From assembly GCF_001687545.1 (NCBI RefSeq), contig NZ_CP016545.1, forward strand, positions 1,907,001 to 1,971,000: a DNA stretch of 64,000 bases. Direction: 5' to 3'. Under the pieces are notes generated by a model that made no database searches, had not been told where the DNA came from, and was given only the letters and a program-made list of their open reading frames with translations. The stretch is from Paraurantiacibacter namhicola (GTDB lineage Bacteria > Pseudomonadota > Alphaproteobacteria > Sphingomonadales > Sphingomonadaceae). Made by a program: the position numbers and the translations under genes. Every line of letters starts with the position of its first letter. Within the stretch, counting starts at the first letter, position 1. Shown here piece after piece: positions 1 to 64,000 of this stretch.

Positions 1-719
1 AGCAGGTTCGCCAGTTCCGGCGCGGCGCTGGTTACGCCGGCTGCGACGATGGGCGTTTCCGGCGGATTGGCGCGCCACCGCTCGGCAGCATGTGCGAACA
101 GGCGGTTGCGGCGGGTGGCGGCATCCACTTCGCCGCGCTCGCGCAATTCGGCCTGCCATTCGGTCACGAGCAGGTGGAACAACGCCGTATTGGCCTTCCA
201 GTGGTCCGCCATCTCGGCCAGCACCTGCGCGACCCGCTCCTCCCACAAGGCGCCGGGATCGATATTCTCGACCTGCAAGCGGTCCAGCGCCGCGCCGACT
301 TCGCGCGCCAGCCGCAGCCGGGCGGCAGGTGGCGGCACCTCGCGGCCCAGCTTGCGGCAGGCCTCCGGCATGAACTGCGCGATGCGGAACCAGCGGCGCT
401 GCGGATCGGCGGCAGGCGGGATCGCCGCGCCCATGCCCAGAGGATCGAGCAGCGGGCCGAGCGTTTCGTCGAGGTCCAGGTCCCCCACCACCGCCATGCG
501 CGGCATCAGCAGGCCCCCGCTTTCATCCGCGGCACCCGACAGGCGGATAAACGCCTCCTGCAAGGTGCGCGCGGCGCGGCTGGAGGGCAGCAGCAGCGTC
601 AGCCGGGCGAGGCCGAAGCCATCCTCTGCGTATCGCGGCAACAGGCCCGCCACCAGTGCGTCGGCAAAGCCGCGATGGGCGGCGATGGAATAGACTTGCG
701 GCGCCTGACGCTCAGCCAA
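1..719 (-). CDS. addB: AddB, double-strand break repair helicase-nuclease subunit (5' part only)
   Basis: The N-terminal 239 codons of AddB; the rest lies beyond the left edge. AddB pairs with AddA to process double-strand DNA ends for RecA-dependent repair, the alphaproteobacterial counterpart of RecBCD. The visible part reads as the degenerate helicase-like N-terminus: a serine/arginine LLLPSSRAAR stretch near residue 35, then an A-A-G-V-T-S motif close to the window edge that matches the usual AAGxTG segment. The only convenient start is a TTG overlapping the murU stop, so translation is probably coupled to murU. addA would be expected just outside the window. Identification rests on pattern and gene order. 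Confidence 0.8.
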   Translation of the reverse strand, partial: MAERQAPQVYSIAAHRGFADALVAGLLPRYAEDGFGLARLTLLLPSSRAARTLQEAFIRLSGAADESGGLLMPRMAVVGDLDLDETLGPLLDPLGMGAAIPPAADPQRRWFRIAQFMPEACRKLGREVPPPAARLRLAREVGAALDRLQVENIDPGALWEERVAQVLAEMADHWKANTALFHLLVTEWQAELRERGEVDAATRRNRLFAHAAERWRANPPETPIVAAGVTSAAPELANL

Positions 720-1428
720 GCTTCAGCGCCTCTTCCGTCGGGCGGATCGCCTGCGGCGTGCCCACTTCGTACCATTCGCCGGTAAATCTCACGCCGAACA
801 GCCTGCCTTCCTCCATCGCGCGGGTCCACAATATGTTGGTCGAGAACGGACCTTCGGGCGCATCGCGCAGCAGGCGTTTCGAAACCAGCTGGATGCCCGT
901 GTAGATATAGGGCGCGACGCGGCCCGATCGCCGCCGGATCAGCCGGCCCATGGCGTCCATGTGGAAATCGCCCTTGCCATCGAAATTGCGCGCGCCGGTG
1001 TGCGGCACCAGCAATAGCAGCGCGTCCATCTTCTCCGCATCCCAGGCGCGGCTGAGATCGTGGAAGGCGCTGGCCGGGCCATCCAGCCAGATATTGTCGG
1101 AATTGAGGCAGAAGAAGGGATCGGGCAGTTCGTGCTGCGCCTTCACAAGCCCGCCGCCGGTTTCCAGCAGCTGATCGCGCTCGTCCGAGATGGTGACGCG
1201 CGGCATCTTGCGCTCCAGCACATGGGCTTCCAGCGCATCGGCCAGATAATGGACGTTGACCACCGCCTTGGTCACGCCGGCATCGGCCAGCCGGTCCAAC
1301 GCGTGGTCGATCAGGGGCTTGCCCGCCACGCGCACCATGGGCTTGGGCTGCGAGGCGGTGAGCGGGCGCATGCGCTTTCCCATGCCGGCGGCCATCACCA
1401 TCGCGGTATCGCTGGCGAGTTCGTTCAC
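712..1428 (-). CDS. murU: MurU-type N-acetylmuramate-1-phosphate uridylyltransferase
   Basis: Nucleotidyltransferase of 238 residues. It would convert MurNAc-1-phosphate and UTP to UDP-MurNAc, the second step of the anabolic recycling pathway that bypasses de novo (fosfomycin-sensitive) UDP-MurNAc synthesis. The signature VMAAGMGKRMRPLT lies at residues 11-24, with KPM following, and the metal-binding LNSDN near residue 110. The start is a GTG overlapping the amgK stop by 3 nt. A longer upstream reading frame exists but lies inside amgK. The tight amgK-murU pairing favours MurU over a mannose-1-phosphate guanylyltransferase, which it resembles. Confidence 0.88.
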   Translation of the reverse strand: MNELASDTAMVMAAGMGKRMRPLTASQPKPMVRVAGKPLIDHALDRLADAGVTKAVVNVHYLADALEAHVLERKMPRVTISDERDQLLETGGGLVKAQHELPDPFFCLNSDNIWLDGPASAFHDLSRAWDAEKMDALLLLVPHTGARNFDGKGDFHMDAMGRLIRRRSGRVAPYIYTGIQLVSKRLLRDAPEGPFSTNILWTRAMEEGRLFGVRFTGEWYEVGTPQAIRPTEEALKLG

Positions 1429-2432
1429 TGCAATTTGCCCCCGTGATTGTCGCGCACATCCTGCGGGATATTGGCATCGAACCATTGCAGAACGGGGGCA
1501 AGCGCCGGGTGCTGCAGATCGCGCTCCAGTGCGGCCCAGACGCGGGGGATCATGCCGAGATAGCGCGGCTTGCCATCGCGTGTGTTGAGCCGGGCGAAGA
1601 TGCCCACGATCTTGGCGTTTCGCTGCGCGCCGAGCCGCGCGTAATCGGCCCGAAAATCCGCGCCGGGCTGCGCTGCGGCCGCGTACCGCTCCAGCATTCG
1701 CGCTTCCAGTTCCTCGGAGACATCGCGCCGCGCATCCTGCAGCAGGCTGACGAGGTCGTAGGCAGGATGGCCCGCAAGAGCGTCCTGGAAATCGATCAGG
1801 CCCTGTGCGCCCGTCCCGTCGTTCGCGGGGCCGAGCAGCATGATGTTCTCCGCATGGTAATCGCGCAGCACGGTCACGCCGGGCGCCTGTCGCGGCATCA
1901 TGGGGGCAAGCGCCTCTTCCCACGCGGAGCGCCAGCCATCGCCGTCGACCTCCAGCCCTGCCAGCGGGCAATACCACTCGGTGAACAGGTCCGTCTCGCG
2001 CAAATATGTCGCCATGTCATAGGGCGGGAACGGGCCTGCAGGCTCGCGGTGCAGGCGGGCCAGCGCATCCACCGCCGCGCCATAGGCTCCAGTCTCACCG
2101 GCCGGATGCTCGTCCAGCCAGTCGCGCATGCGATCGTCGCCGAAATCCTCTGTCAGCACCCAGCCCTTCGCGGCATCCTCGGCAAAGATGGCGGGCGCGC
2201 GCTGGCCGTGCTCCGCCAGCCATTTCGCGACGTGCAGGAAGGGCGCGGGGTCCTCGTGCGGCGGCGGGGCGTGCATCAGCATCGCCCTGTCCCCATCCGC
2301 GCGGGCCAGCCGGAAATAGCGCCGGAAGCTTGCATCGCCGGGGATCGGATCGACCATCGCATCGTCCCATCCACATCCGGCAAGGAAGGCGTGCATGCCA
2401 TCGGGCAATTCGGCAGAATCTGGTGCGCTCAT
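1425..2432 (-). CDS. amgK: AmgK, anomeric N-acetylmuramate/N-acetylglucosamine kinase
   Basis: Cytoplasmic sugar kinase of 335 residues with an aminoglycoside-phosphotransferase (APH) fold. It phosphorylates MurNAc or GlcNAc at C1 to feed MurU. The catalytic loop RDYHAENIML is at 190-199 and the metal-binding DFQDA at about 215-219; the N-lobe has GDASFRRYFR near 32-41, a phosphate-binding loop typical of this group. The start is chosen at 2432 because it forms an ATGA overlap with tsaE; an in-frame ATG 18 nt upstream is possible. Being sandwiched between tsaE and murU supports the recycling role over antibiotic resistance. Confidence 0.88.
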   Translation of the reverse strand: MSAPDSAELPDGMHAFLAGCGWDDAMVDPIPGDASFRRYFRLARADGDRAMLMHAPPPHEDPAPFLHVAKWLAEHGQRAPAIFAEDAAKGWVLTEDFGDDRMRDWLDEHPAGETGAYGAAVDALARLHREPAGPFPPYDMATYLRETDLFTEWYCPLAGLEVDGDGWRSAWEEALAPMMPRQAPGVTVLRDYHAENIMLLGPANDGTGAQGLIDFQDALAGHPAYDLVSLLQDARRDVSEELEARMLERYAAAAQPGADFRADYARLGAQRNAKIVGIFARLNTRDGKPRYLGMIPRVWAALERDLQHPALAPVLQWFDANIPQDVRDNHGGKLQ

Positions 2433-2866
2433 GGCATGCGTTCCTGCCAAGCGGCGCCGCCCGCGACAATGGCCTTGCGTCCCTCGCCCACGGTTTCCAG
2501 CGTGATTTGCAGGCAGCCCGCCTCTTGCGCGAAGCCGCCCGCGTTTTCAGGCCATTCGGCGATCAGGATTGCCCCGTCGCGATAATCGTCCAGCCCGATC
2601 TCGGCGGCTTCGGATGGATCTTCCAGCCGGTAGAAATCGGCATGGACCAGTCGCGGGGCAAGGTCGTCATAGACTTCCACGATGGTGAAGGTGGGCGACG
2701 GGACTTCGCCGCGATGCCCGCGCGCGGCGATGATGGCGCGGGCCAGCGTGGTCTTGCCCGCGCCCAGCCCGCCGGACAGCGAGATGACATCGCCCACGCG
2801 CATCACCTGTGCGATGCGCTGTCCGAAAGCGTCCATGCTGGCCAGATCGGGCAGGTCGTGAGTCAC
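2429..2866 (-). CDS. tsaE: TsaE, ATPase of the tRNA t6A modification complex
   Basis: P-loop protein of 145 residues, normal length for the family. TsaE works with TsaB and TsaD to add threonylcarbamoyl to A37 of ANN-decoding tRNAs. The Walker A motif SGGLGAGKTT is at 31-40, followed by the family motif SPTFTIVEVY and the conserved HADFYRLEDP segment; a tryptophan (EWPENAG) sits near residue 104. The start is GTG, supported by a strong GGAGGT ribosome-binding site 4 nt upstream. It overlaps amgK by 4 nt and so is first in the tsaE-amgK-murU-addB run. Confidence 0.95.
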   Translation of the reverse strand: MTHDLPDLASMDAFGQRIAQVMRVGDVISLSGGLGAGKTTLARAIIAARGHRGEVPSPTFTIVEVYDDLAPRLVHADFYRLEDPSEAAEIGLDDYRDGAILIAEWPENAGGFAQEAGCLQITLETVGEGRKAIVAGGAAWQERMP

Positions 2867-2874
2867 ACTTACCT

Positions 2875-2969
2875 CCGCTCATCCTGAGCTTGTCGGACTC
2901 GTAGAGGGCGCGTAGCGCCAACGAGGCTGGCGTGGCGCTGGCGTGCTTCGACAGGCTCAGCACGAGCGG
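2875..2969. repeat. Sphingomonad-type inverted repeat (family A)
   Basis: Two inverted arms of about 23 nt (2875-2897 and 2947-2969) with core CTGAGCNTGTCGRA surround about 50 nt of GC-rich sequence that itself contains GGCGC-type short inverted repeats. The arms agree at roughly 19 of 23 positions when one is reverse-complemented. A second copy of the same design lies at 33368-33483. It fills the gap between the divL-like gene and tsaE and could fold in the transcript. No coding function is seen. Confidence 0.75.
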
Positions 2970-2987
2970 TGTTGGAGCCAAGCAGAA

Positions 2988-5327
2988 TCACGGCAGCACA
3001 ATTGTCACAGTGGTCCCCGCGCCCTTTTCGGACTGCAGGTTCAGGCGGCCGCCATGAGCCTCCACCAGTTGGCGGGCGAGCGGGAGGCCGAGCCCGCGCT
3101 TGCCCTTCCCTTCTGCATCGGCGCCCACGCGGTGGCCTTCCAGCGCGCGGGAGAGTTCTGCCGGGTTCATGCCCGGGCCATTGTCCGAAACCACGATCCG
3201 CGCCGCCTGCTTGCCGCGTTCAAGCGAAACAAGAATGCGGCCCTTGCGCGGCGTGGCGGAGATGGCGTTGTCCAGCACATTGCCCACGGCGCGCGCCATC
3301 TGGCGCTGGTCCAGCTGCGCCTTCCCGGCAGAGCGGCTGCCACGCAAATCCAGCGTAAGGTCCTTTGCCTCGATCGCCTCCTCCCGCTCGCGCACAACAT
3401 TGGTGACGAATTGCAGCAGGTCCACCTCGTCCAGCGCCATGGGCAACAGGCCCGCCTCGCTCTGCGTCAGGTCCAGCACGCTTTCGATCTGGGTGGAAAG
3501 CCGCTCCACCGATGCGACGATTGCTGCGACATATTCCTGCCCCTGATCGCTCAGCGCGCCCGCGACGCCCGATTGCAGCAGTTCGGCAAATCCGCCGATG
3601 GAGGTTAGCGGCGTGCGGAATTCATAGGACATGTTGGCGAGGAAGCGGGTCTTGAGCGCGTCGGCTTCCTCCAGCGCGGTGGCCCGTTCGCGCAGCACGG
3701 TTTCGGAGCGGACGGAGTCGGTGACGTCCAGCAACGTCAGCATGCCGTTGCCATCGGGCAGCGGGACGCCGGCAAACTCCAGCGTGCGGCCGTCGGCCAG
3801 CTGTACGCGTCCGCCCTTCTGCTGGCGGTCCAGCGTGGCGGAGCGCACCACTTCGCCGATGGCCTTGCGCTGGCCGGGGCGGGCGAGCTGGGCCGCAAGC
3901 TTTTCCAGCAGCGTCTGGATCAGCGGGTGCCGGTCCAGCAGCTCCTCCTCCAGTCCCCACAGCTTGCCGAAGCTGCGGTTCCACAGCTGCAGGCGGCCAT
4001 CGGGCGCGAAGACGGCGAGCGATTCGAACAGGTTGTCGAAAGTGGCGGTGCGGGTGCGCAGCAGCGTGTCGCGCGTGGCGGACAGCGCCAGCTGTTCGGA
4101 GCGGTCCTCCGCCACCAGCACCAGCCCGCCATCGGGCATGGGCTGCGCGATGATGCGAAGGTGCGTGCCATCGGGCAGTGTCCACGCCTCTTCCTGCGCC
4201 ACATCGGTGGTGAACCAGTCGCGCAGCTCCGCGCGCCAAGCCGGGAAGTCGCGCGTTTCGGGCAGGCGCGCCTTGTCGCGCGCCATGTCCAGGAAACGGT
4301 CGAAGGCGGGCGGGTCGACATGGCAGGCGGCGGGCATGCCAAAGATGCGCTGAAACGGCTGGTTGGCAAAGGCCAGGCGCCGCTCACCATCGAACTGCGC
4401 CACGCCAATGGAAAGCTGGTCCAGCATGTTGCGCTGCGCCTCGCGGAACGCACGAAAGGCACGGGCCTGCTCCTCCATTTCCTCGATATCGATGGCGTAA
4501 CCGGCCACGCCCTCCTCGCCCAGCGGCAGGTCCGATACGCGCAGGGTACGGCGCTGCGTGCCGATGGTGGCGTTGACGATGCGTTCCACCGGCAAGTCCT
4601 GGTCGCGCGCCTGGCCTGCGACCTGCGCAGCTTCCAGCCCGTCCACCGCCTCGACCAGCTCCACCTGCCCTTCGACAACGGTGGCGGCATCCTTCGCGCC
4701 CACAGCATCGACATAGGCGGAGTTGACCAGCCGCAGCTTCATATCCGGGCCGCGGAACCACATGGGCATGGGCGCGGCCTCGATCAGGCCGACCAGCGCC
4801 GCGAAATCGTTCTTGGCGCGCGCGGTCTCGGTGCGCAGGCGGGACAATTCGCCCTGGCTTTCGGAGAAGTCGAACCACCACAGCAGCGCTGCACCATGCG
4901 GCGCGACCTGCGCATTGGCCGCCTGCCCGCGCACGGCGAGGCTTCGCGTGGAGCCGCGCGGGGTCACGACCATGGAGAAAGGCGAGGCGGTCTTCTGCGT
5001 GCGGCGCACCGCCTCCTGCAGTTCCTCCAGGTGGTCGGCCGTCAGGCCCACCTGCGCCTGGTCAAGCTCGGACAGGTAACCGGGCATGGCATCCAGGCCC
5101 AGCCATGCGGCCAGCCGGTCCGGCCCTTCCAGCTTCCCGTCCGCCTTCACCAGCAGCGGCACGGCCGGGCTGTCCGCAATCATCCGGTCCAGACGCCGCG
5201 CCGCAGCCCGCGTCGCGCGCGCCTTTGCCACTTCGCGCCGGGCTGACAGGATCGCCCACATTGCCGCACCGGTCCACGCCGCCAGAAGCAGCCCGATCAG
5301 CACCAGCGCAGTGGGGGACAATTCCAT
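2988..5327 (-). CDS. divL: DivL-like PAS/histidine-kinase-family protein with Tyr in place of the H-box His
   Basis: 779 residues. One transmembrane segment at about 6-28 precedes several PAS-like regions (about 190-310, 325-440, 450-555), then a HisKA-like dimerisation helix and a GHKL ATPase domain. The H-box reads NMSYEFRTPL: the phospho-accepting histidine is Tyr568 (codon TAT at 3624-3626). The ATPase part keeps an N-box (NVLDNA), DNGPGM and GLGLPLAR. In Caulobacter, DivL has the same His-to-Tyr change (Tyr550) and a similar length; there it binds DivK~P and controls CckA and hence CtrA. That identity is inferred from these features. Start chosen at the ATG before the membrane helix; the longer frame upstream runs through a terminator. 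A strong hairpin separates it from ahcY. Confidence 0.87.
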   Translation of the reverse strand: MELSPTALVLIGLLLAAWTGAAMWAILSARREVAKARATRAAARRLDRMIADSPAVPLLVKADGKLEGPDRLAAWLGLDAMPGYLSELDQAQVGLTADHLEELQEAVRRTQKTASPFSMVVTPRGSTRSLAVRGQAANAQVAPHGAALLWWFDFSESQGELSRLRTETARAKNDFAALVGLIEAAPMPMWFRGPDMKLRLVNSAYVDAVGAKDAATVVEGQVELVEAVDGLEAAQVAGQARDQDLPVERIVNATIGTQRRTLRVSDLPLGEEGVAGYAIDIEEMEEQARAFRAFREAQRNMLDQLSIGVAQFDGERRLAFANQPFQRIFGMPAACHVDPPAFDRFLDMARDKARLPETRDFPAWRAELRDWFTTDVAQEEAWTLPDGTHLRIIAQPMPDGGLVLVAEDRSEQLALSATRDTLLRTRTATFDNLFESLAVFAPDGRLQLWNRSFGKLWGLEEELLDRHPLIQTLLEKLAAQLARPGQRKAIGEVVRSATLDRQQKGGRVQLADGRTLEFAGVPLPDGNGMLTLLDVTDSVRSETVLRERATALEEADALKTRFLANMSYEFRTPLTSIGGFAELLQSGVAGALSDQGQEYVAAIVASVERLSTQIESVLDLTQSEAGLLPMALDEVDLLQFVTNVVREREEAIEAKDLTLDLRGSRSAGKAQLDQRQMARAVGNVLDNAISATPRKGRILVSLERGKQAARIVVSDNGPGMNPAELSRALEGHRVGADAEGKGKRGLGLPLARQLVEAHGGRLNLQSEKGAGTTVTIVLP

Positions 5328-5373
5328 GTTTCGACAGCTATGCGGCGCGCCTGAAGGTTGCAACCGCACATAC

Positions 5374-5414
5374 GAAAAGGGCGACCCGGTTATACACCGG
5401 ATCGCCCCTTTTTG
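5374..5414. terminator. Bidirectional-looking terminator between ahcY and the divL-like gene
   Basis: A long stem, AAAAGGGCGACCCGG pairing with CCGGATCGCCCCTTTTT around a TTATACA loop, with one or two mismatches. It is flanked by A-rich and T-rich tails, so it can act in either direction. On the minus strand it would end the ahcY transcript 50 nt before the divL-like start, implying that gene has its own promoter. Confidence 0.75.
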
Positions 5415-5423
5415 TCTCTGCCG

Positions 5424-5500
5424 CGATCCCCGGCGAAGGCCGGGGTTCCCCACGGCGCCTCGCCAAGGCCGATGGAGATTCCTGCCTTCGCAGGGATTCA
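5424..5500. repeat. Sphingomonad-type palindromic repeat (family B)
   Basis: Two short hairpins: CCCCGGCGAAGGCCGGGG near 5428-5445, and ATTCCTGCCTTCGCAGGGAT at about 5478-5497 ending in TTCAC. The loop-stem core GCCTTCGC and the TTCAC end recur in the hairpin at 32732-32757. The element lies directly 3' of ahcY, where REP-like elements usually sit. Confidence 0.7.
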
Positions 5501-5502
5501 CA

Positions 5503-6921
5503 TCAGTAGCGATAGTGCTCCGGCTTGTACGGGCCTTCCACCGGCACGCCGATGTAATCGGCCTGCTGCTGGCTCAGCTGGGTGAGCTTCACACCCAGCT
5601 TGTCGAGGTGGAGCGCGGCCACCTTCTCGTCGAGGTGCTTGGGAAGGACGTACACGTCGTTTTCGTACTGGTCGGTGTTCTTCCACAGCTCGATCTGCGC
5701 CAGCACCTGGTTGGTGAAGGAGCAGCTCATCACGAAGCTGGGGTGGCCCGTTGCGCAGGCCAGGTTCACCAGGCGGCCCTTGGCCAGGATGATGATGGAC
5801 TTGCCATCGTCGAACGTCACCACGTCCGTACCCGGCTTCAGTTCCTTCCAGTCGTAATTGTCGAGCGCCGAAATCTGGATCTCGGAATCGAAGTGGCCGA
5901 TGTTGCACACGATGCTCATCGGCTTCATCGCCTTCATGTGGTCGGCGGTGATGACGTCTTCGTTACCGGTAGTGGTGACGAAGATGTCGGCGCGCTTGGT
6001 CGCCTCTTCCATCGTCACGACCTCGTAACCTTCCATCGCCGCCTGCAGGGCGCAGATCGGGTCGATTTCGGTCACCATCACGCGCGCGCCGCCATTGCGG
6101 AGCGAATCTGCCGAACCCTTGCCGACGTCGCCGAAGCCGGCGACGCAAGCGACCTTGCCGGCCAGCATGGTGTCGGTGGCACGGCGGATGGCGTCGACCA
6201 GCGATTCCTTGCAGCCGTAGAGGTTGTCGAACTTCGACTTGGTGACGCTGTCGTTCACATTGATGGCCGGGAAAGGCAGCTTGCCCTGCTTGGCCAGGCT
6301 GTACAGGCGGTGGACGCCGGTGGTGGTTTCCTCGGACACGCCCTTGATGTTCTGGACGCTCTTTGTGAGGTAGCCCGGCTTTTCATTCAGATAGGCCTTC
6401 AGCGCGCGCTGGAATTCGATTTCCTCGGCATTGGCAGGCTCGGGCAGTTCTTCGCCGGCTTCGACGCGGGCGCCCCACAGCGCGAACATGGTGGCATCGC
6501 CGCCATCGTCCAGGATGATGTTGGCGGTCTGGTCGGGATCGCTGTCGGTCGACCAGTCGAAGATGCGGCCGACATAGTCCCAGTAATCGGCCAGGCTTTC
6601 ACCCTTCACGGCGAAGACCGGGATGCCCTGGTCGGCGATGGCGGCGGCAGCGTGGTCCTGCGTGGAGAAGATGTTGCAGGTTGCCCAGCGCACTTCCGCG
6701 CCCAGCGCCACCAGCGTCTCGATCAGCACGGCGGTCTGGATGGTCATGTGCAGCGAACCGGTGATGCGCGCGCCCTTCAGCGGCTGCTCCGCACCGTATT
6801 CCTCGCGCACGGCCATCAGGCCCGGCATTTCGGTGTTGGCGATGGCAATCTCGTCATGGCCGTACTGCGCCATGGAGATGTCCTTGATGATATATTCGTG
6901 CGAATGCTTCGTGTCGGTCAC
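5503..6921 (-). CDS. ahcY: Adenosylhomocysteinase
   Basis: 472 residues. Reversibly hydrolyses S-adenosylhomocysteine to adenosine and homocysteine, keeping the methyl cycle running; cytosolic NAD-dependent tetramer. Seen: an N-terminal [17 protein letters not shown], the substrate-binding [12 protein letters not shown], the NAD-binding [10 protein letters not shown], and the family C-terminus PEHYRY. The start is a GTG preceded by ACAGGAG; the open frame extends further upstream but loses similarity to the family. Divergent from the peroxiredoxin gene across 179 bp. I looked for an SAH or SAM-II riboswitch in that leader and did not recognise one. Confidence 0.97.
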
Positions 6922-7100
6922 GCGCGGGTGCTCCTGTCGTGTTTTGGCTGGAGGCGTGCCGGGGCTCCGTGCACTGCCGGGGTATGGCGGGCCACATAGC
7001 GATGATGGGCGCGCAGGGCAAACCCCAAGCGCAACCTTGTCTCGCCAGCGGCTTCCCCTATGTGGGAGGCGGACGGGACGATGAAGGATTAGATGACAAC

Positions 7101-7580
7101 ATGGCAATTTCCGTAGGCGACAAGCTGCCCGATGTGACGCTGGTTAAGCCCGGCGCCGAAGGCCCCGAGAAAATCCAGAGCGGCGAGTACTTCGCCGGCA
7201 AGAAAGTGGCGCTGTTCGCCGTACCCGGTGCATTCACCCCCACCTGCTCCGCCCGGCACCTGCCCGGCTATGTCGAGAAGGCCGGCGACCTGAAGGCCAA
7301 GGGCGTGGATGAGATCGCCTGCACCTCCGTCAACGATGCCTTCGTGATGGACGCCTGGGGCAAGAGCGCGGATGCAGGCAGCGTGACCATGCTGGCAGAC
7401 GGCAATGCCGAACTGGCAGAAGCACTGGGCCTGACGATGGACGGCAGCGGCTTCGGCATGGGCAAGCGCAGCCAGCGTTACTCCATGATCGTGGAAGACG
7501 GCGTGGTTAAGGAAATCAACGTGGAAGCGCCCGGCGACTTCAACGTCTCCAGCGCGGACCACATGCTGGGCCAGCTGTAA
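7101..7580 (+). CDS. Prx5-type peroxiredoxin
   Basis: 159 residues, typical of the peroxiredoxin-5/AhpE-like group that reduces hydrogen peroxide and alkyl hydroperoxides. The peroxidatic cysteine is C49 in PGAFTPTCS, and the second cysteine C74 ([10 protein letters not shown]) is at the position common in bacterial members. The reducing partner (thioredoxin or glutaredoxin) cannot be told from the sequence. A longer frame opens 162 nt upstream but lies in the divergent promoter region, so the ATG giving MAISVGD is used. A clear terminator follows. Confidence 0.93.
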
Positions 7581-7604
7581 GCAAACCCGCAAGCTGACCA
7601 AACC

Positions 7605-7636
7605 GAAAAGGGCGCCCGCTGCGGCGCCCTTTTTTG
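7605..7636 (+). terminator. Rho-independent terminator after the peroxiredoxin gene
   Basis: Perfect GC stem GGGCGCC/GGCGCCC with a short CGCTGC loop, AAAA before and TTTTTT after. It starts 25 nt downstream of the stop codon and would also serve the convergent minus-strand gene. Confidence 0.88.
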
Positions 7637-7646
7637 ATCGGGGGCC

Positions 7647-8195
7647 TCAATCCGCGCGGGAGTACGCCTCGTGCATCCAGCCCTTTACATCGTCGTCGAA
7701 ATCCTCGAGCATTTGCAGGCGCACCCGGTGAGAGCACATGGCGTTGTAGGTCTCCAGCCGCCCGCCGGCTTTCTCGCCCTTCAGGGCCAGTCCAAGGTCA
7801 ATGCGAGTCTTCGTGGCCGGCGTGATCAGCGCAAACTGCTTGGCACGCCGAAGGCTCACACTCGCTTTCTTCGGCGCAATCTCGACATCGTCGCCCAGCC
7901 CTTCTGCAAATGCCACGATGGCATCATAGATCGGCTTGAGCGCGGCCTTTGCGCCGGAGTACTGGTCCGCCACCGGGTCGGTTGGACGATCGCTTTCGAG
8001 CGCCTTCGCAGCGATCAAATTCGCGAAGCCGTGTCCGATCCCGTATTCGGCTTTGAGCCAGATCACGATCTTCCCGTGCTTGTCGAGCTGTGTCCGTCCG
8101 ACGAGTTCCAGCCATTCACCAAGCGGCTTGCCGGTCTTGTCCGGCAGGTTGGCAATCATCGATGCGGCTTGTTCTTCAGGTGTCGCCATCGCCAT
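7647..8195 (-). CDS. DUF4287 / DUF5655 domain protein
   Basis: 182 residues. The N-terminal half (EEQAASMIANLPDKTGKP, HGKIVIWLKAEYGIGHGFAN) matches the DUF4287 style, and the C-terminal half (about 85-180, with RAKQFALITPATKTRIDLGL) matches DUF5655. No catalytic motif is apparent and the function is unknown. An alternative ATG lies 6 nt inside. It is last in a three-gene minus-strand run with a DUF1761 membrane protein and a TetR regulator, 18 nt after the former, so probably in the same transcript. Confidence 0.8.
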   Translation of the reverse strand: MAMATPEEQAASMIANLPDKTGKPLGEWLELVGRTQLDKHGKIVIWLKAEYGIGHGFANLIAAKALESDRPTDPVADQYSGAKAALKPIYDAIVAFAEGLGDDVEIAPKKASVSLRRAKQFALITPATKTRIDLGLALKGEKAGGRLETYNAMCSHRVRLQMLEDFDDDVKGWMHEAYSRAD

Positions 8196-8213
8196 TCACT
8201 CCCGGCGCGCCGA

Positions 8214-8612
8214 TCAGGACAGCAAGCCGAAAATCACGCCGTAAAGCGTGAATTGCAGCGTCACATACCCCGCATTGATTGCCCAATGCTTCAGGCTGCG
8301 GCGTTCAAAGAGATAGACGATGCCAAGCGCTGCGCCGACCCAGAACAGTCCGGCTGAAAAGCCTGCCATTGCGCCGAACTGTACATCTACATCCGGACCG
8401 AGAAACATTCCGAAGACAAATGCAGCGACCAGCGACAGGACAAGCGCCAGCCCGAAGATCTTCGCCATGTTTCCTTCCGCAAGCTGTTCGTCGGACAGTC
8501 CGTTTTCGGCCTGCCACATCTTTCCGAACAGCGGGCCATACCAAATGCCGCCCAGCATGAAGGCGGAAACACCTGCCGCAATGACAGCAAACCAGTTCAC
8601 TTCCATCGTCAT
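8214..8612 (-). CDS. DUF1761 family small membrane protein
   Basis: 132 residues with four hydrophobic segments (about 5-25, 50-72, 78-100, 110-130) and the family-like pattern GGIWYGPLFGKMW near residues 21-33. Inner-membrane location is predicted; the activity of the family is unknown. It sits between the TetR regulator and the DUF4287 gene and is a plausible target of that regulator. Confidence 0.82.
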   Translation of the reverse strand: MTMEVNWFAVIAAGVSAFMLGGIWYGPLFGKMWQAENGLSDEQLAEGNMAKIFGLALVLSLVAAFVFGMFLGPDVDVQFGAMAGFSAGLFWVGAALGIVYLFERRSLKHWAINAGYVTLQFTLYGVIFGLLS

Positions 8613-8701
8613 TCTCCCCTTCGTGAATACAGCTGAAGTCCGCTTCCCTGCTGGTCGCCAGCCGCGTGTTCACATGAGGACGGGCCCTGCGGCGCCATCC
8701 C

Positions 8702-9304
8702 TCACGCGCGCTCGGCCTGCCGCTGAAGCAGATCCATATGATTGCGCAGAACGCTCACGTTGCGGTCGAAGACCGCAATGTCGCGCGCGGTCTTGGCCTG
8801 CATGATTGCGCCTTCCATGATCGTCAGGATGAATTCGGCCAGCGCGCGCCGGTCAAGATCGCCTGGGAAGCGATCCTTCGCTTCGATCAGACAACTCTCG
8901 ACAGCGTCGACCCAATTCCGAAAATTCTGGTCAAGAAGCTCCCTCACGCGGGGGTCCGGCTCATGGATTTCGAGGGCGAGACCGCCGATGGGACAGCCAT
9001 ACTGGAAATCCGTCGTCAGCAGATGCATCCGATAGCCGGCGAGCAAGGCAAATATCTTGTCGATTGGATCGTCGACGCCCTGCCACGCATGGTCGAGCAG
9101 TCCGACGTCGATCTCGTCACGGTAGGTCTCGAGCACCGCGACAAGCACGTCCTGCTTCCCGGGGAAGAAATGGTAGAGGCTGCCGGAATGGACCTGGCTG
9201 CGGCTCAGAATGTCCGAGATCGATGTCGACTGGTATCCCTTGACCCAGAAGAGGTCCATCGCCGTGCGGATGATGATGTCGCGTGTCGCAGAGTTCATGC
9301 CCAC
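8702..9304 (-). CDS. TetR/AcrR family transcriptional regulator
   Basis: About 200 residues. The N-terminal helix-turn-helix (TRDIIIRTAMDLFWVKGYQ, TSISDILSRSQVHSGSLYHFF within residues 5-45) is a standard TetR DNA-binding domain; the rest is an all-helical ligand and dimerisation domain with a Tyr-Gly-Cys-Pro-(I)-Gly segment typical of the AcuR/TetR-C group. A second ATG (MNSATRD) 6 nt inside is equally likely as start. Immediately upstream lie two palindromes that look like its own operators, indicating autorepression. The likely regulon is the two genes downstream (DUF1761, DUF4287). The effector is unknown. Confidence 0.92.
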   Translation of the reverse strand: MGMNSATRDIIIRTAMDLFWVKGYQSTSISDILSRSQVHSGSLYHFFPGKQDVLVAVLETYRDEIDVGLLDHAWQGVDDPIDKIFALLAGYRMHLLTTDFQYGCPIGGLALEIHEPDPRVRELLDQNFRNWVDAVESCLIEAKDRFPGDLDRRALAEFILTIMEGAIMQAKTARDIAVFDRNVSVLRNHMDLLQRQAERA

Positions 9305-9315
9305 GCATTAGCACC

Positions 9316-9339
9316 ACTTGATTGAACGTTCAATCAAGT
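9316..9339. promoter_or_regulatory. Perfect 24-bp palindrome, probable TetR operator
   Basis: The half-site ACTTGATTGAAC is repeated exactly in inverted orientation with no spacer. It begins 12 nt upstream of the TetR gene start, with the core TTGAACGTTCAA at its centre. Size, symmetry and position fit an autoregulatory TetR operator. Confidence 0.8.
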
Positions 9340-9343
9340 TTTT

Positions 9344-9360
9344 GAGTGAGCATTCAACTC
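9344..9360. promoter_or_regulatory. Second, imperfect palindrome next to the TetR operator
   Basis: GAGTGAGCATTCAACTC: outer GAGT/ACTC and inner TGA/TCA steps pair, with mismatches in the centre. It shares the ATTCAA core with the neighbouring perfect palindrome 5 nt away and may be a lower-affinity second site. Confidence 0.5.
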
Positions 9361-9383
9361 GGCGCAAAGTGCGCCCATTTTAA

Positions 9384-9992
9384 TCAGTAGCCCATCAGGC
9401 TGAGCACTTCCTTTCGGCTGCGCTGGTCTTCCAGGAAGGTGCCCATCATGCGGCTGGTGACCATGCCGACGCCGGGTGTGCGCACGCCGCGGGCGGTCAT
9501 GCAGGCGTGCTGGGCGTCGATAACCACGGCCACACCCTGCGGCTTCAGATTTTCCCAGATGCAGTCCGCCACTTCGGCCGTCAGGCGTTCCTGCACCTGC
9601 AGGCGACGTGCAAAGCCGTGGAGGACGCGGGCGAGCTTCGAGATGCCCACGACGCGGTCCGTCGGCAGGTAAGCGATGGCTGCCTTGCCGATGATCGGGG
9701 CCATGTGGTGTTCGCAATGGCTCTGGAAGGGAATGTCCTTCAGCAGCACGATCTCGTTGTAACCGCCGACTTCCTCGAACACGCGCGACAGGTGCACTGA
9801 CGGGTCTTCGGTGTAGCCGAGGCAGTATTCCTTCCACGCGCGCGCAACGCGGGCGGGCGTATCCAGCAGGCCTTCGCGCGTGGGATCGTCACCTGCCCAT
9901 TCGATCAGGGTGCGAATGGCGTCCTGCACGTTTTCCGGCACGGGAGGCTTCCCGATCGGATTGTCTTCGTCCGGACCTACCAGGCTACCCAT
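9384..9992 (-). CDS. folE: GTP cyclohydrolase I
   Basis: 202 residues, normal bacterial length. First enzyme of the folate/pterin pathway, making 7,8-dihydroneopterin triphosphate from GTP. The zinc ligands are visible as C93 and H96 in HCEHHMAP and C164 in QHACMTARGV; the GTP-binding segments SKLARVLHGFARR and TPGVGMVTSRMMGTF are intact. The upstream phospholipase-D-type gene is on the same strand and ends immediately before the folE start. Confidence 0.97.
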   Translation of the reverse strand: MGSLVGPDEDNPIGKPPVPENVQDAIRTLIEWAGDDPTREGLLDTPARVARAWKEYCLGYTEDPSVHLSRVFEEVGGYNEIVLLKDIPFQSHCEHHMAPIIGKAAIAYLPTDRVVGISKLARVLHGFARRLQVQERLTAEVADCIWENLKPQGVAVVIDAQHACMTARGVRTPGVGMVTSRMMGTFLEDQRSRKEVLSLMGY

Positions 9993-11552
9993 TCATCCAT
10001 TCCCCTTGCGCAAGATGCGATTGCGGAGACGCCGCAACCGGCCCCCCTTACGGTATAGGCCGCCCTTCGCAAACGGTTCGAACATGTCTTCCGGGCTTTC
10101 GGGGTCGAGCAGCTGCGAATGGGCGAGCTTCTCCTCCGTCTCGTCAAGCTCCGGCGGATGGTACCGGCGCAGGCTGCGATGGTTGGTGCTGTCCGCATGG
10201 TCGACCATGCCGCTCATGGAGCCGTGGGTGTCCAGCGCCTCCGCCACGGCATCGGGGTCCAGCCCGGCATGTTCGCCCAGCAAGGCGTGACGCAGGCCTG
10301 CGATGGCGGCACCGTGCCTGTCATTGCCTGGCCGGGCGGTATCGATGAACAGGTCGCATTCGCTGTCCAGCCCCAGCGAACGGTTGTTGAAATTCGCCGA
10401 GCCGATGCGCAGCACCTCGTCATCCACGATCATGATCTTGGCGTGCACGTAGATCGGCGTTTCGCCTGAATGTGGCACCCAGATGGAGAAGCGGTGCTTA
10501 TGGTCCGCCTCCTCTATGCAGCGCACCAGCTCGGCGCGGGCATGGTCCATCGCCTGCTGTTCCAGCCAGCCATCGGCATTGGCGGGATGGACCACGAAGA
10601 CTTCGGGCGGGTCCTCCTCCTCCATCCGCGAGACGATTGCCTCGGTCAGCACGCGCGATGCGAAGTACTGGCTTTCGATATAGATAAATCGCTTCGCGCG
10701 GGCGATGTGGTCGAGGAACAGCTGCTCGATCTCGCGCACCTCGTCCCATTCGCGGTAAGCCGCGCGGGTTCGGGCGATGCCGATTTCCACATCCTCGAAC
10801 ATGACGTCCAGCCCGTCCGGCCACAGGCTGCGGTCGGCAGGCTCGATTTCGTCCAGCGGTTTGCCGCCCGCCCTGACCCAGCGATCGCGGCCAAGATCGT
10901 CCAGCGCGCCGGCAACCTCGCCTTCCATCATCATCGTGGCATCGTGCCAAGGGCCGTACTCAGCGCCGTCCGGCGTCTTGCGGGCCTCGTTATGCTCGTC
11001 ATGGTCGGGCGTGTCCCAGCGCTCCATGGTCATATCGATGCCGCCGCACACGGCCAGCCGGTTGTCCAGCACCACGATCTTCTGGTGGTGGCTGCAACCC
11101 ACGGGATGGGCATTGTCGAATTTGAAGTCGATGCGGCGATGGGGGAACCAGCGCAGCAGATCCGCCCACATCGCGCCGCGCACGACGAATTTGAACACCC
11201 CGAAACTCCATTTCAGGATGCGGATTTCCAGGTCGTCGCGGTGATTGGTCAGCCAGACGATGAAGCTGCCCAGGCGACTGGGATACTTGCTGGTCCTGAT
11301 CCGCTGCCACCAGCGGCGCCCTTCGGTCAGGTGGATGCGGGTATCGAAATCCCAACCCACCATCATGATGCGGCGCCGCGCCTTCAGCATGCTGGACTGG
11401 ATCGCGGCGAAATAATCCGCCGCGTCCACGATCACGGTCGCACGCTCGGCATGGACATAACGCCACACACCGGGCTCCACGCCATCTTCCAGGCGCGAGA
11501 CCTCTTTGGGCTTCGGCTTCGGCTTCGACTCGCTGTCCGGCTCTTCTTTCAC
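9993..11552 (-). CDS. Phospholipase D / cardiolipin-synthase-like protein
   Basis: 519 residues with two HxK(x)4D catalytic motifs: H156-K158-D163 in SHHQKIVVLD and H370-K372-D377 in VHAKIMIVDD, the second followed by GSANFNNRS. The N-terminus is charged (Lys/Glu-rich) without a membrane anchor, and the C-terminal 60 residues are basic and arginine-rich. The two-HKD layout fits phosphatidyl transfer or phospholipid hydrolysis; the lack of N-terminal membrane helices distinguishes it from classical ClsA. Whether it is a synthase or a phospholipase cannot be decided here. Confidence 0.9.
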   Translation of the reverse strand: MKEEPDSESKPKPKPKEVSRLEDGVEPGVWRYVHAERATVIVDAADYFAAIQSSMLKARRRIMMVGWDFDTRIHLTEGRRWWQRIRTSKYPSRLGSFIVWLTNHRDDLEIRILKWSFGVFKFVVRGAMWADLLRWFPHRRIDFKFDNAHPVGCSHHQKIVVLDNRLAVCGGIDMTMERWDTPDHDEHNEARKTPDGAEYGPWHDATMMMEGEVAGALDDLGRDRWVRAGGKPLDEIEPADRSLWPDGLDVMFEDVEIGIARTRAAYREWDEVREIEQLFLDHIARAKRFIYIESQYFASRVLTEAIVSRMEEEDPPEVFVVHPANADGWLEQQAMDHARAELVRCIEEADHKHRFSIWVPHSGETPIYVHAKIMIVDDEVLRIGSANFNNRSLGLDSECDLFIDTARPGNDRHGAAIAGLRHALLGEHAGLDPDAVAEALDTHGSMSGMVDHADSTNHRSLRRYHPPELDETEEKLAHSQLLDPESPEDMFEPFAKGGLYRKGGRLRRLRNRILRKGNG

Positions 11553-11580
11553 AAGCTGCAGACCCCCTGTGCAGCCAGGC

Positions 11581-12066
11581 TCATTCCTTGGCTTCTTCCG
11601 CCTCTTCCGGCGTGACCTCGACTTCGGCCTTTTCCGCCTTCTTGCGGCGATCGAACACGGACTTCATGTGCTCGCGGTCTTCATCGGTCAGGTGCTTTTC
11701 GAAATCGGGGAAGTGATCTTCTTCCTCTTCCTCGATGTGGTGGCGGTAATCGTGGTCGAGCTGCTTGAACTTGGTCATCCACGCGCTGGAGGACATGTCC
11801 GTAGCAGCCAGATCGTTCAGCGCCTCGTTCAGCTCGTGATGCTCGGCGACGGAATGGCGCGTCTCGTCCGTGGTGGGCGGCTTGCGCAGCATGGTGGAAT
11901 AGAGCGCCTGCTCCTCGGCAGCCGCATGGCTCTTCACTTCCTTCGTGAACTGTTCGAGCAGCTGCTTGCGCTCCTCGGTCTCGCCGCTCGTCTCGGCCAT
12001 CTTGTCGAGGATCTCGCGATGATGGTCGTGGTCTTCCTTGAGGCGGGCGAAAATATCTTGGGACAT
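11581..12066 (-). CDS. Hemerythrin HHE-domain protein
   Basis: 161 residues, four-helix HHE domain. Candidate di-iron ligands are His15/His16 (HDHHREIL), His48 with Glu52 (SHAAAEEQ), His76/77 (AEHHELNEAL) and His105-HHIEEEEEDH. The C-terminus is a highly charged Lys/Glu tail. Such proteins bind O2, NO or reactive oxygen species in stress responses. It lies 28 nt upstream of the phospholipase-D-type gene on the same strand and may be co-transcribed with it. Confidence 0.9.
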   Translation of the reverse strand: MSQDIFARLKEDHDHHREILDKMAETSGETEERKQLLEQFTKEVKSHAAAEEQALYSTMLRKPPTTDETRHSVAEHHELNEALNDLAATDMSSSAWMTKFKQLDHDYRHHIEEEEEDHFPDFEKHLTDEDREHMKSVFDRRKKAEKAEVEVTPEEAEEAKE

Positions 12067-12156
12067 CGGTGTTCTCCTGCTGTTGCAGGACTAACCGGAA
12101 GCGGCAGGGGCGGTTCCACGATTGCTGGATGTGAGGGAAGAGGCAGCTGGTGTGGC

Positions 12157-12431
12157 GGCGCGCCCGGAAGGATTGGGCACGCGCTGCGCGCGCACCCGTC
12201 TCCGCCGCTGCGCGGCTCCGACTCCGAAGTTCGAACCTGCCGTGACCCGAAACTATAAAGGCCAGCCACCGCAGGGGTGACTGGCCTTTATAATGGCGCG
12301 CCCGGAAGGATTGGCCGCCGCCGCTTCGCGGCTCTGGCCCTCTGCGCGCCTGCGGCGCTTCGAGTGCGAAGTCCGCATCCTCCATGACAGAACCAAACAA
12401 GGCCACCCTCCGGTTGGAGGATGGCCTTGTT
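12157..12431 (-). repeat. 138-bp tandem repeat array built on the tRNA-Arg 3' end
   Basis: This fills the 365-bp gap between the hemerythrin gene and tRNA-Arg. On the minus strand the tRNA is followed by two units of exactly 138 bp. Each unit begins with a hairpin of 17-bp stem and ends with the last 18-19 nt of the tRNA, AATCCTTCCGGGCGCGCC(A). Copies of that 3' end are at 12432-12450 (in the tRNA), 12294-12312 and 12157-12174. The middles are clearly related but diverged (shared blocks CTTCG, GAGCCGCG(A/C)AGCGGCGG). The layout recalls the 178-bp repeats after E. coli tyrT, which also carry a 19-bp tRNA 3' end. No protein is credible here. Confidence 0.88.
12254..12292 (-). terminator. Hairpin of repeat unit 1 (tRNA-Arg array)
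   Basis: Arms 12254-12270 and 12276-12292 form a 17-bp stem (TATAAAGGCCAG...CTGGCCTTTATA) with one G-U-type mismatch. A/T-rich ends on both sides make it terminator-like in both directions. The sequence differs from the other hairpin but pairing is preserved. Confidence 0.7.
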
Positions 12432-12432
12432 T
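12395..12432 (-). terminator. Hairpin directly after the tRNA-Arg CCA end
   Basis: Arms 12395-12411 and 12416-12432 form a 17-bp stem (AAACAAGGCCA.../...TGGCCTTGTTT) with one mismatch and a 4-nt loop. It begins at the last A of the tRNA CCA. Likely terminator or 3'-processing signal. Confidence 0.75.
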
Positions 12433-12508
12433 GGCGCGCCCGGAAGGATTCGAACCTCCGGCCACCTGATTCGTAGTCAGGTACTCTATCCAGCTGAGCT
12501 ACGGGCGC
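12432..12508 (-). tRNA. tRNA-Arg (anticodon ACG)
   Basis: 77 nt with encoded CCA. The acceptor stem GCGCCCG pairs with CGGGCGC, discriminator G. D-arm AGCTCAGCTGGATAGAGT, anticodon stem CCTGA/TCAGG around loop CTACGAA (anticodon ACG, A34 normally edited to inosine), and T-arm GGAGGTTCGAATCC are all canonical. Its 3' end is duplicated downstream in a 138-bp array. Confidence 0.97.
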
Positions 12509-12584
12509 GCGCTAGGGGGCGGCACATAAGCGGGGCATGCGGGCTTGGCAACACCTCTTTGGCCCTGTTTTGGCCAAAACAGGG

Positions 12585-12995
12585 CTAGCCGGGCAGAAAT
12601 TGCAGCAGCTGCCGGTCCATCGGGGCGAGGGTCAGGCTTCCGGCCTCCTGCGCAGTGGCCCAGCGCCATTCCTGCCCGTCATGCGCCGTGATCGCGCCGC
12701 CGGGAAAAGCGCAGGTGTAAAGAAACAGGACAATCGGCATTTCGGGCGATCCCCCGGTCCCTTCGGCGAAGCCTGCCGGCACGAGCGCATGCTCATCCAG
12801 CGTCACGCCCAGCTCCTCGGCAATCTCCCGGACAAGCGCGCGGCGGGGGGATTCCGCGCTTTCCACCTTGCCGCCGGGGAATTCCCATAGGCCCGCGTGA
12901 TGCTTGCCCGCAGGGCGTTGCTGCAGCAGCCAGCGCCTTGCCCCATCCGCCATCGCCACGGCGACGACTGCCATCCATGTCGGATTTTTTTCCAT
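12585..12995 (-). CDS. mutT: MutT-like Nudix hydrolase (8-oxo-dGTP diphosphatase)
   Basis: 136 residues. Expected to hydrolyse oxidised nucleotides such as 8-oxo-dGTP and so prevent transversions. The Nudix box runs from G41 to about residue 63 (GGKVESAESP then REIAEELGV), fitting Gx5Ex7REUxEExGU, and is preceded by the MutT-like QQRPAGKHHAGLWEFPGGK. Length and this motif favour MutT over other Nudix enzymes; substrate is inferred. Divergent from the Flp pilin gene. Confidence 0.9.
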   Translation of the reverse strand: MEKNPTWMAVVAVAMADGARRWLLQQRPAGKHHAGLWEFPGGKVESAESPRRALVREIAEELGVTLDEHALVPAGFAEGTGGSPEMPIVLFLYTCAFPGGAITAHDGQEWRWATAQEAGSLTLAPMDRQLLQFLPG

Positions 12996-13073
12996 TTCGG
13001 AGGTCCGCGTAAACCAAATCTTAGGGATGTGGGACCAGAAACCCGTGCAGGACCACGGAAAAGGGGAAATCCC

Positions 13074-13265
13074 ATGCGTTTCATGTTCACTCTTGCCCGC
13101 ATCGCAAAATGCGAACGCGGCGCGACGGTGGTCGAGTATGGCCTGATCCTGGCTCTTGTCTTCCTGGCTGTTGCCGGCGGCATCGCAGAACTCGGTTCGA
13201 GCGATGAAGGCGTCTGGACCAATGTCGAGAAGAAGACGACGACCGCGATGAAGGGCAATGTCTAA
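13074..13265 (+). CDS. Flp/Fap-type pilin, first copy
   Basis: 63-residue class IVb pilin precursor. Basic leader ending ...CERG, then the processing region GATVVEYGLIL with the Glu-Tyr pair that defines Flp pilins, and a single hydrophobic helix. A GGGGA ribosome-binding site precedes the ATG. Leader cleavage is expected after the Gly by a TadV-type peptidase. It is followed 141 bp later by a paralogue; the Tad secretion genes are not in this window. The C-terminal half is longer and less typical than in the second copy. Confidence 0.88.
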   Translation: MRFMFTLARIAKCERGATVVEYGLILALVFLAVAGGIAELGSSDEGVWTNVEKKTTTAMKGNV

Positions 13266-13406
13266 GCCCCACTCGATGTCGGAAAATCGAACACCGGGTT
13301 AGGAATTTCTCAACATTTGAACCCTATCCCCGGAAACGTCCGATCAGAGCTTCTACTGAGGCAATGGCGGGCCGGGTACCGAAGAATACGAACCAGGAGA
13401 CTGACC

Positions 13407-13580
13407 ATGAAGTTTTTCAACAAGCTGATCCGCGACGAGCAGGGCGCCACCGCAATCGAATACGGCCTGATCGCCGCTCTGATCGCCGTTGCTGCCATCA
13501 CTGCCATGCAGAGCCTCGGCAACGAACTGTCCACGACCTTCAACAAGGTCTCGACCACGATGTCGAAGGGCAACGTCTAA
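13407..13580 (+). CDS. Flp/Fap-type pilin, second copy
   Basis: 57-residue Flp pilin. Leader MKFFNKLIRDEQG, then ATAIEYGLIAALIAVAAI; the Gly-Ala cleavage site and Glu-Tyr pair are canonical. AGGAGA lies 8 nt before the ATG. Both copies end in K-G-N-V, showing recent common origin. A strong terminator follows. Tight-adherence pili made of such subunits are used for attachment and are commonly cell-cycle controlled in alphaproteobacteria. Confidence 0.93.
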   Translation: MKFFNKLIRDEQGATAIEYGLIAALIAVAAITAMQSLGNELSTTFNKVSTTMSKGNV

Positions 13581-13614
13581 TCAGACGACCGGGTTAAACC
13601 GGTAGCTTACAGGA

Positions 13615-13646
13615 AGGGCGCTCGGGAAACCGGGCGCCCTTTTCTT
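13615..13646 (+). terminator. Terminator after the second pilin gene
   Basis: Stem GGGCGCTCGG/CCGGGCGCCC with a GAAA tetraloop and one mismatch, followed by TTTTCTTTT. Confidence 0.85.
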
Positions 13647-13673
13647 TTGCCCGGACTGCATTCCGGCAAAGGA

Positions 13674-13708
13674 AAAGGGGCGGAGCGCGATATGCGCCCC
13701 GCCCCTTT
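13674..13708. terminator. Terminator hairpin 3' of the M48 protease gene
   Basis: AAAGGGGCGGAGCGC pairs with GCGCCCCGCCCCTTT around GATAT with one mismatch. It lies between convergent transcription units and can serve both strands. Confidence 0.78.
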
Positions 13709-13732
13709 GTCCGTGCCGCAGCGTGCGGCGCG

Positions 13733-15220
13733 TCAGTTGGACTTGATTACGATCTTGTACTTCTGACCTGCCACCACCCGGTCTCCGGAACCCATGCCGT
13801 TCAGCACGCGGAAGCGCGTTTCCTGCGCCCGGTCGTAAGCCATGCGGCGTGACAGGGACTGGACGGTATCGCCGCTGCGCGCCGTGATCACGTCAATCCG
13901 GCGCGGGATGACCTGCGCGGCCTCCGCTGCGCTGATTCGGCGCATGGACTGGTACATACTGCTGAACACGCCCGACTGGCCGGCCGGGGTGATGCCGATG
14001 AAGTGGAACGCCTGGCTGTTGCTGAACTCGTAAGCGAACACGGTGACATCCACATTGTTCTGTCCGGTGTTGACGCGTGCCTGGCCCACCGCGGCCGTCA
14101 GCCCGTTGACCGAAGTGCGCTGCACCGATTGCGGGCGAATCTGCTGCTGTTCGTTGCCCAGCGAGGCAAAGACCTGCGTGACGTAGCTGTCCAGATTGCC
14201 ATTATAGGCCGCCGTGGTCAGCTGCGCCTGCCCGCCATTGCCGTTTACCGAAACGGCGCGCGTGCTGTTGATCATGTAGAAGCCTTCCGGCGCAACGAAG
14301 CTGAGGCGCAGTTCCGGGTGGATGAAGGCGCGGCCTTCGATCACGCCCTGTTCCGGATCATCGCCATAGATCATGCCGTCGATGCGGGAGAGGAAGGTGT
14401 CGCGGTTGGTGACGCCGGTCACGCCGGTGCGCTGCGCGAGGCTGAACGCGTTCTGCACGCGGCTGGCGGGATCGGGGTGGGTGCTGGCCCATTCCGGGAT
14501 CGTCGCGTCGCGGCCCTGCAGCGAAGCGTCGAGCGCGTTCTGCGCGGCGAGGCTCTGCAGCACGGTGCCCATGGCGCGCGGATCGTAACCGGCGCTGGTC
14601 AGATATTCGACGCCCAGAGCGTCTGCTTCCAATTCTTGGCTGCGCGAATAGCGGAGCGTCAGCAGCTGCGAACCCTGCAGGAAGCCTTGCTGCAACTGCT
14701 GGCCAAGCGGGTTGTTGCCCAGCACCGCGCCGGTCAGCACTGCCCCGAGCACGCCGAGCACGGAATTGCGCTGAGCTGCGGCCTGCCGCTTGGCAGAGTG
14801 GCGTGCGGCGACGTGGCCGACCTCATGGCCCAGCACGCCGGCCAGTTCTGCCTCGTTATTCATCAGCGTGACCAGCTGGCGCGTCACATAGACATAGCCA
14901 CCCGGCACGGCGAAGGCGTTGTTGACCGAGGAATTGAGCAGCGTGACCGTGAAATCGTTGCGCGCGCCCGAAAGGCCGGATTGCACGGCGATGTTCTGGC
15001 CGATCTGGCGCACGTAAGTCGCCTGCGGGCCGGTCATCTCGCCGCCGAATTCAGCCACGAATTGCGGGTGGTATTTCGCACCCAGCTGCGCCTCTTCCGT
15101 GGTGATTGGCGTACCGGGCGCGACATTGGCACCGGGCACGGACGCACAGGCGGAAAGGGAAAGCGTCGCAATCCCTGCAAACAGGGCGGACTTCACGCGG
15201 GCAGTTGTCTTGACGCTCAT
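13733..15220 (-). CDS. M48 family metalloprotease lipoprotein with LysM-like C-terminus (BepA-like)
   Basis: 495 residues. A lipoprotein signal ends with lipobox L-S-A-C (Cys25), placing it in the periplasm, probably anchored to the outer membrane. The zinc site H132-E133-xx-H136 is in LGHEVGHVAARH; a downstream QELEADALG supplies the third ligand. The middle (about 290-420) has no recognised motif; the last 55 residues (ITARSGDTVQSLSRRM...KYKIVI) look like a LysM cell-wall-binding module. Relatives (BepA/YfgC) assist or degrade outer-membrane proteins. It stands alone, 98 bp from accA. Confidence 0.88.
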   Translation of the reverse strand: MSVKTTARVKSALFAGIATLSLSACASVPGANVAPGTPITTEEAQLGAKYHPQFVAEFGGEMTGPQATYVRQIGQNIAVQSGLSGARNDFTVTLLNSSVNNAFAVPGGYVYVTRQLVTLMNNEAELAGVLGHEVGHVAARHSAKRQAAAQRNSVLGVLGAVLTGAVLGNNPLGQQLQQGFLQGSQLLTLRYSRSQELEADALGVEYLTSAGYDPRAMGTVLQSLAAQNALDASLQGRDATIPEWASTHPDPASRVQNAFSLAQRTGVTGVTNRDTFLSRIDGMIYGDDPEQGVIEGRAFIHPELRLSFVAPEGFYMINSTRAVSVNGNGGQAQLTTAAYNGNLDSYVTQVFASLGNEQQQIRPQSVQRTSVNGLTAAVGQARVNTGQNNVDVTVFAYEFSNSQAFHFIGITPAGQSGVFSSMYQSMRRISAAEAAQVIPRRIDVITARSGDTVQSLSRRMAYDRAQETRFRVLNGMGSGDRVVAGQKYKIVIKSN

Positions 15221-15318
15221 ACTTCGGCTCCCTCAGGCAATGGCGGCCTGGAACAGACCGCCGGTATCTCTGCCCGAACGAACCCGCAGGCGTCCGCGAT
15301 GTTCCCGTATCGCCGCGG

Positions 15319-16281
15319 CTAGCGGCGGCGGCGCTTCTTCTCGGTCCCGATCTGCAGGAATCGCTCTTCACGCAGTCTTTGCAATTGCTTGGCCGATTTG
15401 CCGCCCAGCATCTCCAGCTCCTCGCGGATGGCGGAGGACAGGTTTGCCGCCGCGCCGGCATGATCGCGGTGGGCGCCGCCCACGGGTTCCGGCACGATAC
15501 GGTCGATCACGCCCAGCTGCAGCAGGTCCTGCGCGGTCATCTTCATCGCGCCGGCCGCATCGGGAGCCTTCTCCGCCGTGCGCCAAAGGATTGATGCGCA
15601 GCCTTCCGGGCTGATGACGGAGTAAACGGCGTGCTCCAGCATCAGCACGCGTTCGGCACTCGCCAGCGCAACAGCGCCGCCCGAACCGCCCTCGCCCACG
15701 ATGCAGGCGACCATCGGGGTCTCCAGCGCCAGGCAGGCTTCGGTGCTGCGCGCGATGGCCTCGGCCTGCCCGCGCTCTTCCGCCTCGATGCCGGGAAATG
15801 CGCCGGAGGTATCCACCAGTGTCACGACCGGGAGTTCGAAGCGGCTGGCCAGTTCCATCAGGCGGATCGCTTTGCGATAGCCCTCCGGCTTGCCCATGCC
15901 GAAATTGTGCTTGATGCGGCTTTGCGTATCGTTGCCCTTCTCGTGGCCGATCACCATGACCTTGCGGCCATCAAGCCGCGCCATGCCGCCCACGATGGCG
16001 TTATCCTCGCCATAGAACCGGTCCCCGCCCAGCGGCATGAAATCGGTGAACATCAGGTCGATGTAATCGCGGAAGTGCGGGCGGCTGCCGTGGCGCGCGA
16101 CCTGCGTCTTCTGCCAAGGCGTCAGTGCGGCATAGGTGCTGGCGAGCAATTGCGCGCTCTTCAGTTCCAGCCGCTGTATCTCGTTTGAAAGGTCCACGTC
16201 CTCGCCGGCGGCCTCGCGAAGCTCCACGATGCGGGCTTCCAGCGCGGCGACAGGCTTTTCGAATTCCAGGAAGGTTGTCAT
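15319..16281 (-). CDS. accA: Acetyl-CoA carboxylase carboxyltransferase subunit alpha
   Basis: 320 residues, full length. With AccD it moves the carboxyl group from biotin to acetyl-CoA to give malonyl-CoA, the first committed step of fatty-acid synthesis. Family segments seen: N-terminal FEKPVAALEARI, PHFRDYIDLMF, GHEKGNDTQSRI, FGMGKPEGYRKA, VDTSGAFPGIEAEERGQ, and the oxyanion glycines GEGGSGGAVAL. It lies just downstream of xerD on the same strand with a 9-nt gap, so likely co-transcribed. Confidence 0.97.
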   Translation of the reverse strand: MTTFLEFEKPVAALEARIVELREAAGEDVDLSNEIQRLELKSAQLLASTYAALTPWQKTQVARHGSRPHFRDYIDLMFTDFMPLGGDRFYGEDNAIVGGMARLDGRKVMVIGHEKGNDTQSRIKHNFGMGKPEGYRKAIRLMELASRFELPVVTLVDTSGAFPGIEAEERGQAEAIARSTEACLALETPMVACIVGEGGSGGAVALASAERVLMLEHAVYSVISPEGCASILWRTAEKAPDAAGAMKMTAQDLLQLGVIDRIVPEPVGGAHRDHAGAAANLSSAIREELEMLGGKSAKQLQRLREERFLQIGTEKKRRRR

Positions 16282-16290
16282 GCCTTGCCG

Positions 16291-17169
16291 CTAACCCCGC
16301 TGGCCCTTGCGCGCAAGCGGGTGCCGCTCATTCACCAGCGCGACCAGGCGGGCGGAATCGACATGCGTGTAAATCTGCGTGGTCGCGATGTCCGCATGGC
16401 CGAGCAGGGTCTGCAGCACGCGCAGGTCCGCTCCGCCTTCCAGCAGGTGAGTCGCAAAGGCATGGCGCAGGACGTGCGGGCTGACCTTGGCCGGATCCAG
16501 GCCGGCGCGCGCAGCCAGATCCTTCAGCAGCTGGAACAGGCGCACGCGGGTCAGGTGCTTGTCCCCGCGCGAGGGAAACAGGAAGCGCCCTTCGCCGCGC
16601 ACATCCAGCCATCGGGCGAGCGCCTCCTTGGCACGGCCGGACACCGGGACCATGCGCTGCTGGCCGCCCTTCCCCGTCACGGTCAGGAAAGGCGCATCGC
16701 GCGGCACGGCCGACAGCGGCAGCGAGACCAGCTCCGTCGCGCGCAGGCCCGATCCGTATAGCAGCTCAAGCAGGCACAGCAGGCGGATGGCAGGCGGCTT
16801 GCCCGATGCTGCGTCTTCCTCGGCGCGGTGGAACAGCGCCTCCACCTGCGCGTGGTCGAGGATCTTGGGCAGCGGACGCCGCGCAGCCGGGCGTGGCAGC
16901 GCGCCGGAGGGATCGTCGTCCCGCAGCCCGTCGTCCTGCAGGAAGGCAAAAAATTGCCGCAGCGTAGAGGATTTGCGCGCCAGCGTGCTGGGCGCCAGCT
17001 GCGCCCATTTCCCGCCCAGTCTCTCCAGAGCAGCGCGGTCCGCGCCCGCAATTCCGCCGGTCAGGCTGTCGGCCTGCTCCAGGTCCCGGCGATAGGCTGC
17101 AATCGTATTGGCCGCCGCACCGCGTTCCGCCGCGAGCATGGCGAGGAAGCTATCGACTTCCCCGGCCAT
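16291..17169 (-). CDS. xerD: XerD-type tyrosine site-specific recombinase
   Basis: 292 residues. Resolves chromosome dimers at dif together with XerC. The N-terminal SAM-like core-binding domain covers about 1-90. The catalytic set R-K-H-R-H-Y is visible: RATEL, TGKGGQQR, HVLRHAFATHLLEGG, LLGHADIATTQIYTHV. The start forms a TGATG overlap with the upstream gene; the frame extends further upstream only by running antisense-like inside it. XerC and XerD are hard to tell apart by eye; the accA-xerD-aroK-aroB neighbourhood favours XerD. Confidence 0.9.
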   Translation of the reverse strand: MAGEVDSFLAMLAAERGAAANTIAAYRRDLEQADSLTGGIAGADRAALERLGGKWAQLAPSTLARKSSTLRQFFAFLQDDGLRDDDPSGALPRPAARRPLPKILDHAQVEALFHRAEEDAASGKPPAIRLLCLLELLYGSGLRATELVSLPLSAVPRDAPFLTVTGKGGQQRMVPVSGRAKEALARWLDVRGEGRFLFPSRGDKHLTRVRLFQLLKDLAARAGLDPAKVSPHVLRHAFATHLLEGGADLRVLQTLLGHADIATTQIYTHVDSARLVALVNERHPLARKGQRG

Positions 17170-19004
17170 CAGCCCCTTGTGACACCTTCCGCGGCGATCA
17201 TGCGCGCCTCGGCGGACAGGCCCACCGTGTCGAGCGCGCGCACGATGTGGAAGAGGTGCCGCCCGGTCATTGCTTCCCAGCCGCTGCCCTGCATGCCCAG
17301 GCCTGCCAGCAGCGCGACCAGGGGCGCATTGCCATATTGCGCCGCCTGACCGATGGCGCGGCTCCATGGCGTTTCGCGCGTGAAATCCAGCCCCAGCTGC
17401 TCCGCCGCATCGGCAGCGTCTGCCGGGTCGAGGCGGCCCAGACCTGCCAGGCCGGCGACGAGGAACTTCGCCTTGCGCTGACCCTCGCTCTCGTCATCGC
17501 CGATGAAATCGCTGAGCGCGCCGTCGTCGACCGGGGAATCCCGCTCCAGCTGGGCCAGCGCCAAGAGCGCCCAGCCCAGCGAGCCTTCGTTCACGACGCT
17601 GCCCCAGCGCATGGCGTTGCGGTCCAGCCCGGCAGACAGCATTGAGGCGATGAGCCAGGGCGCATCTTCTTCCAGTTCACCATCGACCGGCAGGCGCGCG
17701 GCCGCCGTGGCGGTCAGCACCAGCATGCCATAGTCGGGCGTGCCTTCGCCCCACAATTCGCGCATGGCGGAAAGGCGATCGGCATTCGTTTCCCCCACAT
17801 AGGCGCGGCGCAGCGCGCGGGCGGGTGCCTTGTCCGGGAAGTCCTGCGCTGCGTAAGCCTGTGAATACAGGTCCACCATGGCGGCAGAGGACAGGATGCC
17901 CCGCTCCGCCGCCCTGCCCGATGCGGCGACCCGGTCGGCCAGCGGCGTGGCGGGGATCAGTACATCCGCATAATCGAAGGCCGGATCGGCATCTTGGCGC
18001 AGGTTTGCCGGTATCTCCACGCCCAGCGTGCGGGCCAGCGAATAAGACCACGGCGTCAGCCGCTCTACGCCGTCCCACTCGATGGTGACGGCCTGCCGGC
18101 CTTCGCCAGCGGCCCCGGCGTATCGCTGCGCTAAAAAGCCGGAGATGTCGGTGATCTCGTCTTCGCGCATCAGTCCGGTCAGGCGGCGGTCGGCCGCGCG
18201 TGCATCGCCGCGATAAGCGGTGCACAGCGCGCCTGCGATCTGCCAGCTGGCATCGTCGCGCACTTCGGGGTTGAGCTGGCGCGCAGCGCAGATCCCCAGC
18301 ACGTCGCCCGTCATCAGGTAGGAGTTCAGCGCAACGCCGGACAGCGCCGCATTGTAGTTGCGCGTGTCCACATCCTGTACCAGCGCTCTGGCCACCATGC
18401 TTTCCCCCATGCGGCCCAGCAGCGCGGCGCGGCCGGCAGCGAAGGCGATGGGGCCCATCCCGTCCGGCGCATCCATGCGGCTGGCCAGCGTGCGGCGCAT
18501 CAATATATGTCCCCAGCGAGACACGAGGTCTCCGCTGTTTTCCCCGACCAGCGCGGCGACCAGCGTGGCGGGCTGGCCGGCCAGTGCGGCCACCGGGAAG
18601 CCGCCCTCTTCAGGGCCGATCACGCCAACCTGGCGCAGGGCGCGCTGGGCGGCGGGCGGCGTATCGAAATCGGGCTTCAGGCCGAGGACGCGGTCGATCT
18701 CCTCATCCTCCATCCGCTCCAGCTCCTCCAGCGTCGGGAAGCCGGGCGGCAGGACCACGGCACTGCCGCGCGAGGGCGCGCTGCTCGAAGAGCCGCCACC
18801 GGCATTGTCGCCCGGCAGGGGCTGCACGACCGGCGAGGAAGTGGTCGCAGGCGCTGGCGCAGGAGCAGGCGCGGCTGTCGGCGCGGGCGTCGGCCCCGCC
18901 ATGTTGGGCGGAAGCAGCGATTCCGGTGCGGCGAGCGCCATGGCGGAGCTTGCCAGCAGCACTGCGCCTGCAAAGGCGTGGCGCGGCCTGATCATCCCGT
19001 TCAT
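17169..19004 (-). CDS. Exported helical-repeat protein of unknown function
   Basis: 611 residues. A signal peptide (basic MNGMIRPRH, hydrophobic AFAGAVLLASSAMALA, cut near ALAAPES) is followed by an Ala/Pro/Thr-rich linker with repeated AP pairs (about 35-60), a Ser-rich patch, and then about 500 residues of helical, Ala/Leu-rich sequence resembling TPR/Sel1 solenoids without a clear motif. Periplasmic scaffold is a guess. It overlaps both the mini-membrane-protein upstream (ATGA) and xerD downstream (TGATG), so the three form one coupled unit. Start chosen by the ATGA overlap and the signal peptide. Confidence 0.8.
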   Translation of the reverse strand: MNGMIRPRHAFAGAVLLASSAMALAAPESLLPPNMAGPTPAPTAAPAPAPAPATTSSPVVQPLPGDNAGGGSSSSAPSRGSAVVLPPGFPTLEELERMEDEEIDRVLGLKPDFDTPPAAQRALRQVGVIGPEEGGFPVAALAGQPATLVAALVGENSGDLVSRWGHILMRRTLASRMDAPDGMGPIAFAAGRAALLGRMGESMVARALVQDVDTRNYNAALSGVALNSYLMTGDVLGICAARQLNPEVRDDASWQIAGALCTAYRGDARAADRRLTGLMREDEITDISGFLAQRYAGAAGEGRQAVTIEWDGVERLTPWSYSLARTLGVEIPANLRQDADPAFDYADVLIPATPLADRVAASGRAAERGILSSAAMVDLYSQAYAAQDFPDKAPARALRRAYVGETNADRLSAMRELWGEGTPDYGMLVLTATAAARLPVDGELEEDAPWLIASMLSAGLDRNAMRWGSVVNEGSLGWALLALAQLERDSPVDDGALSDFIGDDESEGQRKAKFLVAGLAGLGRLDPADAADAAEQLGLDFTRETPWSRAIGQAAQYGNAPLVALLAGLGMQGSGWEAMTGRHLFHIVRALDTVGLSAEARMIAAEGVTRG

Positions 19005-19138
19005 ACCGGCTCTCCCGGACCAAGGTCGACATCCTGTTCGATCGGGCGCAGCTCCACCTGTCCGCCGTCCAGCCAGGCCAGCAGCAATACGAACAGGGCG
19101 ATAGCAGCCAAGGCGATGATCAAAGTGCGTAGTCCCAT
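19001..19138 (-). CDS. 45-residue single-pass membrane protein
   Basis: One hydrophobic helix (TLIIALAAIALFVLLLAWL, residues 5-23) then an acidic tail. Not recognised as a named family. Its stop overlaps the start of the downstream exported protein as ATGA, which supports real translation. A start 54 nt upstream is possible but adds a non-hydrophobic stretch. Divergent from aroK. Confidence 0.68.
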   Translation of the reverse strand: MGLRTLIIALAAIALFVLLLAWLDGGQVELRPIEQDVDLGPGEPV

Positions 19139-19224
19139 CAATCCAGTTCCCGTGCCCGATGCGGGCCGATCCGCCGTGCGGGCGGTAGGCAAAGCGGGTT
19201 AGCGCAAGTATAGACAATGCGGCA

Positions 19225-19806
19225 ATGACCGATCCCGCTTCTCCCGACAATTTGCGGATGGACCCGGCCGAACTGGCGGGCCTGGCCGCGCGGCTGGACC
19301 GGCCCGTGGTGCTGGTGGGCATGATGGGCGTGGGCAAATCCACCGTGGGGCGGCGGCTGGCGGCGCTGCTGGACCTGGACTTCGCGGATGCCGATGACGA
19401 GATCGAACAGGCCGCCCAGATGAGCGTGAGCGAGATCTTCGAGGAATATGGCGAGGCCTATTTCCGCGACGGGGAACGCCGCGTGATCATGCGCCTGCTG
19501 GAGGAAGGGCCGCGCGTGCTGGCCACCGGCGGCGGGGCTTTCGTGCAGGAAGATACGCGCGACCTCATCTTGCAGCGCGGCATCGCCGTATGGCTCGATT
19601 GCGAGACGGATGTGCTGGTGGAGCGTGTGACGCGGCGCGATACCCGCCCGCTGCTGCGGCAGGGCGACCCGAAGGAAATCGTGACCCGGCTGAAGGCGGA
19701 GCGGGAAAGCCACTATGCGAAGGCCCCGGTCCATGTCACCAGCAGCCCCGGGCCGCACGGCGATGCGGCGCTCAGGATAGCGAAGGCACTGCAACAATGG
19801 CTGTAA
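19225..19806 (+). CDS. aroK: Shikimate kinase
   Basis: 193 residues. Phosphorylates shikimate at the 3-hydroxyl in aromatic amino-acid synthesis. Walker A GMMGVGKST is at 32-40, then the shikimate-binding DADDEIE and the GGGAF motif (TGGGAFVQED), and the lid RRDTRPLL. A 25-residue N-terminal extension before the core (MTDPASPDNLRMDPAEL) is longer than usual; an internal ATG at residue 12 could be the true start. Overlaps aroB by 10 nt. Confidence 0.95.
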   Translation: MTDPASPDNLRMDPAELAGLAARLDRPVVLVGMMGVGKSTVGRRLAALLDLDFADADDEIEQAAQMSVSEIFEEYGEAYFRDGERRVIMRLLEEGPRVLATGGGAFVQEDTRDLILQRGIAVWLDCETDVLVERVTRRDTRPLLRQGDPKEIVTRLKAERESHYAKAPVHVTSSPGPHGDAALRIAKALQQWL

Positions 19807-20906
19807 TCCCGGTCGAACTCGCCGGCCGATCTTACGAAGTGCGCGTGGGCGAAGGCCTGCTGCAGGACGCGGCGACCCATTGCGGGGCGCTGCTGCGCAA
19901 GGACCGCGTCCCGATCGTTACCGATGCCAATGTCGCGGCGCAGTGGCAGGATACGCTGTCCGCCTCGCTGGCGGCGGCAGGCAAGCAGCCGCGCTGGCTG
20001 GTGCTGGACCCGGGCGAATCGGCCAAGAGCTGGCAGGGCCTGCAACGCGTGACCGACTGGCTGCTGGCCGAGGAAGTCGAGCGCGGCGATCATGTGCTGG
20101 CGCTGGGCGGCGGCGTGATCGGGGACCTCGTCGGCTTTGCGTGCAGCATGCTGAAACGCGGCTGCGGCTTCATCCAGCTGCCCACCACGCTGCTGGCACA
20201 GGTGGACAGCTCCGTGGGCGGGAAGACGGCAATCAACACGGCGGCGGGCAAGAACCTGATCGGGGCCTTCCACCAGCCATCGCTGGTGCTGGCCGACCTT
20301 GGCGCGCTGGCCACCCTGCCCGCCCGTGAGCTGCGCGCAGGCTATGCCGAAGTGCTGAAATACGGCGTGCTTGGCGATGCCGGCTTCTTCGACTGGTGCC
20401 TGGAAAACGGCGCGGACGTCATCGGCGGAGATGTGCGGGCGCAGGCATATGCCGTCGAAAGCAGCGTGGCAGCCAAGGCGCGCATCGTGGCGCAGGATGA
20501 GCGCGAGACGAGCGGCACGCGTGCGCTGCTGAACCTTGGCCACACCTTCGGCCATGCGCTGGAAGCGGAAACCGGCTTCTCCGACCGCCTGCTGCATGGC
20601 GAGGCGGTGGCGCTGGGCATGGTGCTGGCCGCGCGCTACTCCGCACGCATCGGCAATCTTTCGCTGGAGGATGCCGCACGTGTCACACAGGCCGTGGACG
20701 CCGCGGGCCTGCCGTCCGAAATCAGCGCGCTCGGCATAGATAGCGGCGGCGAGGCGCTCGTCGCCCATATGCTGCACGACAAGAAGATGGACGCAGGCAC
20801 CCTGCCCTTCGTCCTGCTCCGCTCCATCGGCGAGGCCTATCTGGACCGCGAAGTGGCGCTAAGCGACGTGGCCGCCTTCATGGGCGAACAATTACAAGCG
20901 CATTGA
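19797..20906 (+). CDS. aroB: 3-dehydroquinate synthase
   Basis: 369 residues. Second shikimate-pathway enzyme, NAD- and zinc-dependent, converting DAHP to 3-dehydroquinate. Seen: GGGVIGDLVGFACS (NAD binding), PTTLLAQVDSSVGGKTAIN, the metal-ligand segments around E (AGYAEVLKYG), H (LNLGHTFGHALE) and LLHGEAVALGM. Start at the ATG inside the aroK end; the pair is translationally coupled. Confidence 0.97.
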   Translation: MAVIPVELAGRSYEVRVGEGLLQDAATHCGALLRKDRVPIVTDANVAAQWQDTLSASLAAAGKQPRWLVLDPGESAKSWQGLQRVTDWLLAEEVERGDHVLALGGGVIGDLVGFACSMLKRGCGFIQLPTTLLAQVDSSVGGKTAINTAAGKNLIGAFHQPSLVLADLGALATLPARELRAGYAEVLKYGVLGDAGFFDWCLENGADVIGGDVRAQAYAVESSVAAKARIVAQDERETSGTRALLNLGHTFGHALEAETGFSDRLLHGEAVALGMVLAARYSARIGNLSLEDAARVTQAVDAAGLPSEISALGIDSGGEALVAHMLHDKKMDAGTLPFVLLRSIGEAYLDREVALSDVAAFMGEQLQAH

Positions 20907-20916
20907 GGAGACCGAT

Positions 20917-21381
20917 ATGTCCGGCAAATGGCTCGCAGCGACCCTGGCCCTTGCACCAATGGCACTGACAGCCACACCGGCCGCCGCGCAGGATGCTGCC
21001 GCAACCGAAAACACGGCCGACGCCGACGCTGCCACTGCGCCGATCCGCGAGGCTTTCTTCGCCCGGATGAAAGAAGGGCGGACCGGGGAGGCGCTGGAGG
21101 CATTGTTCGTGAAAGCCGGGCAAAGCCTGATCAAGCCAGTTGCGCTGTCAGACCTTGAAAGGCAGTTCGACAACGCAATCACGCTGTATGGGCCGCTCCG
21201 CGAGTGCCACGTCTACCAGCAGGAAAGCGCTGCCACCCTGCTCGCAAGCTATAGATACCTTTGCCAGCATGACCGGATGATCACACGCTGGCACCTGACG
21301 TTCATTCGCCTGCCAAACGGCTGGCAGGGCGGCTACATCAAGTTCGACGACAAATTCAGCGACGTACTCGGCAAGAACTAG
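20917..21381 (+). CDS. Small exported protein of unknown function
   Basis: 154 residues with a clear signal peptide (WLAATLALAPMALTATPAAAQD, cut after AAA-Q). The mature part has two cysteines (C at ECHVYQQ and LCQHDRM) that may form a disulfide. It is helical with a C-terminal WQGGYIKFDDKFSDVLG segment. A good TTGAGGAG ribosome-binding site follows aroB by 10 nt, so it may ride on the aro transcript. Not recognised as a named family. Convergent with the next gene with 1 nt between them. Confidence 0.78.
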   Translation: MSGKWLAATLALAPMALTATPAAAQDAAATENTADADAATAPIREAFFARMKEGRTGEALEALFVKAGQSLIKPVALSDLERQFDNAITLYGPLRECHVYQQESAATLLASYRYLCQHDRMITRWHLTFIRLPNGWQGGYIKFDDKFSDVLGKN

Positions 21382-21382
21382 C

Positions 21383-21820
21383 TCAACCGGCCGACCGGGC
21401 GACGAAGTCGTGCGCTTCGGTCATGGCGATGCATTCGAAGGCCTTGGCGACCGTGCCCTTGATGCCGGCCATTTCCGCTTCGGTCTTGTCCGTGGCGCGC
21501 AGCCATTCGAATGACGCGGTTGCGAGCACCTTGTTGCGGGCCTTTGCGCGCTCTTCGAACTCGGGGTGGTCGAACAGGTAGCCGGCATAATACTGCTCCC
21601 ACGCCAGCAGCTTGGCATTTGCCAGGCCTGCGCGGTCGGACATCGCGACCATGTCCGGGTCCGGGTTGTCCTTGTTCTGCTCGACCTCGATGATGGTCGT
21701 TGCCATCACCATGGACACCGGCTCCTGGCAGGCCAGCACTTCCTCCTGCGTGGGGAAGCCGGGGTCACCGAATGTGCCTGCCGCTGCGAGCGCCATGGCC
21801 GTGCCGATAGTAACGATCAT
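21383..21820 (-). CDS. Small exported protein of unknown function
   Basis: 145 residues. A short hydrophobic N-terminus (MIVTIGTAMALAAAG) looks like a signal peptide. The rest is soluble and helical with two cysteines (ACQEPV, FECIAM) spaced about 97 residues apart. No family recognised. It lies 23 nt downstream of pgi on the same strand and is probably read through from it. Its 3' end almost abuts the convergent exported-protein gene, leaving no room for a terminator. Confidence 0.72.
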   Translation of the reverse strand: MIVTIGTAMALAAAGTFGDPGFPTQEEVLACQEPVSMVMATTIIEVEQNKDNPDPDMVAMSDRAGLANAKLLAWEQYYAGYLFDHPEFEERAKARNKVLATASFEWLRATDKTEAEMAGIKGTVAKAFECIAMTEAHDFVARSAG

Positions 21821-21843
21821 CTCTTCAAATCCTTGGTTTCATC

Positions 21844-23382
21844 TCAGCCAGAGAGGCCCGCGGCAGTCAGCAGCGCCTGGGTGCTGGGGTCGAATGTCAC
21901 ATCGCCTGCTTCGATCTGCTTGGCAATCTGTTTGCCCAGTTCCACGCCGAACTGGTCGAAGGGGTTGATCCCCAACAACACCGCGGCGGCAAAGGTGCGG
22001 TGCTCGTGGAACGCGATCAGCGCACCCAGCGTGGCGGGGTCCAGATCGTCGCACAGGATGGTGGCGGACGGCCGATCACCCGGATAGGCGCGCGCCGCAT
22101 CCTCGCTCTCCTTGCCGGCCATCAGGGCCGCGCCTTGCGCGAAGCAATTCATAAGCAGGATCCGGTGGTGCGCTGCATCCAGCATATCGCCCGGGGCGAT
22201 GCTGGCGATGAAGTCCACCGGCACCAGCCGCGTGCCCTGGTGCAGCAGCTGGAACACCGCGTGCTGCGCATCCGTGCCGACGCCGCCCCAGGTGATGGGC
22301 GCGCTCTCACCATCCAGCGGCGTGCCGTCGGCCATCACCGCCTTGCCGTTTGATTCCATTTCCAGCTGCTGGAGATAGTCCGGGAACAGGCCAAGCCGCT
22401 CGTCATAGGCGAAGACCGCGCGGGTCTGCGCACCCTTGATGCGGCTGTAATACAGGTCTGCGAAGGCGGCGCGCAGCGGCAGATTGGCCCGGCCATCGGC
22501 GTCGCGGAAATGCTCGTCCACCGCTCGCGCGCCGGCCAGCATCTGTTCGAATTCCTCCATGCCGATGGCCATGGCTACCGGGAATCCGATGCTGGACCAG
22601 ATGGAATAGCGCCCGCCCACGCTCTCGCCAAAGGGCAGGATGCGGGTTTCATCGACGCCCCATTCCACCGCCGCGTCCGGATTGGCAGTAAGCGCCACGA
22701 CGCGGCCGGAAGGGTCGTCCACGCCCTGCTGCTTCAGCCAATTCAGCGCCGAGGCCGCATTCGTCATCGTCTCGATCGTGGTGAAGGTCTTGCTGGCCAC
22801 CGCGATCATGGTGGTTTGCGGGTCGCAGGCGGCAAAGGCCTCCTCCAGTGCGACGCCATCGATGTTGGAGACGACATGCACGTCCACCTTGGCAAGGTCA
22901 CGCGCAAGGGCATCCACCGCCAGCGCCGGGCCCAGCGCGCTGCCGCCGATTCCAATGTGGATCAGGTGCTTCACATCGCCCAGCGCGCCGTCGTGGATGG
23001 CGTTCACCAGCAGGCCCATGCGGCGGCGAAGAGCGTCCGCCTCTTCCACGCTGGCGTCCTTGCCCACGCCGCGCAGGGCGGTGTGTTCCGCCGCGCGGCC
23101 TTCCGTGGGATTTACCACTTCGCCGGAGAACAATTTCGCGCGCATGCCGGCGAAGTCCGATGCCTCGGCCAGAGCCTCGAAATCGGTCATCAGCTCATCG
23201 GTCAGATGCGTCTTCGACCAGTCGAACAGGATGCCGCCGGGTGCATCTTCCGACCCGTCGCCCAGCTCCAGCCGGGCCGACAGCTTGGCCAGCCGGTCGG
23301 GATCGGCGGCGAACATCGCTTGCAGGCGCGGATCGGGATGCAGGTCCAGCTTCTTCCAGGCGGCGTCGCGGGCGTCGGTCAT
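21844..23382 (-). CDS. pgi: Glucose-6-phosphate isomerase
   Basis: 512 residues. Interconverts glucose-6-phosphate and fructose-6-phosphate. Signatures: HIGIGGSALGP, SKTFTTIETMTNA, GGRYSIWSSIG (PGI signature 1), QLEMESNGK, the catalytic-His region TDAQHAVFQLLHQG, and GINPFDQFGVELGK (signature 2). The start ATG gives MTDARDAAW; the open frame upstream is unlike the family. Divergent from lepB across 131 bp. Confidence 0.97.
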   Translation of the reverse strand: MTDARDAAWKKLDLHPDPRLQAMFAADPDRLAKLSARLELGDGSEDAPGGILFDWSKTHLTDELMTDFEALAEASDFAGMRAKLFSGEVVNPTEGRAAEHTALRGVGKDASVEEADALRRRMGLLVNAIHDGALGDVKHLIHIGIGGSALGPALAVDALARDLAKVDVHVVSNIDGVALEEAFAACDPQTTMIAVASKTFTTIETMTNAASALNWLKQQGVDDPSGRVVALTANPDAAVEWGVDETRILPFGESVGGRYSIWSSIGFPVAMAIGMEEFEQMLAGARAVDEHFRDADGRANLPLRAAFADLYYSRIKGAQTRAVFAYDERLGLFPDYLQQLEMESNGKAVMADGTPLDGESAPITWGGVGTDAQHAVFQLLHQGTRLVPVDFIASIAPGDMLDAAHHRILLMNCFAQGAALMAGKESEDAARAYPGDRPSATILCDDLDPATLGALIAFHEHRTFAAAVLLGINPFDQFGVELGKQIAKQIEAGDVTFDPSTQALLTAAGLSG

Positions 23383-23513
23383 GGGGTGTTTGCTCCGTAT
23401 CGGGTTCGCCAGCGTCGCTACGGGCTTGGCGGCCTGAAATAAACCCGGTTCTGCCCCTTCCTGCCGGTAAATCGCTTGACCGCAAAGGCGGCAGGAAACA
23501 TGCACCTTGCCCG

Positions 23514-24371
23514 ATGGATACCACCAAAGACACCACGCCCGCCGAAGGCGCAGAGGCAGAAACGACCCCGAAGAAGAAGGAAGAAGGCAGCTTCGCCGTT
23601 TTCCTTTTGAAACTGATCGTGGTGGTGCTGATCTTCCGCACCTTCGTTTTCGCCACCTTCTCCATTCCCAGCGAGAGCATGCTGCCGCGCCTGATGGTGG
23701 GCGATTACCTGTTCACCGCCAAATGGCCCTATGGCTATTCGCAGGCCAGCATGCCCTTCGATATCGAGCTGTGGGACGGGCGCGTGCCCGATGCCCTGCC
23801 CGATCGCGGCGACGTGGTGGTCTTCAAGCATCCCGTCGACCGGCAGGATTACATCAAGCGCGTTATCGGCCTGCCCGGCGACACCGTCCAGATGCGCGGC
23901 GGCCAGCTGTTCCTGAACGGCGAGGCGATCCCCAAGCAGCGGATCGCCAATTTCGAGGTCGAGGCGAGCCCCAACACGCTGTGCCGCGACCAGCGCTTTG
24001 TGGAGCTGCGCGGTGGGACCACCATCTGCAGCTACCCGCAGTTCAAGGAAACGCTGCCCGGCGGACGCAGTTACAACGTGCTCGATTTCGGGGCCGATAC
24101 CGGCCTCAATCGCTGGGGCGTGAACCCGGACGAGACCACGCCGCAGATCGTGCCCGAAGGCCACGTCTTCGTGATGGGCGACAACCGCGACAGCTCGCTC
24201 GACAGCCGCTTCCCTGCCGAGGCGGACTTCGGCGTCGGTTACCTGCCGGCGGAAAACATCGTCGGGCGCGCCAGCTTCATCGCCTTCTCCACCGATGGCA
24301 GCGCCAGCTGGATCAAGCCGTGGACATGGTTCACCGCCGCGCGCGGCAGCCGCATCGGGGATGGCCTGTGA
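23514..24371 (+). CDS. lepB: Signal peptidase I
   Basis: 285 residues, inner-membrane serine/lysine protease that removes signal peptides from secreted proteins. A lysine/glutamate-rich cytoplasmic tail (1-25), one transmembrane helix (about 28-48), then the catalytic Ser55 in IPSESM and Lys115 in DYIKRVIGLPGD; GDNRDSSLDSR is the family box E. An insertion of about 60 residues (NFEVEASPN to NRWGVNP) between the Lys and box E is longer than in compact enzymes. GTGA overlap with rnc downstream. Confidence 0.96.
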   Translation: MDTTKDTTPAEGAEAETTPKKKEEGSFAVFLLKLIVVVLIFRTFVFATFSIPSESMLPRLMVGDYLFTAKWPYGYSQASMPFDIELWDGRVPDALPDRGDVVVFKHPVDRQDYIKRVIGLPGDTVQMRGGQLFLNGEAIPKQRIANFEVEASPNTLCRDQRFVELRGGTTICSYPQFKETLPGGRSYNVLDFGADTGLNRWGVNPDETTPQIVPEGHVFVMGDNRDSSLDSRFPAEADFGVGYLPAENIVGRASFIAFSTDGSASWIKPWTWFTAARGSRIGDGL

Positions 24372-25039
24372 GCAGCCTTGAAGGCGATACGCGCAAGTGG
24401 CTGGACGCATCCGGCTTCACCGTGCGCGACGAGGCCGTGTGGCTGGAAGCGCTTACGCATGGCAGCCGCGCGGAAGAGGTGGATTACCAACGGCTGGAAT
24501 TCCTGGGTGACCGCGTGCTGGGCCTGACCGTGGCCGCATGGCTGTTCGCCAACAATCCGGCGGCGGAAGGCAAGCTGGCCCAGCGCCTGAATGCCCTCGT
24601 CTCCAAGCAGGCCTGCGCGCAGGTGGCACGCGACCTTGGCGCAGCAGGCCATGTCCGGCTGGGCAAGCAGGCCCGCGACGATGGCGCGGCGGACAGCGTC
24701 AACGTCCTGGGCGACATCATGGAAAGCCTGCTGGGCGCCAATTTCAACGAAGCGGGCTTCGATGCCACGCGCGACCTGATCCACGTGCTGTGGCAGCCGC
24801 TGCTGGAAGGCGGCACGGGCCGGATGAAACATCCCAAGTCCGCACTGCAGGAATGGGCGGCAGGCAACCAGCGCAAGGGCCCGGAATACGAACTCGTCGA
24901 CCGCTCTGGCCCCGACCACGCCTCGCGCTTCACCGTGCGGGTGAGCGTGAAGAATGTGGGTGAAGCGGAAGCCACCGCCGATAGCAAGCAGGAAGCCGAA
25001 ACCGCAGCGGCAAAGGCTTTCATGGAGCAATACGGATGA
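24368..25039 (+). CDS. rnc: Ribonuclease III
   Basis: 223 residues. Cuts double-stranded RNA in rRNA precursors and mRNAs. The catalytic signature YQRLEFLGDRVL is at about 40-51, a second acidic site in GDIMESLLGA near 117, and a C-terminal double-stranded-RNA-binding domain (HPKSALQEWA to QEAETAAAKAFM). Starts with GTG overlapping the lepB stop and ends with an ATGA overlap with era. The order lepB-rnc-era is conserved in proteobacteria. Confidence 0.97.
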   Translation: MSSLEGDTRKWLDASGFTVRDEAVWLEALTHGSRAEEVDYQRLEFLGDRVLGLTVAAWLFANNPAAEGKLAQRLNALVSKQACAQVARDLGAAGHVRLGKQARDDGAADSVNVLGDIMESLLGANFNEAGFDATRDLIHVLWQPLLEGGTGRMKHPKSALQEWAAGNQRKGPEYELVDRSGPDHASRFTVRVSVKNVGEAEATADSKQEAETAAAKAFMEQYG

Positions 25040-25950
25040 CCGACAACAAGCAGAAATGCGGTGTCGCCGCCATCATCGGGGCGCCCAATGCGGGCAAGTC
25101 CACGCTGGTCAACCAGCTGGTGGGGCAGAAGGTCGCCATCGTCAGCCACAAGGCGCAGACGACCCGTGCCCGCCTTCTGGGCATCGCGCTGGCCAAGGAC
25201 GATCAGTTCGACACACAGATTATCCTGGTGGACACGCCCGGCATCTTCGCTCCCAAGCGCCGGTTGGACCGGGCCATGGTCAACGCCGCGTGGGAAGGTA
25301 CGACATCCGCCGATGCCATCCTGCTGGTGGTGGACCCGATCAAGCAGCGCCGGCACGAGCTGGAGCCGCTGCTGGAGGCGCTGAAGGACCGTCCGGAGCG
25401 TAAGCTGCTGGTGCTGAACAAGGTGGACAAGGCAGTGAAGGAACCGCTTCTCGCCTTGGCGCAGGAGCTTTCAGGCAAGGTCGCCTTCGATGAAATCTTC
25501 TTCGTGTCCGCCGAAACGGGCGACGGCGTGCCGGAACTCAAGGCGCATGTCGCGGGCCTGATGCCCGCAGGCCCGTGGCATTACCCGGACGACCAGGTCA
25601 GCGACGCCAGCGAGCGCCTGATGGCGACGGAGATCACCCGCGAACAGCTGTATCGCCAGCTGCATGACGAGCTGCCCTATGCCGCCGCCGTGCGACCGGA
25701 AAGCTACACTCCGCGCAAGGATGGCAGCGTGGAAATCCGCCAGCAGATCGTGATCGGCCGCGAAAGCCACAAGCCGATCGTGCTCGGCAAGGGCGGCGCC
25801 CGCATTCGCGAAATCGGCGAGGCCGCGCGCAAGGAACTCAGCGAGATCCTCGGCCAGAAAGTTCACCTCTTCCTGCATGTAAAGGTGGACGAACGCTGGG
25901 AAGAAAACCGCGAAATGTACGAGGAAATGGGGCTGGACTGGGTGAAATAG
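25036..25950 (+). CDS. era: GTPase Era
   Basis: 304 residues. Ribosome-associated GTPase that binds the 3' end of 16S rRNA during small-subunit maturation. G1 GAPNAGKST (15-23), G2 with KAQTTR, G3 DTPG, G4 NKVD, then a C-terminal KH domain with VIGRESHKPIVLGKGGARIREIG. ATGA-coupled to rnc. Confidence 0.98.
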   Translation: MTDNKQKCGVAAIIGAPNAGKSTLVNQLVGQKVAIVSHKAQTTRARLLGIALAKDDQFDTQIILVDTPGIFAPKRRLDRAMVNAAWEGTTSADAILLVVDPIKQRRHELEPLLEALKDRPERKLLVLNKVDKAVKEPLLALAQELSGKVAFDEIFFVSAETGDGVPELKAHVAGLMPAGPWHYPDDQVSDASERLMATEITREQLYRQLHDELPYAAAVRPESYTPRKDGSVEIRQQIVIGRESHKPIVLGKGGARIREIGEAARKELSEILGQKVHLFLHVKVDERWEENREMYEEMGLDWVK

Positions 25951-25962
25951 CCCGGGCGGGAG

Positions 25963-26145
25963 CTACCGCTTTTTCGCCACCTTGATCTTGTTCTTCTTGG
26001 CGAAGTCCTTGGTGGAATCTTCGCTGCGCCCCAGCGCCTTGGCGATCTGTTTCAGGCCCTGCCCCTTGGCGGCGAGAGTGCGGAGCTGACCCGCCTCCTC
26101 GCCCGTCCAAGGTTGCTTGTGACGCTCGAAACGCTCCTTGCCCAT
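25963..26145 (-). CDS. Myb/SANT-like mini-protein coupled to topA
   Basis: 60 residues. The core KQPWTGEEAGQLRTLAAKGQGLKQIAKALGRSEDST (written here in two parts: W13-T14-x-E-E, then LKQIAKALGRS) matches a short Myb/SANT-like helix-turn-helix, followed by a lysine-rich tail (KKNKIKVAKKR). Its ATG overlaps the topA stop as TGATG, so it is translated from the topA mRNA. A DNA- or nucleoid-binding role is inferred from fold and charge only. Confidence 0.72.
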   Translation of the reverse strand: MGKERFERHKQPWTGEEAGQLRTLAAKGQGLKQIAKALGRSEDSTKDFAKKNKIKVAKKR

Positions 26146-28730
26146 CAGTCGGCGTCTTTCTTGGCGGCCGTCTTCTTGGCCGCTGGCTTCTTCTTCGTTG
26201 CCGGCTTCTTCTTGGCAGGAGCCTTCTTCTTGGCCGGGGCCTTCTTGCGGCCCTTCTTCTTGGCCGGGCCCTTGGCGATGCGGGCGTCGATCAGCTCGAT
26301 CGCCTGCGCCTCGGTCACATCCTCCGGCTTCATGTCCTTGGGAATGGTCGCATTGGTCGTGCCGTCGGTGACGTAGGGGCCGTAGCGACCGGGCATTACC
26401 TTCATCTCAGCTTCGGAGGTGGGATGCTTGCCGAGCGTCTTGATCGGTTCCGCCTTCTGCCGTCCGCCGCCGCGCTGTGCTGCGGCCTGGGCGAGCAGGT
26501 CCACGGCGCGGTTCATGCCCACGTCGAACACGTCGCGCGTGCCCTGCAGCTTGGCGTATTTGCCGTCATGCCGCAGGTAGGGGCCGTAGCGGCCGATGGC
26601 GGCCTCGATCTCCAGCCCCGTCTCCGGATGCGCGCCGACGATGCGCGGCAGGGCGAGCAGTTTCAGCGCCCATTCCAGGTCGAAATCGTCGAGGTCTTTG
26701 GGGATGCTGGCGCGCTTGGCCTCCTTGCCCTCGCCAAGCTGGACGTAGGGACCGAAGCGGCCCGTCTTGCGCTCCACCGGCAGGCCGGATTCGGGATCCT
26801 CGCCCATGACAGCATCGTCGCTGCCATCGTCCGCCCCGGGCTGGCCGAAGCGGCGGCGGAAGTTGCATTCCGGGTAATTCTCGCAGCCGATGAAGGCGCC
26901 GAAACGGCCGCCGCGCAGGTGCAGCTCCCCGCCCTCGCGGCCATTCTCGGCGCACACCGGACACCAGCGCGGATTGTGGCCATCCTCGCGCGCAGGGAAC
27001 AGGTAATCCTCCAGGTAGACGTCGAGCGCCTTGGTCACTTCGGAGGGCATCTGCTCCATGACCTCATCGGCCTTGGGCTTGAAGTCCTTCCAGAACTGGC
27101 TGAGCAGCGTCTTCCACTCCTCGCGCCCGCCAGAGACTTCGTCGAGTTCGTCCTCCATGCCGGCGGTGAAGTCGTAAGCGACGTAACGCGGGAAGAACCG
27201 CTCCAGAAATGCTGTCAGGAGCCGTCCGGAATCCTCTGCAAAGAAACGGTTTTTCTCCATCCGCACATAATCACGGTCGCGCAGGGTCTGGATGGTGGAG
27301 GCGTAAGTGGACGGGCGGCCGATGCCCAGCTCCTCCAGCCGCTTCACCAGGCTCGCTTCCGCAAAGCGCGGCGGCGGCTGGGTGAAGTGCTGGGTGGCAT
27401 CCACGCCGTTCTTGGCCGGGCTGTCACCCTTGGCCATGGCGGGCAGCAGGCCGTCCTCGTCGTCTGTATCCTTGTCGTCGAAGCCTTCCTGGTAAACCGC
27501 GAAGAAACCGGGGAATTTCACGACCTGACCCGTGGCGCGCAGCTCGTGGCGTCCCGTGGGATCGCGCAGCGTCACGGTGGTGCGCTCAAGGTTGGCAGCC
27601 GCCATCTGGCTCGCCATTGCGCGCTTGTAGATCAGGGAATACAGCTTGCCCTCGTCCCCCGATCCGGCGCGGTCGCGGCTGAAATCGGTGGGCCGGATGG
27701 CCTCGTGCGCTTCCTGCGCATTCTTGGCCTTGCTGGAATACATGCGCGGCTTTTCAGGCAGGTAGTGCCCGTCATAGCGGTCCGCGATGGCGCGGCGGGC
27801 GGCACTGATGGCGCTGCCATCCATCTGCACGCCGTCGGTACGCATGTAAGTGATCGCGCCCGCTTCATACAGCGACTGGGCACAGCGCATTGTGTGGCTG
27901 GCCGAAAAGCCCAGCTTGCGTGCGGCTTCCTGCTGAAGCGTGCTGGTGGTGAACGGCGGCGACGGATGGCGCTTGAGGGGCTTGGTCTCCACCTCCTCCA
28001 CCGTGAAGCGCCCGTCCTCGACCGCCTTCTTCGCCGCCATGGCGCTGCCTTCATTGCCGAGCGTCAGCTTCTCCAGCTTCTCCCCATCGAAGCGGACAAG
28101 GCGCGCGTCGAAAGCCGTGCCGTCCTGCTCCATCTTGGCGACGACGGACCAGTATTCATCCGCGCGGAAGGCCTCGATCTCGCGCTCGCGGTCCACGATC
28201 AGCTTCAGCGCCACGGACTGCACCCGGCCCGCGCTCTTGGCACCGGGCAGCTTGCGCCACAGCACCGGGCTGAGCGTGAAGCCGAAGAGGTAATCGAGCG
28301 CCCGGCGCGCCAAATATGCGTCGATCAGGTCCTGGTCCAGCTCGCGCGGCTTTTCCATCGCGCCCGTCACGGCGGCCTTGGTGATGGCGTTGAAGGTCAC
28401 GCGCTGCACATCGGCGGGCAGCGCCTTGCGCTTCTTGAGCAGGTCCAACACGTGCCAGCTGATCGCCTCGCCCTCGCGGTCAGGGTCAGTGGCCAGGATC
28501 AGGCGGTCGGATTTCTTCGCCGCGTCCGAAATGGCTTTCACCTGCTCCCGGTTGCGCTTGTCGGAATAGACCTCCCAGTCCATCGCGAAATCCTCGTCCG
28601 GGCGCACGCTCCCGTCCTTGGGCGGAAGGTCGCGGACGTGGCCGTAACTGGCCAGCACCTTGAAGCCGGGGCCGAGATACTTCTCGATGGTCTTCGCCTT
28701 GGCGGGGGATTCTACGATAACAAGTTGCAT
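26145..28730 (-). CDS. topA: DNA topoisomerase I
   Basis: 861 residues. Type IA enzyme that relaxes negative supercoils. The TOPRIM domain has IVESPAKAKTIEKYLG with E7 and the DPDREGEAI acidic triad (82-90); the active-site tyrosine is Y295 in AITYMRTDG. One Cys4 zinc-ribbon is seen (CPVCAENG...CENYPEC). The last 45 residues are alternating K and A/P (KKKAPAKK repeats), a histone-H1-like tail seen in several alphaproteobacterial TopA proteins. It carries the Myb-like mini-gene on its 3' end. Confidence 0.97.
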   Translation of the reverse strand: MQLVIVESPAKAKTIEKYLGPGFKVLASYGHVRDLPPKDGSVRPDEDFAMDWEVYSDKRNREQVKAISDAAKKSDRLILATDPDREGEAISWHVLDLLKKRKALPADVQRVTFNAITKAAVTGAMEKPRELDQDLIDAYLARRALDYLFGFTLSPVLWRKLPGAKSAGRVQSVALKLIVDREREIEAFRADEYWSVVAKMEQDGTAFDARLVRFDGEKLEKLTLGNEGSAMAAKKAVEDGRFTVEEVETKPLKRHPSPPFTTSTLQQEAARKLGFSASHTMRCAQSLYEAGAITYMRTDGVQMDGSAISAARRAIADRYDGHYLPEKPRMYSSKAKNAQEAHEAIRPTDFSRDRAGSGDEGKLYSLIYKRAMASQMAAANLERTTVTLRDPTGRHELRATGQVVKFPGFFAVYQEGFDDKDTDDEDGLLPAMAKGDSPAKNGVDATQHFTQPPPRFAEASLVKRLEELGIGRPSTYASTIQTLRDRDYVRMEKNRFFAEDSGRLLTAFLERFFPRYVAYDFTAGMEDELDEVSGGREEWKTLLSQFWKDFKPKADEVMEQMPSEVTKALDVYLEDYLFPAREDGHNPRWCPVCAENGREGGELHLRGGRFGAFIGCENYPECNFRRRFGQPGADDGSDDAVMGEDPESGLPVERKTGRFGPYVQLGEGKEAKRASIPKDLDDFDLEWALKLLALPRIVGAHPETGLEIEAAIGRYGPYLRHDGKYAKLQGTRDVFDVGMNRAVDLLAQAAAQRGGGRQKAEPIKTLGKHPTSEAEMKVMPGRYGPYVTDGTTNATIPKDMKPEDVTEAQAIELIDARIAKGPAKKKGRKKAPAKKKAPAKKKPATKKKPAAKKTAAKKDAD

Positions 28731-28835
28731 GGAGGTTCCGGGGCGTCCCTAAATTTCAGGCCTTACGTGTGCGTATGCGTATACGCGCGAGAGTGGTGGC
28801 GGTTGCTGAGCATGGTCAAGCGCGTTTTGGCGTGG

Positions 28836-29483
28836 TCAGGCAAAAACGTCGGTAAGCGCGTCGTAATCGCGGTCCAGCAGGCCATAAAGCGCCACCGACA
28901 GGGCGAGCGGGCCGACGAACACCAATTGGAGCAGAGCGAATATCCCCTGCTCGTAAAGGCCCAGGGCGCTGCTGATCGTCGTCGCGACCGTCACCAGCAC
29001 AAACGAAACCAGCACCATCACGAACAGCGCGGTGGTGGTGCGCATCGTGAGGCCGCTTGTCGCCTGCCAACTGAGCGACAGAGATCGAACCGCGCCCTCT
29101 TCCGCTCGCATGAGGAAACTGGGCGCCGCGATCCACCGCGCACCCAGCAGCAGCGCCGGGACAATGAAAATCTGCATAGCCATGCTGATTGCCAGGCTGA
29201 CCATCACGGCCTGACCCACGAAAGAGGGCAACAGCCGCCAGGGCAGGCCGTCGCGGATCGGGCCATTCAAAAGGTGGCTGAACAGCAGGAATTGGGCGAG
29301 CCAGCAAAGCAGTGTTGGCAAGAACATGAACAGGTACGGTTCGTCGAGAGCCTGTGTGAACAGGCCGATGTTGCCAAGCAGCAGCACGAAAGCGAGATAG
29401 GCAGCAAAGGCCACCGGGTGCCGCGCGATTACTGCGAAAGCCGCTTTCATCATGTCGCCAACGGACGGCGCATTCTCGCTCAT
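28836..29483 (-). CDS. Multi-pass membrane protein, paralogue 1 of 3
   Basis: 215 residues with about five hydrophobic segments. Features shared with the proteins at 30103 and 30891: an N-terminal MxxAF...ARHP type start, an LSLSWQAT motif near residue 137 (equivalent to LKASWEAT and LSESWELT), and a C-terminal ...DVFA end. The shared S-W-E/Q-x-T box before a long helix is reminiscent of DUF975/glycerophosphodiesterase-membrane-like proteins, but no function is established. 105 bp from topA. Confidence 0.75.
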   Translation of the reverse strand: MSENAPSVGDMMKAAFAVIARHPVAFAAYLAFVLLLGNIGLFTQALDEPYLFMFLPTLLCWLAQFLLFSHLLNGPIRDGLPWRLLPSFVGQAVMVSLAISMAMQIFIVPALLLGARWIAAPSFLMRAEEGAVRSLSLSWQATSGLTMRTTTALFVMVLVSFVLVTVATTISSALGLYEQGIFALLQLVFVGPLALSVALYGLLDRDYDALTDVFA

Positions 29484-29546
29484 GTCGGTTTTTGCCCCTT
29501 AATTCGACGATTTGCGCCTGACCGAAATGGCGCTATCGCACAAGGC

Positions 29547-30083
29547 ATGGATCGCATCATCACCGCTTTCGCCGCCTTTGCCGCCGCACTGCTGACGCCG
29601 GCCTCTGCCGCATCGGCGCAGGAGCGGGTCGTCTCGCCGCCACTGGAAGGCTTCTACACGGCGCATGACCAGACGGTGGGGGACCAGTCGATCCGGGAGG
29701 AAATCCCGGAAGGCGAGACGCTGGAGAACTGGACCCGCATGGCGACGACCATTTCCCTCGGCTCCTACAGGGATTGGTCCGCGATAGACTTCGCAGCGAT
29801 GTGGGTCGACCAGGCCCGGGCCTCATGCCCTGACGCGAACGTCTTCGACCCGAGTGCGATCGACCACAACGGGCGGGAAGCTGCACTGTTTGGCTTGATG
29901 TGTCCGCAGAGCCCCACAAACGGGGGTTACGAGCTGTTCATGGCCATCGTCATCAAGGGCGATGAAGCGATGCATATGAAGCAGTTCGCGTTCCGATACC
30001 GGCAGCAGCGGGAGGAGTCCGCGTCCGCCGTCGAATATCTGCAGGCGACGCGCCTGTGCGACGCGGACTGCCTGGCGGACTGA
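29547..30083 (+). CDS. Exported protein of unknown function
   Basis: 178 residues with a signal peptide (IITAFAAFAAALLTPASAASAQE, cut after ASA-QE). The mature part contains three or four cysteines (SCPDAN, MCPQS, LCDADCL), consistent with periplasmic disulfides, and a mixed alpha/beta sequence (WTRMATTISLGSY...). No named family recognised. It is the only plus-strand gene between the three membrane paralogues and separates paralogues 1 and 2. Confidence 0.8.
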   Translation: MDRIITAFAAFAAALLTPASAASAQERVVSPPLEGFYTAHDQTVGDQSIREEIPEGETLENWTRMATTISLGSYRDWSAIDFAAMWVDQARASCPDANVFDPSAIDHNGREAALFGLMCPQSPTNGGYELFMAIVIKGDEAMHMKQFAFRYRQQREESASAVEYLQATRLCDADCLAD

Positions 30084-30102
30084 TTTGCCGCGGCGTCGGC
30101 GC

Positions 30103-30813
30103 TCAGGCGAAGACTGCTGCTGCTTCCTCCTCGTCACTCGCCACCGCGCAGAAAACGGCGATGGAAAAGGCGTAGCTGAGCACATCTGCGAAGGCATCGA
30201 GCAGGCCGGCCACCACGCCAGCGACCTGCGCGCTGATGGCCATCATCGAGGCCATGATGACGCCGAAAGCGATCGAAGCGCCGAACACCAGGATGAGACC
30301 GGCAAAGAAGATCGACCAGGAATGGCCGTCCGTCGCCTCCCAGCTCGCTTTCAGTGCGTCGACCGGGCCAAGGCCGCGCGACACGGCGAAGCCATTGGCC
30401 GCAGACCAGCGCACGATCAGGAAGAGGCCCGGCACAACCAGCAGCAGCAGCCCTAACCCTACACCCAGCAGGGCAAGGATCGACATGCCCAGGAACAGCC
30501 AGAACGATCCGGAAGAGCGCCCCAGCCTGCCTTGGCTGGCAAGCTGTTCGCGCAGGACCATGTACATGCCCACCACCGTGAGCACGAACAGGCCGAGTTC
30601 GAAGAGACCGGCTTCAAGCGAGGTATGCTCGTCGACCACGAAGCCGCCGCCGAAGCCTGCGCGCAGTTCGGACGTATCGATATAGCCCAGCAGGATGCCT
30701 GCCGCTGTCAGTCCGCCAAGCACCAGCGTGTAAAGAAGCGTCGCGCGCCCTGCATCGCTCACAATACCGAAAGTGCGCGACAGGATGCTGCCCAGGCTTA
30801 CGTCGTCATTCAC
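30103..30813 (-). CDS. Multi-pass membrane protein, paralogue 2 of 3
   Basis: 236 residues, about five or six transmembrane helices. It has the shared box LKASWEATDGHSW near residue 150, preceded by GLFLIVRWSAANG, and ends in AAAVFA like its neighbours. Strong small-residue (Gly/Ala/Leu) membrane segments. It is convergent with the exported-protein gene and 77 bp downstream of paralogue 3. Not assigned to a function. Confidence 0.75.
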   Translation of the reverse strand: MNDDVSLGSILSRTFGIVSDAGRATLLYTLVLGGLTAAGILLGYIDTSELRAGFGGGFVVDEHTSLEAGLFELGLFVLTVVGMYMVLREQLASQGRLGRSSGSFWLFLGMSILALLGVGLGLLLLVVPGLFLIVRWSAANGFAVSRGLGPVDALKASWEATDGHSWSIFFAGLILVFGASIAFGVIMASMMAISAQVAGVVAGLLDAFADVLSYAFSIAVFCAVASDEEEAAAVFA

Positions 30814-30890
30814 GTCAAAATCCCCCTAAATCTATCCCTGCCCGTTCGTAATCATGCGCGTGCAAGGTCACCAACCGCCTGCTCGCCGTG

Positions 30891-31556
30891 TCAGGCGAAC
30901 ACCTCCGCCGCCTCCGCACTGTCGTCGCGCAGTTCAAGATAGGAGGCGTAGCCGAGCAGGATCGTGTAAATGACACTGCCCGCAAGGGCGACCTGCCCAG
31001 CGGCGAGGATGCCGTAATATGCCGCGTTCTCTTCGAACGGTAAGTTCCAATAGGCCAGGAAGGTGACGCCCACCAACAGCAGGCTGACCAAGTAGGCTGC
31101 CAACAGCCGCCAGAATGTCGGGCCCCGCGTGAGCTCCCAGCTTTCCGAAAGCGGCTCCGTACCGCTCAGGCCCTTGTTGTCATCGAACAGCGCCGGAAAG
31201 GCGAGCATCCACTTCACCGTCAGCAGGATGCCGGGGATCAGGAGCAACAAGCCCGCGAGCGTGGTGCCGATACCGAAGATGACCGAAAGGCCGAAATACT
31301 CGCCAAAGCCCGTGCTGGATGGCTCCTCCATCAGGCCCGTCGCGATGGCGAGCCGCCGGCTCAGGATGTAACCAATCACGAACTGCGAAATTGTGTATGT
31401 GAAGTCCGCCCACCATTCCTCGAAGAAATAGATGTCGACAATCATGCCGAGCGCGACGAGGATTCCGCCGGTCAGCAGCACGGCGCCGATATTCTCTTTC
31501 GTCAGCTGCCAGATCGTCGCCAGCAGTCGTCCGACGTCGAGTTCTCTGTGTTCCAT
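30891..31556 (-). CDS. Multi-pass membrane protein, paralogue 3 of 3
   Basis: 221 residues, about five hydrophobic segments. Shared features: GILLTVKWMLAFPALF, then LSESWELTRG near residue 145, and an AEVFA C-terminus. The ATG (MEHREL) at 31556 is preceded by a GGGGG stretch at a proper distance; a GTG 12 nt further upstream is the alternative. It follows dprA by 13 nt on the same strand. Confidence 0.75.
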   Translation of the reverse strand: MEHRELDVGRLLATIWQLTKENIGAVLLTGGILVALGMIVDIYFFEEWWADFTYTISQFVIGYILSRRLAIATGLMEEPSSTGFGEYFGLSVIFGIGTTLAGLLLLIPGILLTVKWMLAFPALFDDNKGLSGTEPLSESWELTRGPTFWRLLAAYLVSLLLVGVTFLAYWNLPFEENAAYYGILAAGQVALAGSVIYTILLGYASYLELRDDSAEAAEVFA

Positions 31557-31569
31557 ATGCGCCCCCACG

Positions 31570-32676
31570 CTATCCCGCCAAGCTTACACGTCCCCCGGCA
31601 TGTCGTTGTAATCTGCCCGCAATTTCCAGTTCCAGCAAGGCCATTTGGACGGCGCCCGCGGTGGTGCCGGACTGGCGGATCAGCTCGTCCACGCCAACGG
31701 GTGCGGTGGTCAGGAGGTCGCTGACATCGGCCGGCTCTGCATCGGCAAAATCATCCGGCACATGGTCGTATGTCGCGGCCATTTCGCGGAAGGTGCTGCG
31801 CGGGCTGCCGTCGAAGCCGCGCAGCAGTTCTGCGACATCGGCGGGGTCCTGCACCAGCACTGCGCCGTCGCGGATCAGCTGGTTGCAGCCGTGGCTTCGC
31901 GCATCGAGCGGGCTGCCGGGGATGGCCATGACCTCGCGCCCCGCCTCGCCCGCCAGCCGCGCGGTGATGAGGCTGCCGGACTTTAGCGCGGCTTCCACCA
32001 CCAGCGTGCCAGCGGCCAGCCCTGCGATAATGCGGTTGCGGGTGGGAAAGTGGCTGCCGCGCGGCTGCGTGCCGGGTGGCTGTTCGGCCAGCAGCAGCGC
32101 CTCGCTCGCAATCCGTTCCTGCAGGTCTTCGTGCTGCGGCGGATAGGCGATGTCGATGCCGCTGGCGATCACGCCGATGGTGGCGCGCGAGGGATCCGCC
32201 AGCGCGCCTTCATGCGCCGCCCCGTCGATGCCGCGCGCCAGGCCGGACACGACGGTGAAGCCCTCTTCCGCCAGCTCGCTGCCGAAGTCCCGCGCCAGTT
32301 TCACCGCCGCCGCGCTGGCATTGCGCGCGCCAACCATCGCCACACATGGCTTGCTGGCCAGCGAAAGGTCGCCGCGCGCCGTCAGGATAGGCGGCGCACC
32401 GCCGATCTCGCCCAGCAATGCCGGATAATCCGGCGCATCGTGAAACAGGTAACGCGCGCCAGCCTTGCGTACGGCGGCGACTTCGTCCTCGATCTTCGCG
32501 ACCGGCGCCGCGCGGTATTGCCGCCCGCCGCGCTTGCCCATGTCCGGCAGGGCGTCGAGTGCAGCCTCGGCAGTGCCGAACCGGGCGAGGAGCTGGGCGT
32601 AGCTGACCGGCCCGATATTGGGCGAGCGCAGAAGGCGGATGCGGGCAAAGGCCTCCGTTTGGGAGAGCTTGGTCAT
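31570..32676 (-). CDS. dprA: DprA, DNA-processing protein (RecA loader)
   Basis: 368 residues. Protects incoming single-stranded DNA and loads RecA in natural transformation; often kept in species not known to be competent. The Rossmann-like core has the family segments VGARNAS, FTVVSGLARGIDGAAHEGAL, TIGVIASGIDIAYPPQHEDL, GSHFPTRNRIIAGLA and EVMAIPGSPLDARSHGCNQLIRDGA. A C-terminal winged-helix/DprA-WH domain covers about 310-368. The start at MTKLSQ is preceded by a palindromic repeat. Confidence 0.95.
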   Translation of the reverse strand: MTKLSQTEAFARIRLLRSPNIGPVSYAQLLARFGTAEAALDALPDMGKRGGRQYRAAPVAKIEDEVAAVRKAGARYLFHDAPDYPALLGEIGGAPPILTARGDLSLASKPCVAMVGARNASAAAVKLARDFGSELAEEGFTVVSGLARGIDGAAHEGALADPSRATIGVIASGIDIAYPPQHEDLQERIASEALLLAEQPPGTQPRGSHFPTRNRIIAGLAAGTLVVEAALKSGSLITARLAGEAGREVMAIPGSPLDARSHGCNQLIRDGAVLVQDPADVAELLRGFDGSPRSTFREMAATYDHVPDDFADAEPADVSDLLTTAPVGVDELIRQSGTTAGAVQMALLELEIAGRLQRHAGGRVSLAG

Positions 32677-32681
32677 GGCTG

Positions 32682-32757
32682 TGAGCCCCTGCGCAGGCAG
32701 GGGCCTCCCGCAAATTTGCGCTTCAACCGTTGGAGGCCCCAGCCTTCGCTGGGGTTC
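32682..32757. repeat. Sphingomonad-type palindromic repeat (family B), overlapping the plsY stop
   Basis: Two hairpins: AGCCCCTGCGCAGGCAGGGGC near 32683-32702, and CCCCAGCCTTCGCTGGGGTT at about 32736-32754 ending TTCAC. The second shares the GCCTTCGC core and TTCAC end with the element at 5478-5499. The TTCAC end contains the plsY stop codon (reverse strand), so the repeat reaches into the coding sequence. Confidence 0.65.
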
Positions 32758-33355
32758 ACTTCTTGCTCCCCACCTTCGGTTCCTCACCGCGCATCAGGCG
32801 GCCGATATTGGCGCGGTGGAGCCAGATGATCAGCAGGGCGATGACCATCAGGACGGGCACGAATAGCGGATAGCCGAGCAGTGCCGCGCCGATCGCGGCG
32901 GCGACGACAGCGCTCATGCCGGCGAGCGAGGAAATGCGGGTGATGGCAAGCACGCCGATCCAGACCAGCGCGTAAGCAAGGCCGATGGGCCAGGCGAGGC
33001 CGAAGCTGACACCGGCATTTGTCGCAACGCCCTTCCCACCCTTGAAACCCAGCCAGACGGGGAAGCAATGGCCCAGCACAGCACCCAACGCCGCGGCGGC
33101 GGCGGGCGAGACATATCCGTCAGCCGAACCGAAAAATTCCCGCGCCAGCAGCACAGGCACCAGCCCCTTCGCCAGGTCCAGCAACAGCGTCGCCGCCGCC
33201 AGTCCCTTGCTGCCGCTGCGCAGCACGTTTGTCGCGCCAATATTGCCACTGCCGATCTGGCGGATATCGCCCTTGCCCGCGGCCTTTGCCAGCAACAGGC
33301 CGAAGGGGATGGAACCGAAGGCGTAGCCCAGTAATGCCGCGAGAAGAATGTCCAC
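32756..33355 (-). CDS. plsY: Glycerol-3-phosphate acyltransferase PlsY
   Basis: 199 residues, five-helix membrane enzyme that uses acyl-phosphate to acylate glycerol-3-phosphate, the first step of phospholipid synthesis. Family motifs: YAFGSIPFGLLLAK, the GSGNIGATNVLR motif (36-47), and GFKGGKGVATNAGV. Length is normal. dprA follows on the same strand after a palindromic repeat. Confidence 0.96.
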   Translation of the reverse strand: MDILLAALLGYAFGSIPFGLLLAKAAGKGDIRQIGSGNIGATNVLRSGSKGLAAATLLLDLAKGLVPVLLAREFFGSADGYVSPAAAAALGAVLGHCFPVWLGFKGGKGVATNAGVSFGLAWPIGLAYALVWIGVLAITRISSLAGMSAVVAAAIGAALLGYPLFVPVLMVIALLIIWLHRANIGRLMRGEEPKVGSKK

Positions 33356-33367
33356 AAATACCCCTTA

Positions 33368-33483
33368 CCGTTCAGGCTGAACTTGTCGGAAGCGAAGCTG
33401 GGCCTGTTGCCCTACCCCTGCCGTTCACCTTATGCGCAGTGCTAGAAGCAAAAGCGGCCCTTCGACAAGCTCAGGGCGAACGG
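33368..33483. repeat. Sphingomonad-type inverted repeat (family A), second copy
   Basis: Left arm CCGTTCAGGCTGAACTTGTC (33368 on) and right arm ending at 33483 that, reversed, reads CCGTTCGCCCTGAGCTTGTC; the intervening about 68 nt are unlike the first copy at 2875-2969. It occupies the plsY-murI gap and ends 12 nt before the murI start. Confidence 0.72.
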
Positions 33484-33495
33484 TATGAGGCCGAA

Positions 33496-34290
33496 ATGGA
33501 CCCAAGCGCCCCCATCCTGCTGTTCGATTCCGGCGTCGGCGGGCTCACCATCCTGTCCGAATTGCGCAAAGTCCTGCCCGAAGCGCCCGTCATCTACGCC
33601 GCCGACCTGGCCGGACTGCCCTACGGCACGAAGACCGAGGCAGAGGTCGCCGCGCGCGCCTGCGGCCTGCTGGGGCGGATGGCAGAACGATACCAGCCGC
33701 GCCTCGCCTGCATCGCCTGCAACACCGCCTCCACCATTGCGCTGGGCATGGTGCGCGAGGTGCTGGAGATCCCGATCGTGGGCACGGTGCCTGCGATCAA
33801 GCCTGCCGCCGCCCTCACCCGCAGCGGGACCATAGGCCTGCTCGGCACGCAGGCGACCATCCGGCAGGGCTACGTCGACCGGCTGGAGGCCAGCTTCGCA
33901 GGCGACAAGCTGCTGCTGCGCCACGCCGCGCCTGGCCTGGTCGGACTGGCGGAGGCGCGGCTGCGCGGACAGGATGTGGCACTGGCAGACGTTGCCGACG
34001 CGGTATCGGGGCTTCGGTCCCAGCAAGACGGCGCGCAGATCGATACGGTGGTGCTGGCCTGCACGCACTTCCCGCTGCTGGAGCCGGAACTGGCGCAGGT
34101 TTTCGGCGAAAATGTGCGATTCGTGCACGGCGCTGATGGCATCGCCCGGCAGGTCGCGCGCCTGACAGAAGGCCAGTCTTTCAAGCGCTCAGGTCCGGAC
34201 CGTTTCATCGCCACGGGCGACATCGATATGGCCCGCGAGCTCGCCCCGGCACTGGCGACATACGGACTGAACGAGATTTCCGGTTTCTGA
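33496..34290 (+). CDS. murI: Glutamate racemase
   Basis: 264 residues. Supplies D-glutamate for peptidoglycan. The two catalytic cysteines are C75 (IACNTAST) and the one in [14 protein letters not shown] near residue 185; N-terminal [11 protein letters not shown] (D11) and [10 protein letters not shown] are typical. Start at the ATG giving MDPSAPI; the frame opens further upstream only through the palindromic repeat. Confidence 0.96.
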
Positions 34291-34291
34291 C

Positions 34292-34306
34292 TGCGAATCA
34301 TTCGCA
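34292..34306. promoter_or_regulatory. Fur-family box upstream of hemA
   Basis: TGCGAATCATTCGCA is a perfect 7-1-7 inverted repeat and agrees with the 7-1-7 Fur consensus TGATAATNATTATCA at most positions. It begins 2 nt after the murI stop and ends 52 nt before the hemA ATG, in the right place to control hemA by iron or heme through Fur, Mur or Irr. Confidence 0.72.
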
Positions 34307-34358
34307 AAGATTCGGGTGGAAAGCTGCGCCGCACCCGCCTAGATGCGCCCCCGAAGCG

Positions 34359-35579
34359 ATGAACTACGAACACGTCTTCGACCAGGCCATTGATCGCCTG
34401 CATGCCGAGGGGCGCTACCGCGTCTTCATCGACATATTGCGCAATAAGGGCGCATACCCCAACGCGCGCTGCTTCCACGGACATAACGGGCCCAAGCCCA
34501 TCACCGTGTGGTGCAGCAACGATTACCTCGCCATGGGCCAGCACCCGAAGGTGATCGAGGCGATGGAAGAGGCGCTGCACGATGTCGGCGCAGGCAGCGG
34601 CGGCACGCGCAATATCGGCGGCAACACGCATCTGCATGTGGAGCTGGAGCGCGAGCTGGCGGACCTGCACGGCAAGGAAGCCGCGCTGCTGTTCACCAGC
34701 GGATACGTCTCCAACGACGCGACGCTGTCCACGCTCGCAAAGCTGCTGCCGAACTGCATCATCTTCTCCGACGAGCTGAACCATGCCAGCATGATTGCCG
34801 GCATCCGCAATTCAGGCTGCGAGAAGCGCGTCTTCCGGCATAATGACCTCGCACATCTCGAAGAGCTGCTGGCTGCCGAGGATCCCGAAACGCCCAAGCT
34901 GATCGCCTTCGAGAGCGTCTATTCCATGGATGGCGATGTCGCCCCGGTCCACGCGATCTGCGACCTCGCCGAGAAGTACAACGCGCTGACCTATATCGAC
35001 GAAGTCCACGCCGTGGGCATGTACGGCGAACGCGGCGGCGGGATTACGGAGCGTGACGAGGCTGCGCACCGGATCGACATTATCGAGGGTACGCTGGGCA
35101 AGGCCTTCGGCGTCATGGGCGGATACATCGCCACCAGCGCCAAGATCATCGACTGCATTCGCAGCTATGCCCCCGGTTTCATCTTCACCACCTCGCTCAG
35201 CCCGGTGCTTGTCGCCGGCGTGCTGGCAGCCGTGAAGCACCTGAAGCAGTCGAGCGTGGAGCGCGATGCCCAGCAGGCCGCCGCGGCATCGCTGAAAGCG
35301 CAATTCGCCGAAGCCGGCCTGCCGGTCATGCCGTCCAGCACGCATATCGTGCCGCTGATGGTGGGCGATCCCGTCCGCGCAAAGCGGATCAGCGACATCC
35401 TGCTGGCCGAATACGGCGTCTATGTTCAGCCGATCAATTTCCCCACCGTCCCGCGCGGTACGGAACGGCTGCGTTTTACCCCCGGCCCGGCCCATACCGA
35501 AGCGATGATGGCGGAGCTGACCAAGGCGCTCGTCGAAATCTGGGACCGGCTGGACCTCGAACTGGCAAAAGCCGCGTAA
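34359..35579 (+). CDS. hemA: 5-aminolevulinate synthase
   Basis: 406 residues. PLP enzyme that condenses glycine and succinyl-CoA, the first step of heme (and bacteriochlorophyll) synthesis by the C4 route of alphaproteobacteria. The PLP lysine is K248 in [13 protein letters not shown], the cofactor aspartate D214 in YIDEVHAVG, and the glycine-rich [12 protein letters not shown] is intact. The upstream 68 bp contain a Fur-type box. Alternative KBL/AONS-family members are excluded by the ALAS-like N-terminus and the [16 protein letters not shown] segment. Confidence 0.96.
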
Positions 35580-35593
35580 TTTCGGCGCGTTTG

Positions 35594-35610
35594 TTAGCTG
35601 AATAATAACC
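35594..35610 (+). promoter_or_regulatory. Weak CtrA-like site upstream of the GGDEF-EAL-PilZ gene
   Basis: TTAG-N7-ATAACC, two mismatches from TTAA-N7-TTAA, 50 nt upstream of the start. Listed only because better matches occur elsewhere in the window upstream of related signalling genes. Confidence 0.25.
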
Positions 35611-35659
35611 CTGTTGCTGCATTGCTTCCCCTCGATATTCGAGCGGAGTCGCACCACAC

Positions 35660-37894
35660 GTGTCCATGAAACGCATGTTCCAGTCCCTTGGCGGCCAATT
35701 GGCCCCGAGCGGTGACGTGCGCGATCCGCTGGCATCGGGCGAGATCGCCATCGTCACGCGCGAGAACGCACAGGGCCGGCTCGCCATTCTCGATGACTTC
35801 GAAGACGCGAAAATCGGTTGGCTCTGGGCCTCCGACGCCGAAGGGCGCCTGACATATCTTTCGGACAGCGCGGCAGGTTCGCTCGGCCGTGAGCAGACCG
35901 ACCTGCTCGGCCAGCCGCTGACCGTCCTGTTCGAGACCGATCGCGACAATCCCGACACCAGCGGCCGCCCGCTCCAGTTCCTGCTGAAATCCCGCTCCAA
36001 GCTGAAAAGCACGGTCGTGCGCTTCGCGGTCGGCAAGTCCGCCAGCGAAGTGAAACAGACCTGGTGGACCTTGAACGCCCGCGCCAAATTCGACGATGGC
36101 GGCAAGTTCGTCGGCTATCGCGGATCGGCGCGCGACGTGACCGTCGAATACGAACGCGAAATCATCGACAACCGCCTGGCGGACCACGATGCGCTGACCG
36201 GCCTGCACAATCGCGTATACATGGACCGCCGGATCGACGGCATGCTGGCGGCATTCAAGCCTGCCAAGCGCAGCTGTGCGCTGCTGATGCTGGACCTGGA
36301 CAGGTTCAAGCAGGTGAACGACACGCTGGGTCACCAGGCAGGCGACAGCCTGCTGCAGCAGGTGGCCGAGCGCCTGCGCAGCGTCGTGGGCGACCGCGGC
36401 GAAATCGGCCGGCTTGGCGGCGACGAATTCCAGGTCCTGCTGCCCGACCTCGAAGACCGCGGCAAGCTGGGCGAACTGGCGGACAAGATTATCCAGATCG
36501 TCTCCCAACCCTACCCCATCGATGACAAGCACGCCGTGATCGGCACATCGGTCGGCGTTGCTGTGGCGCCCTTTGACGGCGTCGAGCGCGAGGAGCTGGT
36601 GCGCAGTTCCGACCTTGCGCTTTACGCCGCCAAGAAGGGCGGCCGCGGCCAGTTCCGCTTCTACTCGACCGATCTGAAGGACGAGGAAGAGGAGCGCCAG
36701 CTGTTGGTCGACGACCTGCGCGAAGCACTCGCAACGGGCCAACTGGAGCTGCATTACCAGCCCGTGGTGCTGGCAGAGGATTGCACCGTGAAGTGCCTTG
36801 AGGCGCTGATGCGCTGGGAGCACCCGGAGCGCGGCTTTGTCAGCCCTGGCGTCTTCATCCCGGTGGCGGAGGAATCGGACCTCATCAACCAGCTCGGCGA
36901 ATGGGCGCTCATGCAGGCCAGCGAAGCTGCTCTGGCATGGCCGTCCACCGTCCGCGTGGCGGTGAATGTCTCGGCAAAGCAGTTCACCAATCCCGCATTT
37001 CCCGGCATCGTGACCAAGGCGCTGGCCGCATCGGGCCTGGAACCGGACCGGCTGGAGCTGGAGCTGACCGAAAGCGTGTTCCTGGGCGACAGCGAAGTGA
37101 CGGACAAGACCTTCGCGACCCTGAAGAAGCTGGGCGTACGCCTCGCGCTCGACGATTTCGGCACCGGCTATTCCTCGCTAAGCTATTTGCGCGCGGCGCC
37201 GTTCGACAAGCTGAAGGTGGACAAGAGCTTCGTCGATTCCTGCACCGAGACTGACCAGAACAGCGCGAAGATCATCGCTGCAATCGTCGGCCTGTCCAAC
37301 GCATTGGGCATGGAAACCACGGTGGAAGGCGTCGAAGCTTTCGACCAGCTGGAAGTCGTGCGCAGCAAGGGCGCGACGCTTATCCAGGGCTGGCTGTATG
37401 CCAAGGCCATGCCGCAGGAACAGGTGCTTGCACGGATCCACGACGGCCGCTTCAAGATCGAGCCGGAAGGTCCGGACCGCCATCGCCCCGAACGCCGCAG
37501 CGTCTATCGCCGCATTGGCGTGATCCACGAGGATCATCGCTACAACGCCATGCTGCGCGACCTGTCCAAGACCGGCGCGCGCGTGGAAGGGCTGGCGGGC
37601 GTCCCTCAGGGCGAGCCCATCGTGCTCGACCTGGGCGCGGGCCAGCTGGCCGTGGGCGTTGTGACGCGTGCAGGCGATGCGGATTTCGCGGTGGAATTCG
37701 AACAGCAGCTGGTCAGCGATGGCGCAAACGGCCTGTGCACGCGCCACCGCGTATCACCCTATGCGCTGGCGGCCGCGGGCATGCCGCTCACCAGCCTGCC
37801 CGACGGCAGCTATTCGGTGGAACAGCTGGGCGGCAATGCCACGCCCAAGAGCCCGCCTGCCTTCATGGAAGTCGTCACCAGCAAGGCGGCCTAA
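35660..37894 (+). CDS. PAS-GGDEF-EAL-PilZ cyclic-di-GMP protein
   Basis: 744 residues without membrane helices. A PAS domain (about 45-165) is followed by a GGDEF domain with intact GGDEF at 253-257, an EAL domain with EAL at 381-383 and the usual N (VNVSAKQF), E (LTES), DDFGTGYSSLSYL, K (VDKSF) and E (VEGVE) residues, and a PilZ-like C-terminus (about 610-700) with RxxxR (RRSVYRR) and DLSKTG. No RxxD inhibitory site precedes GGDEF. On sequence it could both make and degrade c-di-GMP and sense it itself; the net direction is not predictable. Confidence 0.93.
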   Translation: MSMKRMFQSLGGQLAPSGDVRDPLASGEIAIVTRENAQGRLAILDDFEDAKIGWLWASDAEGRLTYLSDSAAGSLGREQTDLLGQPLTVLFETDRDNPDTSGRPLQFLLKSRSKLKSTVVRFAVGKSASEVKQTWWTLNARAKFDDGGKFVGYRGSARDVTVEYEREIIDNRLADHDALTGLHNRVYMDRRIDGMLAAFKPAKRSCALLMLDLDRFKQVNDTLGHQAGDSLLQQVAERLRSVVGDRGEIGRLGGDEFQVLLPDLEDRGKLGELADKIIQIVSQPYPIDDKHAVIGTSVGVAVAPFDGVEREELVRSSDLALYAAKKGGRGQFRFYSTDLKDEEEERQLLVDDLREALATGQLELHYQPVVLAEDCTVKCLEALMRWEHPERGFVSPGVFIPVAEESDLINQLGEWALMQASEAALAWPSTVRVAVNVSAKQFTNPAFPGIVTKALAASGLEPDRLELELTESVFLGDSEVTDKTFATLKKLGVRLALDDFGTGYSSLSYLRAAPFDKLKVDKSFVDSCTETDQNSAKIIAAIVGLSNALGMETTVEGVEAFDQLEVVRSKGATLIQGWLYAKAMPQEQVLARIHDGRFKIEPEGPDRHRPERRSVYRRIGVIHEDHRYNAMLRDLSKTGARVEGLAGVPQGEPIVLDLGAGQLAVGVVTRAGDADFAVEFEQQLVSDGANGLCTRHRVSPYALAAAGMPLTSLPDGSYSVEQLGGNATPKSPPAFMEVVTSKAA

Positions 37895-37921
37895 GCGCCC
37901 TGCTGCGCTGCGCTGCGTTGC

Positions 37922-39127
37922 TCAGCGCAGGCTCACCACATTGTCGCTGCTGCGCGGATCGGCCCGGTCGCCGCGGTAAAGGCTGGCCATCGGCTCGTCC
38001 TGCGCCTCGATCACCACTTGCTCACCAAAGCCGTTGAAGCCGGTCTTCATGGCTGCGCCATAAGCGCCCAGCATCCCGATCTCGATATAGTCGCCTGCCT
38101 GGATGTCGCCCGGCAGCATGAAGGGGCCCTGCATGAAGTCGGCATCGTCGCAGGTTGGCCCGTAGAAGGCGAACTCCTCGTCCGGCTGCTCCAGGTCATC
38201 CTCCAGCGAGCGGACCGGGAAACGCCAGCCGACATGCGCCGCGTCGTAAAGCGAACCATAGGCGCCATCGTTGATATAGAGCTCGTTCCCGCGGCGCTTT
38301 TCCACCTGCACGATCATGCTGGAATATTCGGCGCACAGCGCGCGGCCCGGCTCGCACCACAGCTCCGCCGAATAGGAGATCGGCAGGGCTTCGAAATGGC
38401 GGTGAATCAGGGCGAAGTAATCTTCCAGCGGCGGTGGTTCCATGCCGGGATAGATGCTGGGGAAGCCCCCGCCCACATCCACGATGTCCACCGTGACAGC
38501 GGCCTCTGCGATGGCTGCGCGTACGCGCTCCAGCGCCTGGACATAGGCGAAGGGCGTCATGGCTTGGCTGCCAACGTGGAAGCATACGCCCAGCGCGTCG
38601 CAATGCTGGCGCACGGCCTGCAGCAGCGGCGCTGCATCGGCCAGGTCCACGCCGAACTTGGCGGCCAGCGAAAGCTCGGAATATTCGGAAGAAACGCGCA
38701 GGCGCACCAGCAGGCTCAGGTCTGCGGCGTCCACGCCCGCATCACTGCGCGTCTGTTCGACGATCTTGGCGAGCTCTTCCTCGGTATCGAGGCTGAAGAT
38801 GCGCACGCCATGCTGATGATAAGCCTCGCGGATGGCGCTGCGCGTCTTGATCGGGTGCATGAAGCACAGGACCGCATCGGGCAGTGTCTGGCGCACCAGC
38901 CGCACCTCCGCAATGGAGGCGACGTCGTAATGCGTGATGCCGCTGTCCCACAGCACGCGCAACAGATCGGGCGAAGGATTGGCCTTCACCGCGTAAAGCG
39001 ATTTACCGGGAAAACCCTTGGCAAAGAAACTCGCGGCCCGCGCCGCAGCTTGCGGACGCAGCAGCAGCACCGGTTCGTCCGGCGCAAGTTCGCGGATTAC
39101 AGCCTTGGCGTCAGGGAAAGCGTGCAA
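37922..39127 (-). CDS. Fold-type III PLP decarboxylase (ornithine/lysine decarboxylase-like)
   Basis: About 401 residues. Alanine-racemase-fold decarboxylase of the group that includes eukaryotic-type ornithine decarboxylase. The PLP lysine is K48 in YAVKANPSP; HVGSQ, DVGGGFPSIYPG, EPGRALCAE and the catalytic-cysteine loop FYGPTCDDADF are all visible. No cysteine-poor DAP-decarboxylase C-terminal motif, so ornithine or lysine is the likely substrate, giving putrescine or cadaverine. The start is uncertain: a TTG at 39127 gives the usual MHxFPDA-type N-terminus; the frame opens further to 39223. It lies downstream of the deoxyhypusine-synthase-like gene on the same strand. Confidence 0.9.
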   Translation of the reverse strand: MHAFPDAKAVIRELAPDEPVLLLRPQAAARAASFFAKGFPGKSLYAVKANPSPDLLRVLWDSGITHYDVASIAEVRLVRQTLPDAVLCFMHPIKTRSAIREAYHQHGVRIFSLDTEEELAKIVEQTRSDAGVDAADLSLLVRLRVSSEYSELSLAAKFGVDLADAAPLLQAVRQHCDALGVCFHVGSQAMTPFAYVQALERVRAAIAEAAVTVDIVDVGGGFPSIYPGMEPPPLEDYFALIHRHFEALPISYSAELWCEPGRALCAEYSSMIVQVEKRRGNELYINDGAYGSLYDAAHVGWRFPVRSLEDDLEQPDEEFAFYGPTCDDADFMQGPFMLPGDIQAGDYIEIGMLGAYGAAMKTGFNGFGEQVVIEAQDEPMASLYRGDRADPRSSDNVVSLR

Positions 39128-39220
39128 TTCAAGGGACCCCCAAACACTGAAGTTCAACAAGGCTGCCTTGCGGTGGGTGTCCCTTGGGGCAGCTGGAAGC
39201 GGCGATATAGTGCGCAAACG

Positions 39221-39240
39221 CAAATTCGCAAGCGAATTTG
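39221..39240. promoter_or_regulatory. Inverted repeat upstream of the PLP decarboxylase gene
   Basis: CAAATTCGC-AA-GCGAATTTG, perfect 9-bp arms with a 2-nt centre, about 95 nt upstream of the preferred start. A and T content higher than the surroundings. It could be an operator or, given that its arms resemble TGCGAAT, a degenerate Fur-family site. Confidence 0.5.
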
Positions 39241-39303
39241 ATGGTCTGACGCTTGCCGCGCCCCGCTGTTCCCAAACGGGTGGGTAAGGCGGTTATCGGC
39301 CCC

Positions 39304-40380
39304 TCACCCCTCGTCGTGGAACAACTTGGCCCAGCGGCGCTTCTCGCGCGTTTTCCAATGGCCGCGGTGATAGGCATCGGATGCCAGCAGCGGCATCACG
39401 CTGCCTGCTTCGGCGAACACCATCTGCTCGATCGCCGTGGAAACCTTGCCCCAGCTGGCAGCCTCCTGCAGCGTGGAGGAAGAACAGGCCCCGTCGCGCA
39501 CGTCTGCAACCGTGATCTGCACGGCGTATTTGTGCACCGAGACATCCTCGTGCCCCAGGATTTCCGCGCACACGACCGTGTCCTGGATGAAGTTCTTGGG
39601 CACGCCGCCGCCGATCATCAGCAGGCCGGATTCGCCGCCCTTGATCTTGATGTCGGTCAGCTCGCGGAAATCGGCCACGGCGTCGATCATCATGTAGGGC
39701 TCGCCCTTCGCCATCTGGTCCACCTGGTGCTTCACCAGGCCGAAACCGGCGCTGCTGTCCACGAATGCGGGGCAGAAGATCGGCACGTCATGCTCGTAAG
39801 CCAGCTTGACGAGGCTGTTGTCCTTCTTGCCATGCTCGACCAGGTACTTGCCCATCTCGCGGATGAATTCGCGGCTGGAATATCCGCGATGCTCAAGTCC
39901 GTTGGCGATGCGGTTGATGGTGAAGTCGCAGTCCTGCAGCTGCTCCTCGTCGATATAGGTGTCGTAGATGCGGTCGATGTACAGGCTGCGCAGCGTGTCA
40001 TCGTCCGGCACCTCGTTGGCCTGGTAATGCTTGTGACCAAGCCCTTCGAAGAAATCCATGTCCACGATGGTGGCGCCCGTCGCCACGACGCAATCGACCA
40101 TGTTGGATCGGATCAGCTCTGCATACAGATCCATGCAGCCGCCGGCACTGGTGGAACCGGCAATGACCAAGAAGATAGTGCAGTCCTTGTCCGCCAGCAT
40201 CTGGTTGTAGATTTCCGTCGCGCGGCCGAGATCGCGGCTGGTGAAGCTCATCTTCCGCATGGAATCGACGATGGGGCGCGCGTCGAATTCGCGGATGTCG
40301 ATGTGCTCCACTTCCGTCGAAAGCAGCTCTGCCTTCCTCTGATCATTTGGGCGCGTATCGTTGATCGTATCGTCGGCCAT
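39304..40380 (-). CDS. Deoxyhypusine-synthase-like protein (probable homospermidine-type polyamine synthase)
   Basis: 358 residues. Bacteria lack hypusine, and bacterial members of this family are known or proposed to move the aminobutyl group of spermidine or related polyamines to form homospermidine or guanidino analogues. The NAD-binding ASTSAGG-like segment (AGSTSAGGCMDL, 75-86), the GGGVPKN loop and the catalytic lysine K312 in ASWGKVS (matching Lys329 of human enzyme, SWGKI) are present. Adjacent PLP decarboxylase supports a polyamine role. Divergent from the dehydratase gene by 43 bp. Confidence 0.9.
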   Translation of the reverse strand: MADDTINDTRPNDQRKAELLSTEVEHIDIREFDARPIVDSMRKMSFTSRDLGRATEIYNQMLADKDCTIFLVIAGSTSAGGCMDLYAELIRSNMVDCVVATGATIVDMDFFEGLGHKHYQANEVPDDDTLRSLYIDRIYDTYIDEEQLQDCDFTINRIANGLEHRGYSSREFIREMGKYLVEHGKKDNSLVKLAYEHDVPIFCPAFVDSSAGFGLVKHQVDQMAKGEPYMMIDAVADFRELTDIKIKGGESGLLMIGGGVPKNFIQDTVVCAEILGHEDVSVHKYAVQITVADVRDGACSSSTLQEAASWGKVSTAIEQMVFAEAGSVMPLLASDAYHRGHWKTREKRRWAKLFHDEG

Positions 40381-40423
40381 TCGTCGTCCTTTTGGCTCTG
40401 GCCCATCCGGGCCGGAATTGCGT

Positions 40424-41422
40424 ATGGATGGCGAGATGGACCAGCGCGCCGAACTCCGCAAGCCTACCCGCGCACCGACGCGCGATGGGGTGACGGCTGC
40501 GGCAAGCCGTATCGCCGAAATCTTGCCTCCAACCCCGCTACTGCCGGTGGAGCTGGATGGTTCCACGCTATGGGCCAAGGCCGAGTGCCTGCAGCCCGTG
40601 GGCGCGTTCAAGATTCGCGGTGCGTGGAACCGCCTCGTCAGCCTGCCGAAAGGCGAGCGGGAGCGCGGCGTCGTCGCCGTTTCCAGCGGCAATCATGCGC
40701 AGGGCGTGGCGTGGGCGGCGCGAGAGCTGCTGATGCCCGCGACGATTATCATGCCCAGCGACGCACCACGCGTGAAGATGGACCGGGTGCGCGAAATGGG
40801 CGCGCAGATCGTGGAATACGATCGGATGAAGCAAGACCGCGAGGCGATAGCCATGACCCTGTGCGACAAGCGCGCCTGCGCTTACGTCCACGCCTTTGCC
40901 GACCCTTGGGTCATCGAGGGACAGGGCAGCGCCGGCGTGGAATTGGCCGGGCAGATGAACCGGCAGGCTGGCGGGCCGGTGGAACGGATCGTCACCTGCT
41001 GCGGCGGCGGAGGATTGGCGAGCGGCCTCGCCCTCGCCTGCCCCGATGCGGAAATTGTCACAGTGGAGCCGGAAGGCTGGGACGATGTCGCACGCAGCCT
41101 GGCCGATGGCGTACGCCGCAGCGTGGGCGAGAACCCGCCCACGACCGCCTGTGACGCCTTGCAGACATTCGCCACCTTCAAGGTCAATTTCGACGTGATG
41201 CGCGCCCACGATGTCCGCGGCATCTGGGTGAGCGAGGCAGAAACCCGCGCCGCGCAGCGATATGCCTTCGAGCGGCTACGCCTAGTCCTTGAACCGGGCG
41301 GCGCGGTTGCCTTAGCCGCGATGCTGTCAGGCAAGCTGCCGCCCGGCCCGCGCACAGCCGTGATGCTGACCGGCGGCAATGTCGATCCTGCCAGTTTCGC
41401 ATCCGTGCTGGCAGGTGAGTAG
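40424..41422 (+). CDS. Threonine/serine dehydratase family PLP enzyme
   Basis: 332 residues. Tryptophan-synthase-beta fold. The PLP lysine is in GAFKIRGAWN, the substrate loop SSGNHAQG is intact, and the phosphate-binding glycine loop CCGGGGLASG is present; VEPEGWDDVARSLADG and LTGGNVD are typical of the catabolic threonine/serine dehydratase group. No ACT regulatory domain, so not biosynthetic IlvA. An internal ATG 12 nt in (MDQRAEL) may be the start. Substrate could also be another hydroxy-amino acid. Confidence 0.85.
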   Translation: MDGEMDQRAELRKPTRAPTRDGVTAAASRIAEILPPTPLLPVELDGSTLWAKAECLQPVGAFKIRGAWNRLVSLPKGERERGVVAVSSGNHAQGVAWAARELLMPATIIMPSDAPRVKMDRVREMGAQIVEYDRMKQDREAIAMTLCDKRACAYVHAFADPWVIEGQGSAGVELAGQMNRQAGGPVERIVTCCGGGGLASGLALACPDAEIVTVEPEGWDDVARSLADGVRRSVGENPPTTACDALQTFATFKVNFDVMRAHDVRGIWVSEAETRAAQRYAFERLRLVLEPGGAVALAAMLSGKLPPGPRTAVMLTGGNVDPASFASVLAGE

Positions 41423-41484
41423 CAATTGACAACCTGGGCTGCCGAGCGCAGTCCAGCAGCCGGCTTCAGGAGGGGAAAGACAGC

Positions 41485-41934
41485 ATGGAAAACACCGCAA
41501 TTCTGGCACCGGCAGCAGCGCTGGTGGTCTGGTCGATCATCATGCTGTTCTGGATGGTCTTCACGCGCTTTCCCGCCATGAAGGCGATGCGCCAGGCGAG
41601 CGGGAAGACCGGCAGCGTCAGTGCATCGCGCCCCGGTGGCCGCGGGCAGGACCTTGAAGGCCGCATCCCCGACCATGTAAATTGGAAGGCGCACAATTTC
41701 ACGCATCTGATGGAACAGCCCACGCTGTTCTACGCCACGGTCCTGATGCTGGCCATCATGGGCCCCACCAGTGACACCGTCATCGCGGCATGGATCTACA
41801 CCGGCCTGCGCGTGGTCCACTCGCTGTGGCAGGCGCTGGTAAACACCATTCCGGTGCGCTTGGCGCTCTTCACGGCAGGCACGCTCGCCCTCGTCTATCT
41901 CGCGCTGCGCGCCCTGTTCCTGGCGCTGGCGTGA
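41485..41934 (+). CDS. MAPEG-family membrane protein, copy 1
   Basis: 149 residues with four hydrophobic helices (about 8-28, 78-98, 100-120, 125-148) and a polar loop with FTRFPAMKAMRQASGK. MAPEG proteins include glutathione S-transferase/peroxidase-like membrane enzymes; catalytic activity here is unproven. An AGGAGG-type site lies upstream. Its stop overlaps the start of the second copy as TGATG, so the two are one translation unit. Confidence 0.82.
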   Translation: MENTAILAPAAALVVWSIIMLFWMVFTRFPAMKAMRQASGKTGSVSASRPGGRGQDLEGRIPDHVNWKAHNFTHLMEQPTLFYATVLMLAIMGPTSDTVIAAWIYTGLRVVHSLWQALVNTIPVRLALFTAGTLALVYLALRALFLALA

Positions 41935-42374
41935 TGGGCGGCGAGCTGATCGGCATGGGCATACTCAAGCCCATGGTGCTGCTGGCGGCCTGGACCATGG
42001 TCGTATGGCTGTGGATGTATGCCACGCGCTTGCCGGCCATGAAGGCGGGCGGCATCGATCCGGACGCCGCGGCGCGCGATCCGGACCAGTCTCTGAACAG
42101 GGTCCTGCCGCCACAGGTCCAGTGGAAGGCGGACAATTACAACCACCTGCATGAGGCGCCGACCGTGTTCTACGCCGTCGCGATCGTCATCGCGCTTACG
42201 GGCACAGGGGACGGGTTCAACGAATGGCTGGGCTGGGCCTATCTGGCGCTGCGCGTTGCGCATTCGCTGGTCCAGGCAGTCTGGAACCGCGTGATCGTGC
42301 GTTTCGCCTTTTTCACGCTGTCCAGCTTGGTGCTGATCGCGCTGGTGCTCCACGCAGCCATGGCAGTATTCTAG
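41934..42374 (+). CDS. MAPEG-family membrane protein, copy 2
   Basis: 146 residues. Same layout as copy 1: N-terminal helix, YATRLPAMKAGGIDPD loop, VQWKADNYNHLHEAPTVFYAV (parallel to VNWKAHNFTHLMEQPTLFYATV in copy 1; short stretches quoted), then LALRVAHSLVQ and a final helix. The tandem arose by duplication and the copies may form hetero-oligomers. Confidence 0.82.
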   Translation: MGGELIGMGILKPMVLLAAWTMVVWLWMYATRLPAMKAGGIDPDAAARDPDQSLNRVLPPQVQWKADNYNHLHEAPTVFYAVAIVIALTGTGDGFNEWLGWAYLALRVAHSLVQAVWNRVIVRFAFFTLSSLVLIALVLHAAMAVF

Positions 42375-42459
42375 CGGCGACTACCTAGGCCGGCGTTAGC
42401 CACTGGCAAACCGCCATTTGCGAATATCGCTCCGGGACCTCTTCCACGGAGACACGCGC

Positions 42460-42918
42460 ATGGCATTCATCCTGATCATCGACGATGACGACATCATATC
42501 CGAAGCCGCCAGCCAGGTGCTGATCAATGCCGGCCACGCCTGCGGCTGGGTCAGCGATGCGGAAGAGGCGATGAACCTGCTGCGCTGGCGGCGGCCGGAC
42601 CTGCTGCTGCTGGACCAGAACATGCCCGGCATGAGCGGCGGCAAGTTCCTGCGCCACCTGCGCTCAAGCCCCAAATTCTACGACCTGCCGGTGATCATGT
42701 TTACTGGCATGAAGGGCGCGGAGGACGAACAGCAGGCGCTGTATAACGGCGCGCAGGATTATATCCGCAAGCCGTTCGATCCCAAGTTCCTGCTGTGGCG
42801 CGTGAACCAGGTGCTGGAATCCAGCACGGCCCGTTCCGGTCACCGCGACCTGAAGGAATTCCTGGCCGAGCAGCAGCGGATGAACGAAGATTACGCACCG
42901 CATCGCAGCTCCGCCTGA
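42460..42918 (+). CDS. Stand-alone CheY-like response regulator
   Basis: 152 residues, a single receiver domain plus a 30-residue charged tail. Phospho-acceptor D52 in LLLLDQNMPGM, acidic pocket D8-D9-D10, switch T82 (FTGMKG) and K104 (IRKPFD). No output domain. GGAG precedes the ATG. In alphaproteobacteria such single-domain regulators (DivK, CpdR) act through partner binding; whether it pairs with the DivL-like protein is unknown. The N-terminus IDDDDIISEAASQVL differs from DivK. Confidence 0.93.
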   Translation: MAFILIIDDDDIISEAASQVLINAGHACGWVSDAEEAMNLLRWRRPDLLLLDQNMPGMSGGKFLRHLRSSPKFYDLPVIMFTGMKGAEDEQQALYNGAQDYIRKPFDPKFLLWRVNQVLESSTARSGHRDLKEFLAEQQRMNEDYAPHRSSA

Positions 42919-42929
42919 GCGGCTGCGGC

Positions 42930-44324
42930 TCAATCGTCGCAGACCACCGCTTCGAGATCGCCGATGAAGTTCTCGGTCCAGTCGATGACATTGTCGTCGC
43001 GAACCGTCTTGATAAGGCTTTCGTAGCGCGCCTTGCGCTCCTCCAGCGGCATGTCGAGCGCCTTGTTGATGGCGTGGGCGATATCGTCCCGGCTGTGCGG
43101 ATTGATCAGCAGCGCGTCCTGCATCTGCTCCGCTGCCCCCGCGAAGCGTGACAGGATCAGGACGCCCGGATCCTCCGGGTCCTGCGCGGCGACATATTCC
43201 TTCGCCACCAGGTTCATCCCGTCGCGCAGCGGCGTGACGAGGCCGATCTTCGCCGCGCGGTAGAAGCCGAACAGTTCTTCCTGGCTATGCCCCTTGTTGA
43301 CGTAGCGGATGGGCACGAGGTCCACTTCGCTGCGCGCGCCGTTTATCTGGCCGGTCTTCTGCTCCAGTGTGGCGCGGATATGCTGGTAACTGCCGATATC
43401 CTCGCGGCTGGGCGGCGCGATCTGGATATAGACCAGGTCACGCACACGCTCCGGGAAGCGGTCGAAGAAGCGGCCGATGCCGTCGATACGTTCCGGCAGG
43501 CCCTTGGAATAATCCAGCCGGTCCACCCCGATCATGGCCGTGCGGCGGCGGGTGGAGGAAACCATGCGCTGCTGCGCATTGCGCGCCTCGCCCGTGTCGC
43601 CCTTTTCCATGAAGTGATCGTAATCGATGCCGATGGGATAGGCCCGCGCGATGCAGGACCGGCCCTCCAGCGTGACCCGGCCCGTGTCCTCGTCCACCTC
43701 CGCGCCCAATTCCTTGCGGCAGTAGTGCAGGAAGCTTTCGAGCCATTCGTTATTCTGGAAGCCGACGATGTCGTAATGCAGCATCGTGCGCACCAGCCGC
43801 TCGTGGAACGGCAGCGAGACAAACAGCCGCGTCGGCGGCCAGGGAATGTGCAGGAAGAAGCCGATCTTGTTCCTGATGCCGCGCGCCCGCAGCCGCTCGC
43901 CCAGCGGGATCAGGTGATAATCGTGCACCCAGACCATGTCGTCCGGCTCGATCAGGGGCTGGACGCTTTCGGCGAAGCGTTCGTTCGTACGTTCGTACCC
44001 CTTGCCGAATTCGCGGTCATATTCGGTCAGGTCGATACGGTAATGGAACAGCGGCCACAGCGTCGAATTGGCGTATCCGTTGTAATATTCGTCCACGTCC
44101 TGCTTCGCCAGGTCCATGGTCGCGGTGGTCACGCCATCGGCGCTGCGGCGGATGTTGATGTCGCCGGTATATTCCTCGCACTCGCCGCCGGACCAGCCGA
44201 ACCAGATGCCGCCATTCTTCTTGAGCGCGGAGTTCAGCGCTCCGGCAAGCCCGCCTTGCGCGCCAGCCGCCCCGCGTGCCTTGGGTACGGCGACACGGTT
44301 CGATATGACGATCAGTCGGCTCAT
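42930..44324 (-). CDS. otsA: Trehalose-6-phosphate synthase
   Basis: 464 residues, GT20 glycosyltransferase joining UDP-glucose (or ADP/GDP-glucose) and glucose-6-phosphate. Seen: SRLIVISNRVAVP at the N-terminus, WVHDYHLIPLG, GVDRLDYSKGLPER, PLRDGMNLVAKEYVAAQ. Starts with an ATGA overlap with the GH15 gene, placing it third in the otsB-GH15-otsA operon. Serves osmotic and desiccation tolerance. Confidence 0.97.
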   Translation of the reverse strand: MSRLIVISNRVAVPKARGAAGAQGGLAGALNSALKKNGGIWFGWSGGECEEYTGDINIRRSADGVTTATMDLAKQDVDEYYNGYANSTLWPLFHYRIDLTEYDREFGKGYERTNERFAESVQPLIEPDDMVWVHDYHLIPLGERLRARGIRNKIGFFLHIPWPPTRLFVSLPFHERLVRTMLHYDIVGFQNNEWLESFLHYCRKELGAEVDEDTGRVTLEGRSCIARAYPIGIDYDHFMEKGDTGEARNAQQRMVSSTRRRTAMIGVDRLDYSKGLPERIDGIGRFFDRFPERVRDLVYIQIAPPSREDIGSYQHIRATLEQKTGQINGARSEVDLVPIRYVNKGHSQEELFGFYRAAKIGLVTPLRDGMNLVAKEYVAAQDPEDPGVLILSRFAGAAEQMQDALLINPHSRDDIAHAINKALDMPLEERKARYESLIKTVRDDNVIDWTENFIGDLEAVVCDD

Positions 44325-46138
44325 CTGATTTCGCTCCAGCTCTTTGACAGCAGTCCTGCGCAGTTGATTACCCCAACCAGCGAGTAGGTTTGGGGGAAGT
44401 TCCCCCACAGCTCGCCCGTCTCGAAGTCCATGTCCTCGCTCAGCAGGCCGCTGTCGGTGCAATGGCCCAGCATCGTGCCGAACAATTCGCGCGCCTCGTC
44501 CTGCCGGTCCATCAGGGCCAGCGCCTCGATCAGCCAGAATGTGCAGATGTTGAAGGCGGTTTCCGGCGCGCCGAAATCATCCTCTGCCGCATAGCGCAGC
44601 ATGTGTTCGCCCCGCCGCAGCTCCTGCTCGATCTGCTCGAAAGTCTGGCGGAAGCGCTCGTCATCGGGCGTGACGTAATTCAGCTCCAGCAATTGCAGCA
44701 GGCTGGCATCGAGGTAGTCGCTTTCGAAACTGGCGCCGTAATGGCCCCCTTCCCCGTCGGCATCCGGCTTCCAGGCCTTGTCCTCGATCTTCGCGGTGAT
44801 GGCCTGCGCGCGCTCGCGCCACAGCTTTGCGCGGTCGGCTTTGCCCAGATGGTCGGCCACCTTGGCCAGCCGGTCGCAGGCGGCCCAGTTCATCACGGCG
44901 GAATAGGTGTGCACCTCCTCCCGCGTGCGGAATTCCCACAGGCCGGCATCGGCCTGGTCGTGCATGGCCCAGGCGGTTTCGCCCACCTGCTCCAGGCTCT
45001 CGAAATCATTCTCGTCCGCGATGCGCAGCAGCCGCCGGTCGACAAAGCCCTGCACGGTGGGCAGCACGATCTGGCCATAGCAATCGTGCTGCACCTGCTT
45101 GTAGGCCGCATTGCCGATCCGCACCGGGCCCATGCCGCGATAGCCGGCAAGATGCGCAGCCGTCGTCTCGTCCAGCTCGCTCTCGCCCATCACCGAATAC
45201 AGCGGCTGGATCTGCCCGCCGCGCGCATTGTCCACGATGTTGCGCAAGTATCCGAGGTATTTTTCCAGCACGTCCAGCGCGCCCAGCCGGTTCAGCGCCT
45301 GCACGGTGTAATAGGAATCGCGGATCCAGCAGTAACGGTAATCCCAGTTCCGCTCGCTGCCGGGCGCCTCTGGGATGGAGGTGGTGAGCGAGGCGACGAT
45401 CGCGCCCGTTTCCTCGTGCTGGCACAGCTTCAGCGTAATGGCGCAGCGGATAACCTCGTCCTGCCATTCGAAGGGCGTGGCCAGCCCGCGCGACCATTCC
45501 TGCCAGTATTTGCGCGTGGACTGTTCCATGCGGCGCATCTGCTCGCGCAGATTGCCCTGGAATGGCTCGTCCGGGCCGAGGAAGAAATGCGTATCATCCT
45601 CGATCCGGAAGGTCCGGCCTTCCAACACATATCCAACCGGCGCATCGGTACTGAGGCGCAGCGGATGGCGATCGATGAGGTAGCGGATGTGGTTCGTGCC
45701 GTTGGTCGTCTCCGGCAGGGCCGCGCCGTGGTTCTTCATCGGCCGCAGCACCACTTTCAGGCGCGGATTGCCGCGTATCGGGCGTACGATGCGGCAGAAC
45801 GCCACGGGCCGGTACATGCGGCCGGTGTGTTCGAAGCGCGGGCAGAAATCGAGGATCTCCACCGCGCTGCCATCCTCCGCCTCCAGCGTGGTGACAAGGT
45901 TGGGCGTGTTGCGGATGTATTCCTGGCTGGCGCTGACCTGCCCTTCCAGTTCGAAGCGCCAGACGCCGGCATCCTGCTTCTCGCCATTCAGCAGTGCGCA
46001 GAAGGTCGGGTCGCCATCGACGCGCGGAACGCAGCCCCACACCAATGAGCCAGTGCGGTCTATCAGGCCGGAAACCTGGCAATTGCCGATCGGCCAGAGT
46101 TCGAGGTTCTGCGTGCTTTGGGTCAAAGGTCCAGCCAA
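44321..46138 (-). CDS. Glycoside hydrolase family 15 protein (glucoamylase/trehalase-like)
   Basis: 605 residues, no signal peptide, so cytoplasmic. The (alpha/alpha)6 catalytic part (about 200-600) has the family segments NWDYRYCWIRDSYYTVQALNRLG and ETGELWGNFPQTYSLVGVINC, with acidic residues as expected for a general acid and base. Members of this group of GH15 include true trehalases as well as glucoamylases. Being placed between otsB and otsA and coupled to both suggests trehalose or trehalose-6-phosphate as substrate; this is inference. A starch or glycogen substrate is the alternative. Confidence 0.9.
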   Translation of the reverse strand: MAGPLTQSTQNLELWPIGNCQVSGLIDRTGSLVWGCVPRVDGDPTFCALLNGEKQDAGVWRFELEGQVSASQEYIRNTPNLVTTLEAEDGSAVEILDFCPRFEHTGRMYRPVAFCRIVRPIRGNPRLKVVLRPMKNHGAALPETTNGTNHIRYLIDRHPLRLSTDAPVGYVLEGRTFRIEDDTHFFLGPDEPFQGNLREQMRRMEQSTRKYWQEWSRGLATPFEWQDEVIRCAITLKLCQHEETGAIVASLTTSIPEAPGSERNWDYRYCWIRDSYYTVQALNRLGALDVLEKYLGYLRNIVDNARGGQIQPLYSVMGESELDETTAAHLAGYRGMGPVRIGNAAYKQVQHDCYGQIVLPTVQGFVDRRLLRIADENDFESLEQVGETAWAMHDQADAGLWEFRTREEVHTYSAVMNWAACDRLAKVADHLGKADRAKLWRERAQAITAKIEDKAWKPDADGEGGHYGASFESDYLDASLLQLLELNYVTPDDERFRQTFEQIEQELRRGEHMLRYAAEDDFGAPETAFNICTFWLIEALALMDRQDEARELFGTMLGHCTDSGLLSEDMDFETGELWGNFPQTYSLVGVINCAGLLSKSWSEIR

Positions 46139-46857
46139 TCCAGTACTTGGGTTACACCGTCCAGCCGGTGGCTGGCCGCGGTCTCTCGCATCTCGCCGAC
46201 AAGGACGCCGAAGCCGCCAAGATCGCTGGCGGCGCCAAAGCCATCCTCGTCCGTTACATCATCGCCCACGAACACTGGCGTCGCGCCGGCGAAGATGTCG
46301 GTCTGCATGAAAGCGCGCACCGCGCTGCCCTTGTCGGCTCCGGGGTGCATTAGTTCGATCACGGCCTTGCCGCGCTTCAGGTCCAGCCCGGCGTCGGATG
46401 CCAGTTCCTGTGCAAAGGAAAGGCCCTTATCCTCCAGGGAGGGATCGCTGCGATAATGCAGCGCCGCGCCGTGGCTCTTGCGCTCGAAGCGGAAGCCTTC
46501 CTTGGCGGCAAATGTCTCCAGCCTGCTCACGACATCGCTGTCGAGCTCGCGCGGAGCGTCGCCCAAGATGCTGTCATCGGCGGAGAGGCAGTGGCTGCCG
46601 TGCGACCCTGCGCGTGCCACACTCAGGGGGCCAGTGTGCTTCTGCAAGTCGTCCAGTGCGCGGCCCGTCACCACGGCCACGCGGCCATCCAGCCTATCGG
46701 ACAAGGCCCGGATGCGGCGCGCGATATCGTCCGGCGGGGTAATTGCGTCCGGCGTAGGTGCCAGCTCGACCAGCGTGCCGTCGAAGTCCAGGAATAGGGC
46801 GACCGGTCCCTGCCCCTGCAGGTGCGCGAGAGATGGCGGCGGGGGAAGGTCTTCCAT
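46123..46857 (-). CDS. otsB: Trehalose-6-phosphate phosphatase
   Basis: 244 residues, HAD superfamily. The catalytic DxD is D24-D26 in LFLDFDGTLVEL; VTGRALDDLQ, HYRSDPSLEDKG and VFVGDDVTDEDGF complete the fold. Removes phosphate from trehalose-6-phosphate. An ATG at MEDLPPPP is used; an upstream M (MQRAICRLHV) would add 10 residues. Its 3' end overlaps the GH15 gene by 16 nt. Confidence 0.95.
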   Translation of the reverse strand: MEDLPPPPSLAHLQGQGPVALFLDFDGTLVELAPTPDAITPPDDIARRIRALSDRLDGRVAVVTGRALDDLQKHTGPLSVARAGSHGSHCLSADDSILGDAPRELDSDVVSRLETFAAKEGFRFERKSHGAALHYRSDPSLEDKGLSFAQELASDAGLDLKRGKAVIELMHPGADKGSAVRAFMQTDIFAGATPVFVGDDVTDEDGFGAASDLGGFGVLVGEMRETAASHRLDGVTQVLDWLDL

Positions 46858-46916
46858 GACGTGCAGCCTACAGATTGCACGCTGCACTGCAACACGGGCG
46901 CCCCGTGTATTGCAAT

Positions 46917-47426
46917 TCAGCCGTCCTTCTCGATTTCCTCAATGCTTTCCAGCAGGTCGTCATCCAGCTCCTTGCCATGCAGCACGGAGATGTCGCCGGT
47001 GTTTTCCAGCACCACCGCGCGCACCTCGGAAAAAGCCATGACATTGGCCTCGCGCAGCTTCGCCAGCAGGTCGGCGCGGGTGACGCGTGTTTGCGACAGC
47101 GCGGCCTCGTTGATCACACCATCGCGCATCAGGATGCACGGCTTGTTGGCAAGCACATGCTCCACATTGTCGCTGACCTTGCGGCCCTTGGATATCATGA
47201 ATTGGAAGACAAACAGCCCGGCGATACCGACCATGGACTGCACGAAGGCAGGCAGGTCGCTCGCCTGCGCCGCACCGGCCAGCAATGAACCCAGCGCAAC
47301 CGTGGTGACGAAGTCGAAGCTGGTCATCTTGGAAAAGGACCGCAGCCCGGTGAAACGGACGATCAGCACGACCCATCCAAGGCCAACCCCGCCCAGGATC
47401 AGGCCGCGAAGCGCTGCATCCAACAA
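46917..47426 (-). CDS. DUF421 (YetF-like) membrane protein
   Basis: 169 residues. The N-terminal half holds two or three transmembrane helices, including LILGGVGLGWVVLIVRFTGLRSFSKM and TTVALGSLLAG; the soluble C-terminal half contains the DUF421 pattern (VEHVLANKPCILMRDGVIN, VTRADLLAKLREANV). Spore-forming relatives include SpoVA-associated and YetF proteins, but function in Gram-negatives is unknown. The apparent start is TTG-TTG with no strong ribosome-binding site; the true start may be an upstream ATT, so the N-terminus is uncertain. Confidence 0.78.
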   Translation of the reverse strand: MLDAALRGLILGGVGLGWVVLIVRFTGLRSFSKMTSFDFVTTVALGSLLAGAAQASDLPAFVQSMVGIAGLFVFQFMISKGRKVSDNVEHVLANKPCILMRDGVINEAALSQTRVTRADLLAKLREANVMAFSEVRAVVLENTGDISVLHGKELDDDLLESIEEIEKDG

Positions 47427-47511
47427 TTCGTTCTCAATAAAGATAGTGCGTCCCCTGAAGCTACACAGTCAGGACGCGCCGCCGGGCGATTGGTTTCTGA
47501 ATCAGGGAAAA

Positions 47512-47588
47512 TGGTAGCGGAGGAGGGACTCGAACCCCCGACACGCGGATTATGATTCCGCTGCTCTAACCACCTGAGCTACTCCGCC
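47512..47588 (-). tRNA. tRNA-Met (anticodon CAT)
   Basis: 77 nt with encoded CCA. Acceptor stem GGCGGAG/CTCCGCT with a G-U pair at the end, discriminator A; D-arm AGCTCAGGTGGTTAGAGC; anticodon stem GCGGA/TCCGC with loop ATCATAA (CAT); T-arm GGGGGTTCGAGTCCCTC. The G-U terminal pair and body fit elongator Met; a CAT tRNA-Ile2 needing lysidine cannot be fully excluded from the sequence alone. Confidence 0.93.
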
Positions 47589-47643
47589 ACACGATCTGAC
47601 CCGCGGGGCAAGGCGGCGCATTTAGGGCGCGCTTGGCAGGCGG

Positions 47644-48171
47644 TCAACCGCGAAACGCGAAGTCGCGCACGAACTCCCACGGGCCGCCGCGATAGATGTA
47701 CAGGGCAAGGCCGCGAAAGGCGAAGTCGCGCGGCTGTATCTCGGGCGAGAGCCGCGCCTGCAGCGCCTTTGCTTCCTTCGAAGTGACCTTGTTCTGGATG
47801 GTGACGTGCAGGCGCGGCTTGTGCTGGTCCTGCGACGTCAGCATGCCGTGGAAGCGATCGGCGATTTCCTCGCGGATTGAAAGCATTTCGGCGCTGGTCA
47901 GCTTCAGCGCCGTGCCGCCGCCCAGGGACATCAGGCCTTCCAGATGGCCAGCTGGCGGCGCGTATTCGCCGGCAAGGCGCGCAAGGCATTCACGCAGTTC
48001 CGCCTCGCAGCTTCGCGGCAGCGCGTGGAACAGGGTGACATGGGCGTCGAGGTAATTGCGTTCCGGCGGGAAATGCTCGGTCCGCAGCGCCGTGGCCCAG
48101 GCGGCCATGTCCTTTGGCAGCTGCGCCGTCAGGATGAATGGCGCATCATCGTGCTCGCCCTGCCCGCTCAA
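47644..48171 (-). CDS. 2'-5' RNA ligase superfamily protein (ThpR-like)
   Basis: 175 residues. The two HxT motifs of the 2H phosphoesterase fold are HVTLFHAL (about residue 44) and HVTIQNKV (about 119). Members hydrolyse cyclic phosphates or ligate RNA halves. The start is probably a TTG 8 nt after the mltG stop; no ATG is available nearby upstream except inside mltG. A 3' tail PRDFAFRG is repeated as VRDFAFRG at the very end. Confidence 0.82.
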   Translation of the reverse strand: MSGQGEHDDAPFILTAQLPKDMAAWATALRTEHFPPERNYLDAHVTLFHALPRSCEAELRECLARLAGEYAPPAGHLEGLMSLGGGTALKLTSAEMLSIREEIADRFHGMLTSQDQHKPRLHVTIQNKVTSKEAKALQARLSPEIQPRDFAFRGLALYIYRGGPWEFVRDFAFRG

Positions 48172-48178
48172 GACCGCT

Positions 48179-49156
48179 TCAATCCATCTCGCCGCGCTCG
48201 CGCCGGATCGCGAACCATTTTTCGACATTGGCGTTGTGCTCGTCCAGCGTCTTGGCAAAGGCGTGTCCGCCCGTGCCGTCGGCCACCATGAACAGCACAT
48301 CCGTGTCGACCGGATTGAGCACCGCTTCGATACTCGCGCGTCCGGGATTGGTGATGGGGCCGCGCGGCAGGCCAACCATCGTATAGGTGTTGTAATCGTT
48401 GATCGCGGCAATCTCGCTGCGGCGGATGCGGCGGCCCAGCGGCTTGCCCTTGGTGATGGGATAGATGATCGTCGGATCGGCCTGCAGCATCATGCCGGTG
48501 CGCACGCGGTTGGAATACAGCCCGGCGACCATGCCGCGCTCTTCCTTCTTGCCGGTTTCCTTCTCGACGATACTGGCCAGCGTGACGGCTTCGTTCGGCG
48601 TTTTCGCGACGGTCCTGGCCGACCGTTTGGGCCAAAGCTCGGCAATCGTCTCGCTCATGGCCTGCTGCATGCGCGCCAGCACGGCCCCGCGGCTTTCTCC
48701 GCGTTCGAAGTCATAGGTCTGCGGCAACACGCTGCCTTCTGCCGGCACGGCGATATCGCCCGTCAGCAGCGGCTCCGCCATCAGCGCCTCGTAAACAAGG
48801 ATGGAAGGCATGCCTTCGGGAATGGTGATCATCCGCCGGATGACATCGCCCGATTGCAGCGTGCTCAGGATCGTGGCGGGGCTGGCGCCTGCAGGAAGCA
48901 TGAACTCCCCCGCCTTGATGGCCTCGCCGCCGCCGAACACCTTGGCCCGCAGCAGGAAGCCGCGCGCGTCGGAAATGATCGATTCGTCCTCCAGCTTGCC
49001 TGCGATGGCCGTCAGGCTGGAGCCGCTGGGCACGATGAAGGTCTGGTCTTCCTCACCGACGGCGCTGGTGCCCCACCAGCCCCAGGCGAACCAGCCGCCC
49101 ACGGCAAGGAAGGCCAGCGCGATGGCGGCCAGGAAGCTGCAACCCTTGCGCGCCAT
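48179..49156 (-). CDS. mltG: MltG, endolytic murein transglycosylase
   Basis: 325 residues. Inner-membrane lytic transglycosylase that ends glycan-strand synthesis. One N-terminal transmembrane helix (about 8-28), a LysM-like region (FIVPSGSSLTAIAGKL), then the YceG domain with the catalytic glutamate in LASIVEKETGK and the conserved ADPTIIYPI and NDYNTYTMVGLPRGPI. Follows fabF by 1 nt; the acpP-fabF-mltG block is common in proteobacteria. Confidence 0.95.
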   Translation of the reverse strand: MARKGCSFLAAIALAFLAVGGWFAWGWWGTSAVGEEDQTFIVPSGSSLTAIAGKLEDESIISDARGFLLRAKVFGGGEAIKAGEFMLPAGASPATILSTLQSGDVIRRMITIPEGMPSILVYEALMAEPLLTGDIAVPAEGSVLPQTYDFERGESRGAVLARMQQAMSETIAELWPKRSARTVAKTPNEAVTLASIVEKETGKKEERGMVAGLYSNRVRTGMMLQADPTIIYPITKGKPLGRRIRRSEIAAINDYNTYTMVGLPRGPITNPGRASIEAVLNPVDTDVLFMVADGTGGHAFAKTLDEHNANVEKWFAIRRERGEMD

Positions 49157-49157
49157 C

Positions 49158-50420
49158 CTAGTCTTCGACGCGCTTGATGATCAGGCTGGCGTTTGTCCCG
49201 CCGAAACCGAAGGAGTTGTTCAGCGCCGCGCGCACTTCGCGCTCACGGGCATGATGCGGAACGAGGTCGACTCCGTCCGTGCCTTCGTCCGGATCATCCA
49301 GGTTCAGCGTCGGCGGTACAATCTGGTCACGGATGGCCAGGATGCAGAAGATCGCCTCCACCGCGCCCGCGCCGCCCAGCAAGTGGCCGATGGCGGACTT
49401 GGTGCTGCTCATGCTGGCGCCGCACAGATGATCGCCCAGCACGCGCTTAACCGCGGCAAGCTCGATCGTGTCGGCCATGGTGCTGGTGCCGTGCGCATTG
49501 ACGTAATCGATATCGCACGCCTCCATGCCGGCCTTCTTCAGCGCCATGCGCATGGCAGCCTCGGCGCCCTTGCCCTCGGGATGGGGCGCAGTGACGTGAT
49601 AGGCATCGCCGGACAGGCCATAGCCGACCACTTCGGCATAGATCGTCGCGCCGCGCGCCTTTGCGTGCTCGTATTCTTCCAGCACCACGACGCCCGCGCC
49701 TTCGCCCATGACGAAACCGTCGCGGTTCTTGTCATAGGGGCGGCTGGCCTCGGTCGGCCGGTCGTTGAAGCTGGAGTTGAGCGCGCGGGCCTGCGCGAAG
49801 CCGGCCACGCCCAGCGGGTTGATGGTGCTTTCCGCCCCGCCCGCCAGCATGATGTCGGCATCGTCATCCTTGATCATGCGCGCGGCATCGCCGATCGAAT
49901 GCGCGCCGGTGGAGCACGCGGTCACGACCGCGTGGTTCGGGCCCATCAGGCCGTATTTGATGCTGACCTGGCCACCGATCAGATTGATCAGGCGGCCATG
50001 TACGAAGTGCGGGGACACACGGCCGGGGCCGCGTTCCGCCAGCACCAGGCTCTCGCTCTCGATCCCCGGAAGGCCGCCGATGCCGCTGCCGATGGAAACG
50101 CCGGCGCGGGCCCTGGTCGCCTCGTCCATGTCGGTCAGGCCGGCATCTTCCAGCGCCTGGCCAGCAGCATCGATGCCGTAGACGATGAAGGGATCGACCT
50201 GCCGCTGGACCTTCGTGTCCACGCGCTTGTCCGGGTCGAAGCCGAATTCATGATCCTTGCCCTTCACCTCGCAGGCGATCTGGCATTTCTGGTCGCTCGC
50301 ATCGAAGCGGGTGATCGGCCCCGCCCCGCTCTTGCCAGCGATGAGATTGGCCCAGGACGTATCCACATCCCCGCCCAGCGGAGTGACAAGGCCCAGCCCG
50401 GTTACAACGACACGGCGCAT
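49158..50420 (-). CDS. fabF: Beta-ketoacyl-ACP synthase II
   Basis: 420 residues. Elongating condensing enzyme of fatty-acid synthesis. Catalytic triad C169 (TACSTGAHSIG), H310 (NAHGTSTMAD) and H346 (AIGHLLGGAG). The ATG gives MRRVVVTGLGLVTPLG, the usual FabF N-terminus; the upstream MHFSETN extension is not needed. acpP precedes it after a strong hairpin. Confidence 0.97.
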   Translation of the reverse strand: MRRVVVTGLGLVTPLGGDVDTSWANLIAGKSGAGPITRFDASDQKCQIACEVKGKDHEFGFDPDKRVDTKVQRQVDPFIVYGIDAAGQALEDAGLTDMDEATRARAGVSIGSGIGGLPGIESESLVLAERGPGRVSPHFVHGRLINLIGGQVSIKYGLMGPNHAVVTACSTGAHSIGDAARMIKDDDADIMLAGGAESTINPLGVAGFAQARALNSSFNDRPTEASRPYDKNRDGFVMGEGAGVVVLEEYEHAKARGATIYAEVVGYGLSGDAYHVTAPHPEGKGAEAAMRMALKKAGMEACDIDYVNAHGTSTMADTIELAAVKRVLGDHLCGASMSSTKSAIGHLLGGAGAVEAIFCILAIRDQIVPPTLNLDDPDEGTDGVDLVPHHAREREVRAALNNSFGFGGTNASLIIKRVED

Positions 50421-50440
50421 ATTGGTCTCCGAAAAATGCA

Positions 50441-50473
50441 ACAGGCCCGGCCCGCTAAGGGGGTCGGGCCTGT
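50441..50473 (-). terminator. Hairpin between acpP and fabF
   Basis: ACAGGCCCG pairs with CGGGCCTGT around a GC-rich inner stem and AAGG-type loop; on the minus strand it is followed by TTGCATTTTT. It lies 43 nt after the acpP stop and about 20 nt before the fabF start, so it is probably a partial terminator that keeps acpP mRNA more abundant than fabF mRNA. Confidence 0.65.
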
Positions 50474-50516
50474 CAGGTCCCGCCCTATGATGAGGCGGGT
50501 CGGCATGGGCGAATGA

Positions 50517-50753
50517 TCAGCCCTTGTGCTCTTCGATGTACTTGATGGCGTCGCCGACCGTGTTGATCTTCTCAGCCGCATCGTCGGGGATCTCGACGCC
50601 GAATTCTTCTTCGAACGCCATCACCAGTTCCACGATGTCGAGGCTGTCGGCGCCCAGATCGTCGATGAAGCTGGCTTCGGGAGTCACCTTGGACTCCTCG
50701 ACACCCAGGTGCTCGACAACGATCTTCTTAACGCGTTCGGCAGTATCGCTCAT
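50517..50753 (-). CDS. acpP: Acyl carrier protein
   Basis: 78 residues. Carries acyl chains on a 4'-phosphopantetheine attached to Ser37 in [12 protein letters not shown]. Acidic four-helix sequence ([17 protein letters not shown]) is standard. Its own promoter must lie in the 198-bp divergent gap toward the DUF2383 gene. Confidence 0.98.
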
Positions 50754-50951
50754 TCTGTTCCCTCTCGTTTGGGAGTTAATCTCTCGCCTTTCGCCCTAAT
50801 GAACGGCGCGTAAGAGCGCAAGGGCTAGCCGATGCGCCAGGGCGACTATGCTGCGCGCCGAACGGTGCCATGGGCCGCCGAATGGCCGGAACAGGCCCAA
50901 TCCACGTCCGTTGGTCAGGTAACATCAACTTTGATTTCAAGGACATATTCC

Positions 50952-51383
50952 ATGGCAACCTCCGCATTCAAGACGCTGGTCGACACCACCTTCGATTCGG
51001 TCGAAGGCTATCGCAAGGCATCGGAATCCGCTTCCAGCCCGGCGATGAAGCAGGCACTCAGCAAGCGGCTGACCGAGCGTCAGGAAACGCTCAACACGCT
51101 GAATTCCGAACTCCAGCGCCAGGGCGAAGAGCTCGTCACCGAAGGCACGGTGTCGGGTGAGCTGCACCAGGCATGGATGAAGGTGACGGACATGTTCCAG
51201 AATGGCGACGAGAATGCCGCAGAGCGTGTCGAGGAAGGTGAAGATTACCTGCGCGGAAAGTTCGAAAGCGCGCTGAACGATGACGATCTGCAGATGGAAG
51301 AGCGCCAGGTCGTGCAGCAGGCCTATGCCGAGATTTCGGAAGGCGAACGCTTTGGCGACATGGTCGAAAACCAGATGGACTAA
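50952..51383 (+). CDS. DUF2383 / PA2169-type ferritin-like four-helix protein
   Basis: 143 residues, all-helical and acidic. Repeating pattern of E/Q-rich helices (LTERQETLNTLNSELQRQGEEL, GDENAAERVEEGEDYLRGKFESAL; short pieces) suits the DUF2383 ferritin-like fold, often stress-induced. An AAGGAC site precedes the ATG; the longer frame upstream reads arginine-rich junk. A bidirectional terminator follows. Confidence 0.82.
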   Translation: MATSAFKTLVDTTFDSVEGYRKASESASSPAMKQALSKRLTERQETLNTLNSELQRQGEELVTEGTVSGELHQAWMKVTDMFQNGDENAAERVEEGEDYLRGKFESALNDDDLQMEERQVVQQAYAEISEGERFGDMVENQMD

Positions 51384-51401
51384 TCACCCACATCACACAT
51401 G

Positions 51402-51438
51402 AAAAAGGGCGCGAGACCGATTGGTTTCGCGCCCTTTT
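51402..51438. terminator. Bidirectional terminator between the DUF2383 gene and aspS
   Basis: AAAAAGGGCGCGAGACC pairs with GGTTTCGCGCCCTTTTCT around GATT, with one mismatch, between convergent genes. Confidence 0.85.
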
Positions 51439-51459
51439 CTATGCCAATCCGCGTCCTGC

Positions 51460-53283
51460 TCAGGCGCCGTCGCCTGCCTGGCCGGTCGGCGTCTTTTCCG
51501 CAGCGGCCGCCTTGGGCGGCTCCACGATGCGGATACCCAGCTCGCGCAGCTGTTGGGCGGAGACGGCGCTGGGTGCGTCCATCATCAGGTCCTCGCCCTT
51601 CTGGTTCATCGGGAAGGCGATGACCTCGCGGATGGCCTGCTCGCCTGCCAGCAGCATCACGATGCGGTCGATGCCCGGGGCCGAGCCACCATGCGGCGGC
51701 GCGCCATATCTGAAGGCGTTGATCATGCCGGAGAAGTTCGCATCGACCTCCTCTTGCGAATAGCCGGCGATTTCGAAGGCCTTGTACATGATGTCCGGAC
51801 GGTGATTCCGGATCGCGCCGCTGGAAAGCTCGTAGCCATTGCACACGATGTCGTATTGCCAGGCCAGGATATCGAGCGGGTCCTTGGTTTCCAGCGCTTC
51901 CATCTCGCCCTGCGGCATGGAGAAGGGATTGTGGCTGAAATCGACGCGCTTCTGCTCTTCGTCATATTCGAACATCGGGAAGTCGACGATCCAGCAGAAC
52001 TTGAAACAATCCTGCTCGATCAGCTCCAGCTGCTCGCCTACCTGCGTGCGCGCGGCACCTGCCAGCTTGGCCGCTTCGCTTTCCTTGCCGGCGGCGAAGA
52101 ACAATCCGTCGTCCGGGCCAAGGCCGAGCTCGTTATACAGCTCTTCCATCCGCTCCGGCCCGTGGTTCTTGGCGATGGGACCGCCAAACTCACCGCCCTT
52201 GCGGGTCACATAGCCGAGGCCTGCGAAGCCTTCGCCGCGCGCCCAATTGTTCATGTCGTCGAAGAACTTGCGGCTCTTGTCCGCAGTGCTGGGCGCCGGG
52301 ATCACGCGCACGCGCCCGCCGCCGCCCACGATCTTCTCGAACAGGCCGAAGCCGGACTTCTCGAAATGCGAGGTGACATCGCTGATGACCAGCGGGTTGC
52401 GCAGGTCCGGCTTGTCCGTGCCGTATTTCAGCATGGCTTCGGCATAGGGGATGCGCGCGAAGCTGCCGGACGGCGTTACGCTCTTGCCGTCCGCGAATTC
52501 CTCGAAACAGCCGGCCAGCACGGGCTCCAGCGCCTGGAACACGTCTTCCTGCGTCACGAAGCTCATCTCGAAATCGAGCTGGTAGAATTCCAGGCTGCGA
52601 TCAGCGCGCAGGTCTTCGTCGCGGAAGCAGGGTGCGATCTGGAAATACCGGTCGAAGCCGGACACCATCAGCATCTGCTTGAACATCTGCGGCGCCTGCG
52701 GGAGGGCGTAGAACTTGCCGTTGTGCATGCGGCTGGGCACCAGGAAGTCTCGCGCGCCTTCCGGGCTGCTGGCGGTCAGGATCGGCGTCTGGAATTCGGT
52801 GAAGCCCTGATCGCGCATGCGGCCGCGCAGGCTCTCGATCACCTTGGCGCGCAGCATGATGTTGCGGTGCATCGTCTCGCGGCGCAGGTCCAGGAAGCGG
52901 TACTTCAGGCGGATATCCTCAGGATAATGCTGCTCGCCGGCCACCGGCATGGGCAATTCTTCCGCGCGGCTCTGGATCGTGGCAGCCCGAGCGAAGACTT
53001 CGATCTCACCCGTAGGCAGATTGGCATTGACGGTCGCCTCGGCCCGCGCCTTCACCTCGCCATCGATGGTGACGACGCTTTCCAGCTTCAGCCCTTCCAG
53101 GATCGGCAGCGCGTCCGAATCCTCGTCCGCCACGATCTGGGTGATGCCGTAATGGTCGCGCAAATCGATGAAGAGCACGCCGCCATGGTCGCGCTTCTTG
53201 TGCACCCAGCCGGACAGGCGGACGGTCTCGCCGACGTCGCTTTGGCGGAGCGCGGCGCAGTTGTGGGTACGATAGGCGTGCAT
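51460..53283 (-). CDS. aspS: Aspartyl-tRNA synthetase
   Basis: 607 residues, bacterial class IIb. Anticodon-binding OB domain (about 1-110, [19 protein letters not shown]), class II motif 2 ([18 protein letters not shown]), a GAD insertion domain (about 290-420) and motif 3 ([16 protein letters not shown]). Alphaproteobacteria usually have a non-discriminating enzyme paired with GatCAB; that cannot be verified here. A C-terminal Ala/Lys/Pro tail ([16 protein letters not shown]) is an add-on. Confidence 0.97.
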
Positions 53284-53401
53284 GGGGAGCTCTAACTTTC
53301 TGCCGGAATAAGCGGGAATTGCGCGCGCGTTGGAGCGCCGCGCAAAAGCGCGCCCCTAACAGCCACCGGGCGGCGTTTTGTCAAGGTTCGTCTGGCCGGT
53401 G

Positions 53402-54259
53402 TCAGGCCAGCCGCAGGCGCCTGAGCGCCCGCATGGCCACGCCGCGCAGCCATGGATACTGCCCCGGCGGCGGCATGGCCACGCCCACCCGGCGCATCGC
53501 CGCATTGAAGCTCCACGCATCGTCCTGCAGCAGGCTGCTGCGAGAGCGCCACGTGACCGAGAGTGAAACCGACGGCTCCTCACCCACGGTGACCGTGTGC
53601 GCCGCCTTGAATGGCACGTGCAGGGCGTCCCCGCTGCGCAGCTCATGCGGGACCGCGAAACGCGCGGCTCCCTCGCTCCACTCCAGCAGATTGTCGCCGG
53701 ATGCATGGTAATATTCGTTGTCCTGCGGCGACGGCAGGCCCGCTTCGGGGGAGATAATTGTAAAGTGCTTGCTCCCCGCAATCTGCAACAGGACGTTGTA
53801 CTCCGGATCGAAATGCAGCGGCGTCAGAAGCCCGGGCGAGCTGACGAACAGGAACGCCACCGGATGCAGCAGCGCGCCCGTGGGGCTCTCCGCGACAGGG
53901 CCGATGGCCGTCACGATCTCAGCAACGACATCGGCAAAATCCGGCCAGCGCGCAAGGTCGCGCAGCATGATCCAGCGCTTGGCCGTGGCGAGATCGTCCA
54001 GCAAGGATCCGAAATCGTCCGGAAGGTCCGCGAGCGGACGGAAGCGGCCCTCCGGCGTATCTTCCCGCACCTCCATCAGCGAGCGGGCGCCGCTGGCAAG
54101 CGCATCGCGGATCGCGGGCCATGAGAGGGACTGCCGGTGCGCGAGGAGATGGCCGAAACGCGCCGCTCTGTCCGGATAGCAGGCAGCCAGCGCGTCCGTA
54201 TCGAACACGCCGATATCGCTGCCGATCCAGTCGCCATCGTGGTGGAAGTCATGCCGCAT
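53402..54259 (-). CDS. JmjC/cupin-like (cupin_8) oxygenase family protein
   Basis: 285 residues. Likely Fe(II)/2-oxoglutarate hydroxylase: H149-x-D151 in LHFDPEYNVLLQ and H221 in AAHTVTVG form the expected facial triad, with KHFTIISP as the 2-oxoglutarate-binding strand. The start MRHDFHH is supported by GGGAGG upstream; a longer M lies 51 nt further. The substrate is unknown (protein, peptide or small-molecule hydroxylation). It is separated from its neighbours by 118 and 212 bp. Confidence 0.82.
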   Translation of the reverse strand: MRHDFHHDGDWIGSDIGVFDTDALAACYPDRAARFGHLLAHRQSLSWPAIRDALASGARSLMEVREDTPEGRFRPLADLPDDFGSLLDDLATAKRWIMLRDLARWPDFADVVAEIVTAIGPVAESPTGALLHPVAFLFVSSPGLLTPLHFDPEYNVLLQIAGSKHFTIISPEAGLPSPQDNEYYHASGDNLLEWSEGAARFAVPHELRSGDALHVPFKAAHTVTVGEEPSVSLSVTWRSRSSLLQDDAWSFNAAMRRVGVAMPPPGQYPWLRGVAMRALRRLRLA

Positions 54260-54471
54260 GGCCGCCTCCCTAACGCTGATACCGTTAAGACCAGCTTGAC
54301 CCCTGGCCATGCCCCTCTACAGCGCGCGCTCGCGAAGCGGTGCATAGCTGCCTGCGCGGCATTGCCGTGCGCAGGGCACTCCCGCTACCTTGCCCGGCGC
54401 GGCCTTCAACCGCACGGTTTCCTTGGGCCCGGCCCGGGGGCGGCACTCCGCCCACAGATTGAAAAGCGACG

Positions 54472-55719
54472 ATGAAGATACACCCGCTGATTACCGATAG
54501 CGATACGCTGGCCGACTTCTGCGAAAAGATGGCGGAAAGCGAATTCGTGTGCGTCGACACCGAATTCATGCGCGAGAATACCTATTACCCGCTGCTCTGC
54601 CTGGTGCAACTTGGCAATGAGGAGGAAGCCGCCGCCATCGACCCGCTGGCAGACGGCATCGACCTCTCCCCGCTGTGGGACCTGCTGTGCGACAATGAGG
54701 AGGTCCTGAAGATCTTCCACGCCGGCGGTCAGGACGTGGAGATCGTCTACAACTTCACCGGCAAGACGCCGCATCCCATCTTCGACACGCAAATTGCGAT
54801 GATGGCCATCAGCCAGTCCGAGCAGATCGGCTATGCCAACCTCGTCGAAAGCTGGCTGGGCAAGACGATCGACAAGGGCGCGCGCTTTACCGACTGGAGC
54901 CGCCGCCCGCTGACCGAACGGCAGATCGAATATGCCATCGGCGATGTGACGTACCTCGCCCAGATATTCCCGCGCATGCTGAAAAAGCTGATCAAGACCG
55001 GCCGCGGTGCCTGGCTGAATGCGGAGATGGAAAAGCTGGCCGACCCGTCCAATTACAACGCCGATCCCGAAAAGCTGTGGCGCAAGATCCGCGCACCGTC
55101 GCGCAACGCCATGGTGCTGGGCCGGCTGAAGGCGCTGGCCGCATGGCGCGAAGGCGAAGCGCAGGACAAGGACATTCCTCGCGGCCGTATCATGCGCGAC
55201 GAGACGCTGGCCGACATCGCCAGCCATCCGCCCAAGAAACAGGCGGACCTCGGCAAGGTGCGCGGCCTTTCCAACGCCTGGAAGGACAATGACATCGGTC
55301 GCCGCCTGATGAAGGTGCTGGAAGGCGCGGAGGAATTGCCCAAGTCCGAAATGCCGGCCAAGCCCAAGCGCGGCGCGCCGCTGGGCAAGGAAGGCGCGCT
55401 GGTGGCGGACCTGCTGAAGCTGTTGCTTAAGATCCGCAGCCGCGAAATCGAGATCGCCAGCCGCCTGCTGACCCGGTCCGACGAGCTGGAGGCGCTTGCC
55501 GCCGGCGTGCGCGACCTGCCCGTTCTGGAAGGCTGGCGTTACGAGGTGTTCGGCAAGGAAGCGGTCGAGCTGGTGGAGGGAAAGCTGGCCTTTGCCGTCG
55601 AGGGTGGCAGGCTGAAGATGGCCCCCATTGCCGACATTGCGAAAGGCCCCGAAGAGCCCGCCGAATCCACCGAGCCTGACCCGGAGCCCGAGACCGACCC
55701 CGAGACCGCGCAGGAGTGA
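54472..55719 (+). CDS. rnd: Ribonuclease D
   Basis: 415 residues. 3'-to-5' exoribonuclease maturing tRNA 3' ends. DEDD exonuclease residues: D28 and E30 in CVDTEFMRE, D in GGQDVEIV, and the YAIGDVTYL motif with the final Asp; HRDC domains follow (about 210-380). An acidic E/P-rich C-terminal tail (EPAESTEPDPEPE) is unusual. GTGA overlap with oxyR. Confidence 0.95.
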   Translation: MKIHPLITDSDTLADFCEKMAESEFVCVDTEFMRENTYYPLLCLVQLGNEEEAAAIDPLADGIDLSPLWDLLCDNEEVLKIFHAGGQDVEIVYNFTGKTPHPIFDTQIAMMAISQSEQIGYANLVESWLGKTIDKGARFTDWSRRPLTERQIEYAIGDVTYLAQIFPRMLKKLIKTGRGAWLNAEMEKLADPSNYNADPEKLWRKIRAPSRNAMVLGRLKALAAWREGEAQDKDIPRGRIMRDETLADIASHPPKKQADLGKVRGLSNAWKDNDIGRRLMKVLEGAEELPKSEMPAKPKRGAPLGKEGALVADLLKLLLKIRSREIEIASRLLTRSDELEALAAGVRDLPVLEGWRYEVFGKEAVELVEGKLAFAVEGGRLKMAPIADIAKGPEEPAESTEPDPEPETDPETAQE

Positions 55720-56612
55720 GCACGTACCTGCCCACTATCAAGCAGCTGCAATATCTGGTGGCGCTGCACGAACACAATCATTTCGGGCGTGCTGCAGAAG
55801 CCAGCTTCGTGTCGCAGTCCACCCTGTCCGCCGGGATACGCGAGCTGGAAACCCTGCTGGGCGTAACGCTGGTGGAACGCAGCCGCCGCGTCGTGCGCTT
55901 CACGCCGCTGGGCAACCAGGTGGTGGCAAAGGCACACCGCCTGCTGCGCGAGGCGGAGGAGCTGTCCGATCTGGTGCAGGCCAGCGGGAAGCCCCTGTCC
56001 GGCGAATTGCGCATGAGCGTGATCCCCACCATCGCGCCCTTCCTGCTGCCCAAGATCCTGCCGCGCCTGCGCCGCGAGCGCCCGCAGCTGAAGCTGTTCC
56101 TGCGCGAGGAGACCAGCGGCGATGCGGTGGAAAGCCTGCATCATGGCCGGGCGGATTGCGTCCTGCTTGCCCTGCCCTTTGCCACGGGCGAAGTGGAAAG
56201 CGCGAAGATCTGCGACGACGAGCTGATGGTGGCCTTCCCCAAGGATGACCCCCGCGATCCACCTGAGATTGTCTCCCCCGGCTCCATCGACGAAGGCCGC
56301 CTGCTGCTGCTGGAAGATGGCCACTGCTTGCGCGAGCATGCCCTGGCCGCCTGCAACCGGCCGGAACTGCGCGATAACGCCACCATGATCGGGACCAGCC
56401 TGCACACGCTGGTGCAGATGGTGGACAACGGACTTGGACTGACCATGCTGCCACGCATGGCCGTGGATGCCGGGATCCTGCGCGATACGGATATCGTCGC
56501 GCGGCCGCTGAAGAGCAAGAATGCGAACCGCGAGATCGCCCTGATCTGGCGGCGAAATTCCCCGCGATCGGCCGAGTTTCGCCTGCTCGCGGAAGAGTTG
56601 AGAGCGGGTTAA
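55716..56612 (+). CDS. oxyR: OxyR-type LysR regulator
   Basis: 298 residues. LysR winged helix (1-60; PTIKQLQYLVALHEHNHFGRAAE) and a co-inducer domain carrying C204 and C213 in DGHCLREHALAAC, at the 9-residue spacing of the redox cysteines of E. coli OxyR. That pair makes it the peroxide sensor rather than a generic LysR. GTG start overlaps the rnd stop. Possible targets in the window include the peroxiredoxin gene; no operator was identified. Confidence 0.93.
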   Translation: MSTYLPTIKQLQYLVALHEHNHFGRAAEASFVSQSTLSAGIRELETLLGVTLVERSRRVVRFTPLGNQVVAKAHRLLREAEELSDLVQASGKPLSGELRMSVIPTIAPFLLPKILPRLRRERPQLKLFLREETSGDAVESLHHGRADCVLLALPFATGEVESAKICDDELMVAFPKDDPRDPPEIVSPGSIDEGRLLLLEDGHCLREHALAACNRPELRDNATMIGTSLHTLVQMVDNGLGLTMLPRMAVDAGILRDTDIVARPLKSKNANREIALIWRRNSPRSAEFRLLAEELRAG

Positions 56613-56625
56613 CACGCGTTTTACC
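56609..56625 (+). promoter_or_regulatory. CtrA-like site upstream of the PilZ gene
   Basis: TTAA-N7-TTTACC, one mismatch from TTAA-N7-TTAA, overlapping the oxyR stop and 60 nt upstream of the PilZ-protein start. A second TTTACC follows 5 nt later. Confidence 0.4.
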
Positions 56626-56684
56626 GCAAGTTTACCTCCATTTGGGAAAGTGCATCCGGGACAATAGTAAAACAGGACCGGGTC

Positions 56685-57062
56685 ATGCGTTCTTACAATC
56701 GATTTGAAACCGACAGGGAAATTGCCTGCACGATCAGCGGTGGTCGCGATTTCGTGCAGCTGTACAACCTCTCATGCGGGGGCTGCATGATCGAGACGGG
56801 CCACCCGGACGCAGCGGTCAACGCCATTGTCCAGGTCCACCTGAACGACATGACGGTGATGCCGGGCCGCATCGTGTGGCGCTGCGGCCGCAATGCCGGG
56901 GTCAAGTTCGAAGTGCCGCTGCACAGCCGCCTGGTCGAAAGCCTGGGCTACATGCCGGGTGAGGAATTCGACGCCAGCGATCCGCGCGACCGCTTCGGCA
57001 TCCCGCTGGAAACGAACAGCTGGGCCAGCGACGCCATCGTCGACGGTGCGCGCCTGGGCTGA
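56685..57062 (+). CDS. PilZ-domain protein
   Basis: 125 residues, a single PilZ domain. R2-xxx-R6 (RSYNR) and N28-L-S30-xx-G33 (NLSCGG) form the c-di-GMP-binding signature; WRCGRNAGVKF is the usual beta-strand after it. Lone PilZ proteins link c-di-GMP to motility, adhesion or cell-cycle proteins. Two c-di-GMP-metabolising proteins are encoded in this window but not next to it. Confidence 0.9.
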   Translation: MRSYNRFETDREIACTISGGRDFVQLYNLSCGGCMIETGHPDAAVNAIVQVHLNDMTVMPGRIVWRCGRNAGVKFEVPLHSRLVESLGYMPGEEFDASDPRDRFGIPLETNSWASDAIVDGARLG

Positions 57063-57088
57063 TCTTGCGCGGCCTTCCGGCCCGCGAT

Positions 57089-57682
57089 TCAATCCATGTG
57101 TTTCAGGCCGACGCGTAGGTAATCCCAGCCGGTTACCAGCGTCAGGATGGCCGCTGCCCACAAGGTGGTGAGGCCGACGGTGTGCGGCACGTTCACGTCT
57201 ATCGCGCCAAATGGCATGGTCCAGCCAGGCAGCGCCTGCCCTAAAATCAGGGATCCCAGCGCGACCAGCTGGAAAGTGGTCTTCCACTTGGCCAGCTTGC
57301 TGACGGGCATGCTGACCTGCAGGCCGCCCAGAAACTCGCGCAGCCCCGATACTGCAATTTCTCGGACCAGAATGATGAGCCCGGCGATCACATGCGCGTC
57401 GCCCACATAGGGGCCGCGCAGCACGCCCTGCGCCGCCAGCACCAGGATGACGGCGGCCACCATGATCTTGTCCGCAATCGGATCGAGGAAGATGCCCAGC
57501 TTGCTCACCGCTCCGCTTGAGCGCGCCAACATGCCGTCGAAGTAATCCGTGATGCCCATCGCGCAATACAGTGCGAAGGCGAGGCCATAGCCCAGTTCCC
57601 AGCCTGGCCACCACAGGAGGAAGGCCAGCAGCGGGATCGCGACGATGCGCGAAAGGGTCAGGACGTTTGGCAGGCTCAGCAT
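57089..57682 (-). CDS. pgsA: CDP-diacylglycerol-glycerol-3-phosphate 3-phosphatidyltransferase
   Basis: 197 residues, five to six helices. Makes phosphatidylglycerophosphate. The CDP-alcohol phosphotransferase motif D-G-(x)2-A-R-(x)8-G-(x)3-D-(x)3-D spans D46/DYFDGMLAR to LDPIADK at about residue 72. Length and N-terminus SLPNVLTLSRIVAIPLL fit PgsA rather than PssA or CLS. Confidence 0.95.
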   Translation of the reverse strand: MLSLPNVLTLSRIVAIPLLAFLLWWPGWELGYGLAFALYCAMGITDYFDGMLARSSGAVSKLGIFLDPIADKIMVAAVILVLAAQGVLRGPYVGDAHVIAGLIILVREIAVSGLREFLGGLQVSMPVSKLAKWKTTFQLVALGSLILGQALPGWTMPFGAIDVNVPHTVGLTTLWAAAILTLVTGWDYLRVGLKHMD

Positions 57683-57801
57683 GACTGACAGCAGCCCTAG
57701 CGTGTTCGGAGTGCCGGAAAAAGGACCCCGCTTGCCTTGCCCACGGCAATTCCACCGCTAAGCTGCCCGGACACGCCGGATGGCGCCATGCAAGGGGCAC
57801 G

Positions 57802-59142
57802 ATGTTTACTTCCACCCACCTGCTGAAACGGCGCAGGTTCCTGCCGCTGTTCGCCACCCAGCTGTTCAACGCCTTCAACGATAACGTCTACAAGACGACG
57901 ATGGTGCTGTTCGTCGTCTACACCATCTACAATTCGGCGGAGAGCGAGACGATGTTCTCAAGCGTCGCCTCCGGATTGTTCATCCTGCCCTTCTTCCTGC
58001 TCTCCGCCATCGCCGGACAATTGTCCGATTTGCGCGACAAGGCCGTGCTGATCCGGCGCATCAAGGCGGCGGAAATCGTGCTGATGTGCGTGGGTGCCGT
58101 GGGCCTGTTCATGGCGTGGAACGGCATAGCGGTGGATGCGGTGGCCATCCCCCTGCTGCTGGCAACGCTGTTCGGCACAGGCGTGCAATCGGCATTCTTC
58201 GGCCCCATCAAATACGCGATCCTGCCGCAGCACCTGAAGAAGGATGAAGTGCTGGCCGGCACCGGCCTGGTGGAGGCCGGGACCTATATAGCCATCATGG
58301 GCGGGACGATCCTGGCGGGCCTGCTGTCCGAAAATGTCGAGATTGCCGCCTTCGCCATCGTTACCTTTGCCGTGATGGGCTACCTCGTTTCGCGGCAGGT
58401 CCCGCCTGCCCCGCCGCAAGGCGAGAAGGAAAAGATCGACTACAATCCCTTCACATCGTCCTGGGCGCTGCTGCGCGACACGATGCAGAACCGCGAGATC
58501 CTTTACGCCATCATCGCTATCAGCTTCTTCTGGACCATCGGCAGCGTGCTGTTCATCCAGTTCCCGCCGCTGGCCAAGAACGTCCTACTGGCCGATCCGA
58601 AGGTGGCGAGCCTGTTCCTCGTCTCCTTCTCCGTCGGCGTGGCAGTGGGATCGGTCACCATCAATCTGCTGCTGAAGGGCCGGGTGTCGGCCCGCTATGC
58701 CCCGATATCCGTGCTGATGATGGGGATCATGGTGGCGCTGTTCTACATGGTATGCCGGGCATGGAATGCCGGGCTGCGCAGCGACGAGCTGATGGATGTG
58801 ACGATGTTCCTGTCCTACCCGCTGGCCTGGGTAGTGCTCGGCAGCCTTCTGCTGATCGCAATTTTCGGCGGCATGTTCGTGGTGCCGCTCTATGCCTTCC
58901 TGACCACGCGCGTGGCGGCAAATATGGCCAGCCGCACGGTCGCGGCGAACAATATCGTGAATTCGGGTTCGATGGTGATCGGCTCGCTGCTGGCCTTCGC
59001 GCTCAGTACGATCGGGATACCGCTGGCGGAGCAGGTGTTGCTGTCGAGCGCCATGTGCCTCGTATCAGTGTGGCTGGGAATGAAACTTTACCGCGCGGAG
59101 CAGGATGCCGCGATCCACGCGGCGGAGACCGCCCCGGCCTGA
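57802..59142 (+). CDS. LplT-like MFS transporter (putative lysophospholipid transporter)
   Basis: 446 residues, 12 transmembrane segments. The N-terminus FLPLFATQLFNAFNDNVYK is the typical LplT-type start, and SAFFGPIKYAILPQHL is another family segment. In E. coli LplT flips lysophospholipids for re-acylation by Aas; here no Aas domain is fused and none is adjacent. Substrate is inferred from family. Confidence 0.85.
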   Translation: MFTSTHLLKRRRFLPLFATQLFNAFNDNVYKTTMVLFVVYTIYNSAESETMFSSVASGLFILPFFLLSAIAGQLSDLRDKAVLIRRIKAAEIVLMCVGAVGLFMAWNGIAVDAVAIPLLLATLFGTGVQSAFFGPIKYAILPQHLKKDEVLAGTGLVEAGTYIAIMGGTILAGLLSENVEIAAFAIVTFAVMGYLVSRQVPPAPPQGEKEKIDYNPFTSSWALLRDTMQNREILYAIIAISFFWTIGSVLFIQFPPLAKNVLLADPKVASLFLVSFSVGVAVGSVTINLLLKGRVSARYAPISVLMMGIMVALFYMVCRAWNAGLRSDELMDVTMFLSYPLAWVVLGSLLLIAIFGGMFVVPLYAFLTTRVAANMASRTVAANNIVNSGSMVIGSLLAFALSTIGIPLAEQVLLSSAMCLVSVWLGMKLYRAEQDAAIHAAETAPA

Positions 59143-59146
59143 GGCG

Positions 59147-59344
59147 TTACCAGATAAAGGTCATCACCGCGACGAAGCAGGCGGAATAGGCGAGCGCAAA
59201 GCCGCGCACATCCTCTGCATTCACAGCGAAGGGCACCCGCCAGGCGCGATGGCGACGCCGCGTGTCCTTGCAGACATAGGCGGGCAAGCTGGCCCGGAAA
59301 GGGTGACGGGCCGACTCATCGGTAAGGACCAGTGCTCTTCTCAT
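59147..59344 (-). CDS. 65-residue hypothetical protein with C-terminal membrane helix
   Basis: Basic N-terminal part and one hydrophobic stretch at the end (ALAYSACFVAVMTFIW). It is the only sensible coding frame in the gap between the LplT-like and ThDP-enzyme genes. No recognised family and no strong ribosome-binding site. A CtrA-like TTAA-N7-CTAACC lies just upstream. Confidence 0.5.
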   Translation of the reverse strand: MRRALVLTDESARHPFRASLPAYVCKDTRRRHRAWRVPFAVNAEDVRGFALAYSACFVAVMTFIW

Positions 59345-59354
59345 GACGAGGGGG

Positions 59355-59371
59355 TTAACGCGGTGCTAACC
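59355..59371 (-). promoter_or_regulatory. CtrA-like site upstream of the small membrane protein gene
   Basis: TTAA-N7-CTAACC, one mismatch from the CtrA consensus, 11 nt upstream of the hypothetical-protein start and 124 nt upstream of the ThDP-enzyme start. It can be read on either strand as an inverted GGTTAG/CTAACC. Confidence 0.4.
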
Positions 59372-59494
59372 ATTTGGAACCCCGGCTTTATGCGCCTGTC
59401 CACAGCGGGGACATTAACCCAATCCGGCAACCATGAGCGTTTTGTGCGCCGCGCCGCATTGCCGCCGCCGCGGCGCGCCGCTAATCGGTTTCGC

Positions 59495-61144
59495 ATGAAA
59501 CAAAGCGCCGCCAAGCTCCTCGTCCAGTGCCTCAAAGCGCAGGAATGCCGCCGTATCTTCACCGTGCCGGGGGAGAGCTTCCTGCCCGTGCTGGATGCCC
59601 TGCACGATAGCGACGGAATTGAAACCATAATCTGCCGCCAGGAAGGCGGTACGGCCTTCATGGCCTGCGCGGATGGCAGCATCACCGGGCGGCCCGGCGT
59701 CGCCTTCGTCACGCGCGGACCGGGCGCCACCAACGCCAGCATCGGCGTCCACGTAGCCATGCAGGATTCGCAGCCCATGATCCTGTTCGTGGGCGACGTC
59801 GCGCGCGAGATGCGCGACCGCGAAGGCTTCCAGGAAATGGACTTCGCGGCCTATTTCGGCCCGATCTGCAAGTGGTCTGCCCGGATCGACGATGCCGCGC
59901 GGATCCCGGAATACATCGCCCGCGCCTATGCCACCGCCACCTCCGGCCGTCCGGGCCCGGTGGTCATCGCCCTGCCCGAAGACATGCTGTCGGACGAGGT
60001 CGAGGGGCTGGAGCCGCGCCCCTTCGTCCACCGCCCGGCGCAGGCCCCCTGCCCCGACGCGCTGGCCACCATGATGGCGATGATCGGCGATGCGTCTTCC
60101 CCCGTCGCCATCGTCGGCGGCGCAGGCTGGAATGCCAAGGCACGCGAGCACTTCACCCGTTTCGCCGAAGACATCGGCCTGCCGGTTGCCACCGCATTCC
60201 GGCGGCAGGACGCGATTTCCCCGGACTCGCCGGTCTATGCCGGAAACCTGGGCTACGGCCCGAACCCCAAGCTGCTGGAGCGCATCAGGCAGGCAGACCT
60301 GCTACTGGTGGTGGGCGCACGCATGGGAGAGGCCACGACCGACGGCTATGAACTCGTCACGCCGGACCATCCCGGACAGCTGCTGGTCCATGTCCATCCC
60401 GACCCGGAGGAGCTCCAGCGCGTCTATCGCGCAGACCTGGCGATCTGCGCCGACATGGGCGAGTTTGCCGAGGGCGCGGACCTGTGGGACCACGACATCC
60501 TGTCCTTCGATGCCGGGCAGCAGGCGCATGAGCAATGGCTGGCCTTCAATACGCCCGGCAGCGACGGGACAAAGCTGGACCTTGCGCAATGCCTGGCCGC
60601 CGCGCGGCGGATCCTCCCGGCGGACAGCGTGATCTGCAACGGGGCCGGCAATTTTTCCAGCTGGTGGCACCGGTACTGGCCCTATGCCGGCTATCCTTCG
60701 CAAATGGCGCCGACCGCGGGCGCGATGGGTTACGGCGTGCCCGCAGCAGTCGCGGCGAAGCTGGCCCTGCCCGATCGCTGCGTCGTCGCGGTGGCGGGCG
60801 ACGGCGACTTCCTCATGAACGGGCAGGAGCTGGCCACGGCCGCGCAATACGGCCTCGATCTGCTGGTTATCGTGGTGGACAACGGGACATACGGCACGAT
60901 CCGCATGCACCAGGAACGGGAATTTCCCGGCCGTGTCAGCGGCACCAGCCTTGCCAATCCGGATTTTGCGAAATTGGGCGAAGCGTTCGGGGCGCAGAGC
61001 TGGCGCGTGGAAACGGCGGATGAATTTGCCGAGGCGCTACAGCAGGCTGTCTCCGCCAAGGGCCTTCGCCTGATCCACTGCCTGCAGGATCAGGACGTGA
61101 TCGCCGCATCGGGCGTGACGATCGAGGGGCTGCGCGCCCGCTAA
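59495..61144 (+). CDS. Thiamine-diphosphate-dependent enzyme, acetolactate-synthase-like
   Basis: 549 residues. Three-domain ThDP fold: Pyr domain with catalytic E50 (ICRQEGGTAF), central domain (about 190-330), and the PP domain with GDGDFLMNGQEL (GDG...N). The N-terminal FTVPGESFLPVLDAL is AHAS-like. No regulatory subunit gene is adjacent, so it is probably not the biosynthetic IlvB; benzoylformate or other 2-oxoacid decarboxylases or carboligases of this group are options. The ATG is preceded by a poorly conserved leader. Confidence 0.85.
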   Translation: MKQSAAKLLVQCLKAQECRRIFTVPGESFLPVLDALHDSDGIETIICRQEGGTAFMACADGSITGRPGVAFVTRGPGATNASIGVHVAMQDSQPMILFVGDVAREMRDREGFQEMDFAAYFGPICKWSARIDDAARIPEYIARAYATATSGRPGPVVIALPEDMLSDEVEGLEPRPFVHRPAQAPCPDALATMMAMIGDASSPVAIVGGAGWNAKAREHFTRFAEDIGLPVATAFRRQDAISPDSPVYAGNLGYGPNPKLLERIRQADLLLVVGARMGEATTDGYELVTPDHPGQLLVHVHPDPEELQRVYRADLAICADMGEFAEGADLWDHDILSFDAGQQAHEQWLAFNTPGSDGTKLDLAQCLAAARRILPADSVICNGAGNFSSWWHRYWPYAGYPSQMAPTAGAMGYGVPAAVAAKLALPDRCVVAVAGDGDFLMNGQELATAAQYGLDLLVIVVDNGTYGTIRMHQEREFPGRVSGTSLANPDFAKLGEAFGAQSWRVETADEFAEALQQAVSAKGLRLIHCLQDQDVIAASGVTIEGLRAR

Positions 61145-61158
61145 GGCCCGTTGCGCCC

Positions 61159-61572
61159 TTAGCCTTCGGCCATCTTGCAGATGATGTCCCACTCGTCCGG
61201 CTGGATTTCCGCCACGGACAGGCGGGACAGGCGCACCAGCTCGATATCGGGCAGCTGGTCCGATGCAGCTTTGATCTGCTTCAGGGTCACGGGGTTATCC
61301 AGTGTGCGGACCGGCTTGATCTTCACCGCAGCCCACTTACCCTCCGGATCGGTGGGGTCGGTGATATGCGCCTCGCTCACCTCGGCGATGCCCACGATCT
61401 CCAGCCCTTCGCGCGAGTGGTAATAGAAGATCTTGTCGCCCACCTCCATCGCGGCGAGGTTGTTCTTCGCCCGGTGGTTGCGAACCCCGTCCCATACCGT
61501 CTCACCATCGCGCTGCAGGTCGTCCCAGCTGTATTTGAAGGGTTCGGATTTCATCAGCCAGTGACGGGCCAC
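61159..61572 (-). CDS. EVE-domain protein
   Basis: 137 residues, a single EVE (PUA-like) domain. WLMKSEPFKYSWDDL and the loop VRNHRAKNNLAAM are the family's typical regions; FYYHSREGLEIVGIAEV follows. EVE domains are proposed to recognise modified bases in DNA or RNA. Convergent with the ThDP-enzyme gene. Not associated with a restriction system here. Confidence 0.93.
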   Translation of the reverse strand: MARHWLMKSEPFKYSWDDLQRDGETVWDGVRNHRAKNNLAAMEVGDKIFYYHSREGLEIVGIAEVSEAHITDPTDPEGKWAAVKIKPVRTLDNPVTLKQIKAASDQLPDIELVRLSRLSVAEIQPDEWDIICKMAEG

Positions 61573-61691
61573 GCAATTTCTCCTGCAAGCTAAGGCTGGC
61601 GGGCCTAGCGAAACCGACCCCTCACCGCAATTAACCGAAAAGTGACATTGACCAATTATGCCCGGACCTTCGAGTTAGGGGGACTGGACGA

Positions 61692-63353
61692 GTGATCGCA
61701 TTCCGCAAACGCGCAAAGGCCGAAGATGGCGCGCGTTCGGCTGCCTTGCAGAAGGCAGACCGCGACATTGTGACGCTAGGCATTGCGGCCGCTGCGTTGA
61801 TCCTCTTTGTGGGGACCGGCGGCACTATCATGCCGCAAGTACTGGACAGCTGGTTCGGCACGGCGGCCCCGCCCGACCTGCTTCTGACCAACGCGTTGCT
61901 GCTCAATATCGCACTCGTGATCTTCGGATGGCGGCGGTACACGGAGCTGCGCCGCGAAGTGGAAGAACGCCGCCGCGCAGAAGAAACGGCGCGTTTGCTG
62001 GCCGAGACGGACCCGCTCACTGGCTGCCTCAACCGCCGCAGCGCGAATGCCCGGATCGATGAGCTGATCCAGGCTGCCCGCGAGAATGAGCAGGCCGCAG
62101 CCGTGCTCGTACTCGACCTCGACAATTTCAAGCAGGTCAATGACCAGAACGGCCACCAGGTCGGCGACGCCGTGCTGCGTGAGGCTGCAGCGCGCCTGAC
62201 CCGGGAAATGCCCGTCGGCGGAATCCTGGCACGCACGGGCGGCGATGAATTCGCCTGCGCCATCGCCTTCGAGAGCGATGACCAGGAGCGGATCGAGAAG
62301 GTCGTCCTGCGCATCCTCGAAGCCATGGGCAAACCCATTACGCACGAGGAATCCGAATACGGCATCACCGTGTCCATCGGCATTGCCCGCAGCGATGCGG
62401 ATGCGGAGCGTGAAGACGAGCGCAAGGACGCCGAATGGATGCTGCACTGCGCAGATATCGCAATGTACCACGCCAAGGGCCGCGGCCGGAACTGCCACGT
62501 CTGGTTCGAACCGCGCATGGAGAGCGATTTTCGCTTCCGCCGCGAGCTGGAAAACGGGATTCGCGAAGGCCTCGGCCGCGGCGAATTCGTGCCATATTAC
62601 GAGCGTCAGATTGCCCTTGGATCGGGCGAGCTGACCGGCTTCGAGATGCTGGCGCGCTGGCACTCGCCCAAGTTGGGCACGGTGCTGCCGGAAGTCTTCA
62701 TTCCGGTGGCCGAGGACATGGAGCTTATCTCCGAATTGTCCGAACAGCTGATCCGCCGCGCGCTGGACGATGCCAAGGAGTGGGATGCGAACCTCTCGCT
62801 GGCGATCAACATCTCTCCGCTGCAATTGCGCGACCCGTGGTTTGCCCAGAAGCTGCTGAAGATCCTTTCGGAAAGCGGCTTCCCGCCGCACCGGCTGGAC
62901 GTTGAAATTACCGAGAGCTGCCTGCATGAAAATCCGGCCATGGTGCGCTCCATCCTGGTCTCGCTGAAGAACCAGGGCGTGCGCGTCAGCCTCGACGATT
63001 TCGGAACCGGCTATTCCAACCTCAGCCAGCTTCGCAGCCTGCCCTTCGACCGGCTCAAGATCGATCGCAGCTTCGTGACGGAGCTGGGCGGCGAAAGCGA
63101 TTCGGGTGCCATGGTCGGCGCCATCGTGGCCCTGGGCCGCAGCATGGGCATGCCCATAGTGGCCGAGGGCGTGGAGAACGAGACGGTCCTGGCGCAGCTG
63201 GCCAAGCTGGGTGAGCTGGAAGGCCAGGGCTATTTCTACGGCCATCCTGCCGATGCCGCTGCAACGCGCGAAATGCTGCGTAAGGAAGGCCGGCTTGCGG
63301 GCGATGCACAACGCGATCAGCCCGGTGACGAGGGCCTGGCCAAGGCCAGCTGA
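61692..63353 (+). CDS. Membrane-anchored GGDEF-EAL protein
   Basis: 553 residues. Two transmembrane helices (about 27-48, 62-80) and a coiled-coil link to a GGDEF domain (GGDEF at 183-187, intact) and an EAL domain whose signature reads EML at 318-320. The other catalytic residues are intact: NIS, ITES, DDFGTGYSNLSQL, KIDRSF, AEGVEN. The start is GTG. EML variants are often active phosphodiesterases, so bifunctionality is possible. No RxxD site is seen. Confidence 0.9.
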   Translation: MIAFRKRAKAEDGARSAALQKADRDIVTLGIAAAALILFVGTGGTIMPQVLDSWFGTAAPPDLLLTNALLLNIALVIFGWRRYTELRREVEERRRAEETARLLAETDPLTGCLNRRSANARIDELIQAARENEQAAAVLVLDLDNFKQVNDQNGHQVGDAVLREAAARLTREMPVGGILARTGGDEFACAIAFESDDQERIEKVVLRILEAMGKPITHEESEYGITVSIGIARSDADAEREDERKDAEWMLHCADIAMYHAKGRGRNCHVWFEPRMESDFRFRRELENGIREGLGRGEFVPYYERQIALGSGELTGFEMLARWHSPKLGTVLPEVFIPVAEDMELISELSEQLIRRALDDAKEWDANLSLAINISPLQLRDPWFAQKLLKILSESGFPPHRLDVEITESCLHENPAMVRSILVSLKNQGVRVSLDDFGTGYSNLSQLRSLPFDRLKIDRSFVTELGGESDSGAMVGAIVALGRSMGMPIVAEGVENETVLAQLAKLGELEGQGYFYGHPADAAATREMLRKEGRLAGDAQRDQPGDEGLAKAS

Positions 63354-63412
63354 GCGCCGGGCCGACACGCCCCGGCATTGCCTCTGGACGCGCTGCCCCC
63401 TAACTGGCGGCA

Positions 63413-64000
63413 ATGCGCGCTGAATTCATCAAGATGCACGGTCTGGGCAACGACTTTGTCGTGCTGGATGCGCGCGCGCAGGCCCTGCCCGAGATGACGC
63501 CTGCGATGGCCTCCGCTCTGGCGGACAGGCACACGGGAATTGGCTGCGATCAACTGATCGTGCTCGGCGCAGCAGATAATGCCGATATCGCGATGCGCAT
63601 CTTCAACCACGATGGCGGGGAAGTGGAGGCCTGCGGCAATGCCACCCGCGCCGTTGGCCTGCTGCTGGGGAAACCCGCCACGATCCGCACGGCTGGAGGC
63701 TTGCTGCATGTCGCGCCCGCAGATGCAGGCATTGAAGTGGATATGGGCCAGCCGCGCTTCGACTGGCAGGACATCCCGCTAGCGGACCCGATGGACACGC
63801 TGGACATGCCGGTAGGCTGGGAGGCGCTTGAACGCCCCGTCGCCGTCAATGTCGGCAATCCGCATGCCGTGTTCCTCGTGCCCGATTGCGACGCGGTAGA
63901 GCTGGAACGGCTGGGCCCCGTCATCGAGAATGACCCGCTCTTCCCGCAGCGCGTGAACGTGAATGTCGCTTCCATCGAGACTCGCAGTCGCATACGCCTG
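63413..64000 (+). CDS. dapF: Diaminopimelate epimerase (5' part, cut by the window end)
   Basis: The first 196 codons of DapF, which interconverts LL- and meso-diaminopimelate for peptidoglycan and lysine. N-terminal FIKMHGLGNDFVVLDAR and the first catalytic cysteine C74 in VEACGNATRA are visible; GNPHAVF and PLFPQRVNVNV follow. The second cysteine lies past the right edge. Same strand as the GGDEF-EAL gene, 59 nt downstream. Confidence 0.96.
   Translation, partial: MRAEFIKMHGLGNDFVVLDARAQALPEMTPAMASALADRHTGIGCDQLIVLGAADNADIAMRIFNHDGGEVEACGNATRAVGLLLGKPATIRTAGGLLHVAPADAGIEVDMGQPRFDWQDIPLADPMDTLDMPVGWEALERPVAVNVGNPHAVFLVPDCDAVELERLGPVIENDPLFPQRVNVNVASIETRSRIRL

Follow-up and report, generated by a model that had tools for sequence, protein, structure and literature searches.

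What is the role of a histidine kinase whose phospho-acceptor histidine is a tyrosine, and is such a protein, in another order, the counterpart of DivL, a known cell-cycle protein of Caulobacter crescentus? The question is raised by a gene of Paraurantiacibacter namhicola at positions 2988-5327 of the window (the whole stretch of 64,000 nucleotides that was analysed). The coordinates of the initial annotation are right, and the minus strand has to be added to them: the gene encodes a protein of 779 aa, with its ATG start at 5327 and its stop codon at 2985-2987. The H-box reads NMSYEFRTPL (FLANMSYEFRTPL around residue 568), and a TAT codon at 3624-3626 on the minus strand (aac-atg-tcc-TAT-gaa-ttc-cgc-acg-ccg) confirms that Tyr568 occupies the position of the H-box His, equivalent to Tyr550 of Caulobacter DivL.

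The H-box tyrosine and the domains around it

Tyr568 is not a private mutation. The 54 sphingomonad orthologues were found with the whole protein, which avoids bias at the H-box, and Tyr is present in 51 of them, so it is neither chance nor a sequencing error. None of these relatives carries His; the three other rows have Ser (L048), Asp (L052) and a deleted DHp domain (L051). In the 80 loci that come from other orders, Tyr occurs in 65 and His in 3, and 2 are without the core; the remaining 10 carry other residues, some of them in cores whose decay makes the alignment uncertain. Replacements in some members of the DivL group include Ser, Asp, Val, Phe and others. As a mark of DivL, Tyr is thus usual in the orthologues but not universal, as the His residues occur in three more distant members. 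A 2014 paper already described the Tyr as conserved among DivL homologues, Magnetospirillum with its Ala being the exception (PMC4211667). The His-bearing members of the DivL tree group are L210 (genome G126), L262 (G094) and L268 (G209); L210, which sits on a short branch, could have truly reverted or could be a DivL with activity. An all-Tyr count in 80 named loci was dropped as evidence because the scan pattern, SYE[LF]RTPL, biases it.

The ATPase motifs are present, as initially claimed: the N-box with N687, the G1 box D715-x-G717-x-G719 and the G2 box G745-L-G747. In Pfam, HisKA (5.5e-18), HATPase_c (1e-23) and PAS domains all score above their cut-offs. The AlphaFold model (mean pLDDT 80.5; pTM 0.28, so that relative domain placement is not to be trusted) has a long N-terminal helix, four PAS folds and then DHp-CA. 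On the minus strand, the predicted membrane helix and coiled coil (residues 5-52, 5172-5315, with the membrane assigned by analogy) precede PAS folds at about residues 55-153, 190-280, 308-408 and 436-534 (3726-5165; model secondary structure and Pfam PAS_7/PAS_8), the DHp domain (residues 556-626, 3450-3662; alignment and identity by region) and the HATPase_c or CA domain (residues 673-779, 2991-3311; Pfam and alignment). In Caulobacter DivL, residues 1-53 are a predicted membrane helix plus coiled coil, and constructs starting at 152, 281 and 411 contain three, two and one PAS domains (PMC4211667). The predicted architecture therefore matches that of Caulobacter DivL, with membrane insertion likely by the same analogy. 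Multi-PAS kinases dominate a fold search with the whole model, a consequence of its unreliable domain arrangement.

Identity and neighbourhood of the gene

Sequence searches and trees support the gene as a sphingomonad orthologue of Caulobacter DivL, the identity first proposed for it, and the domain architecture backs it as well. A search of all PDB sequences gave Caulobacter DivL (4q20) as the best match at 2.1e-35, with the next kinase at 3.6e-21. The 4q20 core, searched against the window's genome, found the window gene first (8e-37; next 2.2e-29). In the reverse search, against a genome that encodes a DivL 100% identical to 4q20, the window core found that DivL first among 45 kinase matches (7.9e-37), and the runner-up (3.7e-32) is DivJ by an NCBIfam model over its cut-off. 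The two proteins are reciprocal best hits. In a tree of 70 kinase cores with 200 bootstrap trees, the 33 DivL-group cores, those of the window and of Caulobacter DivL included, form one side of a 99/94 branch recovered in 100% of bootstraps. Outside it lie DivJ, nine further kinases from the window's genome and L284, which we take to be PleC-like from its size and because it matches DivJ and PdhS models. A smaller tree again recovers the DivL group (100/100), with DivJ/PleC as the nearest group (97/85). The phylogeny of the HisKA-HATPase region thus places the window core with DivL and not with ordinary PAS kinases. DivJ and PleC, the PdhS-type DivK kinases, also have a DivK-binding DHp domain, but they carry the phospho-acceptor His, whereas the window gene has Tyr568 and falls outside their branch.

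These results leave next to no room for an ordinary PAS histidine kinase, unrelated to DivL, that has recently lost its His. NCBIfam does return many generic kinases, and those alone, for the 779-aa protein, all far below their cut-offs and with no DivL model at its cut-off; the tree, the reciprocal best hits and the Tyr in 51 of 54 orthologues nevertheless refute such an origin.

The neighbourhood of the gene is older than was first thought. It had been described as a placement beside tsaE-amgK-murU in this lineage, and the neighbours are indeed there, all on the minus strand: tsaE downstream (2429-2866; Pfam TsaE, 1.8e-34), an amgK-like phosphotransferase of the APH fold (1425-2435) and a murU-like nucleotidyltransferase (712-1449), both syntenic. 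Upstream lies ahcY, for S-adenosylhomocysteine hydrolase (5503-6912; Pfam AdoHcyase, 2.8e-143). However, the arrangement, ahcY included, is class-wide rather than specific to the lineage. Synteny with tsaE, downstream and on the same strand, is kept in 54/54 sphingomonad loci, and among the 80 loci of other orders tsaE occurs in 47, upstream ahcY in 48, and amgK and murU in 36 apiece, with no change of side or strand in any of them. None of ahcY, tsaE, amgK and murU was found within 14-18 kb around Caulobacter divL. Since the order is found across alphaproteobacterial orders and is absent there, ahcY-divL-tsaE-amgK-murU is probably ancestral and was lost in Caulobacter. No CtrA box turned up when the surroundings of divL were searched. 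Elsewhere in the window, at 56598-56623, two overlapping CtrA-box-like sites (TTAA-N7-TTAA, one mismatch each) lie upstream of a short ORF at 56685-57062 that looks like PilZ by eye; the whole window contains 4 such sites, with 0.95 expected.

The predicted DivK docking surface and the CckA pathway

The DHp domain is the most conserved part of the protein. Identity with the window protein averages 60% in the DHp domain, 71% around the H-box, 37% in the CA domain and 28-50% across the rest. Residues of the ATP site are retained in 43 to 49 of the 54 sphingomonad rows, with decay of the site in some, while Arg571 is conserved in 53/54 and Phe580 in 52/54. The pattern fits a protein that would be kept for binding rather than catalysis. 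Caulobacter DivL is active neither as a kinase nor as a phosphatase and uses a docking surface to bind DivK~P (PMC4211667); the changes R553A, T557N, Y562A and H579E disrupt DivK binding, and A601L disrupts the binding of DivK~P allosterically (PMC4211667). In the alignment, Arg571 and Thr575 match Arg553 and Thr557 of this surface. The window protein differs in Phe580, Tyr599 and Thr621, which replace Tyr562, His579 and Ala601, and its core is 36% identical to that of Caulobacter DivL.

The window protein is very probably a catalytically dead sensor of DivK that tunes CckA, by analogy with Caulobacter DivL. It would be anchored in the membrane, with the four PAS folds followed by a histidine kinase core that has Tyr for the phospho-acceptor His and is for that reason not expected to autophosphorylate at the usual site. 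The DHp domain would bind phosphorylated DivK as its input and pass the signal to the membrane partner CckA, which in turn would set the phosphorylation of ChpT and CtrA. Thr621 counts against this reading, as it occupies a site at which a change to Leu disrupts the binding of DivK~P in Caulobacter. All of the partners are encoded elsewhere in the genome: CckA (L325, 1.1e-63 to 5idj), ChpT (PF10090, 7.6e-32), CtrA (L317, 2.1e-55 to 4qpj) and DivK (L329:1489-1890, 1.1e-33 to 1m5t, with the next match at 3.8e-19). Sphingomonas melonis can do without CtrA (PMC8116508), and an essential cell-cycle switch is therefore an unlikely output.

Could the Tyr itself accept the phosphate? Tyrosine kinase activity might be suspected from the ATP-binding motifs kept in the window protein and from the tyrosine kinase title of PDB entry 4q20, yet we consider it highly improbable. 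No autophosphorylation of Caulobacter DivL was seen, and its Y550F variant still binds DivK~P specifically (both PMC4211667). Furthermore, the Tyr is replaced in some members of the group, and the ATP site has decayed in some sphingomonads.

The input to DivL is harder to place. DivJ and PleC set DivK phosphorylation in Caulobacter, but the HisKA kinases of the window's genome with an assignable tree position included none of this type, so the upstream signal must differ. It is possible, if on balance unlikely, that DivL keeps its role towards CckA and no longer listens to DivK~P in the Caulobacter way. DivK would then either lack the phosphate or receive it from another kinase, with DivL reading the abundance of DivK or a signal of its own PAS domains. 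The lack of DivJ/PleC-type kinases speaks for such a change, as does the divergence of both DivK and the DivL DHp domain in the window's family. DivK loci of 11 other members of this family are 47-80% identical to L329 and mostly 50-53% identical to Caulobacter DivK (44% for L358, 68% for L364), whereas eight loci from five other sphingomonad families reach 67-81%. On the other hand, the docking residues of the DHp domain are almost invariant, DivK is mostly retained together with the DHp domain across the genomes searched, and the hybrid kinases L057 and L058 could phosphorylate DivK. The survey was also confined to kinases that match HisKA, and one of them, L060, could not be placed. A related scenario, which we put forward tentatively and at somewhat less than an even chance, is that DivL and DivK were kept as a pair in the window's family after the loss of DivJ/PleC and diverged together. 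DivK would be phosphorylated by an unrelated kinase or act unphosphorylated, and DivL would read a signal other than that of Caulobacter.

Several features of these partner loci may be recorded here. L326 was our first candidate for DivK and proved to be a paralogue, L329 being the better match; the two DivK-like single receivers of the genome (L329:1489-1890 and L326:1486-1860) are 52% identical. The L329 gene adjoins a gene for acyl carrier protein. A GGEEF ORF (PleD-like) lies in the 3 kb covered at the DivK locus in 6/8 loci of the five other families. L060:1489-2940 (G000:C1 about 1789458-1790114, minus) lies in the same genome, beyond the window, and encodes a second kinase-like protein without the H-box His: its H-box, DIAPVLRQPIARII, has Pro at the His position, its HATPase_c domain is intact, and its long branch makes its tree position unsure.

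Co-loss of the DivL core and DivK, and what the locus offers

Work published in 2010 had already connected DivK with the DivL core (PMC2877005). Both the core and a DivK-like single receiver are missing from 4 of 59 genomes, G003, G013, G020 and G030, all of good quality, and Fisher tests of this co-loss, which ignore phylogeny, give p values of 7e-4, or 1.4e-4 in the good-quality genomes. ChpT is absent from G020 and G030 and has only a weak match in G003, so that G013, which has kept ChpT, is the only clean case; in the other three, the pathway may have been lost as a whole. The G013 DivL (L051:5530-7398) is a protein of 623 aa from which the DHp domain (about residues 533-633 of the window protein) has been lost in frame. 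It is also without the lid/G2 part of the CA domain, and its genome has no DivK-like match. G017 is a counter-example, with a Tyr-bearing DivL but neither a DivK match nor a convincing ChpT. The short DivL of Rhodobacterales (PMC9430884) belongs to the same group of PAS-containing orthologues in a CckA-ChpT-CtrA context, but is without both DHp-CA and DivK, whereas the window protein has the full core and its genome has DivK. The DivL proteins of G114 and G330 are of this short kind.

The finding is real but ordinary, one more DivL in a family whose Tyr conservation was already known. Its use lies in its context. According to a 2010 survey, DivK is absent from Sphingomonadales except for a divK-like gene of anomalous phylogeny (PMC2877005); we find DivK-like receivers in most of the sphingomonad genomes searched. 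The window belongs to a complete, single-contig genome that encodes a full-length DivL, DivK, CckA, ChpT and CtrA and no recognisable DivJ or PleC. It therefore offers a testable setting for the function of DivL where the classical upstream kinases are missing.

Follow-up and report, generated by a model that had tools for sequence, protein, structure and literature searches.

The window analysed here is a stretch of 64,000 nucleotides from the genome of Paraurantiacibacter namhicola (2.59 Mb, one contig), and it bears a gene for tRNA-Arg(ACG) followed by two successive units, each ending in a renewed copy of the tRNA 3' end (Table 1). An earlier note on this DNA had pointed to the recurrence of the last 18-19 nt of the tRNA at an exact spacing of 138 bp, and this is borne out: GGCGCGCCCGGAAGGATT(G/C)G is found at 12157, 12295 and 12433, with spacings of 138 and 138 bp, and the window contains exactly three matches to AATCCTTCCGGGCGCGCC at up to 3 mismatches, against an expectation of 0.30 and with 0 of 100 shuffles reaching three. 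Both downstream copies are real, but the third ends in G instead of A and has no CCA. The two hairpins named in the note are real as well, with the arms 12254-12270/12276-12292 pairing over 17 nt at 94% (z = -7.0 against shuffles) and the arms 12393-12411/12416-12434 over 19 nt at 95% (z = -10.0). When aligned, the two 138-bp units are identical at 98 of 133 positions, with a score of 133 as against a mean of 36 and a maximum of 63 in shuffles; they are homologous, and their most conserved stretches are 12308-12371 and 12170-12229. About 119 bp separate the copies in the window, with no recombinase gene between the repeats. Scans found no promoter match at the array and no terminator-like site at 12050-12600, the T-run being placed inside a stem. 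Elsewhere in the window, at 13074-13265 and 13407-13580 on the forward strand, two adjoining short ORFs share the Flp/pilin-like motif GAT(V/A)(V/I)EYGLI.

Table 1. The tRNA-Arg(ACG) array of the window, listed from the tRNA gene onwards; bit scores are those of the alpha core model R2
Feature	Position	Strand	Basis or remark
tRNA-Arg(ACG), host gene	12432..12508	-	first direct copy formed by its last 19 nt (12432-12450, A58 to A76)
Native tRNA trailer hairpin, 19-bp stem including the CCA end	12393..12434	-	same position at the empty sites of genus g101
Unit 1, degenerate inverted copy of tRNA 3' part (position)	12372..12392	-	AGGATGCGGAC vs AGGATTCGAAC
Unit 1, core of two hairpins, with AATCC of the next 3'-end copy at its end	12308..12371	-	R2 61.2 bits, RNA fold, covariation
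Second direct copy of tRNA 3' end, CCA complete	12294..12312	-	pattern match and unit alignment
Unit 2, trailer-type hairpin, 17-bp stem, sequence differs	12254..12292	-	arm pairing and shuffle z
Unit 2, inverted copy of tRNA 3' part	12230..12253	-	CGGCAGG-TTCGAAC vs CGGAAGGATTCGAAC
Unit 2, core of two hairpins, AATCC at end	12170..12229	-	R2 63.9 bits, RNA fold
Third direct copy of tRNA 3' end, 18 nt then G, no CCA	12157..12174	-	pattern match and unit alignment

The note had further regarded the first hairpin of the array as a selected novelty. We abandon this view because the empty sites of relatives show the tRNA and then the hairpin, which stands directly after the CCA at unit-free tRNA-Arg(ACG) sites and is hence the native trailer hairpin; the covarying, conserved structure is the core further downstream rather than the first hairpin. 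Within genus g101, three genomes (G263, G441, G429) have an occupied tRNA-Arg(ACG) site, two others (G446, G439) keep decayed remnants there, and in five the site is empty, the hairpin following the tRNA immediately or a few bases later. Both G441 and G429 have the tRNA 3' end together with the trailer hairpin (~61 bp) on each side of an insert of ~80 bp.

The comparison of loci yields a general layout of tRNA, trailer hairpin, inverted copy, core and direct copy, with a near-constant unit length of roughly 115-150 bp. The trailer hairpin pairs into the CCA end of the tRNA and is separated by ~20-25 nt from the core, a double hairpin of ~48-60 nt lying directly 5' of the copied tRNA 3' end. 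This copy starts at position 58 of the T-loop (AATCC...CCA), and the core is placed exactly at the 57/58 boundary. The consensus of the core is GTTCGGA-[GTC]-GGA-[GC-GNA-GC]-GGA-[GAC]-[GGCC]-GGA-[GC-GNA-GC]-GGA-[GGCC]-AATCC, in which each hairpin has outer and inner stems separated by a GNA/GNA internal loop and is capped by a GNA triloop. In the alignment of 100 cores, built with the structure model R1, 94.4% of the cells are paired and 140 double changes are seen versus 31 in shuffles; the covariation score is 0.263 versus 0.068 in shuffles and 0.01-0.04 in slid-partner controls. Model R1 lacked the first hairpin's outer pairs (columns 8-38, 9-37, 10-36), and the column pair 8-38 is G-C in 59 cores, A-U in 15, U-A in 10 and C-G in 7.

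When folded without constraint as RNA, both window cores adopt the comparative structure; when folded as DNA, one of the two does so. C-GNA-G triloops, which are extra-stable in DNA (PMC4686876), make up 64 of the 162 core loops, and GNRA tetraloops 3 of them; this excess of GNA triloops is suggestive of a DNA structure rather than decisive. We also considered the depletion of G-U pairs (1.3% in cores versus 8.7% in trailer hairpins) as proof of a DNA over an RNA structure, and dropped the argument because the tRNA stems of the same loci, used as a control, display the same shortage of one-sided changes (3 versus 148 double).

Each unit is customised to its own host tRNA, as shown on 63 loci that directly follow an intact tRNA. 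The stretch between the trailer hairpin and the core resembles the reverse complement of the 3' part of the same tRNA; TGG stands opposite the CCA, and GGTTCGAACC follows opposite the T-arm. This inverted copy matches its own tRNA better than shuffles (p 5e-12), better than it matches other tRNAs (p 2.5e-8, 51/63 loci) and better than the forward strand (p 1e-6), these p-values being optimistic because the loci are related. In the window, the inverted copy of unit 2 is clear (4 of 2000 shuffles equally good), while that of unit 1 is weak (147 of 2000). The direct 3'-end copies are perfect in 36 of the 63 loci, have no more than 3 mismatches over 18 nt in 50, and are strictly closest to their own tRNA in 51; about a fifth of them are truncated.

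The note had proposed to look for the unit in related genomes and had named a failure to find it there as a refutation; the unit was recovered in them behind tRNA-Arg(ACG) and other tRNAs. The arginine tRNA given as its setting is correct for this locus, but too narrow, as the unit sits behind more than ten tRNA types: the hosts include tRNA-Arg (ACG, CCG, CCT, TCT), tRNA-Ser (GCT, CGA, TGA, GGA), tRNA-Tyr and tRNA-Gln, and in distant families also tRNA-Leu and tRNA-Met. Units at tRNA-Tyr occur in other alphaproteobacteria (L132, L136, L144), and tandem double units are also present at L099, L107, L142 and L231. The home genome has six strong core matches, all of them linked to tRNAs, namely Arg(ACG) twice, Arg(TCT), Ser(GCT), a broken extra Arg(CCT) and Ser(CGA), with no strong copies away from tRNAs. 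At its tRNA-Ser(CGA) locus (L087, G000:C1:2185000-2193500), the unit has been displaced downstream by a 5.9-kb island that carries a tyrosine-integrase-like gene. Two weak core matches away from tRNAs (L237, G000:C1:1511114-1511153, and L234) both carry GGCCAAAGGCCACCTGCA and GCTTATGC; no tRNA, tmRNA or Rfam family was found at either, and they are perhaps another repeat family with related hairpins.

At the family level, the unit is found in 37 of 299 sampled genomes (~12%), and in the order in 42 of 298, every one of the same family; sampling of the class added three further genomes from two other, distant families, one of them AT-rich. Of the 16 matches returned by a pattern scan of 84,980 species, 15 come from Sphingomonadales or from other records that look alphaproteobacterial, and in these the core adjoins a tRNA gene or a fragment of a tRNA 3' end; the remaining one, in Streptomyces (L165), was rejected as a chance match in a coding region without model support. 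R2 also gave phylum-wide matches beyond the known clades (L235, L236), but these are weak, have no link to a tRNA and were likewise set aside. Searches of phages, plasmids and viral contigs for the unit gave no matches. Most relatives are without the unit, and it decays; it is therefore not essential. The trailer hairpin of many relatives carries a T6 run, which would stop transcription before the unit. Among Rfam families, a match to ncS011 (22.9 bits, gathering score 48) was discarded as a chance result, since it vanished when the region was searched alone. The Rfam family sX4 (RF02223, Proteobacterial sRNA) matches tRNA-Ser together with its trailer hairpin at L131 and L188 below the gathering score; the sX4 family model may contain a tRNA gene.

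The core is also met in other layouts. At tRNA-Arg(CCT), an extra upstream copy of the tRNA interrupted by the core is followed by the intact gene, with the core lying in the T-loop of the extra copy at L079, L096, L098, L130 and L175, and in its anticodon loop at L147 and L153. At some tRNA-Gly and tRNA-Gln sites, the core is in the opposite orientation. Insertions into tRNA loops and opposite orientations like these argue for the core being a module that can be joined to tRNA genes. In L096 and L130, a second small two-hairpin insert (the GACCTGCGGTCAGCTTCGCTT region in L096) occupies the anticodon loop of the same broken copy that has the core in its T-loop.

The note had likened the array to the rtT repeats of E. 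coli, and this analogy is right in substance and goes deeper than had been claimed, as the inverted copy and the hairpins at the T-loop position are common to both. In E. coli MG1655, the RtT model (RF00391) has four matches, one after tyrT and three after tyrV. Each E. coli unit comprises, in order, the trailer, an inverted tRNA copy, the direct T-arm strand AAGGTTCG, the hairpins and then AATCCTTCCCCCACCACCA; the inverted copy of tRNA-Tyr spans 22 nt (GGGGAAGGATGAGAAGCTTCGA or GGGGAAGGGTGAGAACCTTCGA vs GGGGAAGGATTCGAACCTTCGA) and is equalled in 0 of 1000 shuffles. The loops of these hairpins are mostly of the C-GNA-G type, three such hairpins preceding the AATCC, and the annotated 3' end of E. 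coli RttR is the last base of the repeated CCA. Like the window unit, rtT is a tandem repeat behind a tRNA that ends in a perfect copy of the tRNA 3' end from A58 (19 nt in E. coli, 18-19 in the window), and it shares with the alpha units in general an inverted copy of the 3' part of the host tRNA, GNA-loop hairpins directly before the copied AATCC and tandem GA-type motifs, the last of which were noted earlier in RtT (PMC7657543). The differences lie in the unit length (178 bp in E. coli versus 138 bp in the window), the host (tRNA-Tyr versus tRNA-Arg and many other tRNAs) and the core hairpins; a further one is that the E. coli units encode tpr. Searches with RF00391 found nothing in the window (E up to 1) or at 20 related loci (E up to 0.05), and R2, the alpha core model, reaches only 14.8 bits on E. 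coli rtT, with many of its pairs broken. Homology of the core sequences was therefore rejected, and we claim the layout alone as common, not descent. The RtT array is far from constant within E. coli, with 1-10 places per genome (median 3) and 734 of 5426 genomes having no match, and rtT has been listed as a variable-number repeat in Salmonella (PMC2658671). We found no descriptions of such repeats outside RtT in open-licence papers.

We consider that the window array stands about an even chance of being a structured repeat of the rtT type, made from the tRNA 3' end and expressed by read-through of the tRNA. Its anatomy, the customisation to the tRNA, the covariation of the core and the layout shared with E. 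coli rtT are observed. Read-through from the tRNA promoter would transcribe the unit, and the direct copy, alone or together with the inverted copy, might present a tRNA-like acceptor/T-arm end; if matured as a tRNA 3' end, this would release an RNA of ~100-140 nt, as in the case of E. coli RttR. Unequal recombination between the direct copies could add or remove whole units without harm to the tRNA, which might explain the tandem arrays and the patchy presence. To our knowledge, transcription of such units is established in E. coli only. The layout, the customised direct copies, the inverted copy, the covariation of the core, the RNA folds, the E. coli parallels and the tandem doubles all speak for an rtT-type repeat, and the T6 trailer hairpins of relatives, the patchy and decaying units, the mismatch with RF00391, the weak R2 score in E. 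coli and the truncated copies speak against it.

The strongest competing explanation, possible yet rather doubtful, is a mobile or selfish DNA element, in which the core is a hairpin-forming insertion that targets the loops of tRNA genes, is moved by a putative enzyme acting in trans, and persists since an entire tRNA is always restored next to the insertion. The cores in the T-loop or anticodon loop of extra tRNA-Arg(CCT) copies, their opposite orientations at tRNA-Gly and tRNA-Gln, the differing presence within one genus and the frequency of DNA-stable-type triloops (64/162) would all fit such an element. Within one genome, moreover, cores at different tRNAs resemble each other beyond chance (17 of 2000 permutations); cores at the same tRNA across genomes do so too (6 of 2000), which on the contrary speaks for inheritance. 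The core resembles the palindromes of REP/RAYT systems in being made of short G(N)AG-flanked hairpins in tandem pairs, but the unit, unlike REP elements, is confined to tRNAs instead of being dispersed intergenically. The Y1 transposase (PF01797) is absent in 20 of 20 genomes with units and present in 7 of 20 without, and mobilisation of the REP/RAYT type was rejected on this ground. Also against a mobile element are the lack of copies off tRNAs in the home genome and of matches in phages, plasmids and viral contigs, and the failure of one of the two window cores to adopt the comparative structure as DNA. A variant that we think unlikely posits a class of tRNA-parasitic elements in at least Alpha- and Gammaproteobacteria, whose core inserts at tRNA loops and whose remaining parts are built by fold-back copying of the invaded tRNA; the loops hit would be the T-loop at 57/58 and the anticodon loop, every unit would thereby be tailored to its host tRNA, and the copying might proceed via a tRNA-derived RNA or cDNA, or a single-strand intermediate.

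An improbable alternative is that the array is a functionless scar of replication or reverse transcription, wherein the trailer hairpin primed fold-back copying of the tRNA 3' part, giving the inverted copy, and a switch back gave the second direct copy. The order of direct copy, hairpin, inverted copy and direct copy is what fold-back synthesis with a second switch would be expected to produce; the inverted copy begins with TGG opposite the CCA and comes from the same tRNA, and the junction is at A58, a commonly methylated base. Nevertheless, a single core, conserved in sequence and structure, recurs across three distant families and more than ten tRNAs, and this weakens the proposal, as independent scars would not share it.

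That the array is the remnant of an integrative element, with the repeats as att sites of a tyrosine recombinase and the interior deleted, appears very improbable. Direct repeats of tRNA 3' ends are typical att sites and, as in the unit, keep the tRNA intact, and the home genome does have the 5.9-kb island with an integrase-like gene at tRNA-Ser(CGA). This island, however, used the tRNA's own copy and displaced a pre-existing unit, and its end is without a core. The units, unlike integrative elements, lack an integrase and keep a near-constant length (~130 bp), and att sites leave unexplained both the inverted tRNA copy and a core common to many tRNA types. It is scarcely credible that the units are ordinary terminators copied by chance along with the end of the tRNA, for although the first hairpin is a normal trailer hairpin, the core, the inverted copy and their conservation across genomes refute this on comparative data.

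Returning to the reading of the array as a repeat of the rtT type, E. coli rtT, an oddity known from one operon, appears to be part of a wider class, since the alpha units have the same build. This class now has a definable anatomy, namely direct copy, inverted copy, double-hairpin core and direct copy, and a covariance model is in hand for finding further units. It raises the question of what copies tRNA 3' ends both ways and sets a conserved core at the T-loop. With units at no fewer than ten tRNAs, these repeats bear on the evolution of tRNA genes, on tRNA processing and on the sites at which islands integrate.
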